Assembly (NCBI GenBank): GCA_009692555.1
Contig: SHYY01000004.1
Location: 17,901-81,900 of the forward strand
Source: Myxococcales bacterium
GTDB lineage: Bacteria > Myxococcota_A > Polyangia > Palsa-1104 > SHYY01
Direction: 5' to 3'
Length of the DNA stretch: 64,000 nucleotides
Of the stretch, positions 1-64,000 are shown piece after piece; the stretch's first letter is position 1; each line of letters starts with the position of its first letter. The position numbers and the translations under genes are program-made. The notes beneath the pieces were generated by a model, which was given only the letters and a program-made list of their open reading frames with translations, was not told the DNA's origin and made no database searches.

Positions 1-809
1 CGGCCGGGTGGGCAGTCCGCCGCCTTCAGGCAGCCGCACGCGCCAGCGATGAGACAGACCGGACCGTCGCCGCTCTTGGCGCAGTCGACGCATGCCCCGC
101 CCGCGACCGCGCACGCGCCGTCGCCGACCGCGGCGCACTGGTTTTGTGCACTGCAGCAGAAGCCCTTGGCGCACACGCCGGGCTGGCCGACGCCGCCGGC
201 GACGCAGGAGGCGGTGCAGGCCCCTCCCGCGCAGGTGGGCGTGGCGCCGCCGCAGGGAGCACACACCCCGCCGTTGGTACCGCACGCTCCGTTCTCGTTG
301 CCGCCGCGGCAGGTGGCGCCGTCGCAGCAGCCGCCGTTGCACAGGAGCGCGCCGGCGCAGGCCTGCGAGCACACGGCGCTCTTGGGATCGCACGCGCTTC
401 CCTTCGGGCAGTCCGCGGGTCCGGCGCAGCCGCATTTCTTTGCGACGCACGCGGAGCCGCCGCTGTTGCCGGTGCAGTCCTGGCACGCGCCCGGTGCGCC
501 GCAGCTTTGCGGTGTGCCTTCGCACGCCGGCAGCGCGAGGTCGGCCGCGCCGTCGGACGACGCAGCGTCCGCGGCGATCAGTCCATCGACGGAGAGGGCG
601 TCCTCACCTTCCGCGGAGTCCACCACCGCCAGATCCGGGTCGGCCGGGCCCTGATCGAGGAGCACCCCATCGAAGGCCGGCGCGCGATCGGCAGACGGCA
701 GCGCGGCGAGGTCGGCCGGGGCGGCATCCGCGGTGGCAACAGGAGGCTCCTCGCCGCACCCGACGAGTGCGACGACCACCCACGGCAGCGCCCACAGCTT
801 GAGGTTCAT
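1..809 (-). CDS. Cys-rich repeat lipoprotein, C-terminus truncated by window edge (paralog 1 of 3)
   Basis: Minus-strand frame from ATG at 809: MNLKLWALPWVVVALVGCGEEPPVATADAAPADL (lipobox VALVGC), then CNGGCC/CGC-type Cys modules matching the next two genes; frame is open to the window edge, so it is absent from the ORF track. Confidence 0.8.
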   Translation of the reverse strand, partial: MNLKLWALPWVVVALVGCGEEPPVATADAAPADLAALPSADRAPAFDGVLLDQGPADPDLAVVDSAEGEDALSVDGLIAADAASSDGAADLALPACEGTPQSCGAPGACQDCTGNSGGSACVAKKCGCAGPADCPKGSACDPKSAVCSQACAGALLCNGGCCDGATCRGGNENGACGTNGGVCAPCGGATPTCAGGACTASCVAGGVGQPGVCAKGFCCSAQNQCAAVGDGACAVAGGACVDCAKSGDGPVCLIAGACGCLKAADCPPG

Positions 810-933
810 CCGGATGCGCCTCTTGCCGACGCTCGCGAGACATGCCGAGCGGCAGAGGCGACGGTAGCATACGCTGCCGTGCGTTAGAAGCGGTGCCGAG
901 CGGGAAGAGGGGTTGGAGCGGAAGGAGAGAAGG

Positions 934-968
934 AGGAACCGGGCGCCGGCGATACCGACGCCCGGTTC
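934..968 (-). terminator. GC-rich hairpin downstream of Cys-rich paralog 2
   Basis: GAACCGGGCG...CGCCCGGTTC 10-bp stem directly after the 977 stop codon. Confidence 0.5.
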
Positions 969-976
969 TCGCTACA

Positions 977-3874
977 TCAGTTGCAGAGGCCGTTCGCGAA
1001 CATGAGGTTCGCGCAGCAGCCGGCCGCCGTCTGAGCGGTCTGGCCCTTGGTGGCGCAGATGCAGTTGAAGGAATTGGCGGCGCCGACGTGATTGGAGCAG
1101 CAGGCGCGCGGCTCGGCACCAAGGCCGAAGTTCGTTTTTGTGCCGTTCGGGAGGCACTGGCAGGTGCCATTGCCGGCGACGGAGAGCGAGCAGCAGTTCC
1201 ACGGATTGGCCGGCGCTCCGGCGTTCACCCCGTTGAGGTTGCAGGTGCAGGTGCCATTGACATCCATGCCGGTGCAGCAGGCGTTGCCGACTCCCTTCAG
1301 GTTGTAGATACCCGGGACGCAGCAGACGTTGGTGGCGAGGTTGCAGCCTGCGCGGAAGGCGTTCGGGTTCACGAAGCAGGAGTTGGCGGTGTTGCACGAA
1401 AGGGTGCCGCCGTCGAGGTTGGCGATGGTGCAGCCGCACGAGCCGTTCTGCGCGTTGCACTTCGGGCCGGCGTTGCAGGTGTCGAGGCAGCTATTGCACT
1501 GACCGCCGCTGACGCCGCACGCGTTGTCGGCGACGCCCGGACGGCAGGTGCCGCCGAGGCAGCAGCCGCCGTTGCAGCCACCCGCCGCCGCGCCGGCGTA
1601 GCCGCAGGCGTTGGTGCAGGTGCTGCTGTTGGTGTCGCAGGTCTGACCCGCCTGGTTGCCGGCGGCCGCGAAGCACTCGGACTTCTGGGTGCAGCCGCAC
1701 GACCAGTTGTTGTTGACCGGGACGAGGCACTTCTTGCCCGTCGAGGCGTTGCCGCACTTGAGGCAGGCACCCGTGTAGCCGCAGGTGGCGTCCGCCTTGC
1801 CGCCGACGCACTTGCCGGCGGAGCAGCAGTTGCCGCCGCCGCACACGCCGTTGGCGAGCGCACCGCACGCCGAGGTGCAGACCCCGGCGGTGCAGGTCGG
1901 GGTCGCGCTAGCGCCCGGCTTGCAGTCGAGGCAGGCGCCGCCAACGCCGCCGCAGGCGGTGTTCGAGCTGCCGACCGCGCAGGTGCCGCCGCTGCAGCAG
2001 CCGCCGTTGCACAGCTGGTTCGCGGTGCAGACGTTGGTGCAGAGCTTCTTCACGGTGTCGCAGGCCTGGAGGGCGCCGCAGTCCGACGACTTGTTGCAGC
2101 CGCAGCTCGTGCCGTTGATGCACGCGTGGCCACCGACGTTCGCCGAGCAGTCGACGCAGGCGTTGGCCGCGCCGCAGGCGGTGGGGGCATTGCCGGCGAG
2201 GCACTGGCCATTCACCGCGGCCGAGCAGCAGCCGCCGTTGCAGGCCTGCTGCGCGTTGCAGGCCACGACGCAGAGGTGCGACACGACGTTGCAGGCGAAG
2301 CCCACCGCGCAGTCGGCTGCCTTGTCGCAGCCGCAGGCGTTGTTGTTCATCGCCCCAGGACGGCAGAGGTGCCCGGCGTTGTTGGTCGTGCAATCGACGC
2401 AGGCGGCCATCCCGGTGATGAGGCAGGCGGCAGCCACGGTGCCGTTCGAGCAGGCACCGTTACCGCCGCAGCAGCCGAACTGGCACTTGTTGTTGGCGTC
2501 GCACTTGTTGTTGCAGACCTTGTTCACGCAGCCGGTGCTGGAGATCGGGCAGTCGGCCGGGAAGGCCGCGCAGCCGCAGACGCCGCCGTTGCCCAAGGCC
2601 ACGCACACCTTGCCGTTCGGGTTGCCGGTGCAGTCGGCGCAGAGGCCGCCGTTGTTGCCGCACTGCTTGTTGGTTCCCTCGATGCCCTTCTGGCAGGTCC
2701 CGTTGACGGCGGCCGAGCAGCAGCCACCGTTGCACAGGTTGTTGGCGTCGCACTTGTTGGTGCAGACGTTGGTCACGGCGTCGCAGGAGAAGCCGACGGC
2801 GCAGTCCGCCGCGACCTTGCAGCCGCAGAAGGTCTTGGCGTTGATGGTGAGGCAGGCGGTGCCCATCGCGTTGGCGACGCAGGTGCCGCACGCCGCCATG
2901 CCGAGGGCGCACGAGGCCTGCAGGTTGCCGGCGAGGCACTTCTTGTTCGCGACGTCGCAGCAGCCGCCGTTGCACGGGGTGTTCATGTCGCACGCCGCGC
3001 CGCAGACGCCCGCGGTGCAGGCCTGGTTGGCGGCGCAATCGGCCGCCTTGGCGCAGCCGCAGGTGCCGTTCATCAGGCAGGTCGGACCGTTCGCGCTCTT
3101 GCTGCAGTCGTTGCAAGCGCCGCCGGCGAGGCCGCAGGCGCCGTTGCCGATCGCCGCGCACTGGTTCTTCGCATCGCAGCAGAAGCCCATCCCGCAGGCC
3201 GCGCCGCCCATGCCACCGATGACGCAGGTCGCGGTGCAGGCGCCAGCGGTGCAGGTCGGAGTGGCGCCGCCGCAGGCCGCGCAGGCCTTGCCGTCGCCGC
3301 CGCACTTGCCGTTGTCATTGCCGACGAGGCAGTTCGCGCCGTCGCAGCAGCCGCCGTTGCAGGCGAGACCGCCGGCGCAGGTCGGGTCGCACTGGCCGTT
3401 GGCCTGGCAGGCGAAGCCCTTCGGGCAGTCCGAGGAGCTGTTGCAGCCGCACTTGAGCGCAACGCAGGCCTGACCGCCCTGGTTGCCGGTGCAGTCCTGA
3501 CATGCCCCCGGGGCGCCGCAGCTCTGCTGCGTGTTGCCGCAGGGCATGACCGCGGGGCCATCGCCAGCGTCGCTTCCGCCGCCGCCGATGTCGTCGGTAC
3601 CACCGATGTCGTCGGTGGGGAGAATGGTCATGTCGGCCTCTACGACGACCGTCATGTCGTCGTCCTCAACGATCGTCATGTCGATCTCTGGGACGACGGT
3701 GAGGTCTTCCTTGACGCCGCCGCTGTCGACCTTGGGCTTTGCCAGGTCAGGCGTGGGGACCGGCGGCATTTCCGGATCTTCCGTCGTTTCGCAACCGACG
3801 CTCCCCAGTCCGGCCCCCAGGAGGGCCAGCGGGAGCACAATCCTGAGCGTCCACTTCGTTCCCATTTTTGCCAT
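977..3874 (-). CDS. Giant Cys-rich repeat lipoprotein (paralog 2 of 3)
   Basis: 965 aa; signal peptide plus lipobox (LGSVGC), Asp-rich linker, then tandem modules with CNGGCC, CGCxxxxDC and ACGxxGGxCxDC motifs. Confidence 0.85.
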   Translation of the reverse strand: MAKMGTKWTLRIVLPLALLGAGLGSVGCETTEDPEMPPVPTPDLAKPKVDSGGVKEDLTVVPEIDMTIVEDDDMTVVVEADMTILPTDDIGGTDDIGGGGSDAGDGPAVMPCGNTQQSCGAPGACQDCTGNQGGQACVALKCGCNSSSDCPKGFACQANGQCDPTCAGGLACNGGCCDGANCLVGNDNGKCGGDGKACAACGGATPTCTAGACTATCVIGGMGGAACGMGFCCDAKNQCAAIGNGACGLAGGACNDCSKSANGPTCLMNGTCGCAKAADCAANQACTAGVCGAACDMNTPCNGGCCDVANKKCLAGNLQASCALGMAACGTCVANAMGTACLTINAKTFCGCKVAADCAVGFSCDAVTNVCTNKCDANNLCNGGCCSAAVNGTCQKGIEGTNKQCGNNGGLCADCTGNPNGKVCVALGNGGVCGCAAFPADCPISSTGCVNKVCNNKCDANNKCQFGCCGGNGACSNGTVAAACLITGMAACVDCTTNNAGHLCRPGAMNNNACGCDKAADCAVGFACNVVSHLCVVACNAQQACNGGCCSAAVNGQCLAGNAPTACGAANACVDCSANVGGHACINGTSCGCNKSSDCGALQACDTVKKLCTNVCTANQLCNGGCCSGGTCAVGSSNTACGGVGGACLDCKPGASATPTCTAGVCTSACGALANGVCGGGNCCSAGKCVGGKADATCGYTGACLKCGNASTGKKCLVPVNNNWSCGCTQKSECFAAAGNQAGQTCDTNSSTCTNACGYAGAAAGGCNGGCCLGGTCRPGVADNACGVSGGQCNSCLDTCNAGPKCNAQNGSCGCTIANLDGGTLSCNTANSCFVNPNAFRAGCNLATNVCCVPGIYNLKGVGNACCTGMDVNGTCTCNLNGVNAGAPANPWNCCSLSVAGNGTCQCLPNGTKTNFGLGAEPRACCSNHVGAANSFNCICATKGQTAQTAAGCCANLMFANGLCN

Positions 3875-3931
3875 CGTCCAGCCTCCAAGAATACGTTAGG
3901 TTCAGCAGTGTCGGGGACGGTAGCACGCAGG

Positions 3932-3955
3932 GCTTCCAGGATGGAAGCTTTTTTT
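3932..3955 (+). terminator. Intrinsic terminator pointing against the flanking genes
   Basis: GCTTCCA-GGA-TGGAAGC stem followed by T7 on the plus strand. Confidence 0.7.
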
Positions 3956-3996
3956 GAAGGGGAAATGGTGGTGCGGGAGAGGGGGGAAGGAAGCGG

Positions 3997-4025
3997 CTGG
4001 GCGCCGGCGTCGTACCGGCGCCCAG
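3997..4025 (-). terminator. GC-rich hairpin downstream of Cys-rich paralog 3
   Basis: CTGGGCGCCGG-CGTCGTA-CCGGCGCCCAG, 11-bp perfect stem; related in sequence to the hairpin at 934-968. Confidence 0.5.
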
Positions 4026-4042
4026 TCGCGGGGATCAGAGAG

Positions 4043-6907
4043 CTACGGCGTGCAGGTGAGCGGGCCGTTGTTCATGGAGGGCTTGCAGGTGAGGCCCATC
4101 GCGCAGCCGGCCGTGGTGAGGCAGGTCTGGTTCAGGATCGCCGCCACGCAGTTGCCGCCGCTCAGGAGGCTGCAGCGGAGCGAGCAGCAGCTGGTGTTCT
4201 GACCACTTAAGCCGCAGCCACCCGGCGACATTCCGTTCGGGATGCAGATGCAGGCGTTGTTGTTCTGGACCTGCGTGCAGCAGGCCGAGGCGTTGCCGCC
4301 CGAGGGCTGGCTGACCGCGATGCAGGTGCAGTTGCCACCCATCGTCATCGCGCCGCTGCAGCAGGCCGCTGCCATGCCGCCGCTCGGACGGACCTGGAGG
4401 GCCGTCGTCGCGATGCAGCACGAGCCACCGACGATGACCGTGTTGCAGCCGTTGCGCTGGCCGCAGGCCATGCCGCCCTGAGCGCACTGGGTGGAAGCGG
4501 TGCAGCCGCACGACCCGTTCGCCGCGTTGCAGGCCGGGCCCGGGTTGCAGGCCGTGCCGCAGTTGTTGCACTGGCCGCCGGCGACGCCGCAAGCGTTGTT
4601 CTGATTTCCCGGACGGCAGGTGCCGCCGAGGCAGCAGCCGCCATTGCACCCGGTCGCGCCCATGTAGCCGCAGCTGTCGGTGCAGGTCTTGGCGGCGGTG
4701 TCGCAGGTCTGACCCGCCATGTTGAGGGCGGCCTTCGAGCAGTCGGCCGCCGCGGAGCATCCGCACACCGACTTCATGCCGGTCGTGATGCAGACGTGAC
4801 CGGTCGACGCGCTGGTGCAGTCTGCGCAGGTGTTGGTGTAGCCACAGGTGCTGTTGGCCTTCCCGCCGACGCACTTGCCGGCAGAGCAGCAGTTGCCACC
4901 GCCACACGTGCCGTGGCCGAGATCACCGCAGGCCGAGGTGCAGACGCCGGCGGTGCAGGTCGGGGTCGCGCTTGTGCCCGAGTTGCAGTTGGTGCAAGCG
5001 CCGCCCGCCGCGCCGCAGGCGCTGTTCGAGGAGCCGGCCGCGCAGGTGCCGCCCGAGCAGCAGCCACCCTTGCAGAGCTGGTTGGCGTTGCAGACGTTGG
5101 TGCACTGGTGGCTGACCGTGTTGCAGGCCTGGAGGTCGCTGCAGTCGGCGCTGACGTTGCAGCCGCAGGCCAGGCCGCCGATGCACGCGTGGCCGACCTG
5201 CGCGTTGGCGCAACTGACGCACGCCACCGCGGTTCCGCAGGCGGTCGGGGCGTTGCCCGGGACGCACGAGCCGGCGTTGCAGCAGCCGCCGTTGCAGGCC
5301 TGCTGGGCGCTGCACTGGGTCACGCAGAGGTGCGTGGTGATGTTGCACGCGAAGCCGACCGCGCAGTCGGCCGCCTTGTCGCAGCCGCATGCGTTGCTGC
5401 CGTTGCCGACCGGGCGGCAGTAATGGCCCGCGTTGTTGTTCGAGCAATCGACGCAGGCCGCCATGCCCGCGATGAGGCAGGCCGCGGTGGCGCTGCCGTT
5501 CGCGCAGGCGCCGTTGCCGCCGCAGCAGCCGAACTGGCACTTGTTGTTGACGTCGCACTTGTTGTTGCAGACCTTGTTCACGCAGCCGGTGCTCGAGATC
5601 GGGCAATCGCCGGGGAAGGCGGCGCAGCCGCACACACCGCCGTTGCCGGAGGCCACGCACACCTTGCCGATCGGGTTCCCTGCGCAATCGGCGCAGAGGC
5701 CGCCGTTGTTGCCGCACACCTTGCTGGTGCCCTCGATGCCCTTCTGGCAGGTTCCGGCCACCGCCAGGGAGCAGCAGCCGCCGTTGCAGAGGTTGTTCGA
5801 GTCGCACTTGGTGGTGCAGGTGTTGGTGACGGTGTCGCACGCGAAGCCGACGGCGCAGTCCGCCGCGACCTTGCATCCGCAGAACGTCTTCATTGCGACG
5901 GTGAGGCAGGCGGTGCCCATCGCGTTGGCCACGCAGGTGCCGCAGGCCGCCATGCCGAGGGCGCAGCCGGCCTGGACGTCACCGAGGCTGCACTTCTTGT
6001 TGGCCACATCGCAGCAGCCGCCGTTGCACGCGGTGTTCGCGTCGCAGGCGGTGCCACAGACGCCGTTGGTGCAGGCCTGGTTGACGGCGCAGTCGGCCGC
6101 CTTGGCGCAACCGCAGGTGCCATTCATGAGACAGGTCGGGCCGTTCGCGCTCTTGCTGCAGTCGGTGCAGGCACCGGCAGCGACGCCGCAGGCGCCGTTG
6201 GCGATCGCCGCGCACTGATTCATCGCGTTGCAGCAGAAGCCCATGCCGCACGCGCCACCGCCCATGCCACCGACGGCGCAGGCCGTGGTGCAGGCGCCAG
6301 CCGAGCAGCTCGGGGTGCCGGCGCCGCAGGCCGCACAGGCCTTGCCGTCACCGCCGCACTTGCCGTTGTCGTTGCCGGAGAGGCAGTTCGCGCCATCGCA
6401 GCAGCCGCCGTTGCAGGCGAGGCCGCCGGCGCAGGTCGCGTCGCACTGGCCGTTGGCCTGGCAGGCGAAGCCCTTCGGGCAATCCGCCGCGCTGTTGCAG
6501 CCGCACTTCAGGGCGACGCAGGCCTGACCGCCCTGGTTGCCGGTGCAGTCCATACAGGCGCCGATGGCGCCGCAGCTCTGCTGGGTGTTCAGGCAGTCGG
6601 GGCCGGGCTTGGCCATGTCGGGGTCGGGCCCATCGGTGCCGACCATGTCCTCCGTCACGATCGGTGCATCGTCGGTGGAGAGGTCGGCCCCCTCCATGGC
6701 GATGTCCGGCTCGTCCATCGAGATGTCGGGCTCCTCGACGAGGGCCATGTCCCTCTTCACCGAGAGGTCAGGCTTCGTCGTCACCGCGAGGTCGTTAGCG
6801 GGCGTACCACCATCCTCCGTGACGTCGTTGCCGCAACCGAGCAGCCCGGTGGCGGCACCGGTCAGACTCACCGTGAGAAATAAGCGCAACGTCCATTTCA
6901 GGGTCAT
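4043..6907 (-). CDS. Giant Cys-rich repeat lipoprotein (paralog 3 of 3)
   Basis: 954 aa; lipobox LLGCGND, acidic linker, same Cys module order as 977-3874. Confidence 0.85.
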   Translation of the reverse strand: MTLKWTLRLFLTVSLTGAATGLLGCGNDVTEDGGTPANDLAVTTKPDLSVKRDMALVEEPDISMDEPDIAMEGADLSTDDAPIVTEDMVGTDGPDPDMAKPGPDCLNTQQSCGAIGACMDCTGNQGGQACVALKCGCNSAADCPKGFACQANGQCDATCAGGLACNGGCCDGANCLSGNDNGKCGGDGKACAACGAGTPSCSAGACTTACAVGGMGGGACGMGFCCNAMNQCAAIANGACGVAAGACTDCSKSANGPTCLMNGTCGCAKAADCAVNQACTNGVCGTACDANTACNGGCCDVANKKCSLGDVQAGCALGMAACGTCVANAMGTACLTVAMKTFCGCKVAADCAVGFACDTVTNTCTTKCDSNNLCNGGCCSLAVAGTCQKGIEGTSKVCGNNGGLCADCAGNPIGKVCVASGNGGVCGCAAFPGDCPISSTGCVNKVCNNKCDVNNKCQFGCCGGNGACANGSATAACLIAGMAACVDCSNNNAGHYCRPVGNGSNACGCDKAADCAVGFACNITTHLCVTQCSAQQACNGGCCNAGSCVPGNAPTACGTAVACVSCANAQVGHACIGGLACGCNVSADCSDLQACNTVSHQCTNVCNANQLCKGGCCSGGTCAAGSSNSACGAAGGACTNCNSGTSATPTCTAGVCTSACGDLGHGTCGGGNCCSAGKCVGGKANSTCGYTNTCADCTSASTGHVCITTGMKSVCGCSAAADCSKAALNMAGQTCDTAAKTCTDSCGYMGATGCNGGCCLGGTCRPGNQNNACGVAGGQCNNCGTACNPGPACNAANGSCGCTASTQCAQGGMACGQRNGCNTVIVGGSCCIATTALQVRPSGGMAAACCSGAMTMGGNCTCIAVSQPSGGNASACCTQVQNNNACICIPNGMSPGGCGLSGQNTSCCSLRCSLLSGGNCVAAILNQTCLTTAGCAMGLTCKPSMNNGPLTCTP

Positions 6908-6971
6908 AAGCGGCCTCCCAAATTGTGGTTTTCAACCGGCGGCGGGATGGTCGCACGGGAGCCGACGAATA

Positions 6972-7006
6972 AAAAGGGGAACCCATGGGTGCCCTTCAAG
7001 TTTTTC
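6972..7006. repeat. Hairpin AAAAAGGGGAACCCATGGGTGCCCTTCAAGTTTTT, partial relative of the hairpin family at 16971 and 40276
   Basis: Imperfect palindrome GGGAACCCATGGGTGCCC flanked by A5/T5. Confidence 0.4.
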
Positions 7007-7170
7007 ACGCGCCTTATTGTGACAAATTGGCCGGGCGTTGACAAAACGGCACGATGGCGTAGCCTCGGGAACGATACGAGGAGGTCTGTGATGCAACTTA
7101 GTCGTTTATATTCAGTTAGTTGTTGTCGTGTTGACCGCTGGCGCGTGGTTCGCAGAGGAGCCCGGATCCA

Positions 7171-8604
7171 ATGAGCACTCCGACTCTGCTGGTGGTGGAC
7201 GATGAGCCCTCGAACCTCGAATCTCTGGTGCGGATCTTCGGCCGCGAGGGCATGAACGTCCTCGCCGCGCCCGATGGAAGGGAGGCGCTCGAGACCCTGC
7301 GCAAGCAGCGGATCGATGTGCTGCTGACCGATCTGATGATGCCCGGGATGACGGGCGTCGATCTCCTCAAGGCGGCGCGCGCGGTCGCGCCCGAGACCGA
7401 GGTGATCCTCATGACCGCCTACGGCACCGTCGAGACGGCGGTGGAGGCGATGAAGGAGGGGGCGTACGACTTCATCATCAAGCCGCTCAAGCGCGCTCAC
7501 GTCGTGCGGGTGGTGGCGAAGGCGCTCGAGAAGCAATCGCTGCTGGTCGAGAACCGCGCGCTCCGGGTGCAGCTCGACAACGTTCGACGGAAGCCGATCG
7601 TCGGGCAGTCGCTGGCGATGCGCCGCACGCTCGACATGGTGACCCAGGCCGCCCCGTCGGTGGCGACGGTGCTCCTGCTCGGCGAGTCGGGCACCGGGAA
7701 GGAGCTGCTGGCGCGGCAGGTCCACGATCTCTCGCCGCGCGCGGGGAGACCGTTCGTGCCGGTCAACTGCGCGGCGATCCCGGAGTCGATCCTCGAGGCG
7801 GAGCTGTTCGGCTACGAGAAGGGGGCGTTCACCGGCGCGGTCACGCGGCGCGACGGACGCTTCGCACACGCCGACGGCGGGACCCTGTTCCTCGACGAGA
7901 TCGGGGAGATCGCACCGTCGGTCCAGGTGAAGCTCCTCCGCGTACTGCAGGAGGGGGAGATCGAGCGGCTCGGCGGCAAGTCGCAGAAGATCGATATCCG
8001 CCTCGTCGCGGCGACCAACAAGGATCTCAAGCGCGCGGTGGCCGAGGGGCGCTTCCGGGAAGATCTCTACTACCGCCTCAACGTGATCGCGGTGACCGTG
8101 CCGCCGTTGCGCGACCGCAGCGATGACATCCCGCTGCTGGTGGATCACTTCCTCACCCGCTTCCGGGAGAAGAACCAGAAGACGCTGTCGGGCTGCACGC
8201 GCGCGGCGATCGAGGCGCTGTGCGACTACGGCTGGCCGGGCAACGTGCGCGAGCTCGAGAACGCGATCGAGCGGGCGGTCGTGCTCACCAAGTCGAGCAC
8301 CATCGACGTCGATGATCTCCCGCGTGAGGTGTTCGCCGAGCACACCGGCGAGCCGCCCCTGCGCGGCGCGGGCGCAGCCGGCCGGGCACTCTCCTTCGAG
8401 ATCGGAACGCCGCTCGAGGAGATCGAGCGCCGCGTGATCCACGAGACGCTCAAGCAGACCCGCGGGGACAAGCGCCTCGCCGCCCAGCTCCTCGGGATCT
8501 CCACGCGCACGATCTACCGGATGCTCGATCGCGATCGGATCGAGGAGCGCGATCTCGACGAAGACGACCCGGCGGGCGGGAAATCCGCCGAAGCGCACGA
8601 ATAG
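7171..8604 (+). CDS. NtrC-family sigma54-dependent response regulator
   Basis: REC domain (VDDEPS...LLTDLMMPGMTG), AAA+ domain ([21 protein letters not shown]), C-terminal Fis-type HTH. Confidence 0.95.
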   Translation: MSTPTLLVVDDEPSNLESLVRIFGREGMNVLAAPDGREALETLRKQRIDVLLTDLMMPGMTGVDLLKAARAVAPETEVILMTAYGTVETAVEAMKEGAYDFIIKPLKRAHVVRVVAKALEKQSLLVENRALRVQLDNVRRKPIVGQSLAMRRTLDMVTQAAPSVATVLLLGESGTGKELLARQVHDLSPRAGRPFVPVNCAAIPESILEAELFGYEKGAFTGAVTRRDGRFAHADGGTLFLDEIGEIAPSVQVKLLRVLQEGEIERLGGKSQKIDIRLVAATNKDLKRAVAEGRFREDLYYRLNVIAVTVPPLRDRSDDIPLLVDHFLTRFREKNQKTLSGCTRAAIEALCDYGWPGNVRELENAIERAVVLTKSSTIDVDDLPREVFAEHTGEPPLRGAGAAGRALSFEIGTPLEEIERRVIHETLKQTRGDKRLAAQLLGISTRTIYRMLDRDRIEERDLDEDDPAGGKSAEAHE

Positions 8605-8719
8605 CCCCTCCTGCCAGCTTGTCCCGAGGCGCCCAACCTCGCTGACAAAATGGCATCGACAACGCCGCTTCCCTGGTCCATTCTCCCCGTCCCTTCAAGT
8701 ACTTGGACAACACCCCCCC

Positions 8720-8735
8720 TGGCACCTCGGTTGCT
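8720..8735 (+). promoter_or_regulatory. Sigma54 (-24/-12) promoter upstream of gspC
   Basis: TGGCACCTCGGTTGCT matches TGGCAC-N5-TTGCW; the -12 GC is about 25 nt before the gspC ATG. Confidence 0.75.
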
Positions 8736-8758
8736 ACACCCGCGGTGGGCAAAGGCCG

Positions 8759-9715
8759 ATGGACGTCCTCCTCAAGAAATATTTCTGGATCCTCACCCTC
8801 GGGGTGACCGGGGTCTGTGCCGCCCTCGGCGGGCGCACCGCATCGCGCTTCATCACCCAGTCGTTCCTGGTCGCCGACGAGAGCCAGGCACCATCGCGCC
8901 GGGCCTACGTCAACAGCGCCGACCGGGTGCGCTCGAAGGAGGTCGAGGGGATCGTCAAGCGCAACGTCTTCTGCTCGGCCTGCTCGCCGATCGTCCCGTC
9001 GGGCGATAACCCGGCGGGGCCCGTGGAGGAGATCTCCAACGAGCCGCGGCGCACCGAGATGCAGCTCGAGCTGGTCTCGACGATGGTGGTGCCGGGCGAC
9101 GAGAAATGGTCGATGGCGGTGATCCGCGACACCTCGACCAAGGAAAAGGATCCGGGCCTCTATCGCAGCGGCTCGCTGCTCCCGGGCGACGCGGCGACGG
9201 TCGTGCGGATCATCGAGAAGAAGGTCTACTTCACCAACAACAATCACCTCGAGTACCTCGAGCTCGATCCGGGCGCGAACGCCAAGGTGGCCAACGCGGG
9301 CGGCGGCAACGAGTACGTCGCGATGGCCCAGCCGGTGTCCGCAGCGACGGGAGATCCGCTCGACAACGACATCAACCGCGGCGTGCGCTGCGTGGGATCG
9401 AACTGCGAGATCGACCGCTCCCTGGTCGACAAGCTGCTCTCCAACACCACCATGCTCGCCACCTCGGCGCGCTTCGTCCCGTCGATCAAGGACGGGCGCC
9501 CGAACGGCTTCAAGCTCTACGCGATCCGCCCGAACTCCATCTTCGGGAAGATCGGCCTCCAGAACGGCGACACGGTGAAATCGATCAACGGGATGGAGAT
9601 GTCGAGCCCCGACCAGGCGCTCGGCGTGTACACCAAGGTCCGCACGGCCAGCCACCTCACCGTCTCGGTGGAGCGGCGCGGCGAGACCGCCACGCTGGAC
9701 TACACGATCCGATGA
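8759..9715 (+). CDS. gspC: Type II secretion system protein GspC
   Basis: N-terminal TM segment, PDZ-like C-terminus (NSIFGKIGLQNGDTVKSINGMEM), first gene before the secretin. Confidence 0.85.
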   Translation: MDVLLKKYFWILTLGVTGVCAALGGRTASRFITQSFLVADESQAPSRRAYVNSADRVRSKEVEGIVKRNVFCSACSPIVPSGDNPAGPVEEISNEPRRTEMQLELVSTMVVPGDEKWSMAVIRDTSTKEKDPGLYRSGSLLPGDAATVVRIIEKKVYFTNNNHLEYLELDPGANAKVANAGGGNEYVAMAQPVSAATGDPLDNDINRGVRCVGSNCEIDRSLVDKLLSNTTMLATSARFVPSIKDGRPNGFKLYAIRPNSIFGKIGLQNGDTVKSINGMEMSSPDQALGVYTKVRTASHLTVSVERRGETATLDYTIR

Positions 9716-9761
9716 CGCGCACGCCAGCAGGTCAGGCGTGGGGCGACACGATGAGGCCTCG

Positions 9762-12631
9762 ATGAAATTGATCCGGTGGGTAGTGCCGCTCTCCGCTGCC
9801 GCGCTCACGCTGACGCCGTGCGTGTTCGCGCAGCCGCGCATCACCGCCCCGGCGGCCGCCAAGCCCCCGCCCGCGGCGACGGGACGGCCGACCTCGCTCG
9901 CACCGCTTGCCGCGGCGACGGGCAAGGGCGCATCGGGAGCGGCCGCGAGGACGCCCCCGGCCATGACGACGACCGGAACCGGCAAGCCCGCGCCGTTAGC
10001 CAAGCCTCCCGCCACCAGCCGCCCCCCGAGCAGCCTCCAGAATGGCCAGCCACCGTCGGGAAACCCCGATCCCGGCTTCGGCATCGGACCGGGCATCGGC
10101 GCGGGTGGCGCCAACTTCCCCGAGGGAATGCCCGCCGAGAAGGCGATCGCCACCGAGTGCAAGGACAAGATCCCGCCCAACAAGAAGTTCAAGATCGACT
10201 TCCGCGGCGAGGTCGAGCTCTCGCAGCTCGTGCAGTGGCTCGCCCCGACGCTGTGCCGGCCGGTGATCGTGCCCCAGAACCTGCGCCAGCAGAAGGTGAC
10301 GATCTACTCGCCCGGCCTGGTGACCGCCGAGGAGGCGCAGCGCCTGTTCCTCGCGTCGCTGACCTCGATGGGCCTGACGGTGCAGCCCGAGGGCGGCAAG
10401 GGGCACGAGGTGTTCACGATCATCGAATCGAACCGCGCCCACGAGTTGCCGGTGCCGCTCTACGGGCCGGACGCGCAGGCCCCCTCCAGCTCCGCCTTCG
10501 TCACCAAGCTGATCCGGATGAAGAACATCACCACCGACGAGATCCTCCAGACGCTCAACCGCCTGAAGACCAAGGACGGCGACATCGTCGCCTTCGCGCC
10601 CGCCGGGACGCTGATCATCACCGACCTCTCCGAGAACATCCGGCGCATGGAGGCGATCATCAATCAGCTCGATGTGCAGCCGCTCGGCGCCGAGAAGATC
10701 TGGGTCCACAAGCTCCACAACACGGCCGCGTCGGAGATGGCGGCGATGCTGGAGAAGATCTTCCAGCCGAGCAAGGGGGCGGCCCAGCCGGGGGGGCGTC
10801 CCGGCGGGCGGGCGATGCACCTCGCGCAGTCGGTGACCAGTCCACCGGCGGTGACACCCGGCGCGGCGCCGGGATCGGCCACCGAGACCTCAGGGCCCGC
10901 GTTCGGCAGCGTCAGCGTCTCGCAGATCATCCCGGAAGATCGCTCGAACACCCTGATCATCGTCGCCAGCGACAAGGCCTTCTCGTTCATCCTCTCGCTC
11001 ATCCAGCGCCTCGACCAGGCCGGCGGCCCGCTCGACAACGCCGGCGATCGCATCCACGTCCACTTCCTCAACAACGCCACCGCCGATGAGATCGCCGCGA
11101 CGCTCTCCGGCCTCGGCGTCGGGGTCTCGGGCTCGCGCGGCCGCACCGGCGCGCGGGCGACCGGCGGTCCGGCGGGTGGAACGCCCGGCCAGGCGGGTGC
11201 GCTGTTCGAAGGCGAGGTCAAGGTCGCCGCCGACAAACCAACGAATTCGCTGGTGATTGTCGCCTCCGGGCGCGATTACCTCACGGTGCGCGACCTCGTC
11301 CGCAAGCTCGATATCACGCGCCGCCAGGTGTTCATCGAGGCCACCATCCTCGAGGTGTCGCTCGACAAGGCGCGCAAGCTCGGGGCGGCCTTCCACGGCG
11401 GCGGCACGGTCCTCGACGGCGACAACAAGTCGCTCCTCTTCGGCGGCTCGGAGCCGAACGGGCAGGCCAACTCGCTGTTCTTCTCCCCGGCGGCGCTGAC
11501 CGGCCTCGCCGCCGGCCTGCGCGGGCCCGCGATCCCGGGCGCCGATACGCTCCTCGGCCTCCCGCCCGGCCAGTCGGTGCCGAGCTTCGGGGTGTTCATC
11601 CAGGCGCTGCAGAACAACAACGACGTCAACGTCGTCTCGATGCCGCACATCCTCACCTCCGACAACGAGAAGGCCACCATCCAGGTCGGCCGCAACCTGC
11701 CTTTCCCGGGGTCGCTCGGCGGCTTCCCGGGCGCGGGGGGCGCTGCCGCGGGGGCTGCTGCCGCCTTCGGTATCGGCACGTCGGTGCAGCGGCAGGACGT
11801 GGCGCTGAAGATGGACGTCACCCCGCACGTCAACGACTCGGACATGGTGCGGCTCGAGCTGGACGCCGAGATCTCCGACGTGGCCTCGGAGAACTTCAAC
11901 GGCCTCGGCCCGGCCACCGACAAGCGCACGGTGAAGACCACGGTATCGGTGCGCGATCAGCAGTCGGTGGTGATCGGCGGCCTGGTGAAGGATCGCATCG
12001 CCGAGAGCATCGACAAGGTGCCGCTGCTCGGCGACATCCCGATCCTCGGCTACCTGTTCAAGTTCACCCGCAAGACCATCCTGAAGCAGAACCTGCTGAT
12101 CATCCTCACCCCCTACGTGATCAAGGATCCGATGGATCTGCGGCGGATCTTCGAGCGCAAGATCCGCGATCGCAAGGAGTTCCTCGAGCGCTACAGCGCC
12201 TTCCAGGATGAGCACAACTACGACCCCGAGATCGACTACCGCCGGAAGCGTGGCCTGCTCGAGGAGATCAATCGCACCGCCATCGAGGCCGAGCTGGAGG
12301 CCGCTGAGCTGCGCACCGCCCAGGCGTCGATGCAGGAGCGCTTCCAGGAGGGGCCGGTCGAGCCGGTGGACATCCCGCGCGGGCGGGGCGGCGCGCTGCG
12401 GCCGGGCGCAGGGGAGCGTATCAACGAGGACGAGTCGCCGGGCACGCAGCCAGTCCCGTCGCCGCCGTCGCCACGAGAACGTCCGGTGCGCCAGCGCCAG
12501 CGCGAGCGGATGGTCCCGAACGTCCCGCAGATGGAGGACAGCGTGCCGCCGCCGACCGGTGCGCCCGCGCTGCCCGAGTCGCCGCGGGGCGAGGCACCGG
12601 TGCCGCAGCCAGCGACGGCAGGAGACCGGTA

Positions 12632-12632
<1 letters not shown>
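9762..12632 (+). CDS. gspD: Type II secretion system secretin GspD
   Basis: N0/N1-type domains and secretin core (VPLLGDIPILGYLFKFT). Confidence 0.93.
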
Positions 12633-14506
<1,874 letters not shown>

Positions 14507-14512
14507 CGCCGG

Positions 14513-15784
14513 ATGCCGGTCTTTTCCTACAAGGGCTTCGCGGCGAGCGGCAAGCCGGTGTCGGGCGTCAAGGACGCCGACAACGTCCGCAATTTACGCG
14601 CAATCCTGAAGCGCGACGGGATCTTCCTCACCACCGCCAAGGAGGCCAACCTGCGCGCCGCCGCCGCCGAGGCCGCGGGCGACACCGGGATCGGGATCCT
14701 GCGGATCTTCACCGGCCTCTCGCCGGGCGGGCTCACCGCGGGCCGGCAGAACGCGGACAAGCGACAGGTGGCGATCCTCACCCGCCAGCTCGGCGTGCTC
14801 TTGAAGGCCGGCGTGCCGCTCTCGGAGGCGCTCGGCGCGCTGGTCGAGCAGTCGGAGCGCCCCGCGCTGAAGCGCATCCTCGCCGACGTGAAGACCCAGG
14901 TGAACGAGGGATCGTCGCTGGCCGACGCTCTGGCCCGCCACCCCGGCTCGTTCGAGGACCTCTTCATCAACATGGTCCGCGCCGGCGAGGCCTCGGGCAA
15001 CCTCGACACCGTGCTCTTCCGCCTCGCCGAGTTCCTCGACGCGCAGAACCGCCTGCGCGGGAAGATCATCTCGGCGATGTTCTACCCGGTGGCGATGGCC
15101 TGCATCGGCATCGTGATCATGGGCATCCTGATGCTCACCGTCGTGCCGAAGGTCACCTCGATGTTCGCCGACACCGGGCAGGTGCTGCCCTGGAACACCC
15201 GCCTGATGATCTTCGTCTCCGACATGATCGGCGGCTACTGGTACCTGATCATCGCCTGGGTCTTCGGGTCGGTGATCGGCTTCCGCTACTGGAAGAAGAC
15301 GCCGCGCGGGCGCATGACCTTCGACAGGATGATCCTCCGCCTGTGGGTGATAGGACCCCTGGCGCGGATGATCGCGATCAGCCGCTTCGCGAAGACCCTC
15401 TCGACGATGCTGGCCTCGGGCGTGCCGCTCCTCCGCGCGCTCGACATCGTGAAGAACATCCTCGGCAACGTCACCCTCACCAAGGTGATCGAGGAGGCCA
15501 AGGAGTCGATCAAGGAGGGCGAGTCGATCGCCGCGCCGCTGCGCCGCTCGGGGGAATTTCCGCCCATCGTGACGCATATGATTGCGGTGGGTGAGCGCAC
15601 CGGGCAGCTCGAGCCGATGCTGGAGAACGTCGCCGAGTCGTACGACGTCGAGACCGACATGAAGATCGCGCGGCTCACCACCCTGCTCGAGCCGGTGATG
15701 ATCCTGATCATGGGCGGCTCGGTGGCGTTTGTGGTGTTTTCGATCTTGTTGCCGATTTTGCAGATGAACGAGTTTGTGTCCTGA
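14513..15784 (+). CDS. gspF: Type II secretion inner-membrane protein GspF
   Basis: T2SF domains, LTRQLGVLLKAGVPLSEAL. Confidence 0.93.
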   Translation: MPVFSYKGFAASGKPVSGVKDADNVRNLRAILKRDGIFLTTAKEANLRAAAAEAAGDTGIGILRIFTGLSPGGLTAGRQNADKRQVAILTRQLGVLLKAGVPLSEALGALVEQSERPALKRILADVKTQVNEGSSLADALARHPGSFEDLFINMVRAGEASGNLDTVLFRLAEFLDAQNRLRGKIISAMFYPVAMACIGIVIMGILMLTVVPKVTSMFADTGQVLPWNTRLMIFVSDMIGGYWYLIIAWVFGSVIGFRYWKKTPRGRMTFDRMILRLWVIGPLARMIAISRFAKTLSTMLASGVPLLRALDIVKNILGNVTLTKVIEEAKESIKEGESIAAPLRRSGEFPPIVTHMIAVGERTGQLEPMLENVAESYDVETDMKIARLTTLLEPVMILIMGGSVAFVVFSILLPILQMNEFVS

Positions 15785-15803
15785 ACCCAGCCGAAGGAGT
15801 CGG

Positions 15804-16223
15804 ATGATGCGGCCAAGCAGCAAGCGAAGGATCACCCAGCGCGGCATGACTCTCGTCGAGATCATGGTCGTGGTGGCGATCATCGGGACCGTGATGGCGG
15901 CGGTGGCGCTGGGCGCCCTCCCTGCGCTCAACCGGGCCACCTGCAAGACGGCGTGGACGGGAACGCAGACCCTCGCCCAGGCGGTGGAGGTCTACAAGAC
16001 CGAAAACAACGGCGACTGCCCGAAGTCGCTCGACGACCTGGCCCAGATGAAGATCGTCAAGAAGATCCCGATCGACCCGTGGGGCCAGCCCTTCAACTTC
16101 AAGTGCCCCGGCGACAAGGACGAGGACGGCGCCGACATCTGGTCGAAGGGCAAGAACAAGCAGGACGGCGACGACGACGATGTCCGCGGCTGGATGAAGA
16201 TGGACGAGCAGTGCAAGAAGTAG
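15804..16223 (+). CDS. gspG: Major pseudopilin GspG
   Basis: RG|MTLVEIMVVVAIIG prepilin motif; YKTENNGDCP...IPIDPWGQPF. Confidence 0.93.
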   Translation: MMRPSSKRRITQRGMTLVEIMVVVAIIGTVMAAVALGALPALNRATCKTAWTGTQTLAQAVEVYKTENNGDCPKSLDDLAQMKIVKKIPIDPWGQPFNFKCPGDKDEDGADIWSKGKNKQDGDDDDVRGWMKMDEQCKK

Positions 16224-16224
16224 C

Positions 16225-16953
16225 ATGTCCCCCTCGGCGAAGCTGCGGGCGGGCCGGTCTCCGAGGGGCTTCACGCTCATCGAGATCATGCTCGTCCTGG
16301 CGATCGTCGGGGCGGCGATGGGGGTGGCGGTGGTCTCCTTCCGCGCCGTCGATCGCGCCACCGCGCGCAGCAACTCGAGCCGCCTCGCCGCCGCGATCCG
16401 CTACGTCTACGACCGCGCCGTCACCACCGGCGGGTACTACCGCATCGTCCTCGATCTGACCGCCAACAAGTACTGGGCCGAGCGCTCCGATGACCGCTTC
16501 TACCTCGCGCGCGAGCCCGAGAAGTCCTCGCGCGGCCGCGCCCCCGACGAGGAGGCCAAGGAGAAGAAGCTGAAGGAGGACGAGGATCGCGCGAAGCAGC
16601 AGGTGACGGGGCTGGCCAAGGAGCTCTTGCCGCCGCCCGCGCCGCGACGGGCGCGCTTCCAGGCCTTCACCGACTCGACGCTCCCGAAGATCGACCTCAA
16701 AGGCTGCAAGCTCCGCGACGTGCTCACCCGTCGCCAGCGCGACCCCTACACCGAGGGCAAGGCCTACCTCTACTTCTTCCCCGACGGGCACACCGAGCGG
16801 GCGCTGATCCACATCGAGGACACCAACGGCGACGTCTACTCGCTCTCCGTCCACCCGCTCACCGGGCGGGTCACGCTGAAGTCGGGCGACGTCCGGGCGG
16901 GGCGCGACTTCGGCGAGACCGACGACGAGGGGCGCTCCGAGGCGCCGCGTTGA
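16225..16953 (+). CDS. gspH: Minor pseudopilin GspH
   Basis: PRG|FTLIEIMLVLAIVG prepilin motif, operon position. Confidence 0.85.
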   Translation: MSPSAKLRAGRSPRGFTLIEIMLVLAIVGAAMGVAVVSFRAVDRATARSNSSRLAAAIRYVYDRAVTTGGYYRIVLDLTANKYWAERSDDRFYLAREPEKSSRGRAPDEEAKEKKLKEDEDRAKQQVTGLAKELLPPPAPRRARFQAFTDSTLPKIDLKGCKLRDVLTRRQRDPYTEGKAYLYFFPDGHTERALIHIEDTNGDVYSLSVHPLTGRVTLKSGDVRAGRDFGETDDEGRSEAPR

Positions 16954-17822
16954 TGCGATCGCATCATCATAAAAAGGAACCCTGGGAGGGTTCCTTTGAC
17001 CTCCCGCGGGAGCGCCACCAGGCAAAGCCCGGCGGCGCATACGCGACCAAGATCGCTGGCGGCTTCACGCTCCTCGAGATGATGGTCGCGCTGGCGATCC
17101 TCGCCGTGTCGCTGACCTGGCTGGTGCAGGCGACGATGCGGGCGATCCAGTCCGCGAACCACGCCAAGCTGGTCACCACCGCCACCTTCCTCGCCCGCGC
17201 TCGCCTCGTCGAGCTCGAGGACGAGCTGGCCGAGAAGGGCTTCACCGACGATTCGTTCGCCAAGGAGGCCTCGGGGGACTTCGAGGAGCAGGGCTTCAAG
17301 CGCTTCCAGTGGACGGTGGTGATCGACAAGATCGAGCTGCCGAGCACCTCCGAGGTGGAGGCGCTGGTGTCGAAGGGGGCGGACTCGCAGGAGACGCTCG
17401 GCGGGATCGGCGGGGGCCCAGCCTCCGCGTCGTCGCCCGGGGGCCTCTCGAACACGCCCGTCGGTGGCGGCGCCGGTGGCGGCGCGGGGATGCTCGCCTC
17501 GCAGTTCGGGATCATCAAGGATGTCCTCGAAAACTCGATCCGCCGCGCGCGGGCGAAGATCACCTGGAGCGAGGGCAAGAAGGAGGAGATGGTCGAGGTG
17601 GTCGAGTACCTGACCGATCCGAAGCGGGTCGATCAATCGATCCAGCTCGGCATCGGCGGCGCAGGCGCTGGCGGAGCGGGGGGCGGAGCAGCCGGTGGCG
17701 CGGGCGGTGGCGCGGGCGGCGGCGCGGGCGGCGGCGCGGGAGGCGGCGCGGGCGGCGCTGGCGGTGGCAGCTCCGGCGGTGGCAGCTCCGGCGGCGGCAC
17801 CACCCGGGGATCGGCCCGTTGA
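16950..17822 (+). CDS. gspI: Minor pseudopilin GspI with long leader and Gly/Ala-rich tail
   Basis: GG|FTLLEMMVALAILAVS; TTG start overlapping the gspH stop; low-complexity C-terminus. Confidence 0.85.
   Translation: MMRSHHHKKEPWEGSFDLPRERHQAKPGGAYATKIAGGFTLLEMMVALAILAVSLTWLVQATMRAIQSANHAKLVTTATFLARARLVELEDELAEKGFTDDSFAKEASGDFEEQGFKRFQWTVVIDKIELPSTSEVEALVSKGADSQETLGGIGGGPASASSPGGLSNTPVGGGAGGGAGMLASQFGIIKDVLENSIRRARAKITWSEGKKEEMVEVVEYLTDPKRVDQSIQLGIGGAGAGGAGGGAAGGAGGGAGGGAGGGAGGGAGGAGGGSSGGGSSGGGTTRGSAR
16951..16966 (+). repeat. Dispersed element copy 2 (TGATGCGATCGCATCA, perfect palindrome)
   Basis: Plus: GATGC GATC GCATC ATCATAAAAAGG, at gspI start. Confidence 0.6.
16971..17049 (+). repeat. 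REP-like hairpin element inside gspI leader coding region
   Basis: AAAGGAACCC-TGGGA-GGGTTCCTTTGACCTCCCGCGGGAGCGCCACCAGGCAAAGCCCGGCGGCGC, homologous to the reverse complement of the 81-bp unit at 40276. Confidence 0.75.
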
Positions 17823-18565
17823 TGATGCGGTCGCATAAAAAATTGGGCGGCTGCCTTCCTTGCGCGCGAAGCGCGAGGCGTCCCGGCGGGAGCCGGGGCT
17901 TCACCCTGATCGAGGTGCTGATCGCGATCTCGATCCTGGCGGTCGTCACCACCCTCGTCTGGGGATCGTTCCGTGAGACCTTCAGCGCCAAGAGCGCCGT
18001 CGAGGCCAACTCCGCGCGCTACCACTCCGTGCGCCTCGGCCTCGAGCGCCTCGCGCGCGAGGTGACGATGGCCTACCTCTCCCAGAACGACGACACCGGC
18101 CAGCAGGAGCGCCGCACCTTCTTCATCGGCACCCGGCGCGGCGACGTCGACGAGCTGCGCTTCTCGATGCTCGGCCACCAGCGCCTCTACGCCGACGCCA
18201 ACGAGGCCGACACATCTCAGGTGGTGTGGTACGGCGGGCGCGACCGCGACGACGGCGGCAAGGTGAACCTGATGCGCCGCGAGACCCGCCGCCTCGCCAA
18301 CGAGAAGCCGGAGACCGCGCCCGGCGAGTCGGACATCGCGTGCGACGACGTGGTCAGCCTGAAGATCGACTACTGGGACGCGCGCGACAAGAAGTGGCGC
18401 GAGGAGTGGAGCACCTCCTCCGCCGACGGGCAGCCCGATCGCCTGCCATCGAAGGTGCGGATCACCCTGACCGTGTACGACGAGCGCCGGCAGGAGGTCC
18501 CGTTCCAGACCGCGGTGCGCCTGCCGATGCAGGAGCCGCTCAACCTCCAGGCGAGGAAGAAGTGA
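17822..18565 (+). CDS. gspJ: Minor pseudopilin GspJ
   Basis: SRG|FTLIEVLIAISILAVV; start near 17822 within the longer ORF 17309-18565. Confidence 0.85.
   Translation: MMRSHKKLGGCLPCARSARRPGGSRGFTLIEVLIAISILAVVTTLVWGSFRETFSAKSAVEANSARYHSVRLGLERLAREVTMAYLSQNDDTGQQERRTFFIGTRRGDVDELRFSMLGHQRLYADANEADTSQVVWYGGRDRDDGGKVNLMRRETRRLANEKPETAPGESDIACDDVVSLKIDYWDARDKKWREEWSTSSADGQPDRLPSKVRITLTVYDERRQEVPFQTAVRLPMQEPLNLQARKK
17823..17838 (+). repeat. Dispersed element copy 3
   Basis: Plus: GATGC GGTC GCATA AAAAATTGG, at gspJ start. Confidence 0.55.
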
Positions 18566-20004
18566 GGCACGCCGCCCATCGCCTGCTGGCGCGCCTCGCG
18601 CGTCCGCTGATCGCGGCGCACCGTCGCAAGGTGAACCGCCAGGGAGGCTTCGCGCTGGTGGTGGTCACCGTCACCGTCGCTGTCCTCGCCGCGGTGGTCG
18701 GCGAGTTCGGGTACAACTCCCGCGTCGAGATGGAGTCGGCCGCCAACGCGCGCGATCAGCTGCGCGCCGAGTACCTCGCCCGCTCCGGGATCAACCTCTC
18801 GCGCCTCCTCATCAAGACCCAGCAGGCGGTGATCGACAAGATCAACAACCAGTTCAAGATGGACATCCAGATCGGCGACTTCGCCCCCTTCCTGATGAAG
18901 GCCTTCGGCGGCGCCGACGGAGCCGAGGCGCTCGGCGACCTCCTCGGCATCGGGGCCGGGTCGGTCAAGGGCCTCGGCGTCGGCAAGAGCGCCAGCTTCG
19001 ACGTGGCGATGACCCCCGAGGACGGCAAGATCAACATCAACTGCGCCGGCGGCCTGAACGCGGCCGGCAATGGAGTGATCCCCCAGGGCAATCCACAACC
19101 GGTGGCGATCCGCCGGCCGGGCGACGCCCCGACCGCCACGCCGATCAACGATCCGAAGGAGGGGCTCTTCCGGATGCTGGTGGCCCTCATGTACCCGCGC
19201 CGCTACGACCGCATCTTCGACAACCCCGACGCCGACGGGCAGTACGCCACCCGCGAGGAGGTGGCGCGCGCGATCATCGACTGGTCCGACGTCGACGAGA
19301 CGCGCTACGACCCGGCCACCCCCTCGGGCGGCGGCGGCGAGGACTACCACTACGACTCCCTTCGCGACACCTACAAGGCGCACAACAACTTCTTCGACAC
19401 GGTCGAGGAGCTGCAGCTGGTCAAGGGCGTCAGCGACGACTTCTGGGGCTCCTTCGGCGAGATGTTCACCGTCTACGGGACCTGCCAGATCAACCTGAAC
19501 GCGGTGTCGGTGGAGCACTGGCCGATCACCGCGGCGATCGTCCGCGCCTCGGCCAAGGATCAGCAAAACCCGTCGCTGCTCGACGAGACGCTGGTGGCGG
19601 CCCTGGCGCAGCAGGTGCGCGCGATCACGCAGGCGACCGGCGGCCTGAAATCAACCGATGACCTCGCGAAGTTTGCGGCGAACAAGGGAATGCCGTTGAC
19701 GCCGCCCGGCGCGGCCGGGGGCACCACAGGAGGGACAGGGGGAGCCGAGGCTCCACTGGAGTTCCCGCCCATCCCGGGGCTGACCGCGATCGAGCTCGAC
19801 AACAAGAATCTCAACACGCTGGCCCGGATCGGGCCGCGCGAGATCTACCGGATCGACTCGACCGGAACCATCCAGCGCTCGGCGGGCCGCAAGATCCAGG
19901 TCCACATCCGCGCGGTCTTCGACACGACGCACTTCAACGGGAACGCCACCAGCGGCGACCCGGGCGACACCAGGGGCACCTGGGTCTACTGGCGGATGGA
20001 CTGA
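18562..20004 (+). CDS. gspK: Type II secretion protein GspK
   Basis: GGFALVVVTVTVAVLAAVVGEF; GTG start overlaps the gspJ stop; GspK-like body (DWSDVDETRYD...). Confidence 0.88.
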   Translation: MRHAAHRLLARLARPLIAAHRRKVNRQGGFALVVVTVTVAVLAAVVGEFGYNSRVEMESAANARDQLRAEYLARSGINLSRLLIKTQQAVIDKINNQFKMDIQIGDFAPFLMKAFGGADGAEALGDLLGIGAGSVKGLGVGKSASFDVAMTPEDGKININCAGGLNAAGNGVIPQGNPQPVAIRRPGDAPTATPINDPKEGLFRMLVALMYPRRYDRIFDNPDADGQYATREEVARAIIDWSDVDETRYDPATPSGGGGEDYHYDSLRDTYKAHNNFFDTVEELQLVKGVSDDFWGSFGEMFTVYGTCQINLNAVSVEHWPITAAIVRASAKDQQNPSLLDETLVAALAQQVRAITQATGGLKSTDDLAKFAANKGMPLTPPGAAGGTTGGTGGAEAPLEFPPIPGLTAIELDNKNLNTLARIGPREIYRIDSTGTIQRSAGRKIQVHIRAVFDTTHFNGNATSGDPGDTRGTWVYWRMD

Positions 20005-20033
20005 GTTTGAACGGAGATTGAGGTAACTCCCCC

Positions 20034-21662
20034 ATGGCACACAAGATTCTCGGCGTCGACCTGGGCGCGCACACCCTCAAGCTGGCTCGCCTCGAGGCCG
20101 GCTTTCGCAAGGCGTTGCTGCTCGACGTCACCCTCCTGCCCGCCGAGTTCTCGGAGCCGGGCGCACCGACTGCCGACCGCCTGGGCCTGCAACTGCGCGC
20201 GGTCAGGCAGGCGATCGGCGACGACCGGGCGGCGATCGAGGAGGTGGCGATCGCGCTCCCCGGCGAGCTGGTGACCTTCCGGCTGCTCGATCTGCCCTTC
20301 TCCGATCCCCGCAAGATCGAGTCGGTGCTCGGCTACGAGCTCGAGTCGCAGGTGCTCACCCCGATCGAGGAGCTGGTGATCGATCACGTCATCGTCGGGC
20401 CGCGCAACCCCGGGGGCCCGGAGACGCGCGTCCTTTGCGCCGCCGTGCCGCGCGCGCTGATCGAGGCGCTGGTCAAGACCGCGGCCGAGCTCGATCTCCC
20501 GCTCCGGGTGATCGGCGCCGCCCCGCTCGCCTGGGCGCTCGACCTTCCCGCCCCGGCGCCCACCGATCCGCAGGCGCCGCCCGAAGGACCATCGCTGGTG
20601 ATCGATGTAGGACACTTGCACACCACGCTGTGCGCGGTCCGCGCCGGCAAGCCCGAGCTGGCGCGCTCGGTGCCCCGCGCCGGCCATCACTTCACCGCGG
20701 CGATCGCCACCACCTTTCGCCTCGATCTCGAGGCTGCCGAGAGTGCCAAGCGCGAGGCGGGCTTCATCTCGCACGCCACCATGCAACCCGAATCGGCCGG
20801 TCAGAAGCGCATGGACGCGTGCCTCCGCGAGGCGGCCCGCCCGCTCCTCCGCGAGCTTCGCCAGACCCTCGCCTCCTACCGCGCCTCCTACGGCGCCCCG
20901 ATCGAACGCCTGTTCGTGACCGGCGGCGGCGCGCGCCTGCCCGGCCTCATCGAGCACCTCGGCGAGGAGCTCAGCCTGCCCACCTCGCCCCTGCCGTGGG
21001 CCGAGCACGAGGGGTGGGCCGAGGTGTCCACCGACGTGCGCGATCGGGTGGGGATCGCCGTTGGCGTCGGGCGCGCGGGCGCCGCCCCGCTGCCCCAGGT
21101 CAACTTCCGCAAGGGCGAGTACTCCTACCGCTCCGACTACTCCTTCCTGCGCGGCAAGGCGCTCCACCTCGCCGCCGCGCTCCTGGCCGTGCTCGCGTTC
21201 GGCGCGTTCAACGCCTTCGCGTCGCTGCGCGGGCTCCGGCGCGAGCAGGATCAGCTCGCCACGCGCCTCAAGCGCGAAACGGTCGAGCTGTTCGGCGCCG
21301 AGCGAATGGACGCGCGCAAGGTGTCCGAGGAGCTGAAGGGCGGCTCGAAGGGGCAGAGCGCACCGCCAATCCCGAGCATCACCGCCTTCGATGTCCTCGA
21401 TGAGATCTCGCGGCGCGTCCCGCCCGAGGACAAGATCAAGCTCGATATCGTCGAGCTCGACATCAAGCCGAAGAAGATCTTCATCAAGGCCACCGCCGAG
21501 ACCGCCCAGCAGGTGGACGACCTCGCCGACGCGCTCGCCAAGATCGAGTGCTTCGAGGAGGTCCAGAAGGGCAAGCTCTCGACGGTGACCGGCCCGGTCG
21601 TCGACGGCAAGGCGAGCGAGTCGAAGCAGTTCACCCTCACCATCACCACCACCTGCCCGTAG
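20034..21662 (+). CDS. gspL: GspL/PilM-like actin-fold protein
   Basis: LGVDLGAHTLKLARLE, VTGGGARLPGL; operon position. Confidence 0.85.
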   Translation: MAHKILGVDLGAHTLKLARLEAGFRKALLLDVTLLPAEFSEPGAPTADRLGLQLRAVRQAIGDDRAAIEEVAIALPGELVTFRLLDLPFSDPRKIESVLGYELESQVLTPIEELVIDHVIVGPRNPGGPETRVLCAAVPRALIEALVKTAAELDLPLRVIGAAPLAWALDLPAPAPTDPQAPPEGPSLVIDVGHLHTTLCAVRAGKPELARSVPRAGHHFTAAIATTFRLDLEAAESAKREAGFISHATMQPESAGQKRMDACLREAARPLLRELRQTLASYRASYGAPIERLFVTGGGARLPGLIEHLGEELSLPTSPLPWAEHEGWAEVSTDVRDRVGIAVGVGRAGAAPLPQVNFRKGEYSYRSDYSFLRGKALHLAAALLAVLAFGAFNAFASLRGLRREQDQLATRLKRETVELFGAERMDARKVSEELKGGSKGQSAPPIPSITAFDVLDEISRRVPPEDKIKLDIVELDIKPKKIFIKATAETAQQVDDLADALAKIECFEEVQKGKLSTVTGPVVDGKASESKQFTLTITTTCP

Positions 21663-21671
21663 GCGGAGCCC

Positions 21672-22304
21672 ATGGCGCTTTCCGACAAATTGAACGAGCT
21701 GCGCGGGCGCTGGGATCGGCTCTCCGATCGCGAGCGCTCGCTGATCGCCGGCCTCGGCGCGGCGCTGGTGGTGGTGGCGATGCTCGGCATCGGCGTCTCG
21801 ATCGCCCAGGGGCTCTCCGACCTGGAGGACGAGAACGCCGACATGCGCCAGGCGCTGCGCGACATCGATCTCAACCGCGACTCCTACCAGCGCGCCAAGG
21901 CCAAGACCGCGCAGTTCGAGGTCAAGATGGGCCGCGGCGGAGTCCAGCTCCAGGGCCTCCTGGAGACCGCCGCCAAGGACACCGGGGTCGACATCGCCGA
22001 GATGTTGCCGCGCCAGGCCGCCCCGCTCGGCAAGAAATACCTGGAGCTCGCCGTCGATGTGCGCCTGCGCAAGGTGGGCCTCGATCCGCTGAGCAAGTTC
22101 CTGCGCAAGATCGAAACCGGTCCCAACCTGGTGGTGGTCACCGCCCTCGAGATCCGCTCGCGCGACGACAAGCACGAGGACCTCGAAGTGGAGGTCAGCG
22201 TCTCGTCCTACGAGCACGCCCCCGAGGCCAAGCCGGGCCACAAGAAGGACAAGGACAAGGACAAGGACAAGGACAAGGACAAGGACAAGGAGGACAAGGG
22301 ATGA
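21672..22304 (+). CDS. gspM: GspM with Lys-Asp repeat tail
   Basis: Single N-terminal TM, operon position, C-terminal (KD)n. Confidence 0.75.
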   Translation: MALSDKLNELRGRWDRLSDRERSLIAGLGAALVVVAMLGIGVSIAQGLSDLEDENADMRQALRDIDLNRDSYQRAKAKTAQFEVKMGRGGVQLQGLLETAAKDTGVDIAEMLPRQAAPLGKKYLELAVDVRLRKVGLDPLSKFLRKIETGPNLVVVTALEIRSRDDKHEDLEVEVSVSSYEHAPEAKPGHKKDKDKDKDKDKDKDKEDKG

Positions 22305-23617
22305 GCCCGCTCCATCTGCCCGACAAGCTGATCGCACCGGCGAAGTGGGTCGGCTACCCGCTGTTCGCCCTGCTGGTGTTCGTGCTCTCGCTCTACCAGG
22401 CGCTCCCGCGCAAGCAGATCCAGGAGCGCCTCGAGAACGACGCCACCGCGATCCTCGGCGCCACCGTCGAGGCCGACGACTTCGGGCTGACCCTCTTCAG
22501 CGGCCCCGGGGTGAGCGCGACGACCGTCCTGGTGAAGACGCGCCCGCTCTCACCGGCCGAGAAGCCGACCCGCTACACCGTCGAGGATCTGGTCCTCCAC
22601 TTCAGCCTCTACCAGCTCCTCCGCGGCTTCGCCGACACCTCCTTCAGCGGACGCATCGCCAGCGGGTCGGTGAGCGGCAAGTTCCGCTCCGTCCCCGACG
22701 AGGGGCTGCTGGTGGTCGACGCGAGCGAGATCGCGCTCGCCGAGATCCCCGGGATCGCCCTGGCCATCCCGCTGCCCGTCGCTGGCGTGGTCGAGCTCAA
22801 GGCCGATATCACCACCCCGAAGAACGTCATCCCGCAGGCCAACGGCTCGGTGGCCCTCACCATCACCGACGCCACGGTGGGCGACGGCAAGGCCAAGCTG
22901 ACCATCCCGGGCGGCGATCCGTTCCTCTCCCAGGGCGTGACGATCCCGAAGATCGCGCTCGGCAAGATCGCCGGCAAGGTCGTGATCGACAAGGGGCGCG
23001 CGGTGTTCCGCGATCTCCGCGGCCACTCCAAGGATCTCGACGTGGAGCTCGACGGCTACATCGAGCTGCGCGACCCCCTCTCGCTGTCGCTGGTGCACCT
23101 CTACCTGAAGGTGAAGCCCGCCGACGCGCTGCTCAAGCGCGAGCCCGCCCTCGAGCTGATGATCAACGGCATCGCGCCGCTCGCCCGCCGCAGCGACGGC
23201 TACCTCGGCTTCTCGATCACCGGCACGCCCTCCTCGCCCTTCGCGCTTCCGTCGAAGGAGGTGCCCGCCGGGGTCACCGTCCCGCCGCCGGTTCGCAACG
23301 CACCCCCGGTCGCGACCGCCCCGGTGGTCACGCCGCCACCGGTGCGAACCCACATCCGCGGCGAGGCGCGCGGCGGGGACACCTCCACCGCCGTGCCGTT
23401 CGTTCCCGCGCCGCCCTCCGAGGCCGCCGGCAACCCGCCGCCGGCGCAAAACCTCCCCGCGCCGATCCAGCTCACCCCCGCCACCGCCATGCCGCCCGCC
23501 GCGTCGCGCTTCCGCCAGTACATGGATCCGACCGGCTCCTCGACGGGAACCACCACCGAAGAGGTCCCCACCCCGACCCGCGGCGGCGAGGCGACGACCG
23601 AGACCCCCATTCCCTAG
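22301..23617 (+). CDS. gspN: Type II secretion protein GspN
   Basis: GspN-like domain after an N-terminal TM; last gene of the gsp cluster; ATG overlaps the gspM end. Confidence 0.8.
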   Translation: MSPLHLPDKLIAPAKWVGYPLFALLVFVLSLYQALPRKQIQERLENDATAILGATVEADDFGLTLFSGPGVSATTVLVKTRPLSPAEKPTRYTVEDLVLHFSLYQLLRGFADTSFSGRIASGSVSGKFRSVPDEGLLVVDASEIALAEIPGIALAIPLPVAGVVELKADITTPKNVIPQANGSVALTITDATVGDGKAKLTIPGGDPFLSQGVTIPKIALGKIAGKVVIDKGRAVFRDLRGHSKDLDVELDGYIELRDPLSLSLVHLYLKVKPADALLKREPALELMINGIAPLARRSDGYLGFSITGTPSSPFALPSKEVPAGVTVPPPVRNAPPVATAPVVTPPPVRTHIRGEARGGDTSTAVPFVPAPPSEAAGNPPPAQNLPAPIQLTPATAMPPAASRFRQYMDPTGSSTGTTTEEVPTPTRGGEATTETPIP

Positions 23618-23695
23618 ATCGGGCCACGGCATCTCGACCCGATCGCCGCCCGCCGGTCCCTGGCGGGGCCAGGCGAAATCAGGCATCATCGGGGC

Positions 23696-23935
23696 GTGGA
23701 GAAGCGCAATCGATACGCGGTGAAAGACCGCCGCCAGACCGCTCGTGCCGTCGCTGAGCGCGCCGCCAATGAGCGCGCCGCCCGCGCCGGGAGCCCGCTC
23801 CCCCACCCGAACCCCTGGGACGCGATCGATCCCACCAAGGTGGCGCGCGACGCGACACCGGAGCAGATCCACCGGCGCTACCTGGAGTTCAACAAGCTAT
23901 GTCCACCGAGGGCGAGGAAAAAACACACTCTCTAG
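23696..23935 (+). CDS. Small basic protein paired with downstream nucleotidyltransferase (possible antitoxin-like partner)
   Basis: 79 aa, 3' end overlaps the next ORF (23899). Confidence 0.5.
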   Translation: MEKRNRYAVKDRRQTARAVAERAANERAARAGSPLPHPNPWDAIDPTKVARDATPEQIHRRYLEFNKLCPPRARKKHTL

Positions 23936-24648
23936 TCGATTTCGGTGGTTTCTTCGAGCTGCTGACGCGGGAGGGCATCGAGAGCCTCGTCATCGGCGGG
24001 TGCGCCGTCGGAGCCTATGCCCATCTCATCGGTGAGACGGTGCTCTCCCGCGACCTCGACCTGTTCACCGATCACTCCACCCTCGAGCGGATCGTCGACG
24101 CCGCGCGGCGCGACGGGGCGCGGATCCGGAAGCTCCCACGGCCGCGCTCGATCCAGGTGGCGGTGTTCGACTGGCGGGAGAAGGAGATCAATGTCCTCAC
24201 CGCGAGCGTGGGGCTGCCGGGGCCCGCCACCGCGGCGCGCGTCGCCCGCGAGTTCCTTCTGCCGGGCCGCTGCGACCTGCCGATCCTCGTCGCTGACCCG
24301 TTCGATCTTCTCGCCAACAAGCTCTCCGTCGACCGTCCCAAGGACCGCCCGCACGCGCTGGTGCTGCGCCGCTTCATCGAGGAGGAGGTGGTGGAGGCGT
24401 TTGTGAGCGCGGTCGATCCGCGGGCGCGGATCGCCCCGGCGCGCCGGCTCCTCGCGGCGACCCGCGCGCGCATGCTCGACGAGGCGCTGTCCGATCGACT
24501 GCTCCCGCTCGCGCGCACCGCCCCCGACTTTCGCTTCCTGATGGATTGCATTCCGCTGGCGCGGCAAGCGGAGGCGCTCCTGGCGCTAGCGCCCCCGGCG
24601 ATCGCCGACGACCTCGGCACGATCCGCAAGCGGCGACGCCTCAAGTAA
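23899..24648 (+). CDS. Nucleotidyltransferase-fold protein (AbiEii/MNT-like)
   Basis: VIGGCAVGAYAHLIGETVLSRDLDLFTD: GG-x(n)-DxD NTase signature. Confidence 0.6.
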   Translation: MSTEGEEKTHSLVDFGGFFELLTREGIESLVIGGCAVGAYAHLIGETVLSRDLDLFTDHSTLERIVDAARRDGARIRKLPRPRSIQVAVFDWREKEINVLTASVGLPGPATAARVAREFLLPGRCDLPILVADPFDLLANKLSVDRPKDRPHALVLRRFIEEEVVEAFVSAVDPRARIAPARRLLAATRARMLDEALSDRLLPLARTAPDFRFLMDCIPLARQAEALLALAPPAIADDLGTIRKRRRLK

Positions 24649-24671
24649 CCTGCTCATCTGAGCAGCCGGCG

Positions 24672-26018
24672 TCAGCCTCGCGCCTCGATCCGGTAGCGCC
24701 GGACCTTGTCGCACAGCGTCGACTTCGCCATCCCGAGCGCGCTCGCCGCCGCCCGCTTGTTGCCCGCCGTGCGCCGCAGCGCCGCCGCGATCACCTCGCG
24801 CTCCACCTCGTCGAGCCTGCGCCCGGCGATCGCCACCGCTTCGCCCCCCGCCATCTCGCCGCACACCGACGCCGGCAGCAGGTCGGCCGGCTGGATCACC
24901 GCGCCGCCGAAGATCGCCGCCCGCTGCACCGCGTTCCTGAGCTCGCGCACATTGCCCGGCCACCCGTAGGTCGCCAGCGCCTCCATCGCCGACGGCGAGA
25001 ACACCTTGTCGCCCGACTCCGCCGCCATCTGATCGAGGAAGTAGCGGGCCAGGATCGGCACGTCCTCCCCGCGCTCGCGCAGCGACGGCAGGTCCAGCAC
25101 CACCGTCGACAACCGATGAAACAGATCGAGCCGGAAGGCGCGCTCCTGCACCGCCGTCCGCAGATCGCGATGGGTCGCCGCCACCACCCGCACATCCACC
25201 CGCCGCTCGCCGCTCGCCCCCACCGCCCGCACCGACCGCTCCTCGAGCGCACGGAGGAGCTTCGACTGCAAGCCGATCGGCAGCTCGCCGATCTCGTCGA
25301 GGAACAGCGTCCCGCCGTCCGCCTCGACGAACACCCCCGAGCGCCGCGCGGTCGCCCCGGTGAAGGCCCCCTTCTCGTGCCCGAACAACTCGCTCTCCAC
25401 CAGCTCAGGCGAGATCGCCCCGCAGTTCAGCACCACGAACGCCCCCGTCCGCCCGCTCTGATCGTGCAGCGCGCGCGCCGCCAGCTCCTTGCCCGTGCCG
25501 CTCTCGCCGAGGAGGAGCACGTTCGCCCGCGTCGGCGCCACGGTGAGGATCTGCTGCTTGAGCTTCCGCATCCCCGCGCTCCGGCCGATCAGCCCGGGGT
25601 CGATCGCCGGCCCTTCGACCACCATCCTGAGCGCGGTCCGCCCGACGGTGAGCCGCATCCCCGGCCGCAGCTCCCCGGAGGCCACCCGCACCCCGCCGAG
25701 GAAGGTCCCGTTGCGCGATCCGCAGTCGACCACCACCACCCGGCTGCCCATCCGCCGCACCACGCAGTGCCACCCCGAGACGAAGGGATCGTCGAGCACC
25801 AGCCCGTTGTCGGGCGCGCAGCCGAGCGTCAGCCGCCGATCGATCACCGCCTCCCGGCCATCCTCCAGCCGCAGCACCCAGCGCTGCCGCCCCTCGCCCC
25901 CGCCCCGTGGCGCCCCCTCCCCTTCGCCCTCGGCCTCCTCCGCGGGCCGCGTCACGCCTCGCCGCGTGCTGCCGCGCATCGCCCGCTCGACCTCGAGAGC
26001 CTCGACCAGTGCACTCAT
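24672..26018 (-). CDS. FHA-domain sigma54-dependent Fis-family transcriptional regulator
   Basis: FHA region ([26 protein letters not shown]...NGTFLGG), AAA+ [27 protein letters not shown]. Confidence 0.93.
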
Positions 26019-26184
26019 CCGGACCTCCGCCTAAGCCACCCAATTGTCGGCGGTCGGACCAATAAAGTTTCGCGCAGCTGGCGAAAACCTCACGTTACTT
26101 CATTGACTTGTACGATCTGTCGGCGATCCCACAAAACTAACCGGAAGAGCCGCCAGGCCCGTGCGGTGCTATGCTGCCCGCGCC

Positions 26185-26841
26185 GTGCGTATTCGCGTCC
26201 TCTACTTCGCCGTGGTCCGCGAACGCCTCAAGAAGGACGAGGAGCTGTGCGAGCTGCCGGCCGGCGCCACCGTCGCCGATCTCCTCGATCAGCTGAGCCG
26301 CTGCTACCCGGTCGTCGCCGGGCTCCGGCGCCACCTCCAGGTCGCACGGAACCGCGAGACCGCGCGCCCCGATTCGCCGCTGTGCGACGGGGACGAGGTC
26401 GCCCTCATCCCCCCGGTGGCGGGTGGGGCCGATGCGGCGGTGCGCGATGCGCCGCTCGACTTGAACGAGGTGGTGCGGCAGGTCGCTCACGAGGGCGCCG
26501 GCGGGATCGTCACCTTCACCGGGATCGTCCGCCGCGAGAGCCAGGGCAAGCGGGTCGTCCGCCTCGAGTACGAGGCCTACCAGGCGATGGCCGAGGAGCG
26601 CCTGCGCGCGATCACCGCCTCCCTGGAGCAGGCCCACCCGGGGACGCGCGTCGCCATCGTCCACCGCGTCGGCAAGCTGGTGGTCGGCGATCTCGCGGTG
26701 GTGATCGCCGCCTCCGCGCCCCACCGCGCCGAGGCCTTCGCCGCCTGCCGCGACGCGATCGAGCGCCTGAAGGTCGAGGTGCCGATCTGGAAGAAGGAGA
26801 TCGGCGAGCAGGGCGAAGAGTGGGTCGGCCTTGGGCCGTAG
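26185..26841 (+). CDS. MoaD-MoaE fusion (molybdopterin synthase); GTG start assumed, ORF opens at 26161
   Basis: N-terminal ubiquitin-like MoaD ending PPVAGG, then MoaE (GGIVTFTGIVRRESQGKRVVRLEYEAY...HRVGKL...PIWKKE). Confidence 0.88.
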   Translation: MRIRVLYFAVVRERLKKDEELCELPAGATVADLLDQLSRCYPVVAGLRRHLQVARNRETARPDSPLCDGDEVALIPPVAGGADAAVRDAPLDLNEVVRQVAHEGAGGIVTFTGIVRRESQGKRVVRLEYEAYQAMAEERLRAITASLEQAHPGTRVAIVHRVGKLVVGDLAVVIAASAPHRAEAFAACRDAIERLKVEVPIWKKEIGEQGEEWVGLGP

Positions 26842-26870
26842 GAGCGCCAGCCGCCGCGGCTTGTGGATAA

Positions 26871-26898
26871 GTTGCGTTCGGAGGGCGCCCAGGTATAA
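26871..26898 (+). promoter_or_regulatory. Sigma70-type promoter (TTGCGT-N16-TATAAT) for the downstream SprT-like gene
   Basis: Hexamers and spacing read directly; followed by a 5' UTR hairpin GCTTCCC-GATGCCA-GGGAAGC near 26926-26948. Confidence 0.55.
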
Positions 26899-26974
26899 TC
26901 AGCGCCTATTGTGCAGCTTCCCGATGCCAGGGAAGCCACTGTAATCAATGGCGATTCATACACTGGAGGTGTGA

Positions 26975-27874
26975 GTGAAGCCGGCTGAGCAGACCTCGTA
27001 CCATTATGCCGAGTTAGGCACCGCGGATCGCCGCGTGGGCGCCGTGGACCGCCGCGCAGGCGCCCTCCCGAGGGTGGCGCGCGAGCACTCTCTCGCCACC
27101 GTGGGAGCACGTCCCGCGCTTCGCGTCGCGCGCACGCTCGACCGCGACCGGCCCGCCGTGCAGCGCAGCGCCGATCCCACCGAGATCGCAAGGCAGCGCC
27201 TGGAGAGGCGTATCGGCGCCCACCTCCCGGGCCGCCGCCTCGCCCTCGCGGTCACCGACAACAGCTTCACGATGATCTCGGTGAAGCGCGAGAAGGGGCT
27301 CTTCCGCCTCCGCCTCCACCACATGTTCCTGGAGGCGGACCACGTCGTGGTGCGCGCGCTCGGCCGCTACGTCGGCGAGAACGACCGCCATGCCTCCGAC
27401 GCGCTCGGCCGCTACATCGATGTCCACCAGGACGACATCCGCCGCGCCCGCCGGCCGAAGACGCCCGCCATCACGCTCGAGACCAGCGGCGAGGTCCACG
27501 ACCTCCACCAGCTCTACGGCGACCTGAACGCGCGCTACTTCCGGCGCCGGATCGAGGCCCGCATCACCTGGGGCATCCGCACGCCCGACGGGGGCCGCCG
27601 CCGCCGCCGCAACTCGATCAAGATGGGCTCCTACTCCGTCGAGGACCGGCTGATCCGCATCCACCCGTCGCTGGACCGCGACTTCGTGCCGCGCTACTTC
27701 GTCGAGTGGATCGTCTACCACGAGATGCTGCACCAGAAGCACGACATCCCGGTGGTGGGCGGGCGCCGCCAGTTCCACACGCCCTCCTTCCTCGAGGAGG
27801 AGGCGGCCTTCGAGTACTTCGATCGGGCCCGCCGCTGGGAGCGCGAGAACCTGAATCGTCTCCTGTTCTACTGA
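26975..27874 (+). CDS. SprT-like zinc metalloprotease-family protein
   Basis: VEWIVYHEMLHQKHDIP (HExxH). Confidence 0.75.
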   Translation: MKPAEQTSYHYAELGTADRRVGAVDRRAGALPRVAREHSLATVGARPALRVARTLDRDRPAVQRSADPTEIARQRLERRIGAHLPGRRLALAVTDNSFTMISVKREKGLFRLRLHHMFLEADHVVVRALGRYVGENDRHASDALGRYIDVHQDDIRRARRPKTPAITLETSGEVHDLHQLYGDLNARYFRRRIEARITWGIRTPDGGRRRRRNSIKMGSYSVEDRLIRIHPSLDRDFVPRYFVEWIVYHEMLHQKHDIPVVGGRRQFHTPSFLEEEAAFEYFDRARRWERENLNRLLFY

Positions 27875-28001
27875 CAATCCCACGGACAAGGAAGTCGGCT
27901 TCGGCGAGAGCGCCCTCGCCGAGATGTGCTTCGCGTGGCTCTACTACTACCCGTCGCGCGGCTTCGACTTCTGCGTCGACGGAACCTGCCTGGTCGAATA
28001 G
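27873..28001 (+). pseudogene. Orphan C-terminal fragment resembling Cu-dependent monooxygenase (DBH/PHM-type) C-termini
   Basis: DNPTDKEVGFGESALAEMCFAWLYYYPSRGFDFCVDGTCLVE*; no start codon or upstream domain. Confidence 0.4.
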
Positions 28002-28795
28002 GGAGCCAGTCGCGCGACGGCATCCGCGAGGGCGGCGATCCCCGCGGTGCGCCCCCCGTACCACTGCAACACCTTGCCATCGACCACCTCGGCGGGCGCG
28101 ATCGCCGCAAGCTCGGCGACGTCGGCCGGTCCGAACGCGTAGGGTTCGTCGGGCAGCAGGATCGCCTCGGGGCGCGCCGCGCGAACCTGCTCGAGCGTGA
28201 CCTTCGGGTAGCGATGCGCCGGGTTGCCCGCCAGCACCGGGATCGCGCCGCACACGGCCAGCACCTCGTGCATGAACGTGTCGGTGGAGCAGGCCATCCA
28301 CGGGTCGCGCCACACCGGGCAGAACACGCGCACCGGCCGCCGCCCCGCCGCGCTCAGCCTCGCCACCGCGATCCCGGCCCGCACCCGCTCCCTGAGCGCG
28401 TCACAGCGCGCCGGCTCCCCGTCGACCAGATCGCCGATCTCGCCGATCAGGGCGACCGCGTCCTCGAGGGTCCGCACATCGGCCACGTACACCGCGATCC
28501 CCGCCGCCTCGAGCGCGTCCACGTCGCGGCGATGGTTCTCCTCCTTCACCGCCAGGACCAGATCGGGCGCGAGCGCGATGATCCGCGCCACCTCGGGATC
28601 CTTCTGCCCGCCCACCCTCGGGAGGGCGTCCAGCTGGCCCGCCGGCTCGCTGCAGTAGCGCGACACCGCGACCACGCGCGGGCCCGCCCCGAGGTCGAAC
28701 AGCAGCTCGGTCAGCGACGGAACGAGCGAGACGATCCGCGCCGGGGTCTCCGGCACCGACAGCTCCCGTTCCAGCGCGTCCTGCAGCAGCCTCAA
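27947..28795 (-). CDS. Helical-backbone metal-receptor/BtuF-like substrate-binding protein
   Basis: RIVSLVPSLTELLFDLGAGPRVVAVSRYCSEP; GGQKDPEVARIIALAPDLVLA. Confidence 0.8.
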   Translation of the reverse strand: MRLLQDALERELSVPETPARIVSLVPSLTELLFDLGAGPRVVAVSRYCSEPAGQLDALPRVGGQKDPEVARIIALAPDLVLAVKEENHRRDVDALEAAGIAVYVADVRTLEDAVALIGEIGDLVDGEPARCDALRERVRAGIAVARLSAAGRRPVRVFCPVWRDPWMACSTDTFMHEVLAVCGAIPVLAGNPAHRYPKVTLEQVRAARPEAILLPDEPYAFGPADVAELAAIAPAEVVDGKVLQWYGGRTAGIAALADAVARLAPYSTRQVPSTQKSKPRDG

Positions 28796-28850
28796 GGCAC
28801 CCCGTTTGTTTGCCGCGATCGTCGCGGTGTGTTAACCAGAGAGCATTTCG

Positions 28851-30257
28851 ATGCCGATCCATCAAGAACTGATCGACGCCGACGCCCAGAAGGTGATCCG
28901 GCGTCTGGTTCGCGCCAAGCACCAGGCCTACTTCGTCGGTGGCTGCGTGCGCGACCTGCTCCTCGAGCGCACCCCGAAGGACTTCGATATCGCCACCAGC
29001 GCGACCCCGCCGCAGATCAAGGATCTCTTCCGCAACTGCCGGATCATCGGCCGCCGCTTCCGCCTCGCGCACATCTTCTTCGGCCAGAAGATCATCGAGA
29101 CCGCCACCTTCCGCGCCAACCCGCGCGAGGTCGACAGCGACGGTGGGGAGGGGGATGATGCCCTGCCCACCAGCGAGGATCTGCTGATCCGGCGCGACAA
29201 CGTCTTCGGCAACGCCGAGGAGGATGCGAGGCGCCGCGACTTCACCATCAACGGCCTGTTCTACGACCTCGATGCCGACCAGGTGATCGATTACGTCGGC
29301 GGCCTGACCGACCTCGCCAGCCGCACCGTGCGCACCATCGGCGACCCGGACATCCGCTTCCGCGAGGACCCGGTGCGCATCCTTCGCGCGGTCAAGTTCG
29401 CGGCGCGCCTCGACTTTCAGGTCGAGCCGGCGGCCTGGCAGGCGATCATGGTGCACAAGGTGGAGATCCCGAAGTGCCCCGCCCCGAGGGTGCTGGAGGA
29501 GGTCTACCGTCTCCTGCGTGGCGGCGCGGGGCGGCGCTCGATGGAGCTTTTGCGCGAGACCGGCATCCTCGAGCTGCTCATGCCGGAGCTGGCAGCGCTC
29601 GTCGCCGCCGAGGGTGGCGACTCTCCTTCGGCCCGCTGGTGGTGGCAGACCCTCGACCGCATCGATGTGCGAATGCGACGGCGGGACTTCATGCCGTCGA
29701 ACGCTGTGCTCCTGTGTGCGCTGCTCGGGCCGTTCGTCGGCATGGAGGTGCTCGAGGAGGCGGAGGGCCCCGGGCAGGGCCAGGGGCGAATCCGCGATAT
29801 CGGGCAGGTGATCGAGGACCGCATCCGGCCGCTGCTCGAACGGATGCGGGTCTCGCGGCGCGACAGTGAGCGCGTGCGTCAGATCCTGCTCTCGCAGCGA
29901 CGGATCGCACCCTCGAAGCGGCGGCGCGGAAAGCCGCTGACGCTGGTCCGGCGCGACTACTTCCAGGAGGCGCTCGACGTCTACGAGCTGCTCGCGCCCG
30001 CGCGCCCCGGAACGGCGCAGGAGGGCGACGCCGCAAGCTGGCGCAAGATGGCGCAGGACGCTTCGCAGGGCGGCCTGCTTTCGGCTCAGGACGGGGACGA
30101 GAGCGGAGACACCGACGAGGCCGCGGTCAGCCCGGGCGAGGAGCCGCGCAAGAGGCGTCGCCGAAGGCGTGGGGGACGGAACCGCCCGCGCCCCGATGGG
30201 ACCGCCGGGGCCACCCCCGCTGCCGCGCTCGCCGCCAAGCCCGACGAAGTCGGCTGA
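28851..30257 (+). CDS. pcnB: Poly(A) polymerase / CCA-adding enzyme-like nucleotidyltransferase
   Basis: YFVGGCVRDLLLERTPKDFDIATSATP; RRDFTINGLFYD. Confidence 0.9.
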   Translation: MPIHQELIDADAQKVIRRLVRAKHQAYFVGGCVRDLLLERTPKDFDIATSATPPQIKDLFRNCRIIGRRFRLAHIFFGQKIIETATFRANPREVDSDGGEGDDALPTSEDLLIRRDNVFGNAEEDARRRDFTINGLFYDLDADQVIDYVGGLTDLASRTVRTIGDPDIRFREDPVRILRAVKFAARLDFQVEPAAWQAIMVHKVEIPKCPAPRVLEEVYRLLRGGAGRRSMELLRETGILELLMPELAALVAAEGGDSPSARWWWQTLDRIDVRMRRRDFMPSNAVLLCALLGPFVGMEVLEEAEGPGQGQGRIRDIGQVIEDRIRPLLERMRVSRRDSERVRQILLSQRRIAPSKRRRGKPLTLVRRDYFQEALDVYELLAPARPGTAQEGDAASWRKMAQDASQGGLLSAQDGDESGDTDEAAVSPGEEPRKRRRRRRGGRNRPRPDGTAGATPAAALAAKPDEVG

Positions 30258-30339
30258 TATCAGCGGGCCGCGTCTTCGGGTGGGACCAAGACCCGCGACC
30301 CGCGTTCCCACGCGGTCGCCGCGGCGGGCTCCCTGCTTC

Positions 30340-30822
30340 TCACGCGTCAAACTCGGTCTGCTCGGGAGCGTGTCCGTCCTCGCTCGCAGGAGCAGGCCGG
30401 TACGAGGCCGCCAGGGCCCGCTCGTCCGGCGTCGCATCGTACAATTCGAAGACCGCCTCATCGAGCGTGGTCTCTGCCGCTTCAAGTGCACGCAGCCACT
30501 TCTCCCTCTCGCGCTCCCCAACCGCACCGACCAACCCGCAACTGGCGGCCCTCGCCTGCTCCGCCAGATCCATAACTTGAGCATGGATCTTTCTGCCGGA
30601 GGCGACGTCAAGCCGGGGAATTACCACGGCAACATCTTGAATGTATTGCTGATTGTATGCATACCAGCCGTGCTGAAATCGACTGCTCTGGGACTTGATG
30701 GCGAAGTCGAGGAGAGAACTGTCGAGGATACCGGTCAGATAGCGTAGATGCAGTCCCGCGGCGAGGTTTTTCGGCGACAACTGAAGACCGTAGCCCCCGC
30801 CACCACCGCCACCGCTGCCCAT
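30340..30822 (-). pseudogene. Remnant of a type IIG/Eco57I-like restriction-modification enzyme: C-terminal TaqI-like specificity region only
   Basis: YFFMGSGGGGGGGYGLQLSPKN...LRYLTGILDSSLLDFAIKSQSSRFQHGWYAYNQQYIQDVAVVIP; methyltransferase motifs absent, replaced upstream by hexanucleotide repeats. Confidence 0.6.
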
Positions 30823-30859
30823 GAAAAAGTATCTCCGCCGAGACCGGCCGCCCGCCCCC

Positions 30860-30913
<54 letters not shown>

Positions 30914-31037
30914 GAGCGGGAGCAACCGAAGAACCAGAGGTGGCGCGGCAGCGCGCCCACCGAGCACTTTGGATCGCACCCGTTGAGCAGGGGGTGCAGC
31001 CACCCCGGGTCGCTGCTGTTCGTCTTGTCGATCACCA

Positions 31038-31074
<37 letters not shown>

Positions 31075-31122
31075 CGGGGCGCCGTAGGGCGTTGACAGCC
31101 TCGGGGAGGGACTGCTAGAAGT

Positions 31123-32577
31123 GTGATAATGATTTTCGATTTCAAGAAGCCGCGGGTGGCGGTGCTGGGGGGCGGGGCGTGCGGGATGACCGCGGCGTGG
31201 GAGCTGGCGGCGGCGGGCTGCGAGGTGACGGTGCTGGAGCGCGAGCCGCGGCTCGGCGGGCTGTGCGCGACCCACGAGCGCGATGGCTATCGCTTCGACC
31301 TCGGTGGCCATCGCTTCATCTCGCGCAGCGGTGAGCTGGTCGACAGGGTGCGCGGGCTGCTCGGCGAGGAGCTGCTCTCGCGCACCCGTCGCAGCGTGAT
31401 CCTGCACGGCGATCGCCGCTACCGCTACCCGCTCGACGCCGCCGATCTGGCGCGCAATCTCGCCTCGGTGGAGGCGGTGCGCGCGGTGGCGAGTTATGCC
31501 CGCGCGCGCCTCGGACAGCGGGTCGCCCCGGGCGCCGACGCCTCGTTCGAGGACTGGGTGGTGGCGCGCTTCGGCAGCCACCTCTACGACCTCTTCTTCG
31601 GCCCCTACACCGAGAAGCTCTGGGGCCTCCCGCCGTCGCAGCTCTCGGCCGACTGGGCGAGCGAGCGGATCTCGCTCCTCGACCTCGGCGACGCGCTCCT
31701 GCGGCTCCTCCGGGTGCGCCGCGGCGGTCGCCCGCGCAGCTACGCGCGCGGCTACTTCTACCCGCGCCTCGGCATCGGCCAGATCTTCGAGGCGATGGGC
31801 GAGGAGATCCGCCGCCTCGGCGCGACGGTGACCCTCGGCGCGACGGTGACCGGCCTCGACCGCGACCGTCGCGGACAGGTGCGCGCGGTGCGCTGGCGAG
31901 ACGAAGGCGGGCGCGAGCGCGGCCTCGATTGCGACTTCGTGATCTCGACGGTATCGCTGCCGCTTTTGGCCCGCTGGCTCGCTCCCGGCGACGGCGAAGT
32001 CGAGCGCCACGCCGAAGCTCTCCGCTACCGCGCGGTGCGCTTCCTGAACCTGATGCTCGATCGCCCGGCGGTCTCGGAGAACACCTGGATGTACGTCTCC
32101 GAGCCGCGCTACCTCGCGACGCGGATCCAGGAGCCGCGCCACCGCAGTCCGGAGATGGCCCCGCCGGGGAAGACCTCGCTGATGCTCGAGATCCCGTGCG
32201 ACGTCGACGACGCGGTGTGGCGCGCCGCCGACGCCTCGCTCCTCGCGCGCTGCACCGACGATCTCGGGCGCCTCGGCTTCCCCGGGATCGCCGCCGACAC
32301 CCGCGGCTGCTTCTCCACCTTCGTCGCCGAGGGCTACCCGATCTACACCCTCGGCTACGGCGCGCACCAGCTTGCGCTGTTCGCCCACGTCGAGCGCGCG
32401 GGCAACCTCGCCTCGTGCGGCCGACAGGGAACTTTCCGCTATATTTTCATGGACATCGCGATGGAGATGGGGCTCCATGCGGCGCGTCAGGTGCTCGCCG
32501 GCGCGCTCCGACCGCGCGACTACGCAGGCTTCCGCTCCGACCGCCAGTTGATCGAGTCCCAGAGCGTGACGGCCTAG
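31123..32577 (+). CDS. FAD/NAD(P)-dependent oxidoreductase (amine oxidase / UDP-galactopyranose mutase-like)
   Basis: VAVLGGGACGMTAAWELAAAGCEVTVLEREPRLGG dinucleotide-binding motif. Confidence 0.85.
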   Translation: MIMIFDFKKPRVAVLGGGACGMTAAWELAAAGCEVTVLEREPRLGGLCATHERDGYRFDLGGHRFISRSGELVDRVRGLLGEELLSRTRRSVILHGDRRYRYPLDAADLARNLASVEAVRAVASYARARLGQRVAPGADASFEDWVVARFGSHLYDLFFGPYTEKLWGLPPSQLSADWASERISLLDLGDALLRLLRVRRGGRPRSYARGYFYPRLGIGQIFEAMGEEIRRLGATVTLGATVTGLDRDRRGQVRAVRWRDEGGRERGLDCDFVISTVSLPLLARWLAPGDGEVERHAEALRYRAVRFLNLMLDRPAVSENTWMYVSEPRYLATRIQEPRHRSPEMAPPGKTSLMLEIPCDVDDAVWRAADASLLARCTDDLGRLGFPGIAADTRGCFSTFVAEGYPIYTLGYGAHQLALFAHVERAGNLASCGRQGTFRYIFMDIAMEMGLHAARQVLAGALRPRDYAGFRSDRQLIESQSVTA

Positions 32578-32606
32578 TCTAGCCATCGATTGACGCGCGT
32601 CGGCCT

Positions 32607-32629
32607 GGTGTTACCTTGGTAGTATCACC
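32607..32629. promoter_or_regulatory. Putative toxin-antitoxin operator
   Basis: GGTGTTAC-CTTGGTA-GTATCACC (7/8 arm match) containing inner TACC-TT-GGTA; 15 bp upstream of the antitoxin ATG. Confidence 0.5.
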
Positions 32630-32644
32630 CACACGGAGCCGTCG

Positions 32645-32929
32645 ATGCCGGTCACCACCCTCAAGCTGCCCGCCGAGCTGAAGCAACGGATCGCCGCGGT
32701 CGTCGAAGGCAGCGGGCAGTCGATGCACGCATTCATGGTCCGCGCGGTCGAGGAGGAGACCCGGCGGGCTGAGCTGCGTCGAGCCTTCCACGCCGACGCA
32801 TTGGCGGCGCGCGAGGAGGCGTTCCGCACCGGCCTGGCGCATCCCGCCGCCGCCGTGCACGCCTACATCCGATCGCGTGTGAACGGCAAGAGAGCGACGC
32901 GCCCCAAGGCCAAACCGTGGCGCGGGTAG
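32645..32929 (+). CDS. Ribbon-helix-helix (CopG/ParD-like) antitoxin
   Basis: MPVTTLKLPAELKQRIAAVVEGSGQSMHAFMVRAVEEE. Confidence 0.8.
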   Translation: MPVTTLKLPAELKQRIAAVVEGSGQSMHAFMVRAVEEETRRAELRRAFHADALAAREEAFRTGLAHPAAAVHAYIRSRVNGKRATRPKAKPWRG

Positions 32930-33207
32930 TCTACTCCGAGCGCGGCCTGGCCGATCTGGAACTCCTGTTCGACTTCGCCGCCGTCGCGGACCGGGAGTTC
33001 GCCGTCGCATCGATCGACGCGATGGAAGAGGCGGTGAGCCTCCTCGCCCATCACCCGCTGATCGGGCGCCCCGTCGATGACGATCTGCGCGAACTGGTGA
33101 TCTCGCGCGGCAAGACCGGATACGTGGCCCGCTACGCCTGGCTGGAAAGCGACGACGTCGTGATGGTGCTGGCGATCCGGCATCAGAGCGAAGCCGGCTA
33201 TCGATAG
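32917..33207 (+). CDS. RelE/ParE-family toxin
   Basis: YSERGLADLELLFDFAA...AVSLLAHHPLIGRPV...RYAWLESDDVVMVLAIRHQSEAGY; overlaps the antitoxin ORF. Confidence 0.85.
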   Translation: MARVVYSERGLADLELLFDFAAVADREFAVASIDAMEEAVSLLAHHPLIGRPVDDDLRELVISRGKTGYVARYAWLESDDVVMVLAIRHQSEAGYR

Positions 33208-33230
33208 GCCTCGCTGAAAAGGCCGCCGCT

Positions 33231-34619
33231 TCAGTACAGGAAGGCCAGCGACGTGACGTAGCCGAGGTCGGGCTTTGCGAACGGGTTCTGCGCGCCACCG
33301 ACGTGATCGAGCTGCAATTCGTGCTTCCAGACGACGGCCTCGATGAAGCGGTAGTTGAGGCCGAAGGTGACGCGTTGGCGGTCGCCGCTGCTCTTGATGT
33401 TCCTATCCGTGTCGATGAGGTCGTAGCGCGCAGCGAGGGTGAAGACCGACTCTCGCAGCCAGGACGGCAGGCGGCGCCGGAGCGCGTTCGGCATGACGTG
33501 GTAGTGGGCCTCGACGAACAGCCCCTGCAGCGCGGTCGGCACCGCCTCGCGCGTCGAGATCGGGTAGTCGTCGTCGAAGCCGGGGTCGTTGAAGCCGCGC
33601 ACGTATTCCGCGATGAGCTCGAAGCCCGCGACGTGCAGCGCGAGGTCGCCACCGACGAGGTTGGCGCGATTTCCGCGGCGATCGTAGGCGCCGGTGTAGC
33701 CCGAGACGCCAAGGTCGATCTGCACGGTGCGGCGGCCGATCGGTCCGAAGAAGTAGAAGCCGAGGCGCCCGACCACGGCCTTGTCGTCGTTGTTGTCCTG
33801 CAGCTTCGAGCCGCGCGCCGCGCGGTAGCCGAGGCCGTCCCTGATCTTCGCGTCGAAGCCGTTGACCACGTAGGCCTCCCAGGTGAGGTCGACGCCGCCG
33901 GGGAGCTTCTGCTTGCCGAGCAGCCCCGCGCCCGCCTCGAACCAGGTCGACGGGATGAGGTAGGTGAGGACCAGCGGGCGATCGGTGAGATCCTGCGTCG
34001 GCGCGTCGTGGTTGATGTTGAAGCGGCCGAACGGGACCAGGATGATCCCGCCGCGCAGGATGAACTGATCGAAGAACTTGAGGTCGACCGCGGCGAACTC
34101 GAGCTGCACCTCGCCCGCGCCAAGCGCACCGTCGCGTTTCAGCGGTGAGCCGCCGTGCTCGAACTCGATCTCGGTGGTGAAAGAGATGCGCTCGTGGATC
34201 GGCGCGTGGAGGAAAGCGACCACCCGCCGCGCCTCGAAATAGGAGTCCTCGCCCTGTCGCTTCACGAACGCGAACTCGCCGTAGCCGCCGAGGACGGTGC
34301 GGTTGATGATCGCCTCGGCCTTGCTCTTCAGGTCGGAGAAGATCGATGTGCGACTCACTTCCGACGATGCACCCGGCGACGCGGCGGTGCCCTTCGGAGG
34401 CGCGGGACCTCCGTCCTCGGGTGGCAGCTCGATCACCGGGCCGCCGCTCGCGCGCGGAGTGGCCATCACCCTCGGCACCCCGAGCGGGGCGCGCGGTGGC
34501 GGCTGCTCCGCGGGCGGCACCTCCCCCTGCGCCGCGCCGCCGTCCGCGCGCGCACCTGCGTCACCGTCGGCCCAGGCGGGGATGGCGCACAGCAGCAGGC
34601 ACGCAGCGACGAGGCGCAC
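33231..34619 (-). CDS. OprO/OprP-like outer-membrane porin
   Basis: Signal peptide; GYGEFAFVKRQGEDSYFEARRVVAFLHAPIHERISFTTEIEFEHG; C-terminal aromatic. Confidence 0.75.
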   Translation of the reverse strand: MRLVAACLLLCAIPAWADGDAGARADGGAAQGEVPPAEQPPPRAPLGVPRVMATPRASGGPVIELPPEDGGPAPPKGTAASPGASSEVSRTSIFSDLKSKAEAIINRTVLGGYGEFAFVKRQGEDSYFEARRVVAFLHAPIHERISFTTEIEFEHGGSPLKRDGALGAGEVQLEFAAVDLKFFDQFILRGGIILVPFGRFNINHDAPTQDLTDRPLVLTYLIPSTWFEAGAGLLGKQKLPGGVDLTWEAYVVNGFDAKIRDGLGYRAARGSKLQDNNDDKAVVGRLGFYFFGPIGRRTVQIDLGVSGYTGAYDRRGNRANLVGGDLALHVAGFELIAEYVRGFNDPGFDDDYPISTREAVPTALQGLFVEAHYHVMPNALRRRLPSWLRESVFTLAARYDLIDTDRNIKSSGDRQRVTFGLNYRFIEAVVWKHELQLDHVGGAQNPFAKPDLGYVTSLAFLY

Positions 34620-34621
34620 GC

Positions 34622-35545
34622 TCAGAACTTGAAGCCGAAGGTGGTGTCGATCGCGGTGACGAGGATCGTGAACTTCACGTCCTTCATCGTCGCGGGCTTC
34701 TGGGGGTCGCCCTTGGCCAGCTCGGCGTCGATCGTGGCGAGGGTCGCGGCGCCGCCGGGCTGGGTCTTGATCCAGTCGCGCAGGAGGGCGATCACGCCCT
34801 TGCCGACCGCGTAGGGTTCTACCGCCTCGTCGGGGAGGTTCTTTTCCACCGCTTCAGCGGCCTCGCCGAACTCGTGGCGCGCCTGGAGACCGAAGAACTC
34901 GGTGAGCGCCTTGTCGACGGTGGCGGCCTGCGCGGCGGTGGTGCCGGCGTCGCCCGCCGCGAGCGCGTTGCGCCCCTCGATCAGCGCGCGGAAGACGGTG
35001 TCGTTCTTCTTCGTGGCGAACTCGGCGTCGCGCTTTTGCGCCTTGGCGGCGATGCCGCTCACGGTCAGTCCATCGGCCGACCGACCATAGAAGGCGAAGG
35101 CGCGGTCCCAGCCCTCGCGGGTGCTCCTCTGCTGCTCGCCGTGGATGGTCTCGAAGGTGAAGCGGTAGACGATCGTCTGCACCAGCTCCTCGGCGGCCTC
35201 CTTGATCTTCACGTCCGGCGATCCCGCCCCCATCGCGATCGCGTCGATCACCTGCTTGTCGAGGTTCGCGCCGAGCTGCGCACCGTCGCTGACATAGGCA
35301 TGTGCGGCGACCAGCGCCTTGAGCTCGGCCTGGAATCCCTTCTTGTACGCCGCATCGATCGCGGCGAAGTCCTTCGCCTCGAGCGTGGTGCGGAAATCGT
35401 CGAGCACCTTCACCTTCGCCTGGGTGGTCGCGACGAGCGCCGGATCGAAGGCGACGTAGCGATCGGTCACGGCGGCGGGCTGGCCGCTGCAGCCAGCGAC
35501 GAGAGCGGCGAGGGTGGCGACCTTCGGGACGAGCAGGAAACGCAT
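34622..35545 (-). CDS. Putative lipoprotein encoded beside the porin
   Basis: MRFLLVPKVATLAALVAGC lipobox; start inside the longer ORF. Confidence 0.7.
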   Translation of the reverse strand: MRFLLVPKVATLAALVAGCSGQPAAVTDRYVAFDPALVATTQAKVKVLDDFRTTLEAKDFAAIDAAYKKGFQAELKALVAAHAYVSDGAQLGANLDKQVIDAIAMGAGSPDVKIKEAAEELVQTIVYRFTFETIHGEQQRSTREGWDRAFAFYGRSADGLTVSGIAAKAQKRDAEFATKKNDTVFRALIEGRNALAAGDAGTTAAQAATVDKALTEFFGLQARHEFGEAAEAVEKNLPDEAVEPYAVGKGVIALLRDWIKTQPGGAATLATIDAELAKGDPQKPATMKDVKFTILVTAIDTTFGFKF

Positions 35546-35565
35546 GGGAACTTCTCCTTGGGTGT

Positions 35566-36135
35566 TCAGTCGTGAACAGCGGCATCGGGGATCGAGGTGG
35601 CACCCGCGCCGCAGAATCCAAATCCGACCTCCGGGTCGTCGACGACCACGCAGAGGCTCCCCGGGCACTTCCGGGGCTCGCCCTTGTTGCAGCACAGCGC
35701 GTCGCAGCCCCCGCCGACGCAGATCGTCCCCTGGCCGCCGGTGCTGCCGCCGCCGGCGATGCGGGTGCCGTAGTAGGGATCGATCGCGCCACCGCCGGCT
35801 CCCTGGTTGAAGTAGTCGACCCGGCCTCCGCGCTGGAACGTGTGGCGCCAGCGGACCGCGCTGCCGACGAGGTTCGGCGAGAACAGCTCGGGCGGGGCGC
35901 CGCGGACGGAGGCGCTGGTGACGTTGAAGGGGCGCCCGGTCGGGTTGTGCCATTCGACCGTCGCGCCGAGGTCGATGAGCAGGCAGGGCCTGGTGAGGTT
36001 GCCGCGTTCCGTGACGGTGATGGTGAGCGTGGGCTCGCCTGGCGACGAGGGCTGGACAAACGGGAGCTGACCGTTGCCGCGGTTCGAGGAGCAGGCGGCG
36101 AGCAGCGCGGCGAGCAGAAGGGCGCGGCGGGTCAT
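35566..36135 (-). CDS. Putative cupredoxin-like lipoprotein
   Basis: LLAACSS lipobox; GATVEWHNPTGRPFNVTS; Cys-rich C-terminus. Confidence 0.55.
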   Translation of the reverse strand: MTRRALLLAALLAACSSNRGNGQLPFVQPSSPGEPTLTITVTERGNLTRPCLLIDLGATVEWHNPTGRPFNVTSASVRGAPPELFSPNLVGSAVRWRHTFQRGGRVDYFNQGAGGGAIDPYYGTRIAGGGSTGGQGTICVGGGCDALCCNKGEPRKCPGSLCVVVDDPEVGFGFCGAGATSIPDAAVHD

Positions 36136-37544
36136 GGTCCGCCTCGCCGGGCGTGGGCGGCGTAGAGGGTGGCGTCGCCGAAGCGGACCAGGGGATCGAG
36201 GTCGAGATCGGGGCGCGCGAGGTCGGGGATCTCGGAGCTGGCGACGACCGTGATGCCGTCGCCGAGGGCGGCGGCGATGCGGGCCACATCGGCGCCGTCG
36301 AGGGCGCGGTCGGTGCGCAGCGCCGGCTGGTAGAAGGCGGCGACGCGCGGCAGGTGGGTGCCTACCAGGAGCACGCGATCGAGGCCGAAACGCCCCTCGA
36401 TCCAGGCGATCGCGTCGCGGCGCCAGGGGGCTTGCTGCGACGCAGCAACCGCGGCGGCGAGCGCGTGGGTGAGCGTGAGGGCGACCGCCGCGCGCGGCGC
36501 CCAGCGACGGAGGGGGCGGACGGCGCCGCGAGGGCAGAGGCCGATCGCGAGGGCCCCGCAGAGCAGGAGGGCGAGCGGCGCGGCGTGGCGGGTGCGGTCG
36601 ACGTTCTGCGCCAGCCAGACCCACAGGGCGTAGGGTGCGGCGGCGAGGGCGACGGCGACGGCGACGCGGCGGGAGAGACGATCTCCGACGGGGGTTGCGC
36701 GCTGCACCAGCAGGGCGAGAGCCATCGCACCGAGCAGACCGGCGGCTGCGTGGGCGACGAGATGGAGGGCGCGGACGGCGAGTCCCTCGGACGAAGAGGC
36801 GATCGAACCGCCCCAGGTCGTGAAGTGGCCCGCGACGTGGGCTTCACCGACGGCGATCAGCGAGCGCGCGCCGACCAGGACCGAGAGCGGGAGGAGCCAG
36901 GCCACGACGGCGGCGGCCATGCCGGCCAGGGCGTACGCCGGTCCGCGGTGGTCGCCCGAGAGGACGGCGGAGAACAGCAGCAGCGATGGGGCGAGGGGCA
37001 GGTAGGAGGGCCTCGCGCCGAGGGCGAGGCCGAGGAGCGCGCCGGCGAACATCCGGGTGAGGCGCGGGTGCGCGGCCCCAGGCTCGCTCCCCACCAGCGC
37101 GGCGGCGAAGGCGCATCCCGCGAGGGCGAGGGCGAGTCCGTCGGAGCCCGGGAGCGCGCCCACTTCGACCAGCGGCGGCGCGACCGCGACCAGCCAGGCA
37201 GCGATCACCCCGGCGCGCTCGCCCGCCCGTCCGGCGACGGCGCGCCGGATCGCGAAGATGAGCAGCACGGCGCCGAGGACGCCGGGCAGGGCGAGGGCGA
37301 CCGCCGGCTCGGCGACGTGGGCGCAGGCGCGCGCGGCGAGAACGTAGAGCGGGTAGCCGGGGAAGTGCGGCTGGTGGAGCGTGAGATCGAAGCGATCGAG
37401 CGCGAGGGCGAAGTTCACCGCATCGGTGGTGTCGAGCGCGCGCGGGAGGGCCAGGAGGCGGAGCGCCACCGCCGCGATCGCCGCGCCCAGCGTCGGCAGC
37501 CACGCCGGGACGGGGGTTCCCGTGATTTTGAATTCGATTTTCAT
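36132..37544 (-). CDS. Polytopic membrane glycosyltransferase-like protein
   Basis: Multiple TM segments; HFPGYPLYVLAARACA loop typical of GT-C enzymes. Confidence 0.6.
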   Translation of the reverse strand: MKIEFKITGTPVPAWLPTLGAAIAAVALRLLALPRALDTTDAVNFALALDRFDLTLHQPHFPGYPLYVLAARACAHVAEPAVALALPGVLGAVLLIFAIRRAVAGRAGERAGVIAAWLVAVAPPLVEVGALPGSDGLALALAGCAFAAALVGSEPGAAHPRLTRMFAGALLGLALGARPSYLPLAPSLLLFSAVLSGDHRGPAYALAGMAAAVVAWLLPLSVLVGARSLIAVGEAHVAGHFTTWGGSIASSSEGLAVRALHLVAHAAAGLLGAMALALLVQRATPVGDRLSRRVAVAVALAAAPYALWVWLAQNVDRTRHAAPLALLLCGALAIGLCPRGAVRPLRRWAPRAAVALTLTHALAAAVAASQQAPWRRDAIAWIEGRFGLDRVLLVGTHLPRVAAFYQPALRTDRALDGADVARIAAALGDGITVVASSEIPDLARPDLDLDPLVRFGDATLYAAHARRGGP

Positions 37545-37667
37545 TATCCGCCAAGTGGAAATAGGTCCTGGCGCACCGCCCGTCAAGCTCTTTTTCGCCG
37601 CGCGGACAGCGACCGCGCGCCTCTTCAACGCGGCGCAGGTGGCAAAGCAGCCCTTGCCCGGTCCAGT

Positions 37668-38402
37668 CTAGTGCGGGGAGTGGACGTCGCCGGCGCAGCG
37701 GAAGCCGATGTCGTCGTCGCTGTAGTCGGGAGGGAAGGCAAGGCGGTTGGCGGAGCGCGGGAGGCCGAACATCGAGCAGCAGGCGCCACCGCGCACCACG
37801 CGCCGCCCGCTGGCCGCGGGAGCCACCCGCCCCCTCTTGCCGGCGCGGTAGCTCGGACGATAGACATCGGCGACCCACTCCCAGACGTTGCCGGCGAGGT
37901 CGCGCGCGCCGAACGGGGAGGCGCCCGACGGGTAGCTTCCGACGGCGACCGGGCGCCCCGGGTTGTTCGGGCAGCGCCCCTCGCCCTGGTAGTTGCCGAA
38001 GTTGGCCCGCGCGCACTCGGGGGCGTCGCCCCACGGGAAGCGGCGGCCGTCGCCGCCCCGCGCCGCACGCTCCCACTCGGCCTCGGTGGGGAGCCGCTTG
38101 CCGGCGTGGCGGCAGTAGGCGTCGGCGTCGCGCCAGCTCACGAAGGTGACCGGCTCGTCGGGAGCGCCCACCGCCCGCCTCGGGGCGGCGCACGCGCGCG
38201 CGGCCACGCAGAGCCGGTACTGCGCCACCGTCACCTCGTCGCCATCGAGATCGAAGGCCCGCAGCGTGACCAGGTGCGCGGGCCGCTCGTCCGCCTCGTC
38301 CGCGTCGCTGCCGATGCGCGAGCTGCCCGCCGGCACGCGCACCATGCCCACCGGAACGGCGAGGAGCACGATCGCGAGCAGGGCGCGCATCGACTCCTTC
38401 AT
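37668..38402 (-). CDS. Formylglycine-generating enzyme/SUMF1-family protein
   Basis: MVRVPAGSSRIGSD...RLPTEAEWERAARGG...FPWGD...NVWEWVADVY...RVVRGGACCS...GFRC. Confidence 0.9.
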   Translation of the reverse strand: MKESMRALLAIVLLAVPVGMVRVPAGSSRIGSDADEADERPAHLVTLRAFDLDGDEVTVAQYRLCVAARACAAPRRAVGAPDEPVTFVSWRDADAYCRHAGKRLPTEAEWERAARGGDGRRFPWGDAPECARANFGNYQGEGRCPNNPGRPVAVGSYPSGASPFGARDLAGNVWEWVADVYRPSYRAGKRGRVAPAASGRRVVRGGACCSMFGLPRSANRLAFPPDYSDDDIGFRCAGDVHSPH

Positions 38403-38520
38403 ACACCAGACGCCGGCGTCCGGCTGCCGGACAGCTGTCCGCCTGCCGGACAACACGGCCGTTCCACGGCACGGATCTCCACGCTTTTCCGACGGCACGG
38501 TGCGTGCTTCGGGGACGCGG

Positions 38521-39192
38521 ATGGCCGTCTCGATCAAGCACCTCCCCGAGAGCGAACGGCCGCGCGAGCGACTCCTCCAGGCGGGCCGCGAGGCGCTCTC
38601 CGACGTCGAGCTGGTGGCGCTCGTGATCGGCGGCGATCTCGGATGCGCAGCGACGGTGGTGCGGGGGCTCGGCGGCGCCCGCGGGATCCATCGCGCGGTG
38701 CTGGGCGAGCTGCTCCTCCTGCCCGGGGTCGGGGTGGCGCGGGCCTGCCAGCTCCTCGCCGCGCTCGAGCTCGGGCGGCGCGCCCAGGGCGCGAGCGAAG
38801 ATCTCGGCGCCCCGCTGCGTACGCCCGCCGACGGGGTGGCGCGCTTCCGCGACATGACGCTGCTCGAGCAGGAGGAGCTGCATGTCATCGGCCTCGACTC
38901 GCGCCATCGCCAGATCACCCGCTTCGTCGCTGCGCGGGGCTCCCTGAACGCGGTGCACGTCTCGACGCGCGACGTGTTCCGACGCCTCCTTCGCGAGGGC
39001 GCCGCGGCGGCCATCGTCGCCCACAACCACCCGAGCGGCGATCCGGCCCCGAGCCCGGCGGACCTCGACCTCACCCATCGCCTGCGCGCTGCGGGCGAGC
39101 TGGTCGGCGTCCCGCTGCTCGATCACCTGGTGATCGGCTGTCAGGGCTTCCACTCCTTCGCTGACCAGCTCCGCTTTCCGACCGCGGGGTGA
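38521..39192 (+). CDS. radC: RadC/JAB-domain protein
   Basis: AIVAHNHPSGDPAPSPADLDLT JAMM motif. Confidence 0.9.
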   Translation: MAVSIKHLPESERPRERLLQAGREALSDVELVALVIGGDLGCAATVVRGLGGARGIHRAVLGELLLLPGVGVARACQLLAALELGRRAQGASEDLGAPLRTPADGVARFRDMTLLEQEELHVIGLDSRHRQITRFVAARGSLNAVHVSTRDVFRRLLREGAAAAIVAHNHPSGDPAPSPADLDLTHRLRAAGELVGVPLLDHLVIGCQGFHSFADQLRFPTAG

Positions 39193-39196
39193 AATT

Positions 39197-40264
39197 GTGG
39201 ACACCCGATCGGCGTTTGCTACATTGCAGACCGGCCCACCGACCTTGACCCCTCCCCTCACACCGCGCCGCCTCTCCCTGATCCTGATCGGGCTGATCCT
39301 CGCCTCCACCGTCGGGCGCGCCTTCGCGATCGACGACGTGCAGACGCCGCGCGGTCTGGCGATGGGCGGCTCGGGACGCGCGATCGCCACCGGCTCGCTC
39401 GGACCGCTGCTCAACCCCGCAGGGATGGTAGCGATCCGCCAGTACTCGATGGAGGCGATGTACGGCTTCAACATCCAGAACCTCGGCAGCAGCATCCACC
39501 TCGGGATCACCGACTCGGTGACCAACAGCCGCCTGGCGATGGGGCTCTACTACCAGTTCACCAGCAGCACCCCGAAGTTCACCTACGGCGGCGAGGGCGG
39601 CCCCACCCAGGCGGCCCGCCAGGGTAACGAGACCGGCGTGGCGCTGGCCCTCCCGCTCGGCGAGCGCTTCTCGATCGGGCTGACGTCGAAGTACAGCAAC
39701 GTGACCACCGAGGTGGCGAACCCGGGCGCCAACATGGAGGTCGAGAAGGGGATGCCCGCGCCGCAAAAGACGCTGGTCCTCGACAGCACCAACGCCGCCG
39801 ACTCGAAGGGCTTCACCATGGATGCCGGCGTGATGCTGCGCCTCGGCGACTCCTTCCACATCGGCGTCTCGGGCCACAACTTCATCCCGCTCCACTCGGT
39901 GGAGGTCCCGATCGGCCTCGGCATCGGGCTCGGCTACATGATGGGCGCGAGCTTCGTCATCACCACCGACGCGCGGATCGACTTCGACAAGTACCGCCAG
40001 CCCGGCACCACCGACGAGAAGGGCAACCGCGTGCAGGGCGACCGGCGCACCACCGCGAAGATCAGCGGCGGCCTCGAGTACCTCGCCGGCGGGGTGGTCC
40101 CGATCCGCGCCGGCTTCGCCCACGACACCGGAATGCCGGGCAGCTTCCTCTCCCTCGGCATCGGCTACATGGGCAAGAGCTTCGGCATCGACCTCGGCTA
40201 CCGCCAGAAGGTGAACGGCGGCAACGAGGCGCTCCTGAACCTCGGCCTACGCGTCTTTCTGTAG
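39197..40264 (+). CDS. Putative outer-membrane beta-barrel protein
   Basis: Signal-like N-terminus; ARGLAMGGSG/LLNPAGM motifs; true start may be further downstream. Confidence 0.65.
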   Translation: MDTRSAFATLQTGPPTLTPPLTPRRLSLILIGLILASTVGRAFAIDDVQTPRGLAMGGSGRAIATGSLGPLLNPAGMVAIRQYSMEAMYGFNIQNLGSSIHLGITDSVTNSRLAMGLYYQFTSSTPKFTYGGEGGPTQAARQGNETGVALALPLGERFSIGLTSKYSNVTTEVANPGANMEVEKGMPAPQKTLVLDSTNAADSKGFTMDAGVMLRLGDSFHIGVSGHNFIPLHSVEVPIGLGIGLGYMMGASFVITTDARIDFDKYRQPGTTDEKGNRVQGDRRTTAKISGGLEYLAGGVVPIRAGFAHDTGMPGSFLSLGIGYMGKSFGIDLGYRQKVNGGNEALLNLGLRVFL

Positions 40265-40275
40265 TAGCGCGTGAT

Positions 40276-40447
40276 GGTCCCTTTCTACCAGCGCGTGAGC
40301 GACGGCGGGCTTCGCCTGGTGTCGCTCGTCGCGGGGGGTCAAAGGGACCCTCTCAGGGTCCCTTTCTACCAGCGCGTGAGCGACGGCGGGCTTCGCCTGG
40401 TGTCGCTCGTCGCGGGGGGTCAAAGGGACCCTCTCAGGGTCCCTTGT
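40276..40447. repeat. 81-bp tandem duplication carrying AAAGGGACCC-TCTCA-GGGTCCCTTT hairpins
   Basis: GGTCCCTTTCTACCAGCG...AAAGGGACCCTCTCA repeats at 40276 and 40357 with a third partial at 40438. Confidence 0.95.
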
Positions 40448-40491
40448 CCTGATAGGATGGAACCCTTTCCGATCTGAAGGGTCCAAGTGCC

Positions 40492-41106
40492 ATGGGCGCC
40501 TCGCCCGATCCGCTCGGCATGACCATGATCCGCGAGCGGCTGCTCATTCGCCGTCTCCAGCAACGCGAGGAGCGCGCCTTCCAGGAGGTGGTGCGCCTCT
40601 ACCAGCACAAGGTGTGGAACCTCGTGTTCCGGATGATCGGGAGCCGCGAGGAGGCGGAGGACATCGCCCAGGAGGTGTTCGTCACCGTCTTCAAGTCGAT
40701 CGACGGCTTCCGTGGCGACTCGAAGCTCTCGACCTGGCTCTACCGGATCGCCGCCAATCACTGCAAGAATCGGATGAAGTACCTCGGGCGGCGCAGCTAC
40801 AAGACCACCGGCGAGCTGGACGAGGCGGCCGAGCGCGAGCTGCAGGGCGCGCAGCCGAGCGCGCTGACCCCGCACCTCGACGGGCCGGAGAAGGTGCTGG
40901 AGGGGCTGCAGATGGAGAAGCTGGTGCAGGAGGCGATCGCGCTGCTCGACGAGGATCACCGGGTGCTGGTGGTGCTGCGCGACGTGGAGGACCTCTCGTA
41001 CCAGGAGATCACCGCGATCACCGGGCTCGCGGAGGGGACCGTGAAGTCGCGGCTCCACCGGGCGCGGATGGCGCTCAAGGACTATCTGGCCAAGCGTGGC
41101 GGGTGA
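40492..41106 (+). CDS. ECF-type RNA polymerase sigma factor
   Basis: DIAQEVFVTVFKSIDGFRGDSKLSTWLYRIAANHCKNRMKY; LSYQEITAITGLAEGTVKSRLHRAR. Confidence 0.93.
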   Translation: MGASPDPLGMTMIRERLLIRRLQQREERAFQEVVRLYQHKVWNLVFRMIGSREEAEDIAQEVFVTVFKSIDGFRGDSKLSTWLYRIAANHCKNRMKYLGRRSYKTTGELDEAAERELQGAQPSALTPHLDGPEKVLEGLQMEKLVQEAIALLDEDHRVLVVLRDVEDLSYQEITAITGLAEGTVKSRLHRARMALKDYLAKRGG

Positions 41107-41113
41107 TATTACG

Positions 41114-41482
41114 ATGAGCGACGTGGACCATGCGCAGGCGAGCGAGCTGTTCTCGTCCTACTGGGACGAGGATCTCGGCCCCGACGACACCGCGCGCCTC
41201 GAGGAGCACCTCCGCTCGTGCATCGTCTGCCGGCGCGAGTACGCCGACTTCGAGAAGGCGCTCGGCGCCGTCGGTGGGCTGCCCCACGAGATCGCCCCGC
41301 CGGGGTTCGCCGCGGGGGTGGTCAAGCGGGTCCACAAGCGCTCGCGCGGCCGCTTCTTCGCCACGCGCGGGATGCTCGACCGGGTGCCCTACGAGCTGTT
41401 CTCGCTGGTGATGCTGGGGCTGATCCTGGCGATCTACGTCATCCTGCAGCTGTCGCAGCCGGGACACGTCAAGATCCCGTAG
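41114..41482 (+). CDS. Zf-HC2 anti-sigma factor
   Basis: LEEHLRSCIVCRREYADFE; C-terminal TM; directly follows the sigma factor. Confidence 0.85.
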   Translation: MSDVDHAQASELFSSYWDEDLGPDDTARLEEHLRSCIVCRREYADFEKALGAVGGLPHEIAPPGFAAGVVKRVHKRSRGRFFATRGMLDRVPYELFSLVMLGLILAIYVILQLSQPGHVKIP

Positions 41483-41490
41483 CTGGCTCC

Positions 41491-41715
41491 CTACCGCTCT
41501 TCCCAGAAGAACAGGGTGATCGCCAGGCAGTGGAACTGCTCGTCGCTCGACTGCGTGACCACCTTGTCGACCACTCGCGCCTCCCGGTGGCCGTCGAGCC
41601 ACATCGTCACCTTCTCGCCGAGGCGCTCGCGCTCCTGCGCCATGGTCGCGGAGAAGATCTTCACGCCGTTGAACTTCAGCTGATCGATCGTTTCGTGCTT
41701 GCGTTGGTCCTTCAT
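41491..41715 (-). CDS. Small conserved-looking hypothetical
   Basis: MKDQRKHETIDQLKFNGVKIFSATMAQERERLGEKVTMWLDG; ATGA overlap with upstream gene. Confidence 0.55.
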   Translation of the reverse strand: MKDQRKHETIDQLKFNGVKIFSATMAQERERLGEKVTMWLDGHREARVVDKVVTQSSDEQFHCLAITLFFWEER

Positions 41716-43079
41716 CGCACCTGCCCATTCGTGTCTGCGGTGGTTTGGGGGGACGGCCCGGGGACCGCCTGGGACACCACGCCGCGGTACTCCTCGATCG
41801 CCGCGCGGAGCTCGCTCTCGCGGAGCAGGTGATCGTTCTGCTTGGCGTGCGCGAAGAGGAACTTCACCAGCCCCGGCTCGGGCGCGATGTTCCGCTTTTG
41901 CAACCAGTAGACGACGTTCGACTCCCCGGACATGAAGCCCACCTCGATCTCCTGCTCGCGCCCGAAGCGGCCGGCCGGAACACCCGAGTAGATGCGATCG
42001 GCCAGCCAGGCGTGACCCTTCTTCTCCGCCTTGATGATCGCCGCGGCGTGCACTCCGGTGGCGGTGCGGAAGGCGTCGCTGCCGAACACGGGATAGTTGT
42101 GGGGGATCGCGACGTGCGTGGCGCGCGACGTGAGCTGCACCAACTCGCCCAGCGACGTGAGATCGCGATCCCCGAGCTCGCCGAGGAGCGCGAGGTTGAT
42201 CAGGATCTGGTCGAGCGCCGCGTTGCCCACCCGCTCGCCGACGCCGAGCACGGTGCCGTGGCAGCGATCGGCGCCCGCCTCGATCGCCTGGATGGAGTTG
42301 CTCAGACCGAGGCCGCGATCGTTGTGGCCGTGCCAGTCGATGCCCACGCGGGCGCCCATCCCGTGGACGATCGCGCGGGTGAAGCGAATCAGGTTGCTGA
42401 TCCCGTCGGGGGTGGCGTGACCGACGGTGTCGCACAGGCAGAGTCTCTCTGCGCCGTGCTCGATCGCGTTCCGGAAGAGCGCCGCCAGCACCTCGGGGCG
42501 CGAGCGCGTGGTGTCCTCGGTGACGTAGGTGCAGGGCAGCCCGCCCGAGACCGCGAGATCGATCGCCTCGGCGGAGCGCTGGAGGATGAGCGCGAGGCTC
42601 CAGTCCTCGGCGTAGAAGCGGATCGGCGACGAGCCGACGAAGGCCATCACCTCGATCGCCACGCCGAGCTTCTGCGAGATCTCGACGATCGGCCGGATAT
42701 CGTTGACGTGGGTGCGCGCGGCGCAGGCCGGCTTGATCCGGAGCTTGCGATCGCGGATCTCGCGGGCCAGAAACGTCACATCCTCGACGGCGCGCTGGCC
42801 GGCGCCCGGCAGCCCGATGTCGACGTGATCGACCCCGATCCGATCGAGCAAGAGGACGATCGCCAGCTTGTCCTCGATCTTCGGGTCGGTCACCGACGGG
42901 GACTGGATCCCGTCGCGCAGCGTCTCGTCGAAGAAGGTGATTCTGCCGCGCGAGAGCGGCGCCACCTTCTCGACCGAGTTCCAGTCGTAGATGAAGTCGT
43001 CCTCGCGCGCGTCGCCCTGCCCGTCGCCCGTCGCTGTGGCCACCTTTTCGCCCGCTACTTCTCCGGCCACTTCTCCCAT
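41712..43079 (-). CDS. LeuA-family (isopropylmalate/homocitrate/citramalate synthase-like) enzyme
   Basis: FFDETLRDGIQSPSVT, GIDWHGHNDRGLGLSNS, GVGERVGNAALDQI. Confidence 0.85.
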   Translation of the reverse strand: MGEVAGEVAGEKVATATGDGQGDAREDDFIYDWNSVEKVAPLSRGRITFFDETLRDGIQSPSVTDPKIEDKLAIVLLLDRIGVDHVDIGLPGAGQRAVEDVTFLAREIRDRKLRIKPACAARTHVNDIRPIVEISQKLGVAIEVMAFVGSSPIRFYAEDWSLALILQRSAEAIDLAVSGGLPCTYVTEDTTRSRPEVLAALFRNAIEHGAERLCLCDTVGHATPDGISNLIRFTRAIVHGMGARVGIDWHGHNDRGLGLSNSIQAIEAGADRCHGTVLGVGERVGNAALDQILINLALLGELGDRDLTSLGELVQLTSRATHVAIPHNYPVFGSDAFRTATGVHAAAIIKAEKKGHAWLADRIYSGVPAGRFGREQEIEVGFMSGESNVVYWLQKRNIAPEPGLVKFLFAHAKQNDHLLRESELRAAIEEYRGVVSQAVPGPSPQTTADTNGQVR

Positions 43080-43080
43080 T

Positions 43081-44277
43081 TCAGGCGGCCTCGACGATCA
43101 CTGCGATGCCCTGCCCGCCGCCGATGCAGGCCGAGCCGAGACCGAGCTTGCCTCCTCGACGGCGCAGCTCGTAGAGGAGGTGGATGATGATCCGCGCGCC
43201 CGAGGCGCCGAGCGGGTGGCCGAGCGCGATCGCCCCACCATCGACGTTGGTGCGCGCGCGGTCGAGGCCGAGCTCCTTCTCGACGGCGAGGTACTGCGCG
43301 GAGAAGGCTTCGTTGACCTCGACCAGATCGAAGTCGCCGAGCTTGTTTCCGGAGCGGTCGATCGCCCGGCGGATCGCCGGCGCCGGGCCGATCCCCATCA
43401 CCTTCGGGTCGCAGCCCGCGACGCCCCACTGGACGAGCTTTCCGAGCGGCTTCCAGCCGTGGCGCTCGCCCGCCTCGCGCGAGCACACCAGGAGGGCCGC
43501 CGCACCGTCGCTGATCCCCGAGGCGTTGCCGGCGGTGACGACGCCGTCCTTTTTGAACACCGGTGCGAGCTTGGCCAGCACCTCGCCGGTGGTCTGCGGG
43601 CGCGGATGCTCGTCGACGAGAAACTGCGTCGTTCCTTTTTTTCCTTTCAGTTCGACCGCCGCGATCTCCTCGCGGAAGCGCCCCGCCTCGTTGGCCTGCG
43701 CCCACGCCTGCTGCGAGCGCAGCGCGTAGGCGTCGATGTCTCCGCGCGAGAGTTCGTACTGCACCGCGAGATTCTCGGCGGTGATCGCCATCGGCATCCC
43801 GGTGTAGGAGTCGGTGAGCGCGTCCCACAGCGTGTCCCCGAGGGCGTTCGGCTTCCCGAAGGCGAGCCCGAATCGCGCGCCGCGAACCACGTGCGGCGCC
43901 ATCGACATGGCCTCCGTCCCGCCCGCCAGCACCACCTCCGCCTCGCCAAGCAGGATCTGCTGCGCCGCGCTCACCACCGCCTGGAAGCCGGAGCCGCACA
44001 GGCGATTCACCGTCAGAGCCGGCGCCGCGATCGGCACCCCGGCGCGGAGGCCGACATGGCGGGCGAGGTAGATCGCGTCGGCCGAGGTCTGCTGGACGTT
44101 GCCGAAGATCACCTCGTCGACGTCCTCGGCTTTTGCGCCGGCCTGGGCGAGCGCCGCCTGCGACGCGATCACCGCGAGATCGGTGGCGGTGTGATCCTTC
44201 AGGGCTCCGCCGAACGCGCCGAACGCGGTGCGCTTGGCGCCGACGAACCAGATTTCACGAGCGAGTTTCTTGGCCAT
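43081..44277 (-). CDS. Acetyl-CoA C-acyltransferase (thiolase)
   Basis: NRLCGSGFQAVVSAAQQI; GGAIALGHPLGASGARI; GSACIGGGQGIAVI. Confidence 0.95.
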   Translation of the reverse strand: MAKKLAREIWFVGAKRTAFGAFGGALKDHTATDLAVIASQAALAQAGAKAEDVDEVIFGNVQQTSADAIYLARHVGLRAGVPIAAPALTVNRLCGSGFQAVVSAAQQILLGEAEVVLAGGTEAMSMAPHVVRGARFGLAFGKPNALGDTLWDALTDSYTGMPMAITAENLAVQYELSRGDIDAYALRSQQAWAQANEAGRFREEIAAVELKGKKGTTQFLVDEHPRPQTTGEVLAKLAPVFKKDGVVTAGNASGISDGAAALLVCSREAGERHGWKPLGKLVQWGVAGCDPKVMGIGPAPAIRRAIDRSGNKLGDFDLVEVNEAFSAQYLAVEKELGLDRARTNVDGGAIALGHPLGASGARIIIHLLYELRRRGGKLGLGSACIGGGQGIAVIVEAA

Positions 44278-44330
44278 GGACAGACAGCTCCTGAAGGTGC
44301 CTGGGGCGAAGATTAGCGCGTCTTGTCGCG

Positions 44331-44990
44331 TTGGGGTACATGCGTGTGATGCCGCGTGTGCTGGTCCTGGACTTCGATGGCACCGTCACCAACGCCGACA
44401 TCGGGGACGCCGTTTGCGCGCGCTTCGCCCCGCCGGAGTGGCGCGCGATCGACGACCAGTGGGTGCGGCACGAGATCTCGCTGCCCGAGGCGCAGCGGCG
44501 GATGTGGGCGCTCTGCCGGGCCACCCGCGCGCAGGCGCTCGATGGTGCGCGCGAAGCGGGGGAGCTCAGGCCGGGCCTCGACGCCCTCCTCGACGGTGCG
44601 GCGGCGCGCGGAGTCGACCTGTGGCTCGCCTCGGGAGGCTTCGACTTCTACATCGAGGCGCTCCTCGGCGCGCGGCTCGATCGCTTCGCGCGGCGCTACT
44701 ACAGCACCGCCCGGTTCGGCGGCGATCGCATCTCCGTCTCGTTCCCGCACGCCGATCTGGCGTGCGATCGCTGCGCGGTGTGCAAGGGCAAGGTGTGCGA
44801 CCTGGCGCGCGCGAGCGGTCCGGGAACGGAGGTGCTCTTCGTCGGTGACGGCCACTCCGATCGCTGCGTGATCGGGCGCGCCGATCGGGTGGCGGCGGTG
44901 CGGGGCTCGCATCTCGCGAAGCACCTCGAAGGCCACGGCGCCGGCTTCCGCGCCTTCGACGCCCTCGACGAGCTGCTCGACTGGATCTAG
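44331..44990 (+). CDS. HAD-superfamily phosphatase (MtnX-like)
   Basis: VLDFDGTVTNAD; LASGGFDFYIEA; CKGKVCD; FVGDGHSDRC. Confidence 0.8.
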   Translation: MGYMRVMPRVLVLDFDGTVTNADIGDAVCARFAPPEWRAIDDQWVRHEISLPEAQRRMWALCRATRAQALDGAREAGELRPGLDALLDGAAARGVDLWLASGGFDFYIEALLGARLDRFARRYYSTARFGGDRISVSFPHADLACDRCAVCKGKVCDLARASGPGTEVLFVGDGHSDRCVIGRADRVAAVRGSHLAKHLEGHGAGFRAFDALDELLDWI

Positions 44991-44999
44991 CCTTTCGCG

Positions 45000-45233
45000 A
45001 TGCCGATCTACGAGTACCAGTGCGAGTGCGGGGAGGTGGTCGAGGCGATCGAGCGGGTCGGCACCGAGCGCGCCACCTGCGGCGAGCTTTGCAAGCGTCT
45101 GCCACCGACGGGCGACGGCAAGGTCTCGCGCCTCTTCTCCGGCAGCACGCTCCGTGGCACCGGCCACGAGGCCAAGGAGCCCGCCGTCGACGTGCACAAG
45201 CGCGCCCGTCGCCCCTGGGACGACTGCAAATGA
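45000..45233 (+). CDS. FmdB-like zinc-ribbon protein
   Basis: MPIYEYQCECGEVVEAIE. Confidence 0.7.
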   Translation: MPIYEYQCECGEVVEAIERVGTERATCGELCKRLPPTGDGKVSRLFSGSTLRGTGHEAKEPAVDVHKRARRPWDDCK

Positions 45234-45263
45234 GGGATCCTGTCCCCGTGCTAGATTCCCGGC

Positions 45264-46270
<1,007 letters not shown>

Positions 46271-46274
<4 letters not shown>

Positions 46275-47308
46275 TCGCGGGCGAGGGTGCGACGGCACCA
46301 CAAAATGATGCACTTGCACCATTGGTCCGGGTCGAGGCGCTGACCCGCCACTTCGGCGGCGGCGGCCTCTTCGGCGGCGGCCCGGTGGTGCGCGCGGTCG
46401 ACGGCGTGTCGCTGACGATCCGTCGCGGCGAGACGCTCGGCCTGGTGGGCGAGTCGGGGTGCGGGAAGTCGACCCTCGGCCGCACCGTGCTGCGCCTGAT
46501 CGAGCCGACCGCCGGGCGGGTGACGATCGACGGCGTGGAGATCACCGCCCTCGGGGCGCGCGCCCTGCGGGCCTTCCGCAAGCACGCCCAGATGATCTTC
46601 CAGGATCCCTACGCCTCGCTCAACCCGCGGATGACCGTCGGGGAGATCCTCGAGGAGCCGCTGATCATCCACCGCCTCGCCGCCACCCGCGACGAGCGGC
46701 GCCGCGAGGTGGCGCGCCTGCTGGAGCGCGTTCACCTCCGGCCCGAAGCGCAGGGCCGCTATCCGCACGAGTTCTCGGGGGGTCAGCGCCAGCGGATCGG
46801 GATCGCCCGGGCGCTCGCGGTGCGGCCGCGCTTCATCGTCGCCGACGAGCCGATCTCCGCGCTCGACGTGTCGATCCAGGCGCAGGTGGTGAACCTCCTG
46901 GCCGACCTGCAGGCCGAGGAGAAGCTCACCTATCTGTTCATCTCGCACGACCTGAAGATCGTCGAGCACCTGTGCGATCGGGTGGCGGTGATGTACCTCG
47001 GGCGGGTGGTCGAGGAGGCGCCGGCGAGCGCGCTCTACGGCCGTCCGCGACACCCCTACACCGAGGCGCTCCTCTCGGCGGTGCCGGTGGCCGATCCCAC
47101 GCGCAGGCGGCAGCGGATCCTGCTCGAGGGGGATGTCCCGTCGCCGTCGCACCCGCCGCCCGGCTGCGCCTTTCACCCGCGTTGCCCGCTCTACGCGGCG
47201 AAGGGGCGTCCGGAGATCTGCCGCACCGACGCTCCGGTCCTTCGCCCCGTCGCCGGGGTGCTGCCCGCCGACGGCGCCCACCGCGCCGCCTGCCACTTCG
47301 CGGAGTAG
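46271..47308 (+). CDS. Oligopeptide/dipeptide ABC transporter ATPase (OppF/DppF type)
   Basis: [50 protein letters not shown] overlap with preceding gene. Confidence 0.92.
46285..46300 (+). repeat. Dispersed element copy 5
   Basis: Plus: GGTGC GACG GCACC ACAAAATG, inside oppF-type gene. Confidence 0.6.
46306..46321 (+). repeat. Dispersed element copy 6 (21 bp from copy 5)
   Basis: Plus: GATGC ACTT GCACC ATTGG. Confidence 0.6.
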
Positions 47309-47321
47309 CTGCCTGCACGAC

Positions 47322-48119
47322 CTACTCGGCGCAACTCACCGTTTCGACCGCGAGACCGGGGGGCGGGTCGAGGTGGAAGACCCCCTCGGGGAGCACGACG
47401 TTGACCTCGCGCGAGCGGAAGCGGAGCCTGGCGTCCGCCTTGTTGCCGGGATCGAATATCTGGGTGCGGGTGGGGAAGCGCAGGCCGTTCTCGCCGGCGA
47501 AGTCGTCGTTCTCCAGGCGGTAGACGACCCTCGTCGCGGCCCCGGCGGGTCCGACGACCTCCGCCGCGACGGCCTCCCAGCTCTTGGGGAGGAGGTGGAT
47601 CGTCTCCACCAGGCCGCCCTCGCCGCGCAGGACCAGCACCTCGTGGCCGCCGTCCGCCGGATCCCAGCGCACCCCGCCGTCCGCGGGCTCGCCGAGCAGC
47701 GGGACGGAGCCGGTGACCACGTCGATCACGTCGGCCGGTCGGAGGCGCACCCGGAGCAGGCGCGCGAGGTTGCAGGCGGTGGCCTCGCCGGTCAGGAAGC
47801 GGTTGTTGCGCACGTCGAGGAGCTGGAAGGTCTTGCCGTCGCTGGCCAGGCTCGCAGCGCTGCCGCCGAGCGGGCTCTCGGCGTCGATCCGCAGGCCGCC
47901 GCTCGGTCGATCGATGAGGAAGGTCATGGTCAGCTTGATCCGGTCGCCGCGCTCCTCGAGGTAGTCGACCCTGGCCTCGGCGCGCATCGTGCTAACTTTC
48001 TTGGTGCGAGTGCGTAAAGAATCGAGGAGCTGCGCGGCGGTCGGTGGCCGGCCGGGGCGCTCTACCGGCGGCGTCGGGCAGCCGGCGAGGAGGACGACGA
48101 GGGGCAGCAGGCGGCGCAC
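47322..48119 (-). CDS. Outer-membrane lipoprotein-sorting-like (LolB/DUF4292-like) lipoprotein
   Basis: VRRLLPLVVLLAGC lipobox; GTG start assumed. Confidence 0.6.
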   Translation of the reverse strand: MRRLLPLVVLLAGCPTPPVERPGRPPTAAQLLDSLRTRTKKVSTMRAEARVDYLEERGDRIKLTMTFLIDRPSGGLRIDAESPLGGSAASLASDGKTFQLLDVRNNRFLTGEATACNLARLLRVRLRPADVIDVVTGSVPLLGEPADGGVRWDPADGGHEVLVLRGEGGLVETIHLLPKSWEAVAAEVVGPAGAATRVVYRLENDDFAGENGLRFPTRTQIFDPGNKADARLRFRSREVNVVLPEGVFHLDPPPGLAVETVSCAE

Positions 48120-48132
48120 GACGGCCACCGAT

Positions 48133-49896
48133 CTAGCGGGCGCCGACGCGGCCACTCTCGAGGAGGAGGAGTCGCTCCTCGACCGCGTGGCGCAGCCGCT
48201 CATCGGGCCGGTTGCCCAGGGCGCGTCGGAAGATCGTCACGGCGCGGGCGCGATCATCGCGCTTGAGGTAGAGCTCGCCGAGGTGGGCCAGCACCTCGGG
48301 ATCGTCGGGGCGGAGGCGTTCGGCGCGGGCGAGGAGCCGCTCGGCCTCGTCGGTGCGGCCGAGCTGGAAGTGCAACCAGCCCAGGCTGTCGGCGATCTCG
48401 GGCGAGCTTGGCTTGAGCGCGAAGGCGCGCTCGAGGAGCCGCTGCGCCTCGGAGAGGTGGGTCCGGTTGCGCGCGTAGACGTAGCCGATGAAGTTCAGGG
48501 CCGCGGCGCTCTCGGGGGTGCGCTTGAGGACGGCGCGGGCCACCTCGATCGCCTTCTCCCAGTCGCCCCCTCGGTCGAGCAGCCCGGCCAGCGCGAAGGT
48601 CAGGCTCTCCGACGCCGGGTGCGTCCGGAGAGCGGTCTCGAGGACGCGACGCGCCAGCAGGCGATCGCCGGCGCGCTCGTGGACCCCGGCCAGCGCCTCG
48701 GTGAGCGCGTCGCGGTCTTCCGGCTTCGGAGCCGCGGCGAGTGCTCGGCCGAGGCTCGCGGCGGCCTGGTCGAAGAGGCCCGCGTCGCGGAGGAGCCGCC
48801 CGAGACGGAGCTGCGCCGCCGGGTACTCGAGCGCGCCCGAGCGGATCTTCCGCAGCTCGGCGATCGCGTGCTCGAACTGACCTGACTCGCCGAGCGCCGC
48901 CCCGCGGAGCAGCCACGCCTGCGGGAGATCGGCCCCTCTCGCCTCGCGGATCAGTGCATCGGCGAGGGCCAGGGCGCGCGCGCCCTGGTGGAGCTGTACG
49001 AACAGCCATCCGATGGCGATCCGCCGATCCGGCGTGCGCGCGCCGCCTTCCAGGGCATCGAGTAGCGTCTGGGCGGCGTCGACGCGTCCGGAGGCGTTCC
49101 ATGCGGCGACCAGCAGCGCCGCAACCTTCACGTCGCGTCCGGAGCGCTCGTAGGCGAGCTTGAGCTCGACCGCGGCCTCGCTGCTGCGCCCGTCGGCGTG
49201 GAGCAGCTCACCGAGCTCGCGCCGCGCGTCGGGGAGCGAGCCGTCGGCCGCGAGCGCCCGGCGGAGCTCTGCCTCGGCCATCGTGAGGTCGCCGCGCCCG
49301 GCCGCGGCGCGCGCCAGCTGGAGGTGCGCCGACGCCGAGCCTGGATGGCGGTCGAGCAGCGTCCGATAGACGCCATCGGCACGGCTGCTGTCACCCCGCT
49401 CGCGGTAGAGTGCCGCGAGCGACAGGTAGGCGTCCTCGCAGGTCCGGTCGGCCTCGAAGGCACGCCGGAACGACTGCTCCGCGCCCGCGAGATCGCCGAG
49501 CTTGAGATGGATCCGCCCGAGGTCGACGTGGGCTTCGGCGAAGTTCGGCTCGAGGCGGAGCGCCCCGTCGAGCTCGTCGCGCGCCTCGTCGAGCCGCCCG
49601 AGGGCCATCAGCTCCTCGGCCAGGCGCGTGCGCAGGTAGGCCGACTGCCCGTCCGAGGCGAGCGCGCGCCGGAGCTCGTCGACCGCGTCCTGGCTCCTGC
49701 CGTCGAGGGAGGCGAGCTGCGCCTGGAGGTAGTGCTGGTACGCCTGCGGGCTCACGTAATAGCCGATCACGCGCTCGCCGCGGAAGAGCCGCGCGGTCCC
49801 GGTGTCGCGCGGCGGCTGGACCGTCGCTGTGCAGCCACCGAGCGAGAGGAGAAGCGCAGCAGCCAGCGGACGACGCATCGACCCTGAGCCTATCAC
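48133..49896 (-). CDS. TPR-repeat lipoprotein
   Basis: ALLLSLGGC lipobox; many TPR units. Confidence 0.9.
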
Positions 49897-49923
49897 CGGG
49901 AGCCGCGCCGGGCAACGCGCGGC

Positions 49924-49979
49924 GGGCCGAGGTCAGGGCCGAGGTTGGGCCGAGGTTGGGCCGAGGTAGGCCCGAGGTT
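49924..49979. repeat. 11-bp tandem repeat GGGCCGAGGTT (about 5 units)
   Basis: Read directly; intergenic between divergent TPR and rpoD-like genes. Confidence 0.9.
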
Positions 49980-50081
49980 CGCGGGAGTCGGCTCCACGCC
50001 TCCCCGCCCCGTCCGGTTCGCAACGCGGCGTGTGACAAAAATTCCCACTCCTGGCGGCGCCGTGTTAAAGGGCAACGCTCC

Positions 50082-51680
<1,599 letters not shown>

Positions 51681-51708
51681 TCTTCGCGCGGCGCGGCCTC
51701 CGCATCTG

Positions 51709-52014
51709 TCAGGCGGGCGGTGCGAACGGACCGAGGCGGCGGCGCGGCAGTTCCCCGGCCATGTACTCGCGGAAGCGGCGGTTCCACAGCTGCGCCAGGT
51801 AGAGGATCGCGTTGAACCGGCCCGCAGGAAGGTCCGGCCCGGGCTGCGCGCGGCTCGGGCGAGGGTGCCGATCGGCGAGCACCGCCGCCACCACGGGCGG
51901 GAGCCAGAGGAGGCTCGCCCACCAGACATGCGGCCCGGTGGCGACGAAGAGCAGCGTGAGGGTGGGCAGGAGGAGAGAGCCCGCGTGCTTCAGCCACAGC
52001 GACCAGGACGACAT
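51709..52014 (-). pseudogene. Short membrane protein; possibly N- plus C-terminal remnant of an AlkB/fatty-acid-desaturase-like hydroxylase lacking its His-box core
   Basis: MSSWSLWLKHAGSLLLPTLTLLFVATGPHVWWASLLWLPPVVAAVLADRHPR...FNAILYLAQLW|NRRFREYMAGELPRR; no His boxes. Confidence 0.4.
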
Positions 52015-52031
52015 GGCGGCTCCCTTTCTAC

Positions 52032-52049
52032 ACATACGAGTTCGTATGT
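52032..52049. promoter_or_regulatory. TetR-type operator 1
   Basis: ACATACGA-GT-TCGTATGT inverted repeat. Confidence 0.7.
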
Positions 52050-52061
52050 TGCTTGAGTATT

Positions 52062-52081
52062 GACATACGGACTGGTATGTC
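52062..52081. promoter_or_regulatory. TetR-type operator 2
   Basis: GACATACGGACTGGTATGTC inverted repeat, same half-site as operator 1, centres 31 bp apart. Confidence 0.7.
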
Positions 52082-52742
52082 AAGTCCGATGGCGCGGAAA
52101 AATACGAAGGCCGGCGGATCGCGCGACGCGGCCAAGGAGGCGACTCGCCTGCAGCTGATCGACGCGGCGATGCTGGCGTTCGGCGAGCAGGGCTTCGACG
52201 CGCCCAGCCTCGACTCGATCTGCGAGCGAGCGGGGCTGACCCGTGGCGCCTTCTACGTCCACTTCCAGGACCGCGATGAGCTGATCGCCGCGGTGATGGG
52301 GCGCTTCAACGGTGCCCTGCACCACCTGATGATCGCGCGGGAGGGGGAGCCGCTTGATCTCCAGCGCGTGATCCGCTTCTTCGTCGACGCGGTGGAGGGC
52401 GGCCTCTACCCGCCGCGCACCGGCGCGGTGCGGCTGCACCATGTCCTTGACGCCGCGGCGCGCTCGCAGGTGATCCTGGCGCAGCGCGCGACCATGCAGG
52501 GCCAGGCGGTGGCGCTCCTCACCGAGGCGGCCCGGGTCGCCCAGGTCTCGGGCCGGATCCGCGACGACGTCACCCCCTCATCGCTGGGCACCCTGCTCCT
52601 CGCCCTCGCCACCGGCATCGAGACGATGCAGGAGCTGGGCTACACGCCCGCGGTGCGCTCGGCCGGCGAAGCGCTGCTGCGGCTTCTGGAGCCGCCTCCT
52701 CGGGCCCGCGCCCCACCCAAGCGCTCACGCCCCGGACGTTGA
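52077..52742 (+). CDS. TetR-family transcriptional regulator (start at 52077 or 52089)
   Basis: AAMLAFGEQGFDAPSLDSICERAGLTRGAFYVHFQDRDELI. Confidence 0.9.
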   Translation: MSSPMARKNTKAGGSRDAAKEATRLQLIDAAMLAFGEQGFDAPSLDSICERAGLTRGAFYVHFQDRDELIAAVMGRFNGALHHLMIAREGEPLDLQRVIRFFVDAVEGGLYPPRTGAVRLHHVLDAAARSQVILAQRATMQGQAVALLTEAARVAQVSGRIRDDVTPSSLGTLLLALATGIETMQELGYTPAVRSAGEALLRLLEPPPRARAPPKRSRPGR

Positions 52743-52803
52743 CGGGCCTCGCGAGCCGGTGATCGGTCCGTGGTCGGCCTTCCTTGCGGTCACGCCGCGA
52801 CTT

Positions 52804-54368
<1,565 letters not shown>

Positions 54369-54372
<4 letters not shown>

Positions 54373-54683
54373 GACGGCACTCTCTCCTCGACGTAGCGGG
54401 CGATCCGGGCGCGGGTGGGCTCGTCGAGCGCGAGGAAGCGCACCGCGCGGCGACGATCGTTCGGGTCGCGCTCGTCCACCTCGGCGGCCACCACCCGGCC
54501 ACGGCAGCCGATCGGCTCCGGGTCCTCGGGGAGGTGGAAGGTCAGGTCGACCACCTCCTCCATCTCCTCGGGGAGCGCGCGGAGGAAGAGCATGCCACCC
54601 TCGGAGACTCCCTCCGCGAGGCGGAACCAGCGCGCGCCCTGGCGGATCTCCACGGGAACGCGCAGCGAGGCGATGACCGGCAC
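54369..54683 (-). CDS. PilZ-domain protein (GTG start assumed)
   Basis: RVPVEIR...[17 protein letters not shown]...GRVVAAE...[10 protein letters not shown]. Confidence 0.7.
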
Positions 54684-54820
54684 GGCCCGGGACGATAGTG
54701 AAGGAGCGCGGCGCGCGCAAGACGGCATGGGCGTCTCGATGGGTGCGCGCACGCAAACACGTGGCGTGCGAGAATTGACGGACGGACCGTTCGACCGGCC
54801 TGCTATTCCTGGGAGTCATC

Positions 54821-55927
54821 TTGCGCATCTTGCTCGTAGTTCTCGTCGCTGCCGCCCTCTCTTCGGCTCCTGCCCGGGCGGCGTGCAACTTCCCGGCGCC
54901 GGTGCGGATCCGGACGGTGATCCCCGCGGACAACGAGGCGGGGGTCCCGACGTCGATCCGGGTGCGGGTGAGCTACGCGACCGGCGCCGACGCCGAGCTT
55001 CAGTGCGGGAGCAAGCCGGCCGCCCCGATCCTGCGCCTCGCCGCGCCGGTTCCCGACGGTGGCATCGGGGACGGAGGCGCGCCGCTCGACGGGGGCGCGC
55101 CGCCCGACGGGGGCGCGGGGATCGCCGGGCAATGGGTGAAGGCGACCGACGTCGACCCGCGGGCAGCCACGGCGTGGGAGTTCCGCGCGACCCAGCCGCT
55201 CCCGCCGCAGACCACCTTCGAACTGCTCGACACCGCGCCGGCCAAGTGCCCGTGCTCGGGCGGCGGCTGCAAGGCGACCCCGCTCGCGGTGTTCGCGCGC
55301 TTCGCGACCGGCGCCGGCCCGGACAAGATCAAGCCGGTGTTCAGCGGGCTGATCGCGACCACCTGCGAGCACCGCACCTGCCCCGTCCAGAGCGCCGACT
55401 GCTGCGGCCCCTTCGATCACCTCCAGTACACCTTCTTCGACGCCAAGGACGCCGCGGACCAGAACTTCGTCGGGCTGCACCTCCACCTCCGCCGCGACGA
55501 TCAGAAGACCTACGACTTCACCCACCCGGTCGGGCCGCTCACGCTGACCGATCCGGTGGATTCTCCGGGCGCGACGAAGTGGGACACGACGCTCACGCCG
55601 GGTACCTGGCACGCCATCGCGCGGGCCTTCGACAGCTCGGGCAACGAGGACGAAAACGTGGTCGAGGTGAGCTTCGTGTGGCCACTCGCGAAGGACCCGC
55701 TGTGTGCCCCGCGCCCCGACGCCGGCGCGCCCGATCGGCCGGATCTCGCGACGCCGCTGGTCGATTCCGCGGCGCCCGACCTGGCGAAGGGGCCGGAAGG
55801 CGGAGGCTGCACCTGCACCGTCGGCCGGGGCAGGGGCGTCGGCTTCCGGGGAGCGGCGGCCCTGCTGTTCAGCCTCGCGCTAGCGCTTGCACGACGGCGT
55901 CGTGCAGAGCGGGACGGAAGGTCTTGA
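54821..55927 (+). CDS. Secreted protein with MYXO-CTERM-like C-terminal anchor
   Basis: Signal peptide; C-terminus [11 protein letters not shown]...[22 protein letters not shown]. Confidence 0.65.
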
Positions 55928-56921
55928 TCGCCTCGTTGCCGTCGCCGAGGAGGACGCGGTTCGAGAGCAGCACCACGAAGCGCCCGCGCGGGGGATCGAT
56001 CCACAGCGAGCAGCCGGTGAAGCCGAGGTGACCTACGCCGTCGCGGGGCCAGAGCGCGCCCGCCTGCGAGCCACCCGGCGACGGACGGTCCCAGCCCAGG
56101 CACCAGGTGGAGCCGGGAACACCCGACCCGGTCCAGAAGGCGCGCACGGTGGCGGGGGCGGCGATTGGTTTCTTGATGCGATCGCACCATGATTGTGTGC
56201 AGTCGCACCAGGCGCTGATCAGGGCGCGCGCCACGACGCCCACCTCGCGCGCGGTGGCGAACAGCCCGGCGTGCCCTGCCACGCCCTCCATCGCGAGGGC
56301 GTTGTCGTCGTGGACCGTGCCGGCGAGGGAGAGCTCCTCCGCGGGCCCCGCCTCTGGGCCGGGCGAGGGACGGGTGGGCGCGCAGCCCGCCGGATCGGGA
56401 TCGAAGCTCGCTGCGATGCCCAGCTCCTCCGCCACCTCGGCCCACTGCAGATCGAGCCGGGTCCCCGCCGCCTGCTCGACCGCGTCGCCGAGGAGGATGA
56501 AGCCGAGATCGCTATAGACGGAGCGCGTTCCAGGCGGCGTCTCGAGCGGTTCCGTACGCGCCGCCTCGATCACCGCGCGCCGGAGATCCTCCGGCTCGCC
56601 CGCCGCCGCCAGTTCGTGGAGCGGCTGCGACGCGGGCAGGCCGCCGGCATGGGCGAGCGCGTGCCGCACCGTCACGCCGGGGCGAAGCTCGTGGTCGAGC
56701 GGGAGCCGCCCGGCGTCGCCGAGCCGCATCACCAGCGTGGTCGTCACCAGCGCCTTGGTCAGCGAGGCGACATCGAAGCGGGTCTCGGTTGTGCAGTCGC
56801 CCACCGCCTCGTCGAGCTGCGTGCTGCCCCCGTCGCACACCAGGAGCTGCGCCGCGGGAAAGACCGTTCCGACGGCCGATCGCAGCAGATCACGGACCGC
56901 GTCGAGCTGACCTCGCACCAT
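55869..56921 (-). CDS. Serine hydrolase (class C beta-lactamase/EstB-like)
   Basis: [18 protein letters not shown] (SxxK), [12 protein letters not shown] (YSN-like), GHLGFTG. Confidence 0.85.
56174..56189 (-). repeat. Dispersed element copy 8
   Basis: Minus: TGGTGC GATC GCATC AAGAAACC, inside serine hydrolase gene. Confidence 0.6.
56195..56210 (-). repeat. Dispersed element copy 9 (21 bp from copy 8)
   Basis: Minus: TGGTGC GACT GCACA CAATCATGG. Confidence 0.6.
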
Positions 56922-56990
56922 GGCGCGGGAGGATAGCGGACCCTGGCGGGGACCGCATCCTCATCGACGCAGGCGTTGCGAAGCGGGCAC

Positions 56991-57135
56991 GGGAACGGAA
57001 ACGGGGACGGGAACGGGGACGGGAACGGGAACGGGAACGGGAACGAAAACGGGGACGGGGACGGAAACGGAAACGGGAACGGGAACGGGAACGAAAACGG
57101 GGACGGGGACGGGGACGGGAACGGGAACGGGAACG
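56991..57135. repeat. Hexanucleotide satellite (GGGAAC/GGGGAC/GGAAAC), about 24 units
   Basis: Read directly; open in all six frames. Confidence 0.95.
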
Positions 57136-57188
57136 ACGAGAACGCCTCGCCGCTTGACCATCGTTCGCCACGGTAGCAAGGTGCAGCC

Positions 57189-57617
57189 GTGATCAAGATC
57201 TGCCCCGATTGCCACTCGACCTGGGCCGGGGGCCAGCGGTGCGAGGACTGCGGCGGCGTACTGCGCGATCCCTTCGGCGCCGAGGCGAAGGAGCTGCCAC
57301 CGTCGATGTGGGGGTACATCCGCCTCCAGTACGGGGCGCGGCGCGGGATGCTGGTGCGGGTGATGGCGATCCTGCTCGCGCCGGTCACCTTCGGCGCGAC
57401 GCTCCGCAGCGGGGCCGGGTGCGAGCGCCCGTGGTCGATCGTCCTCGGCGTGGTGGCCTTTCCGGTCGGCTTCCTGACCTGGTGGTCGATCCACTGGCTC
57501 GCCGGGCGCGCCGTCCGGATCTGGGTCCTGCGGAAGGGACAGGTGAACAAGCGCCGGCTGGTCCGCGCGCTGGCACGCCGCGCCCTCCGGCCCCTCGGGG
57601 CACCGGATCGGCGCTAG
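57189..57617 (+). CDS. Zinc-ribbon membrane protein, hypothetical
   Basis: [19 protein letters not shown] plus TM region. Confidence 0.6.
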
Positions 57618-57740
57618 GAGCTAGTAGTTGCGCGCGTCGAAGTCCCCGGCCGATCGCACCCGGACACCGCAAATGCGGCAGCGGCGCAAGGCCGCGGAGT
57701 CGGGCGATCGACCGGGGCGTCGATCACGTCCTGCCTCGCC

Positions 57741-58145
57741 CTACTTCTTCGCGAGCGCCTCCTCCTCGCTCAGCGTGGTCGCCCCGGCGACGGCGAGGTA
57801 GGGCTTCAGCTTCGCCAGCGTCTTCCGCCCGATCCCCTTCACCCGGGTGAGATCCTCGACCTTGCGGAACGGGTGCGCCTTGCGGTGCTCCAGGATCTGC
57901 TTCGCCTTCGCCGGCCCGATCCCCGGCAGGAGCTCGAGCGCGACCTCGTCGGCCTGGTTGAGGTTCACCACCCCGTGCAGCATCGTGCGGACGCGGCCGC
58001 GCGGGGGGCCCGGCGCCTCCTCGTCGGGCTGGGGCGCGGGGGAGAGGGCCTTCGCCGCGCGCGGGTGCTCGGCGGCGCTCCCGACGGTGGGGCCGGCGCC
58101 GAGGGCACAGAGGGTCAGCATCAGGATCTGGATCAGCTTCTTCAT
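57741..58145 (-). CDS. ComEA-like helix-hairpin-helix protein with signal peptide
   Basis: VNLNQADEVALELLPGIGPAKAKQILEHRKAHPFRKVEDLTRVKGIGRKTLAKLKPYL. Confidence 0.85.
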   Translation of the reverse strand: MKKLIQILMLTLCALGAGPTVGSAAEHPRAAKALSPAPQPDEEAPGPPRGRVRTMLHGVVNLNQADEVALELLPGIGPAKAKQILEHRKAHPFRKVEDLTRVKGIGRKTLAKLKPYLAVAGATTLSEEEALAKK

Positions 58146-58426
58146 CACAGCACTCCGTTCTGCGCGTGGCCACGCGCGCTCTGGTCGTTGTCGTTGCGCC
58201 GCCCGACCGGCCGATCGTCGGGGACGTAGTCGCGGATGTGGAGCGTGCCGTTGACCGGGATCGCGTCGAGCTTCACGTTCCACGACTGGTCGCGGTTCAC
58301 GAACGCCGTCCCGATCCGAAGGAAGAACCCCTTCCGGTCGGGCCCCTTGTCGATGATCGTGTAAACGACCTTGTGCTTGCCCCGCTCGCCGGGATCCGGC
58401 GGCGGTCCTTCGTGCGCCTCATGCAT
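58145..58426 (-). CDS. Small hypothetical protein
   Basis: MHEAHEGPPPDPGERGKHKVVYTIIDKGPDRKGFFLRIGTAFVNRDQSWNVKLDAIPVNGTLHIRDY. Confidence 0.6.
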   Translation of the reverse strand: MHEAHEGPPPDPGERGKHKVVYTIIDKGPDRKGFFLRIGTAFVNRDQSWNVKLDAIPVNGTLHIRDYVPDDRPVGRRNDNDQSARGHAQNGVL

Positions 58427-58686
58427 GCGTTCCTCCTTGGGTTTTGGTGCGTTATCGAATCGGCCGATGCAGGGGCGAATAGCAGCAGTCGTGCCGACGT
58501 CGAACTGGCGCGGAATGGGCACTTCGAGGCATCCGGGGGGCGCTGTCCGGCCGGCTGCCGGACGGGCGTCCGGAATCCGGCCGGACGGCCCGAAGGCCGA
58601 AGACCAACGGTGGAAGGCCCGTGGTCGCCTGGACCTTCGCGCGGCGCGTTCTGGCCCGATCGCCCTGCTCGGTGTAAGGAATTGGC

Positions 58687-59925
58687 GTGCGCACCCGGCG
58701 TAGGCCACTGGCGATCGCGGGCACGGCCTCGGCCGCGCTGCACGCCGCCACGCTGCTCGCGATGGCGTGGGTGCCGCAGATCCGGTGGCCCGAGCCGCCG
58801 ATCGCGGTGGAGGTGCGCGCGCCGCACCGCGTGACGCCGAAGGTCGCGCCCCCTGCGGCGGGCCTGCCTGGCAGCGAGGAGACCCGGCCGCAACCACCCG
58901 CGCCACGCGCCGCAGCGACGAGGAAACCCGCGAAGAAAGGCCCTGGACCGGCGGTCGCGAAGCCCGCCCCGCTCCCACCGCCGCCGAGCACCGCCGACCT
59001 CCGCCCGTTCGCACCCGGCGACGCGAAGATCGTGATCCTGCTGCGCACCGATCGCCTCCGCAAGTCGCCCTACAAGGACAGCGTCCAGGCGCTCCTCGAA
59101 GCGCTGCCCGACTACCGCACGCTGCTCGCCGGGACCGGCCTCTCCCCGCTCGACGACTTCGATGCGCTGCTGATCGCCACCGCGAACCCGTTCGACGTCA
59201 CCGCCACCTTCCTCGCCGCGCGCCATCGCGCCGACCCGCGAATCCACAAGGCGCTCGCGCAGCGCATCATGCCGACCTGGGATCCGCGCACGATCCGCTA
59301 CCTCACGCCGACGCTGTCGGTGCTCACCCGCCCCGACGGCGCGGGACGGATCGACGCGGTGGCGGCGCCCGGCTACCCGCTGCCCGCCCCTCCGGTCCCA
59401 TCGCCCAGTGGAGCGGACGGGGGCGTCGACGAGACCGCGCGCTGGCTGGACGATCTCGCGCGCTTCGACCGGATCGCAGGCGAGGATGGCGGCCCGTCGA
59501 TGATGGTCACCGTGAGCGATCTCGCGTCGCTTTTGCACCTCCAGCAGGGCCTCCCGACGCCGCTCGACGGATCGCTCGCCGCCACCGCCGACCCGAACCC
59601 CGCGCTGCGCCTGCGGATGACCTTCACCGACGAGGGGGAGGCCACCCTCTTCGAGGCCGAGTGGCCGGCGATCGTCAAACGCTGGCGAGCCTCGGCGCTC
59701 CTGCTCGGGCTCGGTGGGATGCTTGACGGGCTGACGGTCAAGCGCGAGGGCGTGGTGCTGGAGGTCTCGGGGCGCATCGCCGGCACGCAGGTGGCGCTGG
59801 CGCTCTCCTGGGCCAAGGCGCTCCTTCCGCGCGCGCGCGAAGCCGCCGCCACCGACGATCCGGCCGACGGTGGCACGCTCCAGACCGACGGGGCGAAGGC
59901 TCCGGTTGACTCGGGCGGGGGTTAG
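58687..59925 (+). CDS. Hypothetical, TonB-like N-terminal TM and Pro-rich linker
   Basis: AALHAATLLAMAWVP; EVRAPHRVTPKVAPPAAGLPG... Confidence 0.6.
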   Translation: MRTRRRPLAIAGTASAALHAATLLAMAWVPQIRWPEPPIAVEVRAPHRVTPKVAPPAAGLPGSEETRPQPPAPRAAATRKPAKKGPGPAVAKPAPLPPPPSTADLRPFAPGDAKIVILLRTDRLRKSPYKDSVQALLEALPDYRTLLAGTGLSPLDDFDALLIATANPFDVTATFLAARHRADPRIHKALAQRIMPTWDPRTIRYLTPTLSVLTRPDGAGRIDAVAAPGYPLPAPPVPSPSGADGGVDETARWLDDLARFDRIAGEDGGPSMMVTVSDLASLLHLQQGLPTPLDGSLAATADPNPALRLRMTFTDEGEATLFEAEWPAIVKRWRASALLLGLGGMLDGLTVKREGVVLEVSGRIAGTQVALALSWAKALLPRAREAAATDDPADGGTLQTDGAKAPVDSGGG

Positions 59926-59966
59926 TCTAGAGTGTGCGCCCCAATCACCGAAAACACCGAGGCACA

Positions 59967-60257
59967 ATGGCTGACCAGGGAACGACGGAAGCGACCGAAG
60001 CGAAGACCGACGCGAAGCCCACCGAGCGGCACCTCTCGCGCGCCGACGCGAAGTGCAGCGTCGAGGGCTGCAAGCGCCCCTACCGCGCCAAGACCTACTG
60101 CGTCACCCACTACAAGCTCTGGCGCCGCGGCGAGATCGCGACCCACAAGTCGCGCTACAAGATCTGCAGCAAGGAAGCCTGCAAGAAGCCGATGGTCCAG
60201 TGGGGCATGTGCGAGGAGCACGTCAAGGCCGCCAAGAGCGGCGAGGTCGCGGCCTAG
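59967..60257 (+). CDS. Small double zinc-finger protein
   Basis: CSVEGCKRPYRAKTYCVTHYKLWRRG ... CSKEACKKPMVQWGMCEEHVK: two C-x4-C...C-x2-H modules. Confidence 0.65.
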   Translation: MADQGTTEATEAKTDAKPTERHLSRADAKCSVEGCKRPYRAKTYCVTHYKLWRRGEIATHKSRYKICSKEACKKPMVQWGMCEEHVKAAKSGEVAA

Positions 60258-60302
60258 CGTCGATCCAGGAAGCAACGGCCGTCACCGACGGTACTCCTCC
60301 CC

Positions 60303-61571
60303 GTGGACAGCATCGTCATTCGCGGCGGGCATCGCCTGAAGGGCGAGGTCCGCATCTCCGGCGCCAAGAACGCGGCGCTGCCGATCCTTGCCTCGTCGCT
60401 GCTCGCGCACGGCACCTCCACCTTCAAGAACGTCCCGCTGCTGAACGACGTCGCCACCATGCGCCGGCTGCTGATCGGCATGGGCGCCACGGTCGAGCCC
60501 GATGGCGGCATCTCGCGCACGCTCCGGATCAACACCGACGGGGTGGACAAGGTCGAGGCCTCCTACGAGCTGGTCAAGACCATGCGCGCGTCGGTGCTGG
60601 TCCTCGGGCCGCTTTTGACGCGCCACGGGCGAGCGGTGGTGTCGCTCCCCGGCGGGTGCGCGATCGGCGAGCGGCCGATCGACCAGCACCTGAAGGGCCT
60701 GGAGGCGATGGGGGCGAAGATCATCCTCGAGCACGGCAACGTGGTGGCGCGCGCGAAGCGGCTGCACGGGGCGTCGATCGTGTGCGACATCCCGACGGTG
60801 ACCGGCACCGAGAATCTGATGATGGCGGCGTCGCTCGCCCGCGGCCGCACCACCCTCGAGAACGCGGCGCGCGAGCCGGAGGTCGAGGAGCTCGGGCGGG
60901 TGCTGAACAAGATGGGCGCGCACATCGAGGGGGCGGGGACCTCGATGATCACCATCGAGGGGGTCGAGGAGCTGCAGCCGATCGAGCACGCGATCATGCC
61001 CGACCGGATCGAGGCGGGCACCTTCCTCGTCGCCGCGGCGCTCACGAGGGGCGATGTGCTGGTCCGCGACGTGGTGCCCGAGCACATGGAGGCGATCGTC
61101 GCCAAGCTGCGCTCGGCGGGCGCCGAGGTGACCCCCGAGGGCGATGGCCTCAGAGTGCGCGGGCGCGCCGAGATCCAGCCGGTCGATATCACCACCCAGC
61201 CCTTCCCCGGCTTCCCGACCGACATGCAGGCGCAGTTCATGGTGCTGGCGACGCGCGCGCGCGGGCAGAGCGTGATCACCGAGACGATCTTCGAGAACCG
61301 CTACATGCACGTGCAGGAGCTGCGCCGGATGGGCGCCGACATCGTGGTCGACGGGCGGACCTCGGTGATCCGCGGTGTGCCGAAGCTCTCCGGGGCGAAG
61401 GTGATGGCGACCGATCTGCGCGCCTCGGCGAGCCTGATCCTGGCGGGCCTCGTCGCGGAGGGGGAGACCGAGGTGCTGCGCGTCTACCACCTCGATCGCG
61501 GCTACGAGAAGATCGAGCGCAAGCTGCGCGCCCTCGGGGCAGACGTGCGGAGGATGAAGGGCAGAGGCTAG
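60303..61571 (+). CDS. murA: UDP-N-acetylglucosamine 1-carboxyvinyltransferase
   Basis: [62 protein letters not shown]. Confidence 0.95.
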
Positions 61572-61623
61572 GTCCGGCGCGGTTTCTTGTGCACACCCAC
61601 GAGACGTTGTACCTATCGCAGCG

Positions 61624-62130
61624 ATGAAGACGCTCGACATCACGACCACCCACCGCCTCCTCAGCCGGATCATGGAGTTCGAGCTGGCCGGCGTGGTGCG
61701 CTACACCCACTACGCGCTGATGATCACCGGGCCGAACCGGATCCCGATCGTGCAGTTCATGCAGTCGCAGGCGGCGGAGTCGCTGCTCCACGCGCAGCAG
61801 GCGGGGGAGATCCTGACCGGGCTCGACGGGCACCCCAGCCAGCGCATCGCGCCGATCGAGGAGACCTACCAGCACTCGGTGGAGTCGATCCTGCGGGAGA
61901 GCCTGGCCCACGAGGAGCGCGCGCTCGAGCTGTACAAGCAGCTCCTCGAGGTGGCGAAGGACGCGACGATCTACCTCGAGGAGTTCGCGCGCACCAAGAT
62001 CGGGCAGGAAGAGCTGCACGGGATCGAGCTGCGGAAGATGCTCCGCGATATCGGCGTCGAACAGGTCCACCATCCGGCCCAGGCCGCAAGGCGCCCGACG
62101 GCGACGGCGACGAAGCGGAAGCGACGGTAG
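61624..62130 (+). CDS. Bacterioferritin/Dps-like ferritin-family protein
   Basis: EFELAGVVRYTHYALMI...AAESLLHAQQAGEIL...ESLAHEERALELYKQLL. Confidence 0.8.
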   Translation: MKTLDITTTHRLLSRIMEFELAGVVRYTHYALMITGPNRIPIVQFMQSQAAESLLHAQQAGEILTGLDGHPSQRIAPIEETYQHSVESILRESLAHEERALELYKQLLEVAKDATIYLEEFARTKIGQEELHGIELRKMLRDIGVEQVHHPAQAARRPTATATKRKRR

Positions 62131-62135
62131 CGCCG

Positions 62136-62837
62136 ATGGCGTCAGGCGGCGGGCCGCTCAAGCTGGCGGTACCCAAGGGGCGTGTCCTCGACGAGGCGGT
62201 GGCGCTGTTCGAGCGCGCCGGGATCGGCCTGCAGGCGGTGAAGGCGAAGTCGCGGCGGCTGGTGCACGATCTCGCGCCGCTCGCCAGCGACGGGGACGGG
62301 CCAGAAATTGGCCTCCGGGTGTACGTGGTACGCGACGCCGATGTGCCCACCTACGTCGAGTACGGCGCCGCGGATCTCGGGATCGCCGGCAGCGATGTGC
62401 TCGGCGAGCAGGGGCGCGATCTCTACGAGCCGCTCGATCTCCGCATCGGGCGCTGCCGTCTCGCCGTCGCCGAGCCGGCCGAGCGCCACGTCGACGACCG
62501 CGCCGAGCTGCACCTGCGCGTCGCCACCAAGTTTCCGAACCTCACCCGCCGGCACCTCGAGGCGCGCGGGATCGTCGCCGACGTGATCAAGCTCTCCGGC
62601 TCGATCGAGCTGGCGCCGCTGACCGGCCTCGCCGACTGGATCGTCGATCTGGTCTCGACGGGAGAGACCTTGCGCCAGCATCACCTGCGCGAGGTGGAGA
62701 CGGTGCTCGAGGTGTCGGCGCGCGTGGTGGTCAACCGGGCCAGCCTGAAGCTCCGTCGCCGCGAGATCGACCGCGTGCTGGCGCGGCTGCGCGGGGCGGT
62801 CGGCCCGGCGATCGCCACAAGCAGGCTGAGGGGATGA
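62136..62837 (+). CDS. hisG: ATP phosphoribosyltransferase, short-form-like
   Basis: KLAVPKGRVLDEAVALFERAG; VEYGAADLGIAGSDVL; LTGLADWIVDLVSTGETLRQHHL. Confidence 0.92.
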   Translation: MASGGGPLKLAVPKGRVLDEAVALFERAGIGLQAVKAKSRRLVHDLAPLASDGDGPEIGLRVYVVRDADVPTYVEYGAADLGIAGSDVLGEQGRDLYEPLDLRIGRCRLAVAEPAERHVDDRAELHLRVATKFPNLTRRHLEARGIVADVIKLSGSIELAPLTGLADWIVDLVSTGETLRQHHLREVETVLEVSARVVVNRASLKLRRREIDRVLARLRGAVGPAIATSRLRG

Positions 62838-62869
62838 TCGTCCCGCCCGGCGTGTGCTAGGCTCGCGCC

Positions 62870-63574
62870 GTGGATCTCCTCCGCGCTGCGGTCGTCGACG
62901 CGCTCCGCTTCCACCCGCGGGTGGCGCAGCAGAAGATCGCCGGGGAGCGCGCCGCGCGGGAGCGGCTCGCCGCGACGCTGCCGACGCTGATCCCGTTTCG
63001 CGGGCGCGCGGTGCAAAAGGTGGTGGCCCTGCTCGACTGGGATCACCGGCTGCCCTCCAAGCAGCTGACGCTCCGGGTGCACGCCTTCTACAGCGCGCCG
63101 AGCGTGGAGCGCTTCGAGGAGGCGCTCTCGCGGCGCGGGGCGGAGATCCAGCGGAAGGACCTCTTCCCGGAGTTCGATGTCCCGGACTACGTGGACCTCC
63201 CGGGCGACGAGAGCTACGACGTCGATCTCTCGGGCGAGCTCAACGTCGACGCGATGCGCCTCGTCTCGCCGTGGCGGCGCGAGGTGGACAACGACACCGG
63301 CAACGTCGCGGTGCGGGCAGTGCGCTCCTCGACGGCGTTCACCAAGGCCAAGGCCGCGCACCCCGGGCGCTCGCAAAACCTCGGCGATCTCGAGGCGGTG
63401 GCGTGGATGCCGCCGTGCGAGAGCGGCCAGGCGCGCTGGACGATCGACGTCTGGTGGCTGACCGCCTTCGATGGCCGGATCGGCAAGGGATGGTCGTTCC
63501 TCGTCGACACCGATCCGTCGGTGACCGGCGATCGGATCGTCGCCCACCGCGAGTTCACGGTCCGGACCGGGTAA
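62870..63574 (+). CDS. Hypothetical protein
   Basis: 234-aa ORF with GC-rich codon pattern; no family recognised. Confidence 0.55.
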   Translation: MDLLRAAVVDALRFHPRVAQQKIAGERAARERLAATLPTLIPFRGRAVQKVVALLDWDHRLPSKQLTLRVHAFYSAPSVERFEEALSRRGAEIQRKDLFPEFDVPDYVDLPGDESYDVDLSGELNVDAMRLVSPWRREVDNDTGNVAVRAVRSSTAFTKAKAAHPGRSQNLGDLEAVAWMPPCESGQARWTIDVWWLTAFDGRIGKGWSFLVDTDPSVTGDRIVAHREFTVRTG

Positions 63575-64000
63575 GCAGGAGCGCCGCCAGCGCGGCGAGC
63601 AACACGCCGACCGCTGCGCCGATCGCCGCAGCGAGCAGCCACGGTCTCCGCGCACGCCGCGCGATCGCCTCGCCCTCGGGCGCTCCCCCGCGCGTTGCGA
63701 GCGAGCGCGGCGACTCGCGCAGCCGCGGCCGCTTCCAGGGCGCCGACGAGCGCGCGTCGAGCTGCTTCGCCGACGGGATCACCAGCGCCCGCGCCTCCTC
63801 GCGACGGAGCGGAGTGAAGGTCGGATCGCCGTAGAGCACGTAGGAGGCCCAGGCCAGCTCCCCCTCGCCGCCGCGCGCCACCACCGCCTCGCGCGCCCGC
63901 CGCACCGCCGAGCCGATCGACGCCCCGGTCACCAATTCGGCGTAGAAGGCGGCCGCGAAGGTGGCCGATTGTCCGTCGACCACCTCCCACTGCGTGCCGA
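63555..64000 (-). CDS. CHAT-like domain protein C-terminus with C-terminal TM, truncated by window edge
   Basis: WEVVDGQSATFAAAFYAELVTGASIGSAVRRAREAV...WASYVLYGDPTF; C-terminal hydrophobic segment. Confidence 0.6.
   Translation of the reverse strand, partial: GTQWEVVDGQSATFAAAFYAELVTGASIGSAVRRAREAVVARGGEGELAWASYVLYGDPTFTPLRREEARALVIPSAKQLDARSSAPWKRPRLRESPRSLATRGGAPEGEAIARRARRPWLLAAAIGAAVGVLLAALAALLLTRSGP

Follow-up and report, generated by a model that had tools for sequence, protein, structure and literature searches.

What are the giant cysteine-rich proteins encoded side by side with a type II secretion system (T2SS) operon in a Myxococcales bacterium, and would that operon have any part in their function? 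The question arises from the window, i.e., the whole stretch of 64,000 nucleotides that was analyzed (contig C273, bases 17901-81900, from a genome that is 80% complete). A sequence-only reading had described its first part as a tandem array of three repeat lipoproteins, either disulfide-rich or metal-binding, and had taken the adjacent T2SS and sigma54 regulator as a hint of co-function or cargo.

Organization of the Array

Paralog A (954 aa; 4043..6907, minus strand) is a complete gene with the lipobox LLGC, and paralog B (965 aa; 977..3874, minus strand), likewise complete and of the same architecture, has the lipobox SVGC. The window edge at base 1 cuts through the array, and of paralog C only the 5′ third of the gene, encoding the first 269 amino acids, lies inside (1..809, minus strand). 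Beyond the edge, C is completed to 908 aa (L004:15983-18709, minus strand), and paralog D (948 aa; L004:13042-15885) comes next, outside the window. The tandem row described earlier is thus upheld, with two complete genes and one cut, while the number of three is not; once the contig is extended, the array comprises at least four members, namely the full-length paralogs A-D. A, B, and C each contain 15-16% Cys. The GC content of D at the three codon positions (0.54/0.63/0.94) identifies it as a real gene, despite the long antisense ORFs that are present. On the far side of A, the neighbors outside the array are, as had been read from the sequence, an AtoC-like response regulator with a sigma54-interaction domain (7171..8604, plus strand) and the type II secretion genes gspC, gspD, gspE, gspF, and gspG (8759..16223, plus strand), whose operon runs further.

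Protein E (L004:7478-12127) follows D outside the window. It resembles A-D in being giant, in having tandem Cys repeats, and in sharing the locus, but it is a different Cys-repeat/FG-GAP protein, in which about 21 repeats of the type C-x-DGVKNGxETDxDCGG, each of about 49 aa, are followed by FG-GAP repeats at the end. Kinship between this repeat and the module of A-D was rejected (hhalign probability 3%). When the adjoining 110 bases are included, a lipoprotein-like signal peptide is found in another frame than the repeats, which points to a misassembly or else to a broken 5′ end.

Protein Architecture and Cysteine Pattern

Seven full copies were compared, namely A-D, copies F and G, which lie in one apparent operon on contig C113 of the same genome, and copy H of a sister species of the same genus. 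Each begins with a signal peptide and lipobox, after which come an acidic tether, a Cys head, eight modules (M1-M8), and a Cys-rich tail; in A, these parts correspond to residues 1-25, 26-104, 105-164, 165-753, and from 754 onwards, respectively. The number of Cys residues in M1-M8 is 10, 14, 14, 14, 14, 14, 10, and 14, in identical order in 7/7 copies, which extends the shared module order previously noticed and found again here in A, B, and the window part of C. The last block, consisting of a module start and the tail, has 29-33 Cys. The modules, of about 55-90 aa each, are joined directly to one another, and the motifs CNGGCC, CGCxxxxDC, and ACGxxGGxCxDC that had been reported for them were all recovered. 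Of the "divergent acidic linkers," acidity and divergence were borne out and the plural was not: there is a single Asp-rich tether of 47-103 aa with a net charge of -10 to -23, located between the lipobox and the Cys domain, the latter being near neutral in 6/7 copies. Since the xxGC lipobox closes a hydrophobic stretch in 7/7 copies, the proteins qualify, by N-terminal signal and lipobox cysteine, as predicted bacterial lipoproteins, with lipidation at that residue being likewise predicted. The haem motif CXXCH, of which the earlier reading had noticed none, has a count of zero across all seven copies, by which membership among the multihaem cytochromes is ruled out.

The Cys count after the lipobox is even in 7/7 copies and close to 146 each, with 148 in A, 146 in B, 144 in C, 146 in D, 146 in F, 148 in G, and 144 in H (146 in total, of which the signal peptide and the lipobox account for one each). 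An even number fits complete pairing; the copies being related to one another, it counts in favor of pairing without proving it. The genome gave about a dozen DsbA-like hits, with a cluster of several on contig C162, and VKOR was not found in this 80%-complete assembly. A single module is modeled by AlphaFold as all-beta with short strands (pLDDT 70). Foldseek returned no significant fold match for this model (all E above 2); the weak top neighbors are mostly disulfide-rich proteins and include squash trypsin inhibitors and Dkk4. The full-length model has a pLDDT of 49, with recurring surer blocks around CGC...CNGGCC, and at this low confidence a rod and a folded-up globule would both fit. Taken together, the lipobox, the even Cys count in seven copies, and the all-beta module model support the view of disulfide-rich, lipid-anchored repeat proteins that had been put forward from the letters of the DNA.

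Pairwise identity among A-D is 49-67% over 850-980 residues. When the six copies from this genome are aligned, 141 columns hold Cys without exception, while non-Cys identity drops to 34-66%. Same-position modules of different paralogs share a non-Cys identity of 0.42, compared with 0.26-0.27 for modules of different position, from which it follows that the module order predates the gene duplications. The acidic tether is the fastest-diverging part, with A and B being 49-56% identical at the nucleotide level in this region versus 79-92% in the N-terminal half of the Cys domain. Ka/Ks is uninformative, since synonymous sites look saturated (pS plateaus near 0.4 at a GC3 of about 0.94).

Family Identity and Distribution

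That the proteins belong to no recognized named family was corroborated by searches of Pfam, NCBIfam (up to E=10), and PDB sequences, which gave no match save four chance-level module hits, the best of them to Dumpy DPY (E=0.1). As Cys-rich repeat lipoproteins of the surface, the array proteins belong to a kind already known from Myxococcota, within which they form a real, well-defined, and undescribed family. The genome itself has an unusually rich repertoire of Cys-rich proteins, including 120 Stig1 (PF04885) hits on many contigs, about 70 of which are above cut-off on their own.

Full-length copies occur in at least 2 of the 58 genomes searched, both of the window's own genus, the module (E<=1e-6) in at least 4 of 290 genomes of the class, and head-M1-M2 (E<=1e-10) in at least 4 of 379 genomes of the phylum; these counts are lower bounds, candidates having been scored only in part per genome. 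The named genomes scanned with the full-length family yielded no match. In the sister species, the intact copy H is accompanied by a fragment ending at a contig end and by a hybrid lipoprotein (L063:3740-5275), in which Stig1-like repeats are followed by modules of the array family; this hybrid represents module shuffling between Cys-rich families. The neighbors of the other copies are FG-GAP and VWD proteins on C113 and another Cys-rich lipoprotein in the sister species. Among outside relatives, the clearest case is a 395-aa lipoprotein from another family of the class (contig C405 of genome G194; L064:8859-10046). Like the array proteins, it has a lipobox, a low-complexity Asp-containing tether, and head, M1, and M2 in this order; unlike them, it contains only about three modules, and no tandem expansion was seen. 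The shared head-M1-M2 order suggests a short ancestor from which the long form was built up, and the occurrence of such a shorter relative in another family of the class makes the array family new but not isolated.

Transcription Signals

A perfect sigma54 -24/-12 promoter, TGGCACCTCGGTTGCT (8720..8735, plus strand), is located 39 bases before gspC. It is the sole match of at least 10/11 in 81.9 kb, and the four closest relatives have retained it with 9-11 matches, at -36 to -41 before gspC. As judged from this promoter motif, the sigma54 response regulator encoded beside the T2SS probably controls this system in the group. Upstream of A-H, sigma54 sites reach background scores only. Instead, A is preceded by a sigma70-like promoter (TTGTCA-17-CACAAT with a TG before the second hexamer; 7016..7044, minus strand), and the extended -10-like box TGCTACCGT is found 51 nt before the start of B (3917..3925, minus strand) and 60 nt before that of C (861..869, minus strand). 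B, C, D, F, and H all have TGNTANNNT at a distance of 32-60 bases ahead of their start, compared with a background rate of 12 in 1162 stretches (1%). GC-rich hairpins without a U tract lie just 3′ of the stop codons of A (3993..4029, minus strand) and B (936..968, minus strand), each with -33 kcal/mol for an 80-nt stretch, and are probable transcription stops. With their own sigma70-like boxes and hairpins and no sigma54 site, the array genes are probably separate sigma70-type units outside the sigma54 regulon.

The Neighborhood of the Secretion Operon

The nearest named relatives of the T2SS are found in the Myxococcota MAGs nzgw251, palsa_1104, CRAIB_MAG117, and SKYG55, in all of which, as in the window, an AtoC-like regulator is encoded upstream of gspC. 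An array copy was seen in none of eight related T2SS loci, where the sequence preceding gspC is limited to 2.4-3 kb in two of the named contigs and the T2SS contig of the sister species begins inside gspD; the AtoC-gspCDEFG block is kept in relatives that lack the array. In palsa_1104, a protein-kinase-like gene fills the slot of the array between histidine kinase and regulator, and the flank genes from the far side of the array keep their order at a distance of a few kilobases to the regulator (identities of 72% for the aldehyde dehydrogenase, 57% for the BMC-domain protein, and 59% for the histidine kinase). This order would most simply mean that the array entered, or expanded in, an older neighborhood.

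Two further observations concern these loci. Aldehyde dehydrogenase and a BMC shell protein beside a large histidine kinase (L004:1541-4254, L085:1-2014) are conserved near the T2SS in two genomes. In nzgw251 (L081:1-337), the gene divergent from the T2SS regulator encodes a lipoprotein with a PDLSMPDL-type tether and without a Cys-rich domain in the sequenced part, the contig ending within the gene.

Alternative Explanations

According to the explanation most directly raised by the map, the array proteins would be dedicated cargo or accessories of the T2SS, with both forming one functional locus under the sigma54 regulator. The array does adjoin the only gsp-type secretin locus of the genome; however, this adjacency holds for 1 of 6 family loci, no gsp genes being found near the other five (C113 of the same genome; C438, C78, and C354 of the sister species; C405 of G194), so that homologs are mostly without a neighboring T2SS. 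The MYXO-CTERM tag routes myxobacterial proteins through the T2SS; none of the seven array-family members gave an NCBIfam hit for it (TIGR03901) at E<=10, while 23 tagged proteins are encoded elsewhere in the same genome. A parallel is offered by the kin-recognition receptor TraA of Myxococcus, a surface protein with Cys-rich repeats (described in a passage of PMC13184517) which, in passages of PMC13184517 and PMC12288465 that cite Sah et al. 2020, reaches the myxobacterial surface through the T2SS. By analogy with TraA, the T2SS could carry array proteins to the surface as well. TraA, however, combines a variable ligand domain with a MYXO-CTERM tag at its C-terminus and is T2SS-routed, whereas A-D have an N-terminal lipobox, no recognized domain, and no such tag. 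Together with a T2SS block and regulator that persist without the array, the unchanged gene order in palsa_1104, and a sigma54 promoter at gspC only, these findings speak against the suggested co-function and make dedicated cargo unlikely; co-regulation of the array with the T2SS by sigma54 was rejected on promoter evidence and synteny. From the gene maps, the array seems to lie beside the operon by a one-time positional accident.

A surface protein that binds or stores metal, with free thiols for Cu, Zn, Hg, or Fe-S clusters, would agree with 144-148 Cys per protein, including about 10 CXXC and 13-14 CC, but there are few His (4-11 per protein), the Cys follow the regular pattern of a beta-module and do not cluster in the manner of metallothioneins, the array proteins gave no match to metallothionein profiles of Pfam, and export leads to an oxidizing compartment in an organism with many DsbA-like proteins; this function is considered quite unlikely. 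Arrays of knottin-like binding or inhibitory modules, i.e., protease-inhibitor-like or antagonist polyproteins that the surface displays or releases, are called to mind by C-terminal CxxGxxCCSxxCxxGxC-like motifs with their cystine-knot-like spacing and by the squash trypsin inhibitors and Dkk4 among the fold matches. As these knottin matches span about 20 residues at E values above 2, no processing sites were noticed, and the fixed block architecture points to one structural unit, such arrays are held to be very unlikely. Least probable is membership in the Stig1-like repertoire, for which the abundance of Stig1 hits in the genome and the hybrid lipoprotein of the sister species could be quoted. 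Stig1-domain proteins of Myxococcota do resemble A-D in that Cys-rich repeats occur in lipoproteins encoded by these genomes, but the 14-Cys array module of about 74-91 aa has a different spacing, A-D, F, and G gave no Stig1 hit even at E=10, and hhalign of the module against PF04885 revealed no similarity (probability below 1%), whereby Stig1 family membership is rejected at the sequence level.

Proposed Function

On balance, and with the observed architecture, fixed cysteine pattern, lipobox, promoter-like elements of their own, and absence of conserved linkage taken together, we favor lineage-specific, tandemly expanded disulfide rods that would be anchored in the outer membrane, encoded by separate sigma70-type units, and without functional tie to the T2SS. 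Each protein would be exported by Sec and lipidated at the lipobox cysteine. The flexible acidic tether of 47-103 aa would raise the module string and the Cys-rich tail off the membrane, the string consisting of small disulfide-bonded beta modules with 10 or 14 Cys each; lipobox, tether, and beta-module string would fit an outer-membrane-anchored stalk. Periplasmic DsbA-type oxidases would pair all cysteines, giving a stiff, protease-resistant rod, and fast-changing loops between the fixed cysteines would provide the paralogs with differing surfaces for adhesion, recognition, or coating. A role in adhesion, in recognition, or as a protective coat would agree with the predicted location, the repeat structure, and neighbors such as FG-GAP, VWD, and other Cys-rich proteins. 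The T2SS would at most be shared, as it may be by any surface protein. A bolder version, which we regard as possible though rather doubtful, sees here a new class of bacterial extracellular rod with up to 74 disulfides per chain, eight modules in fixed series, and a new 14-Cys (truncated 10-Cys) beta fold, whose paralogs with diverging loops would form a lineage-specific recognition or armor coat.

For secretion biology the result is a negative one. It shows that a place next to a secretion operon is no ground for calling a protein cargo. For the uncultured Myxococcota, about whose surface proteins very little has been learned, it adds an unnamed protein family with a countable prediction, namely 72-74 disulfides, no free thiol, and a fixed module series; the disulfide fold, if truly new, would be of interest to protein engineers, too.
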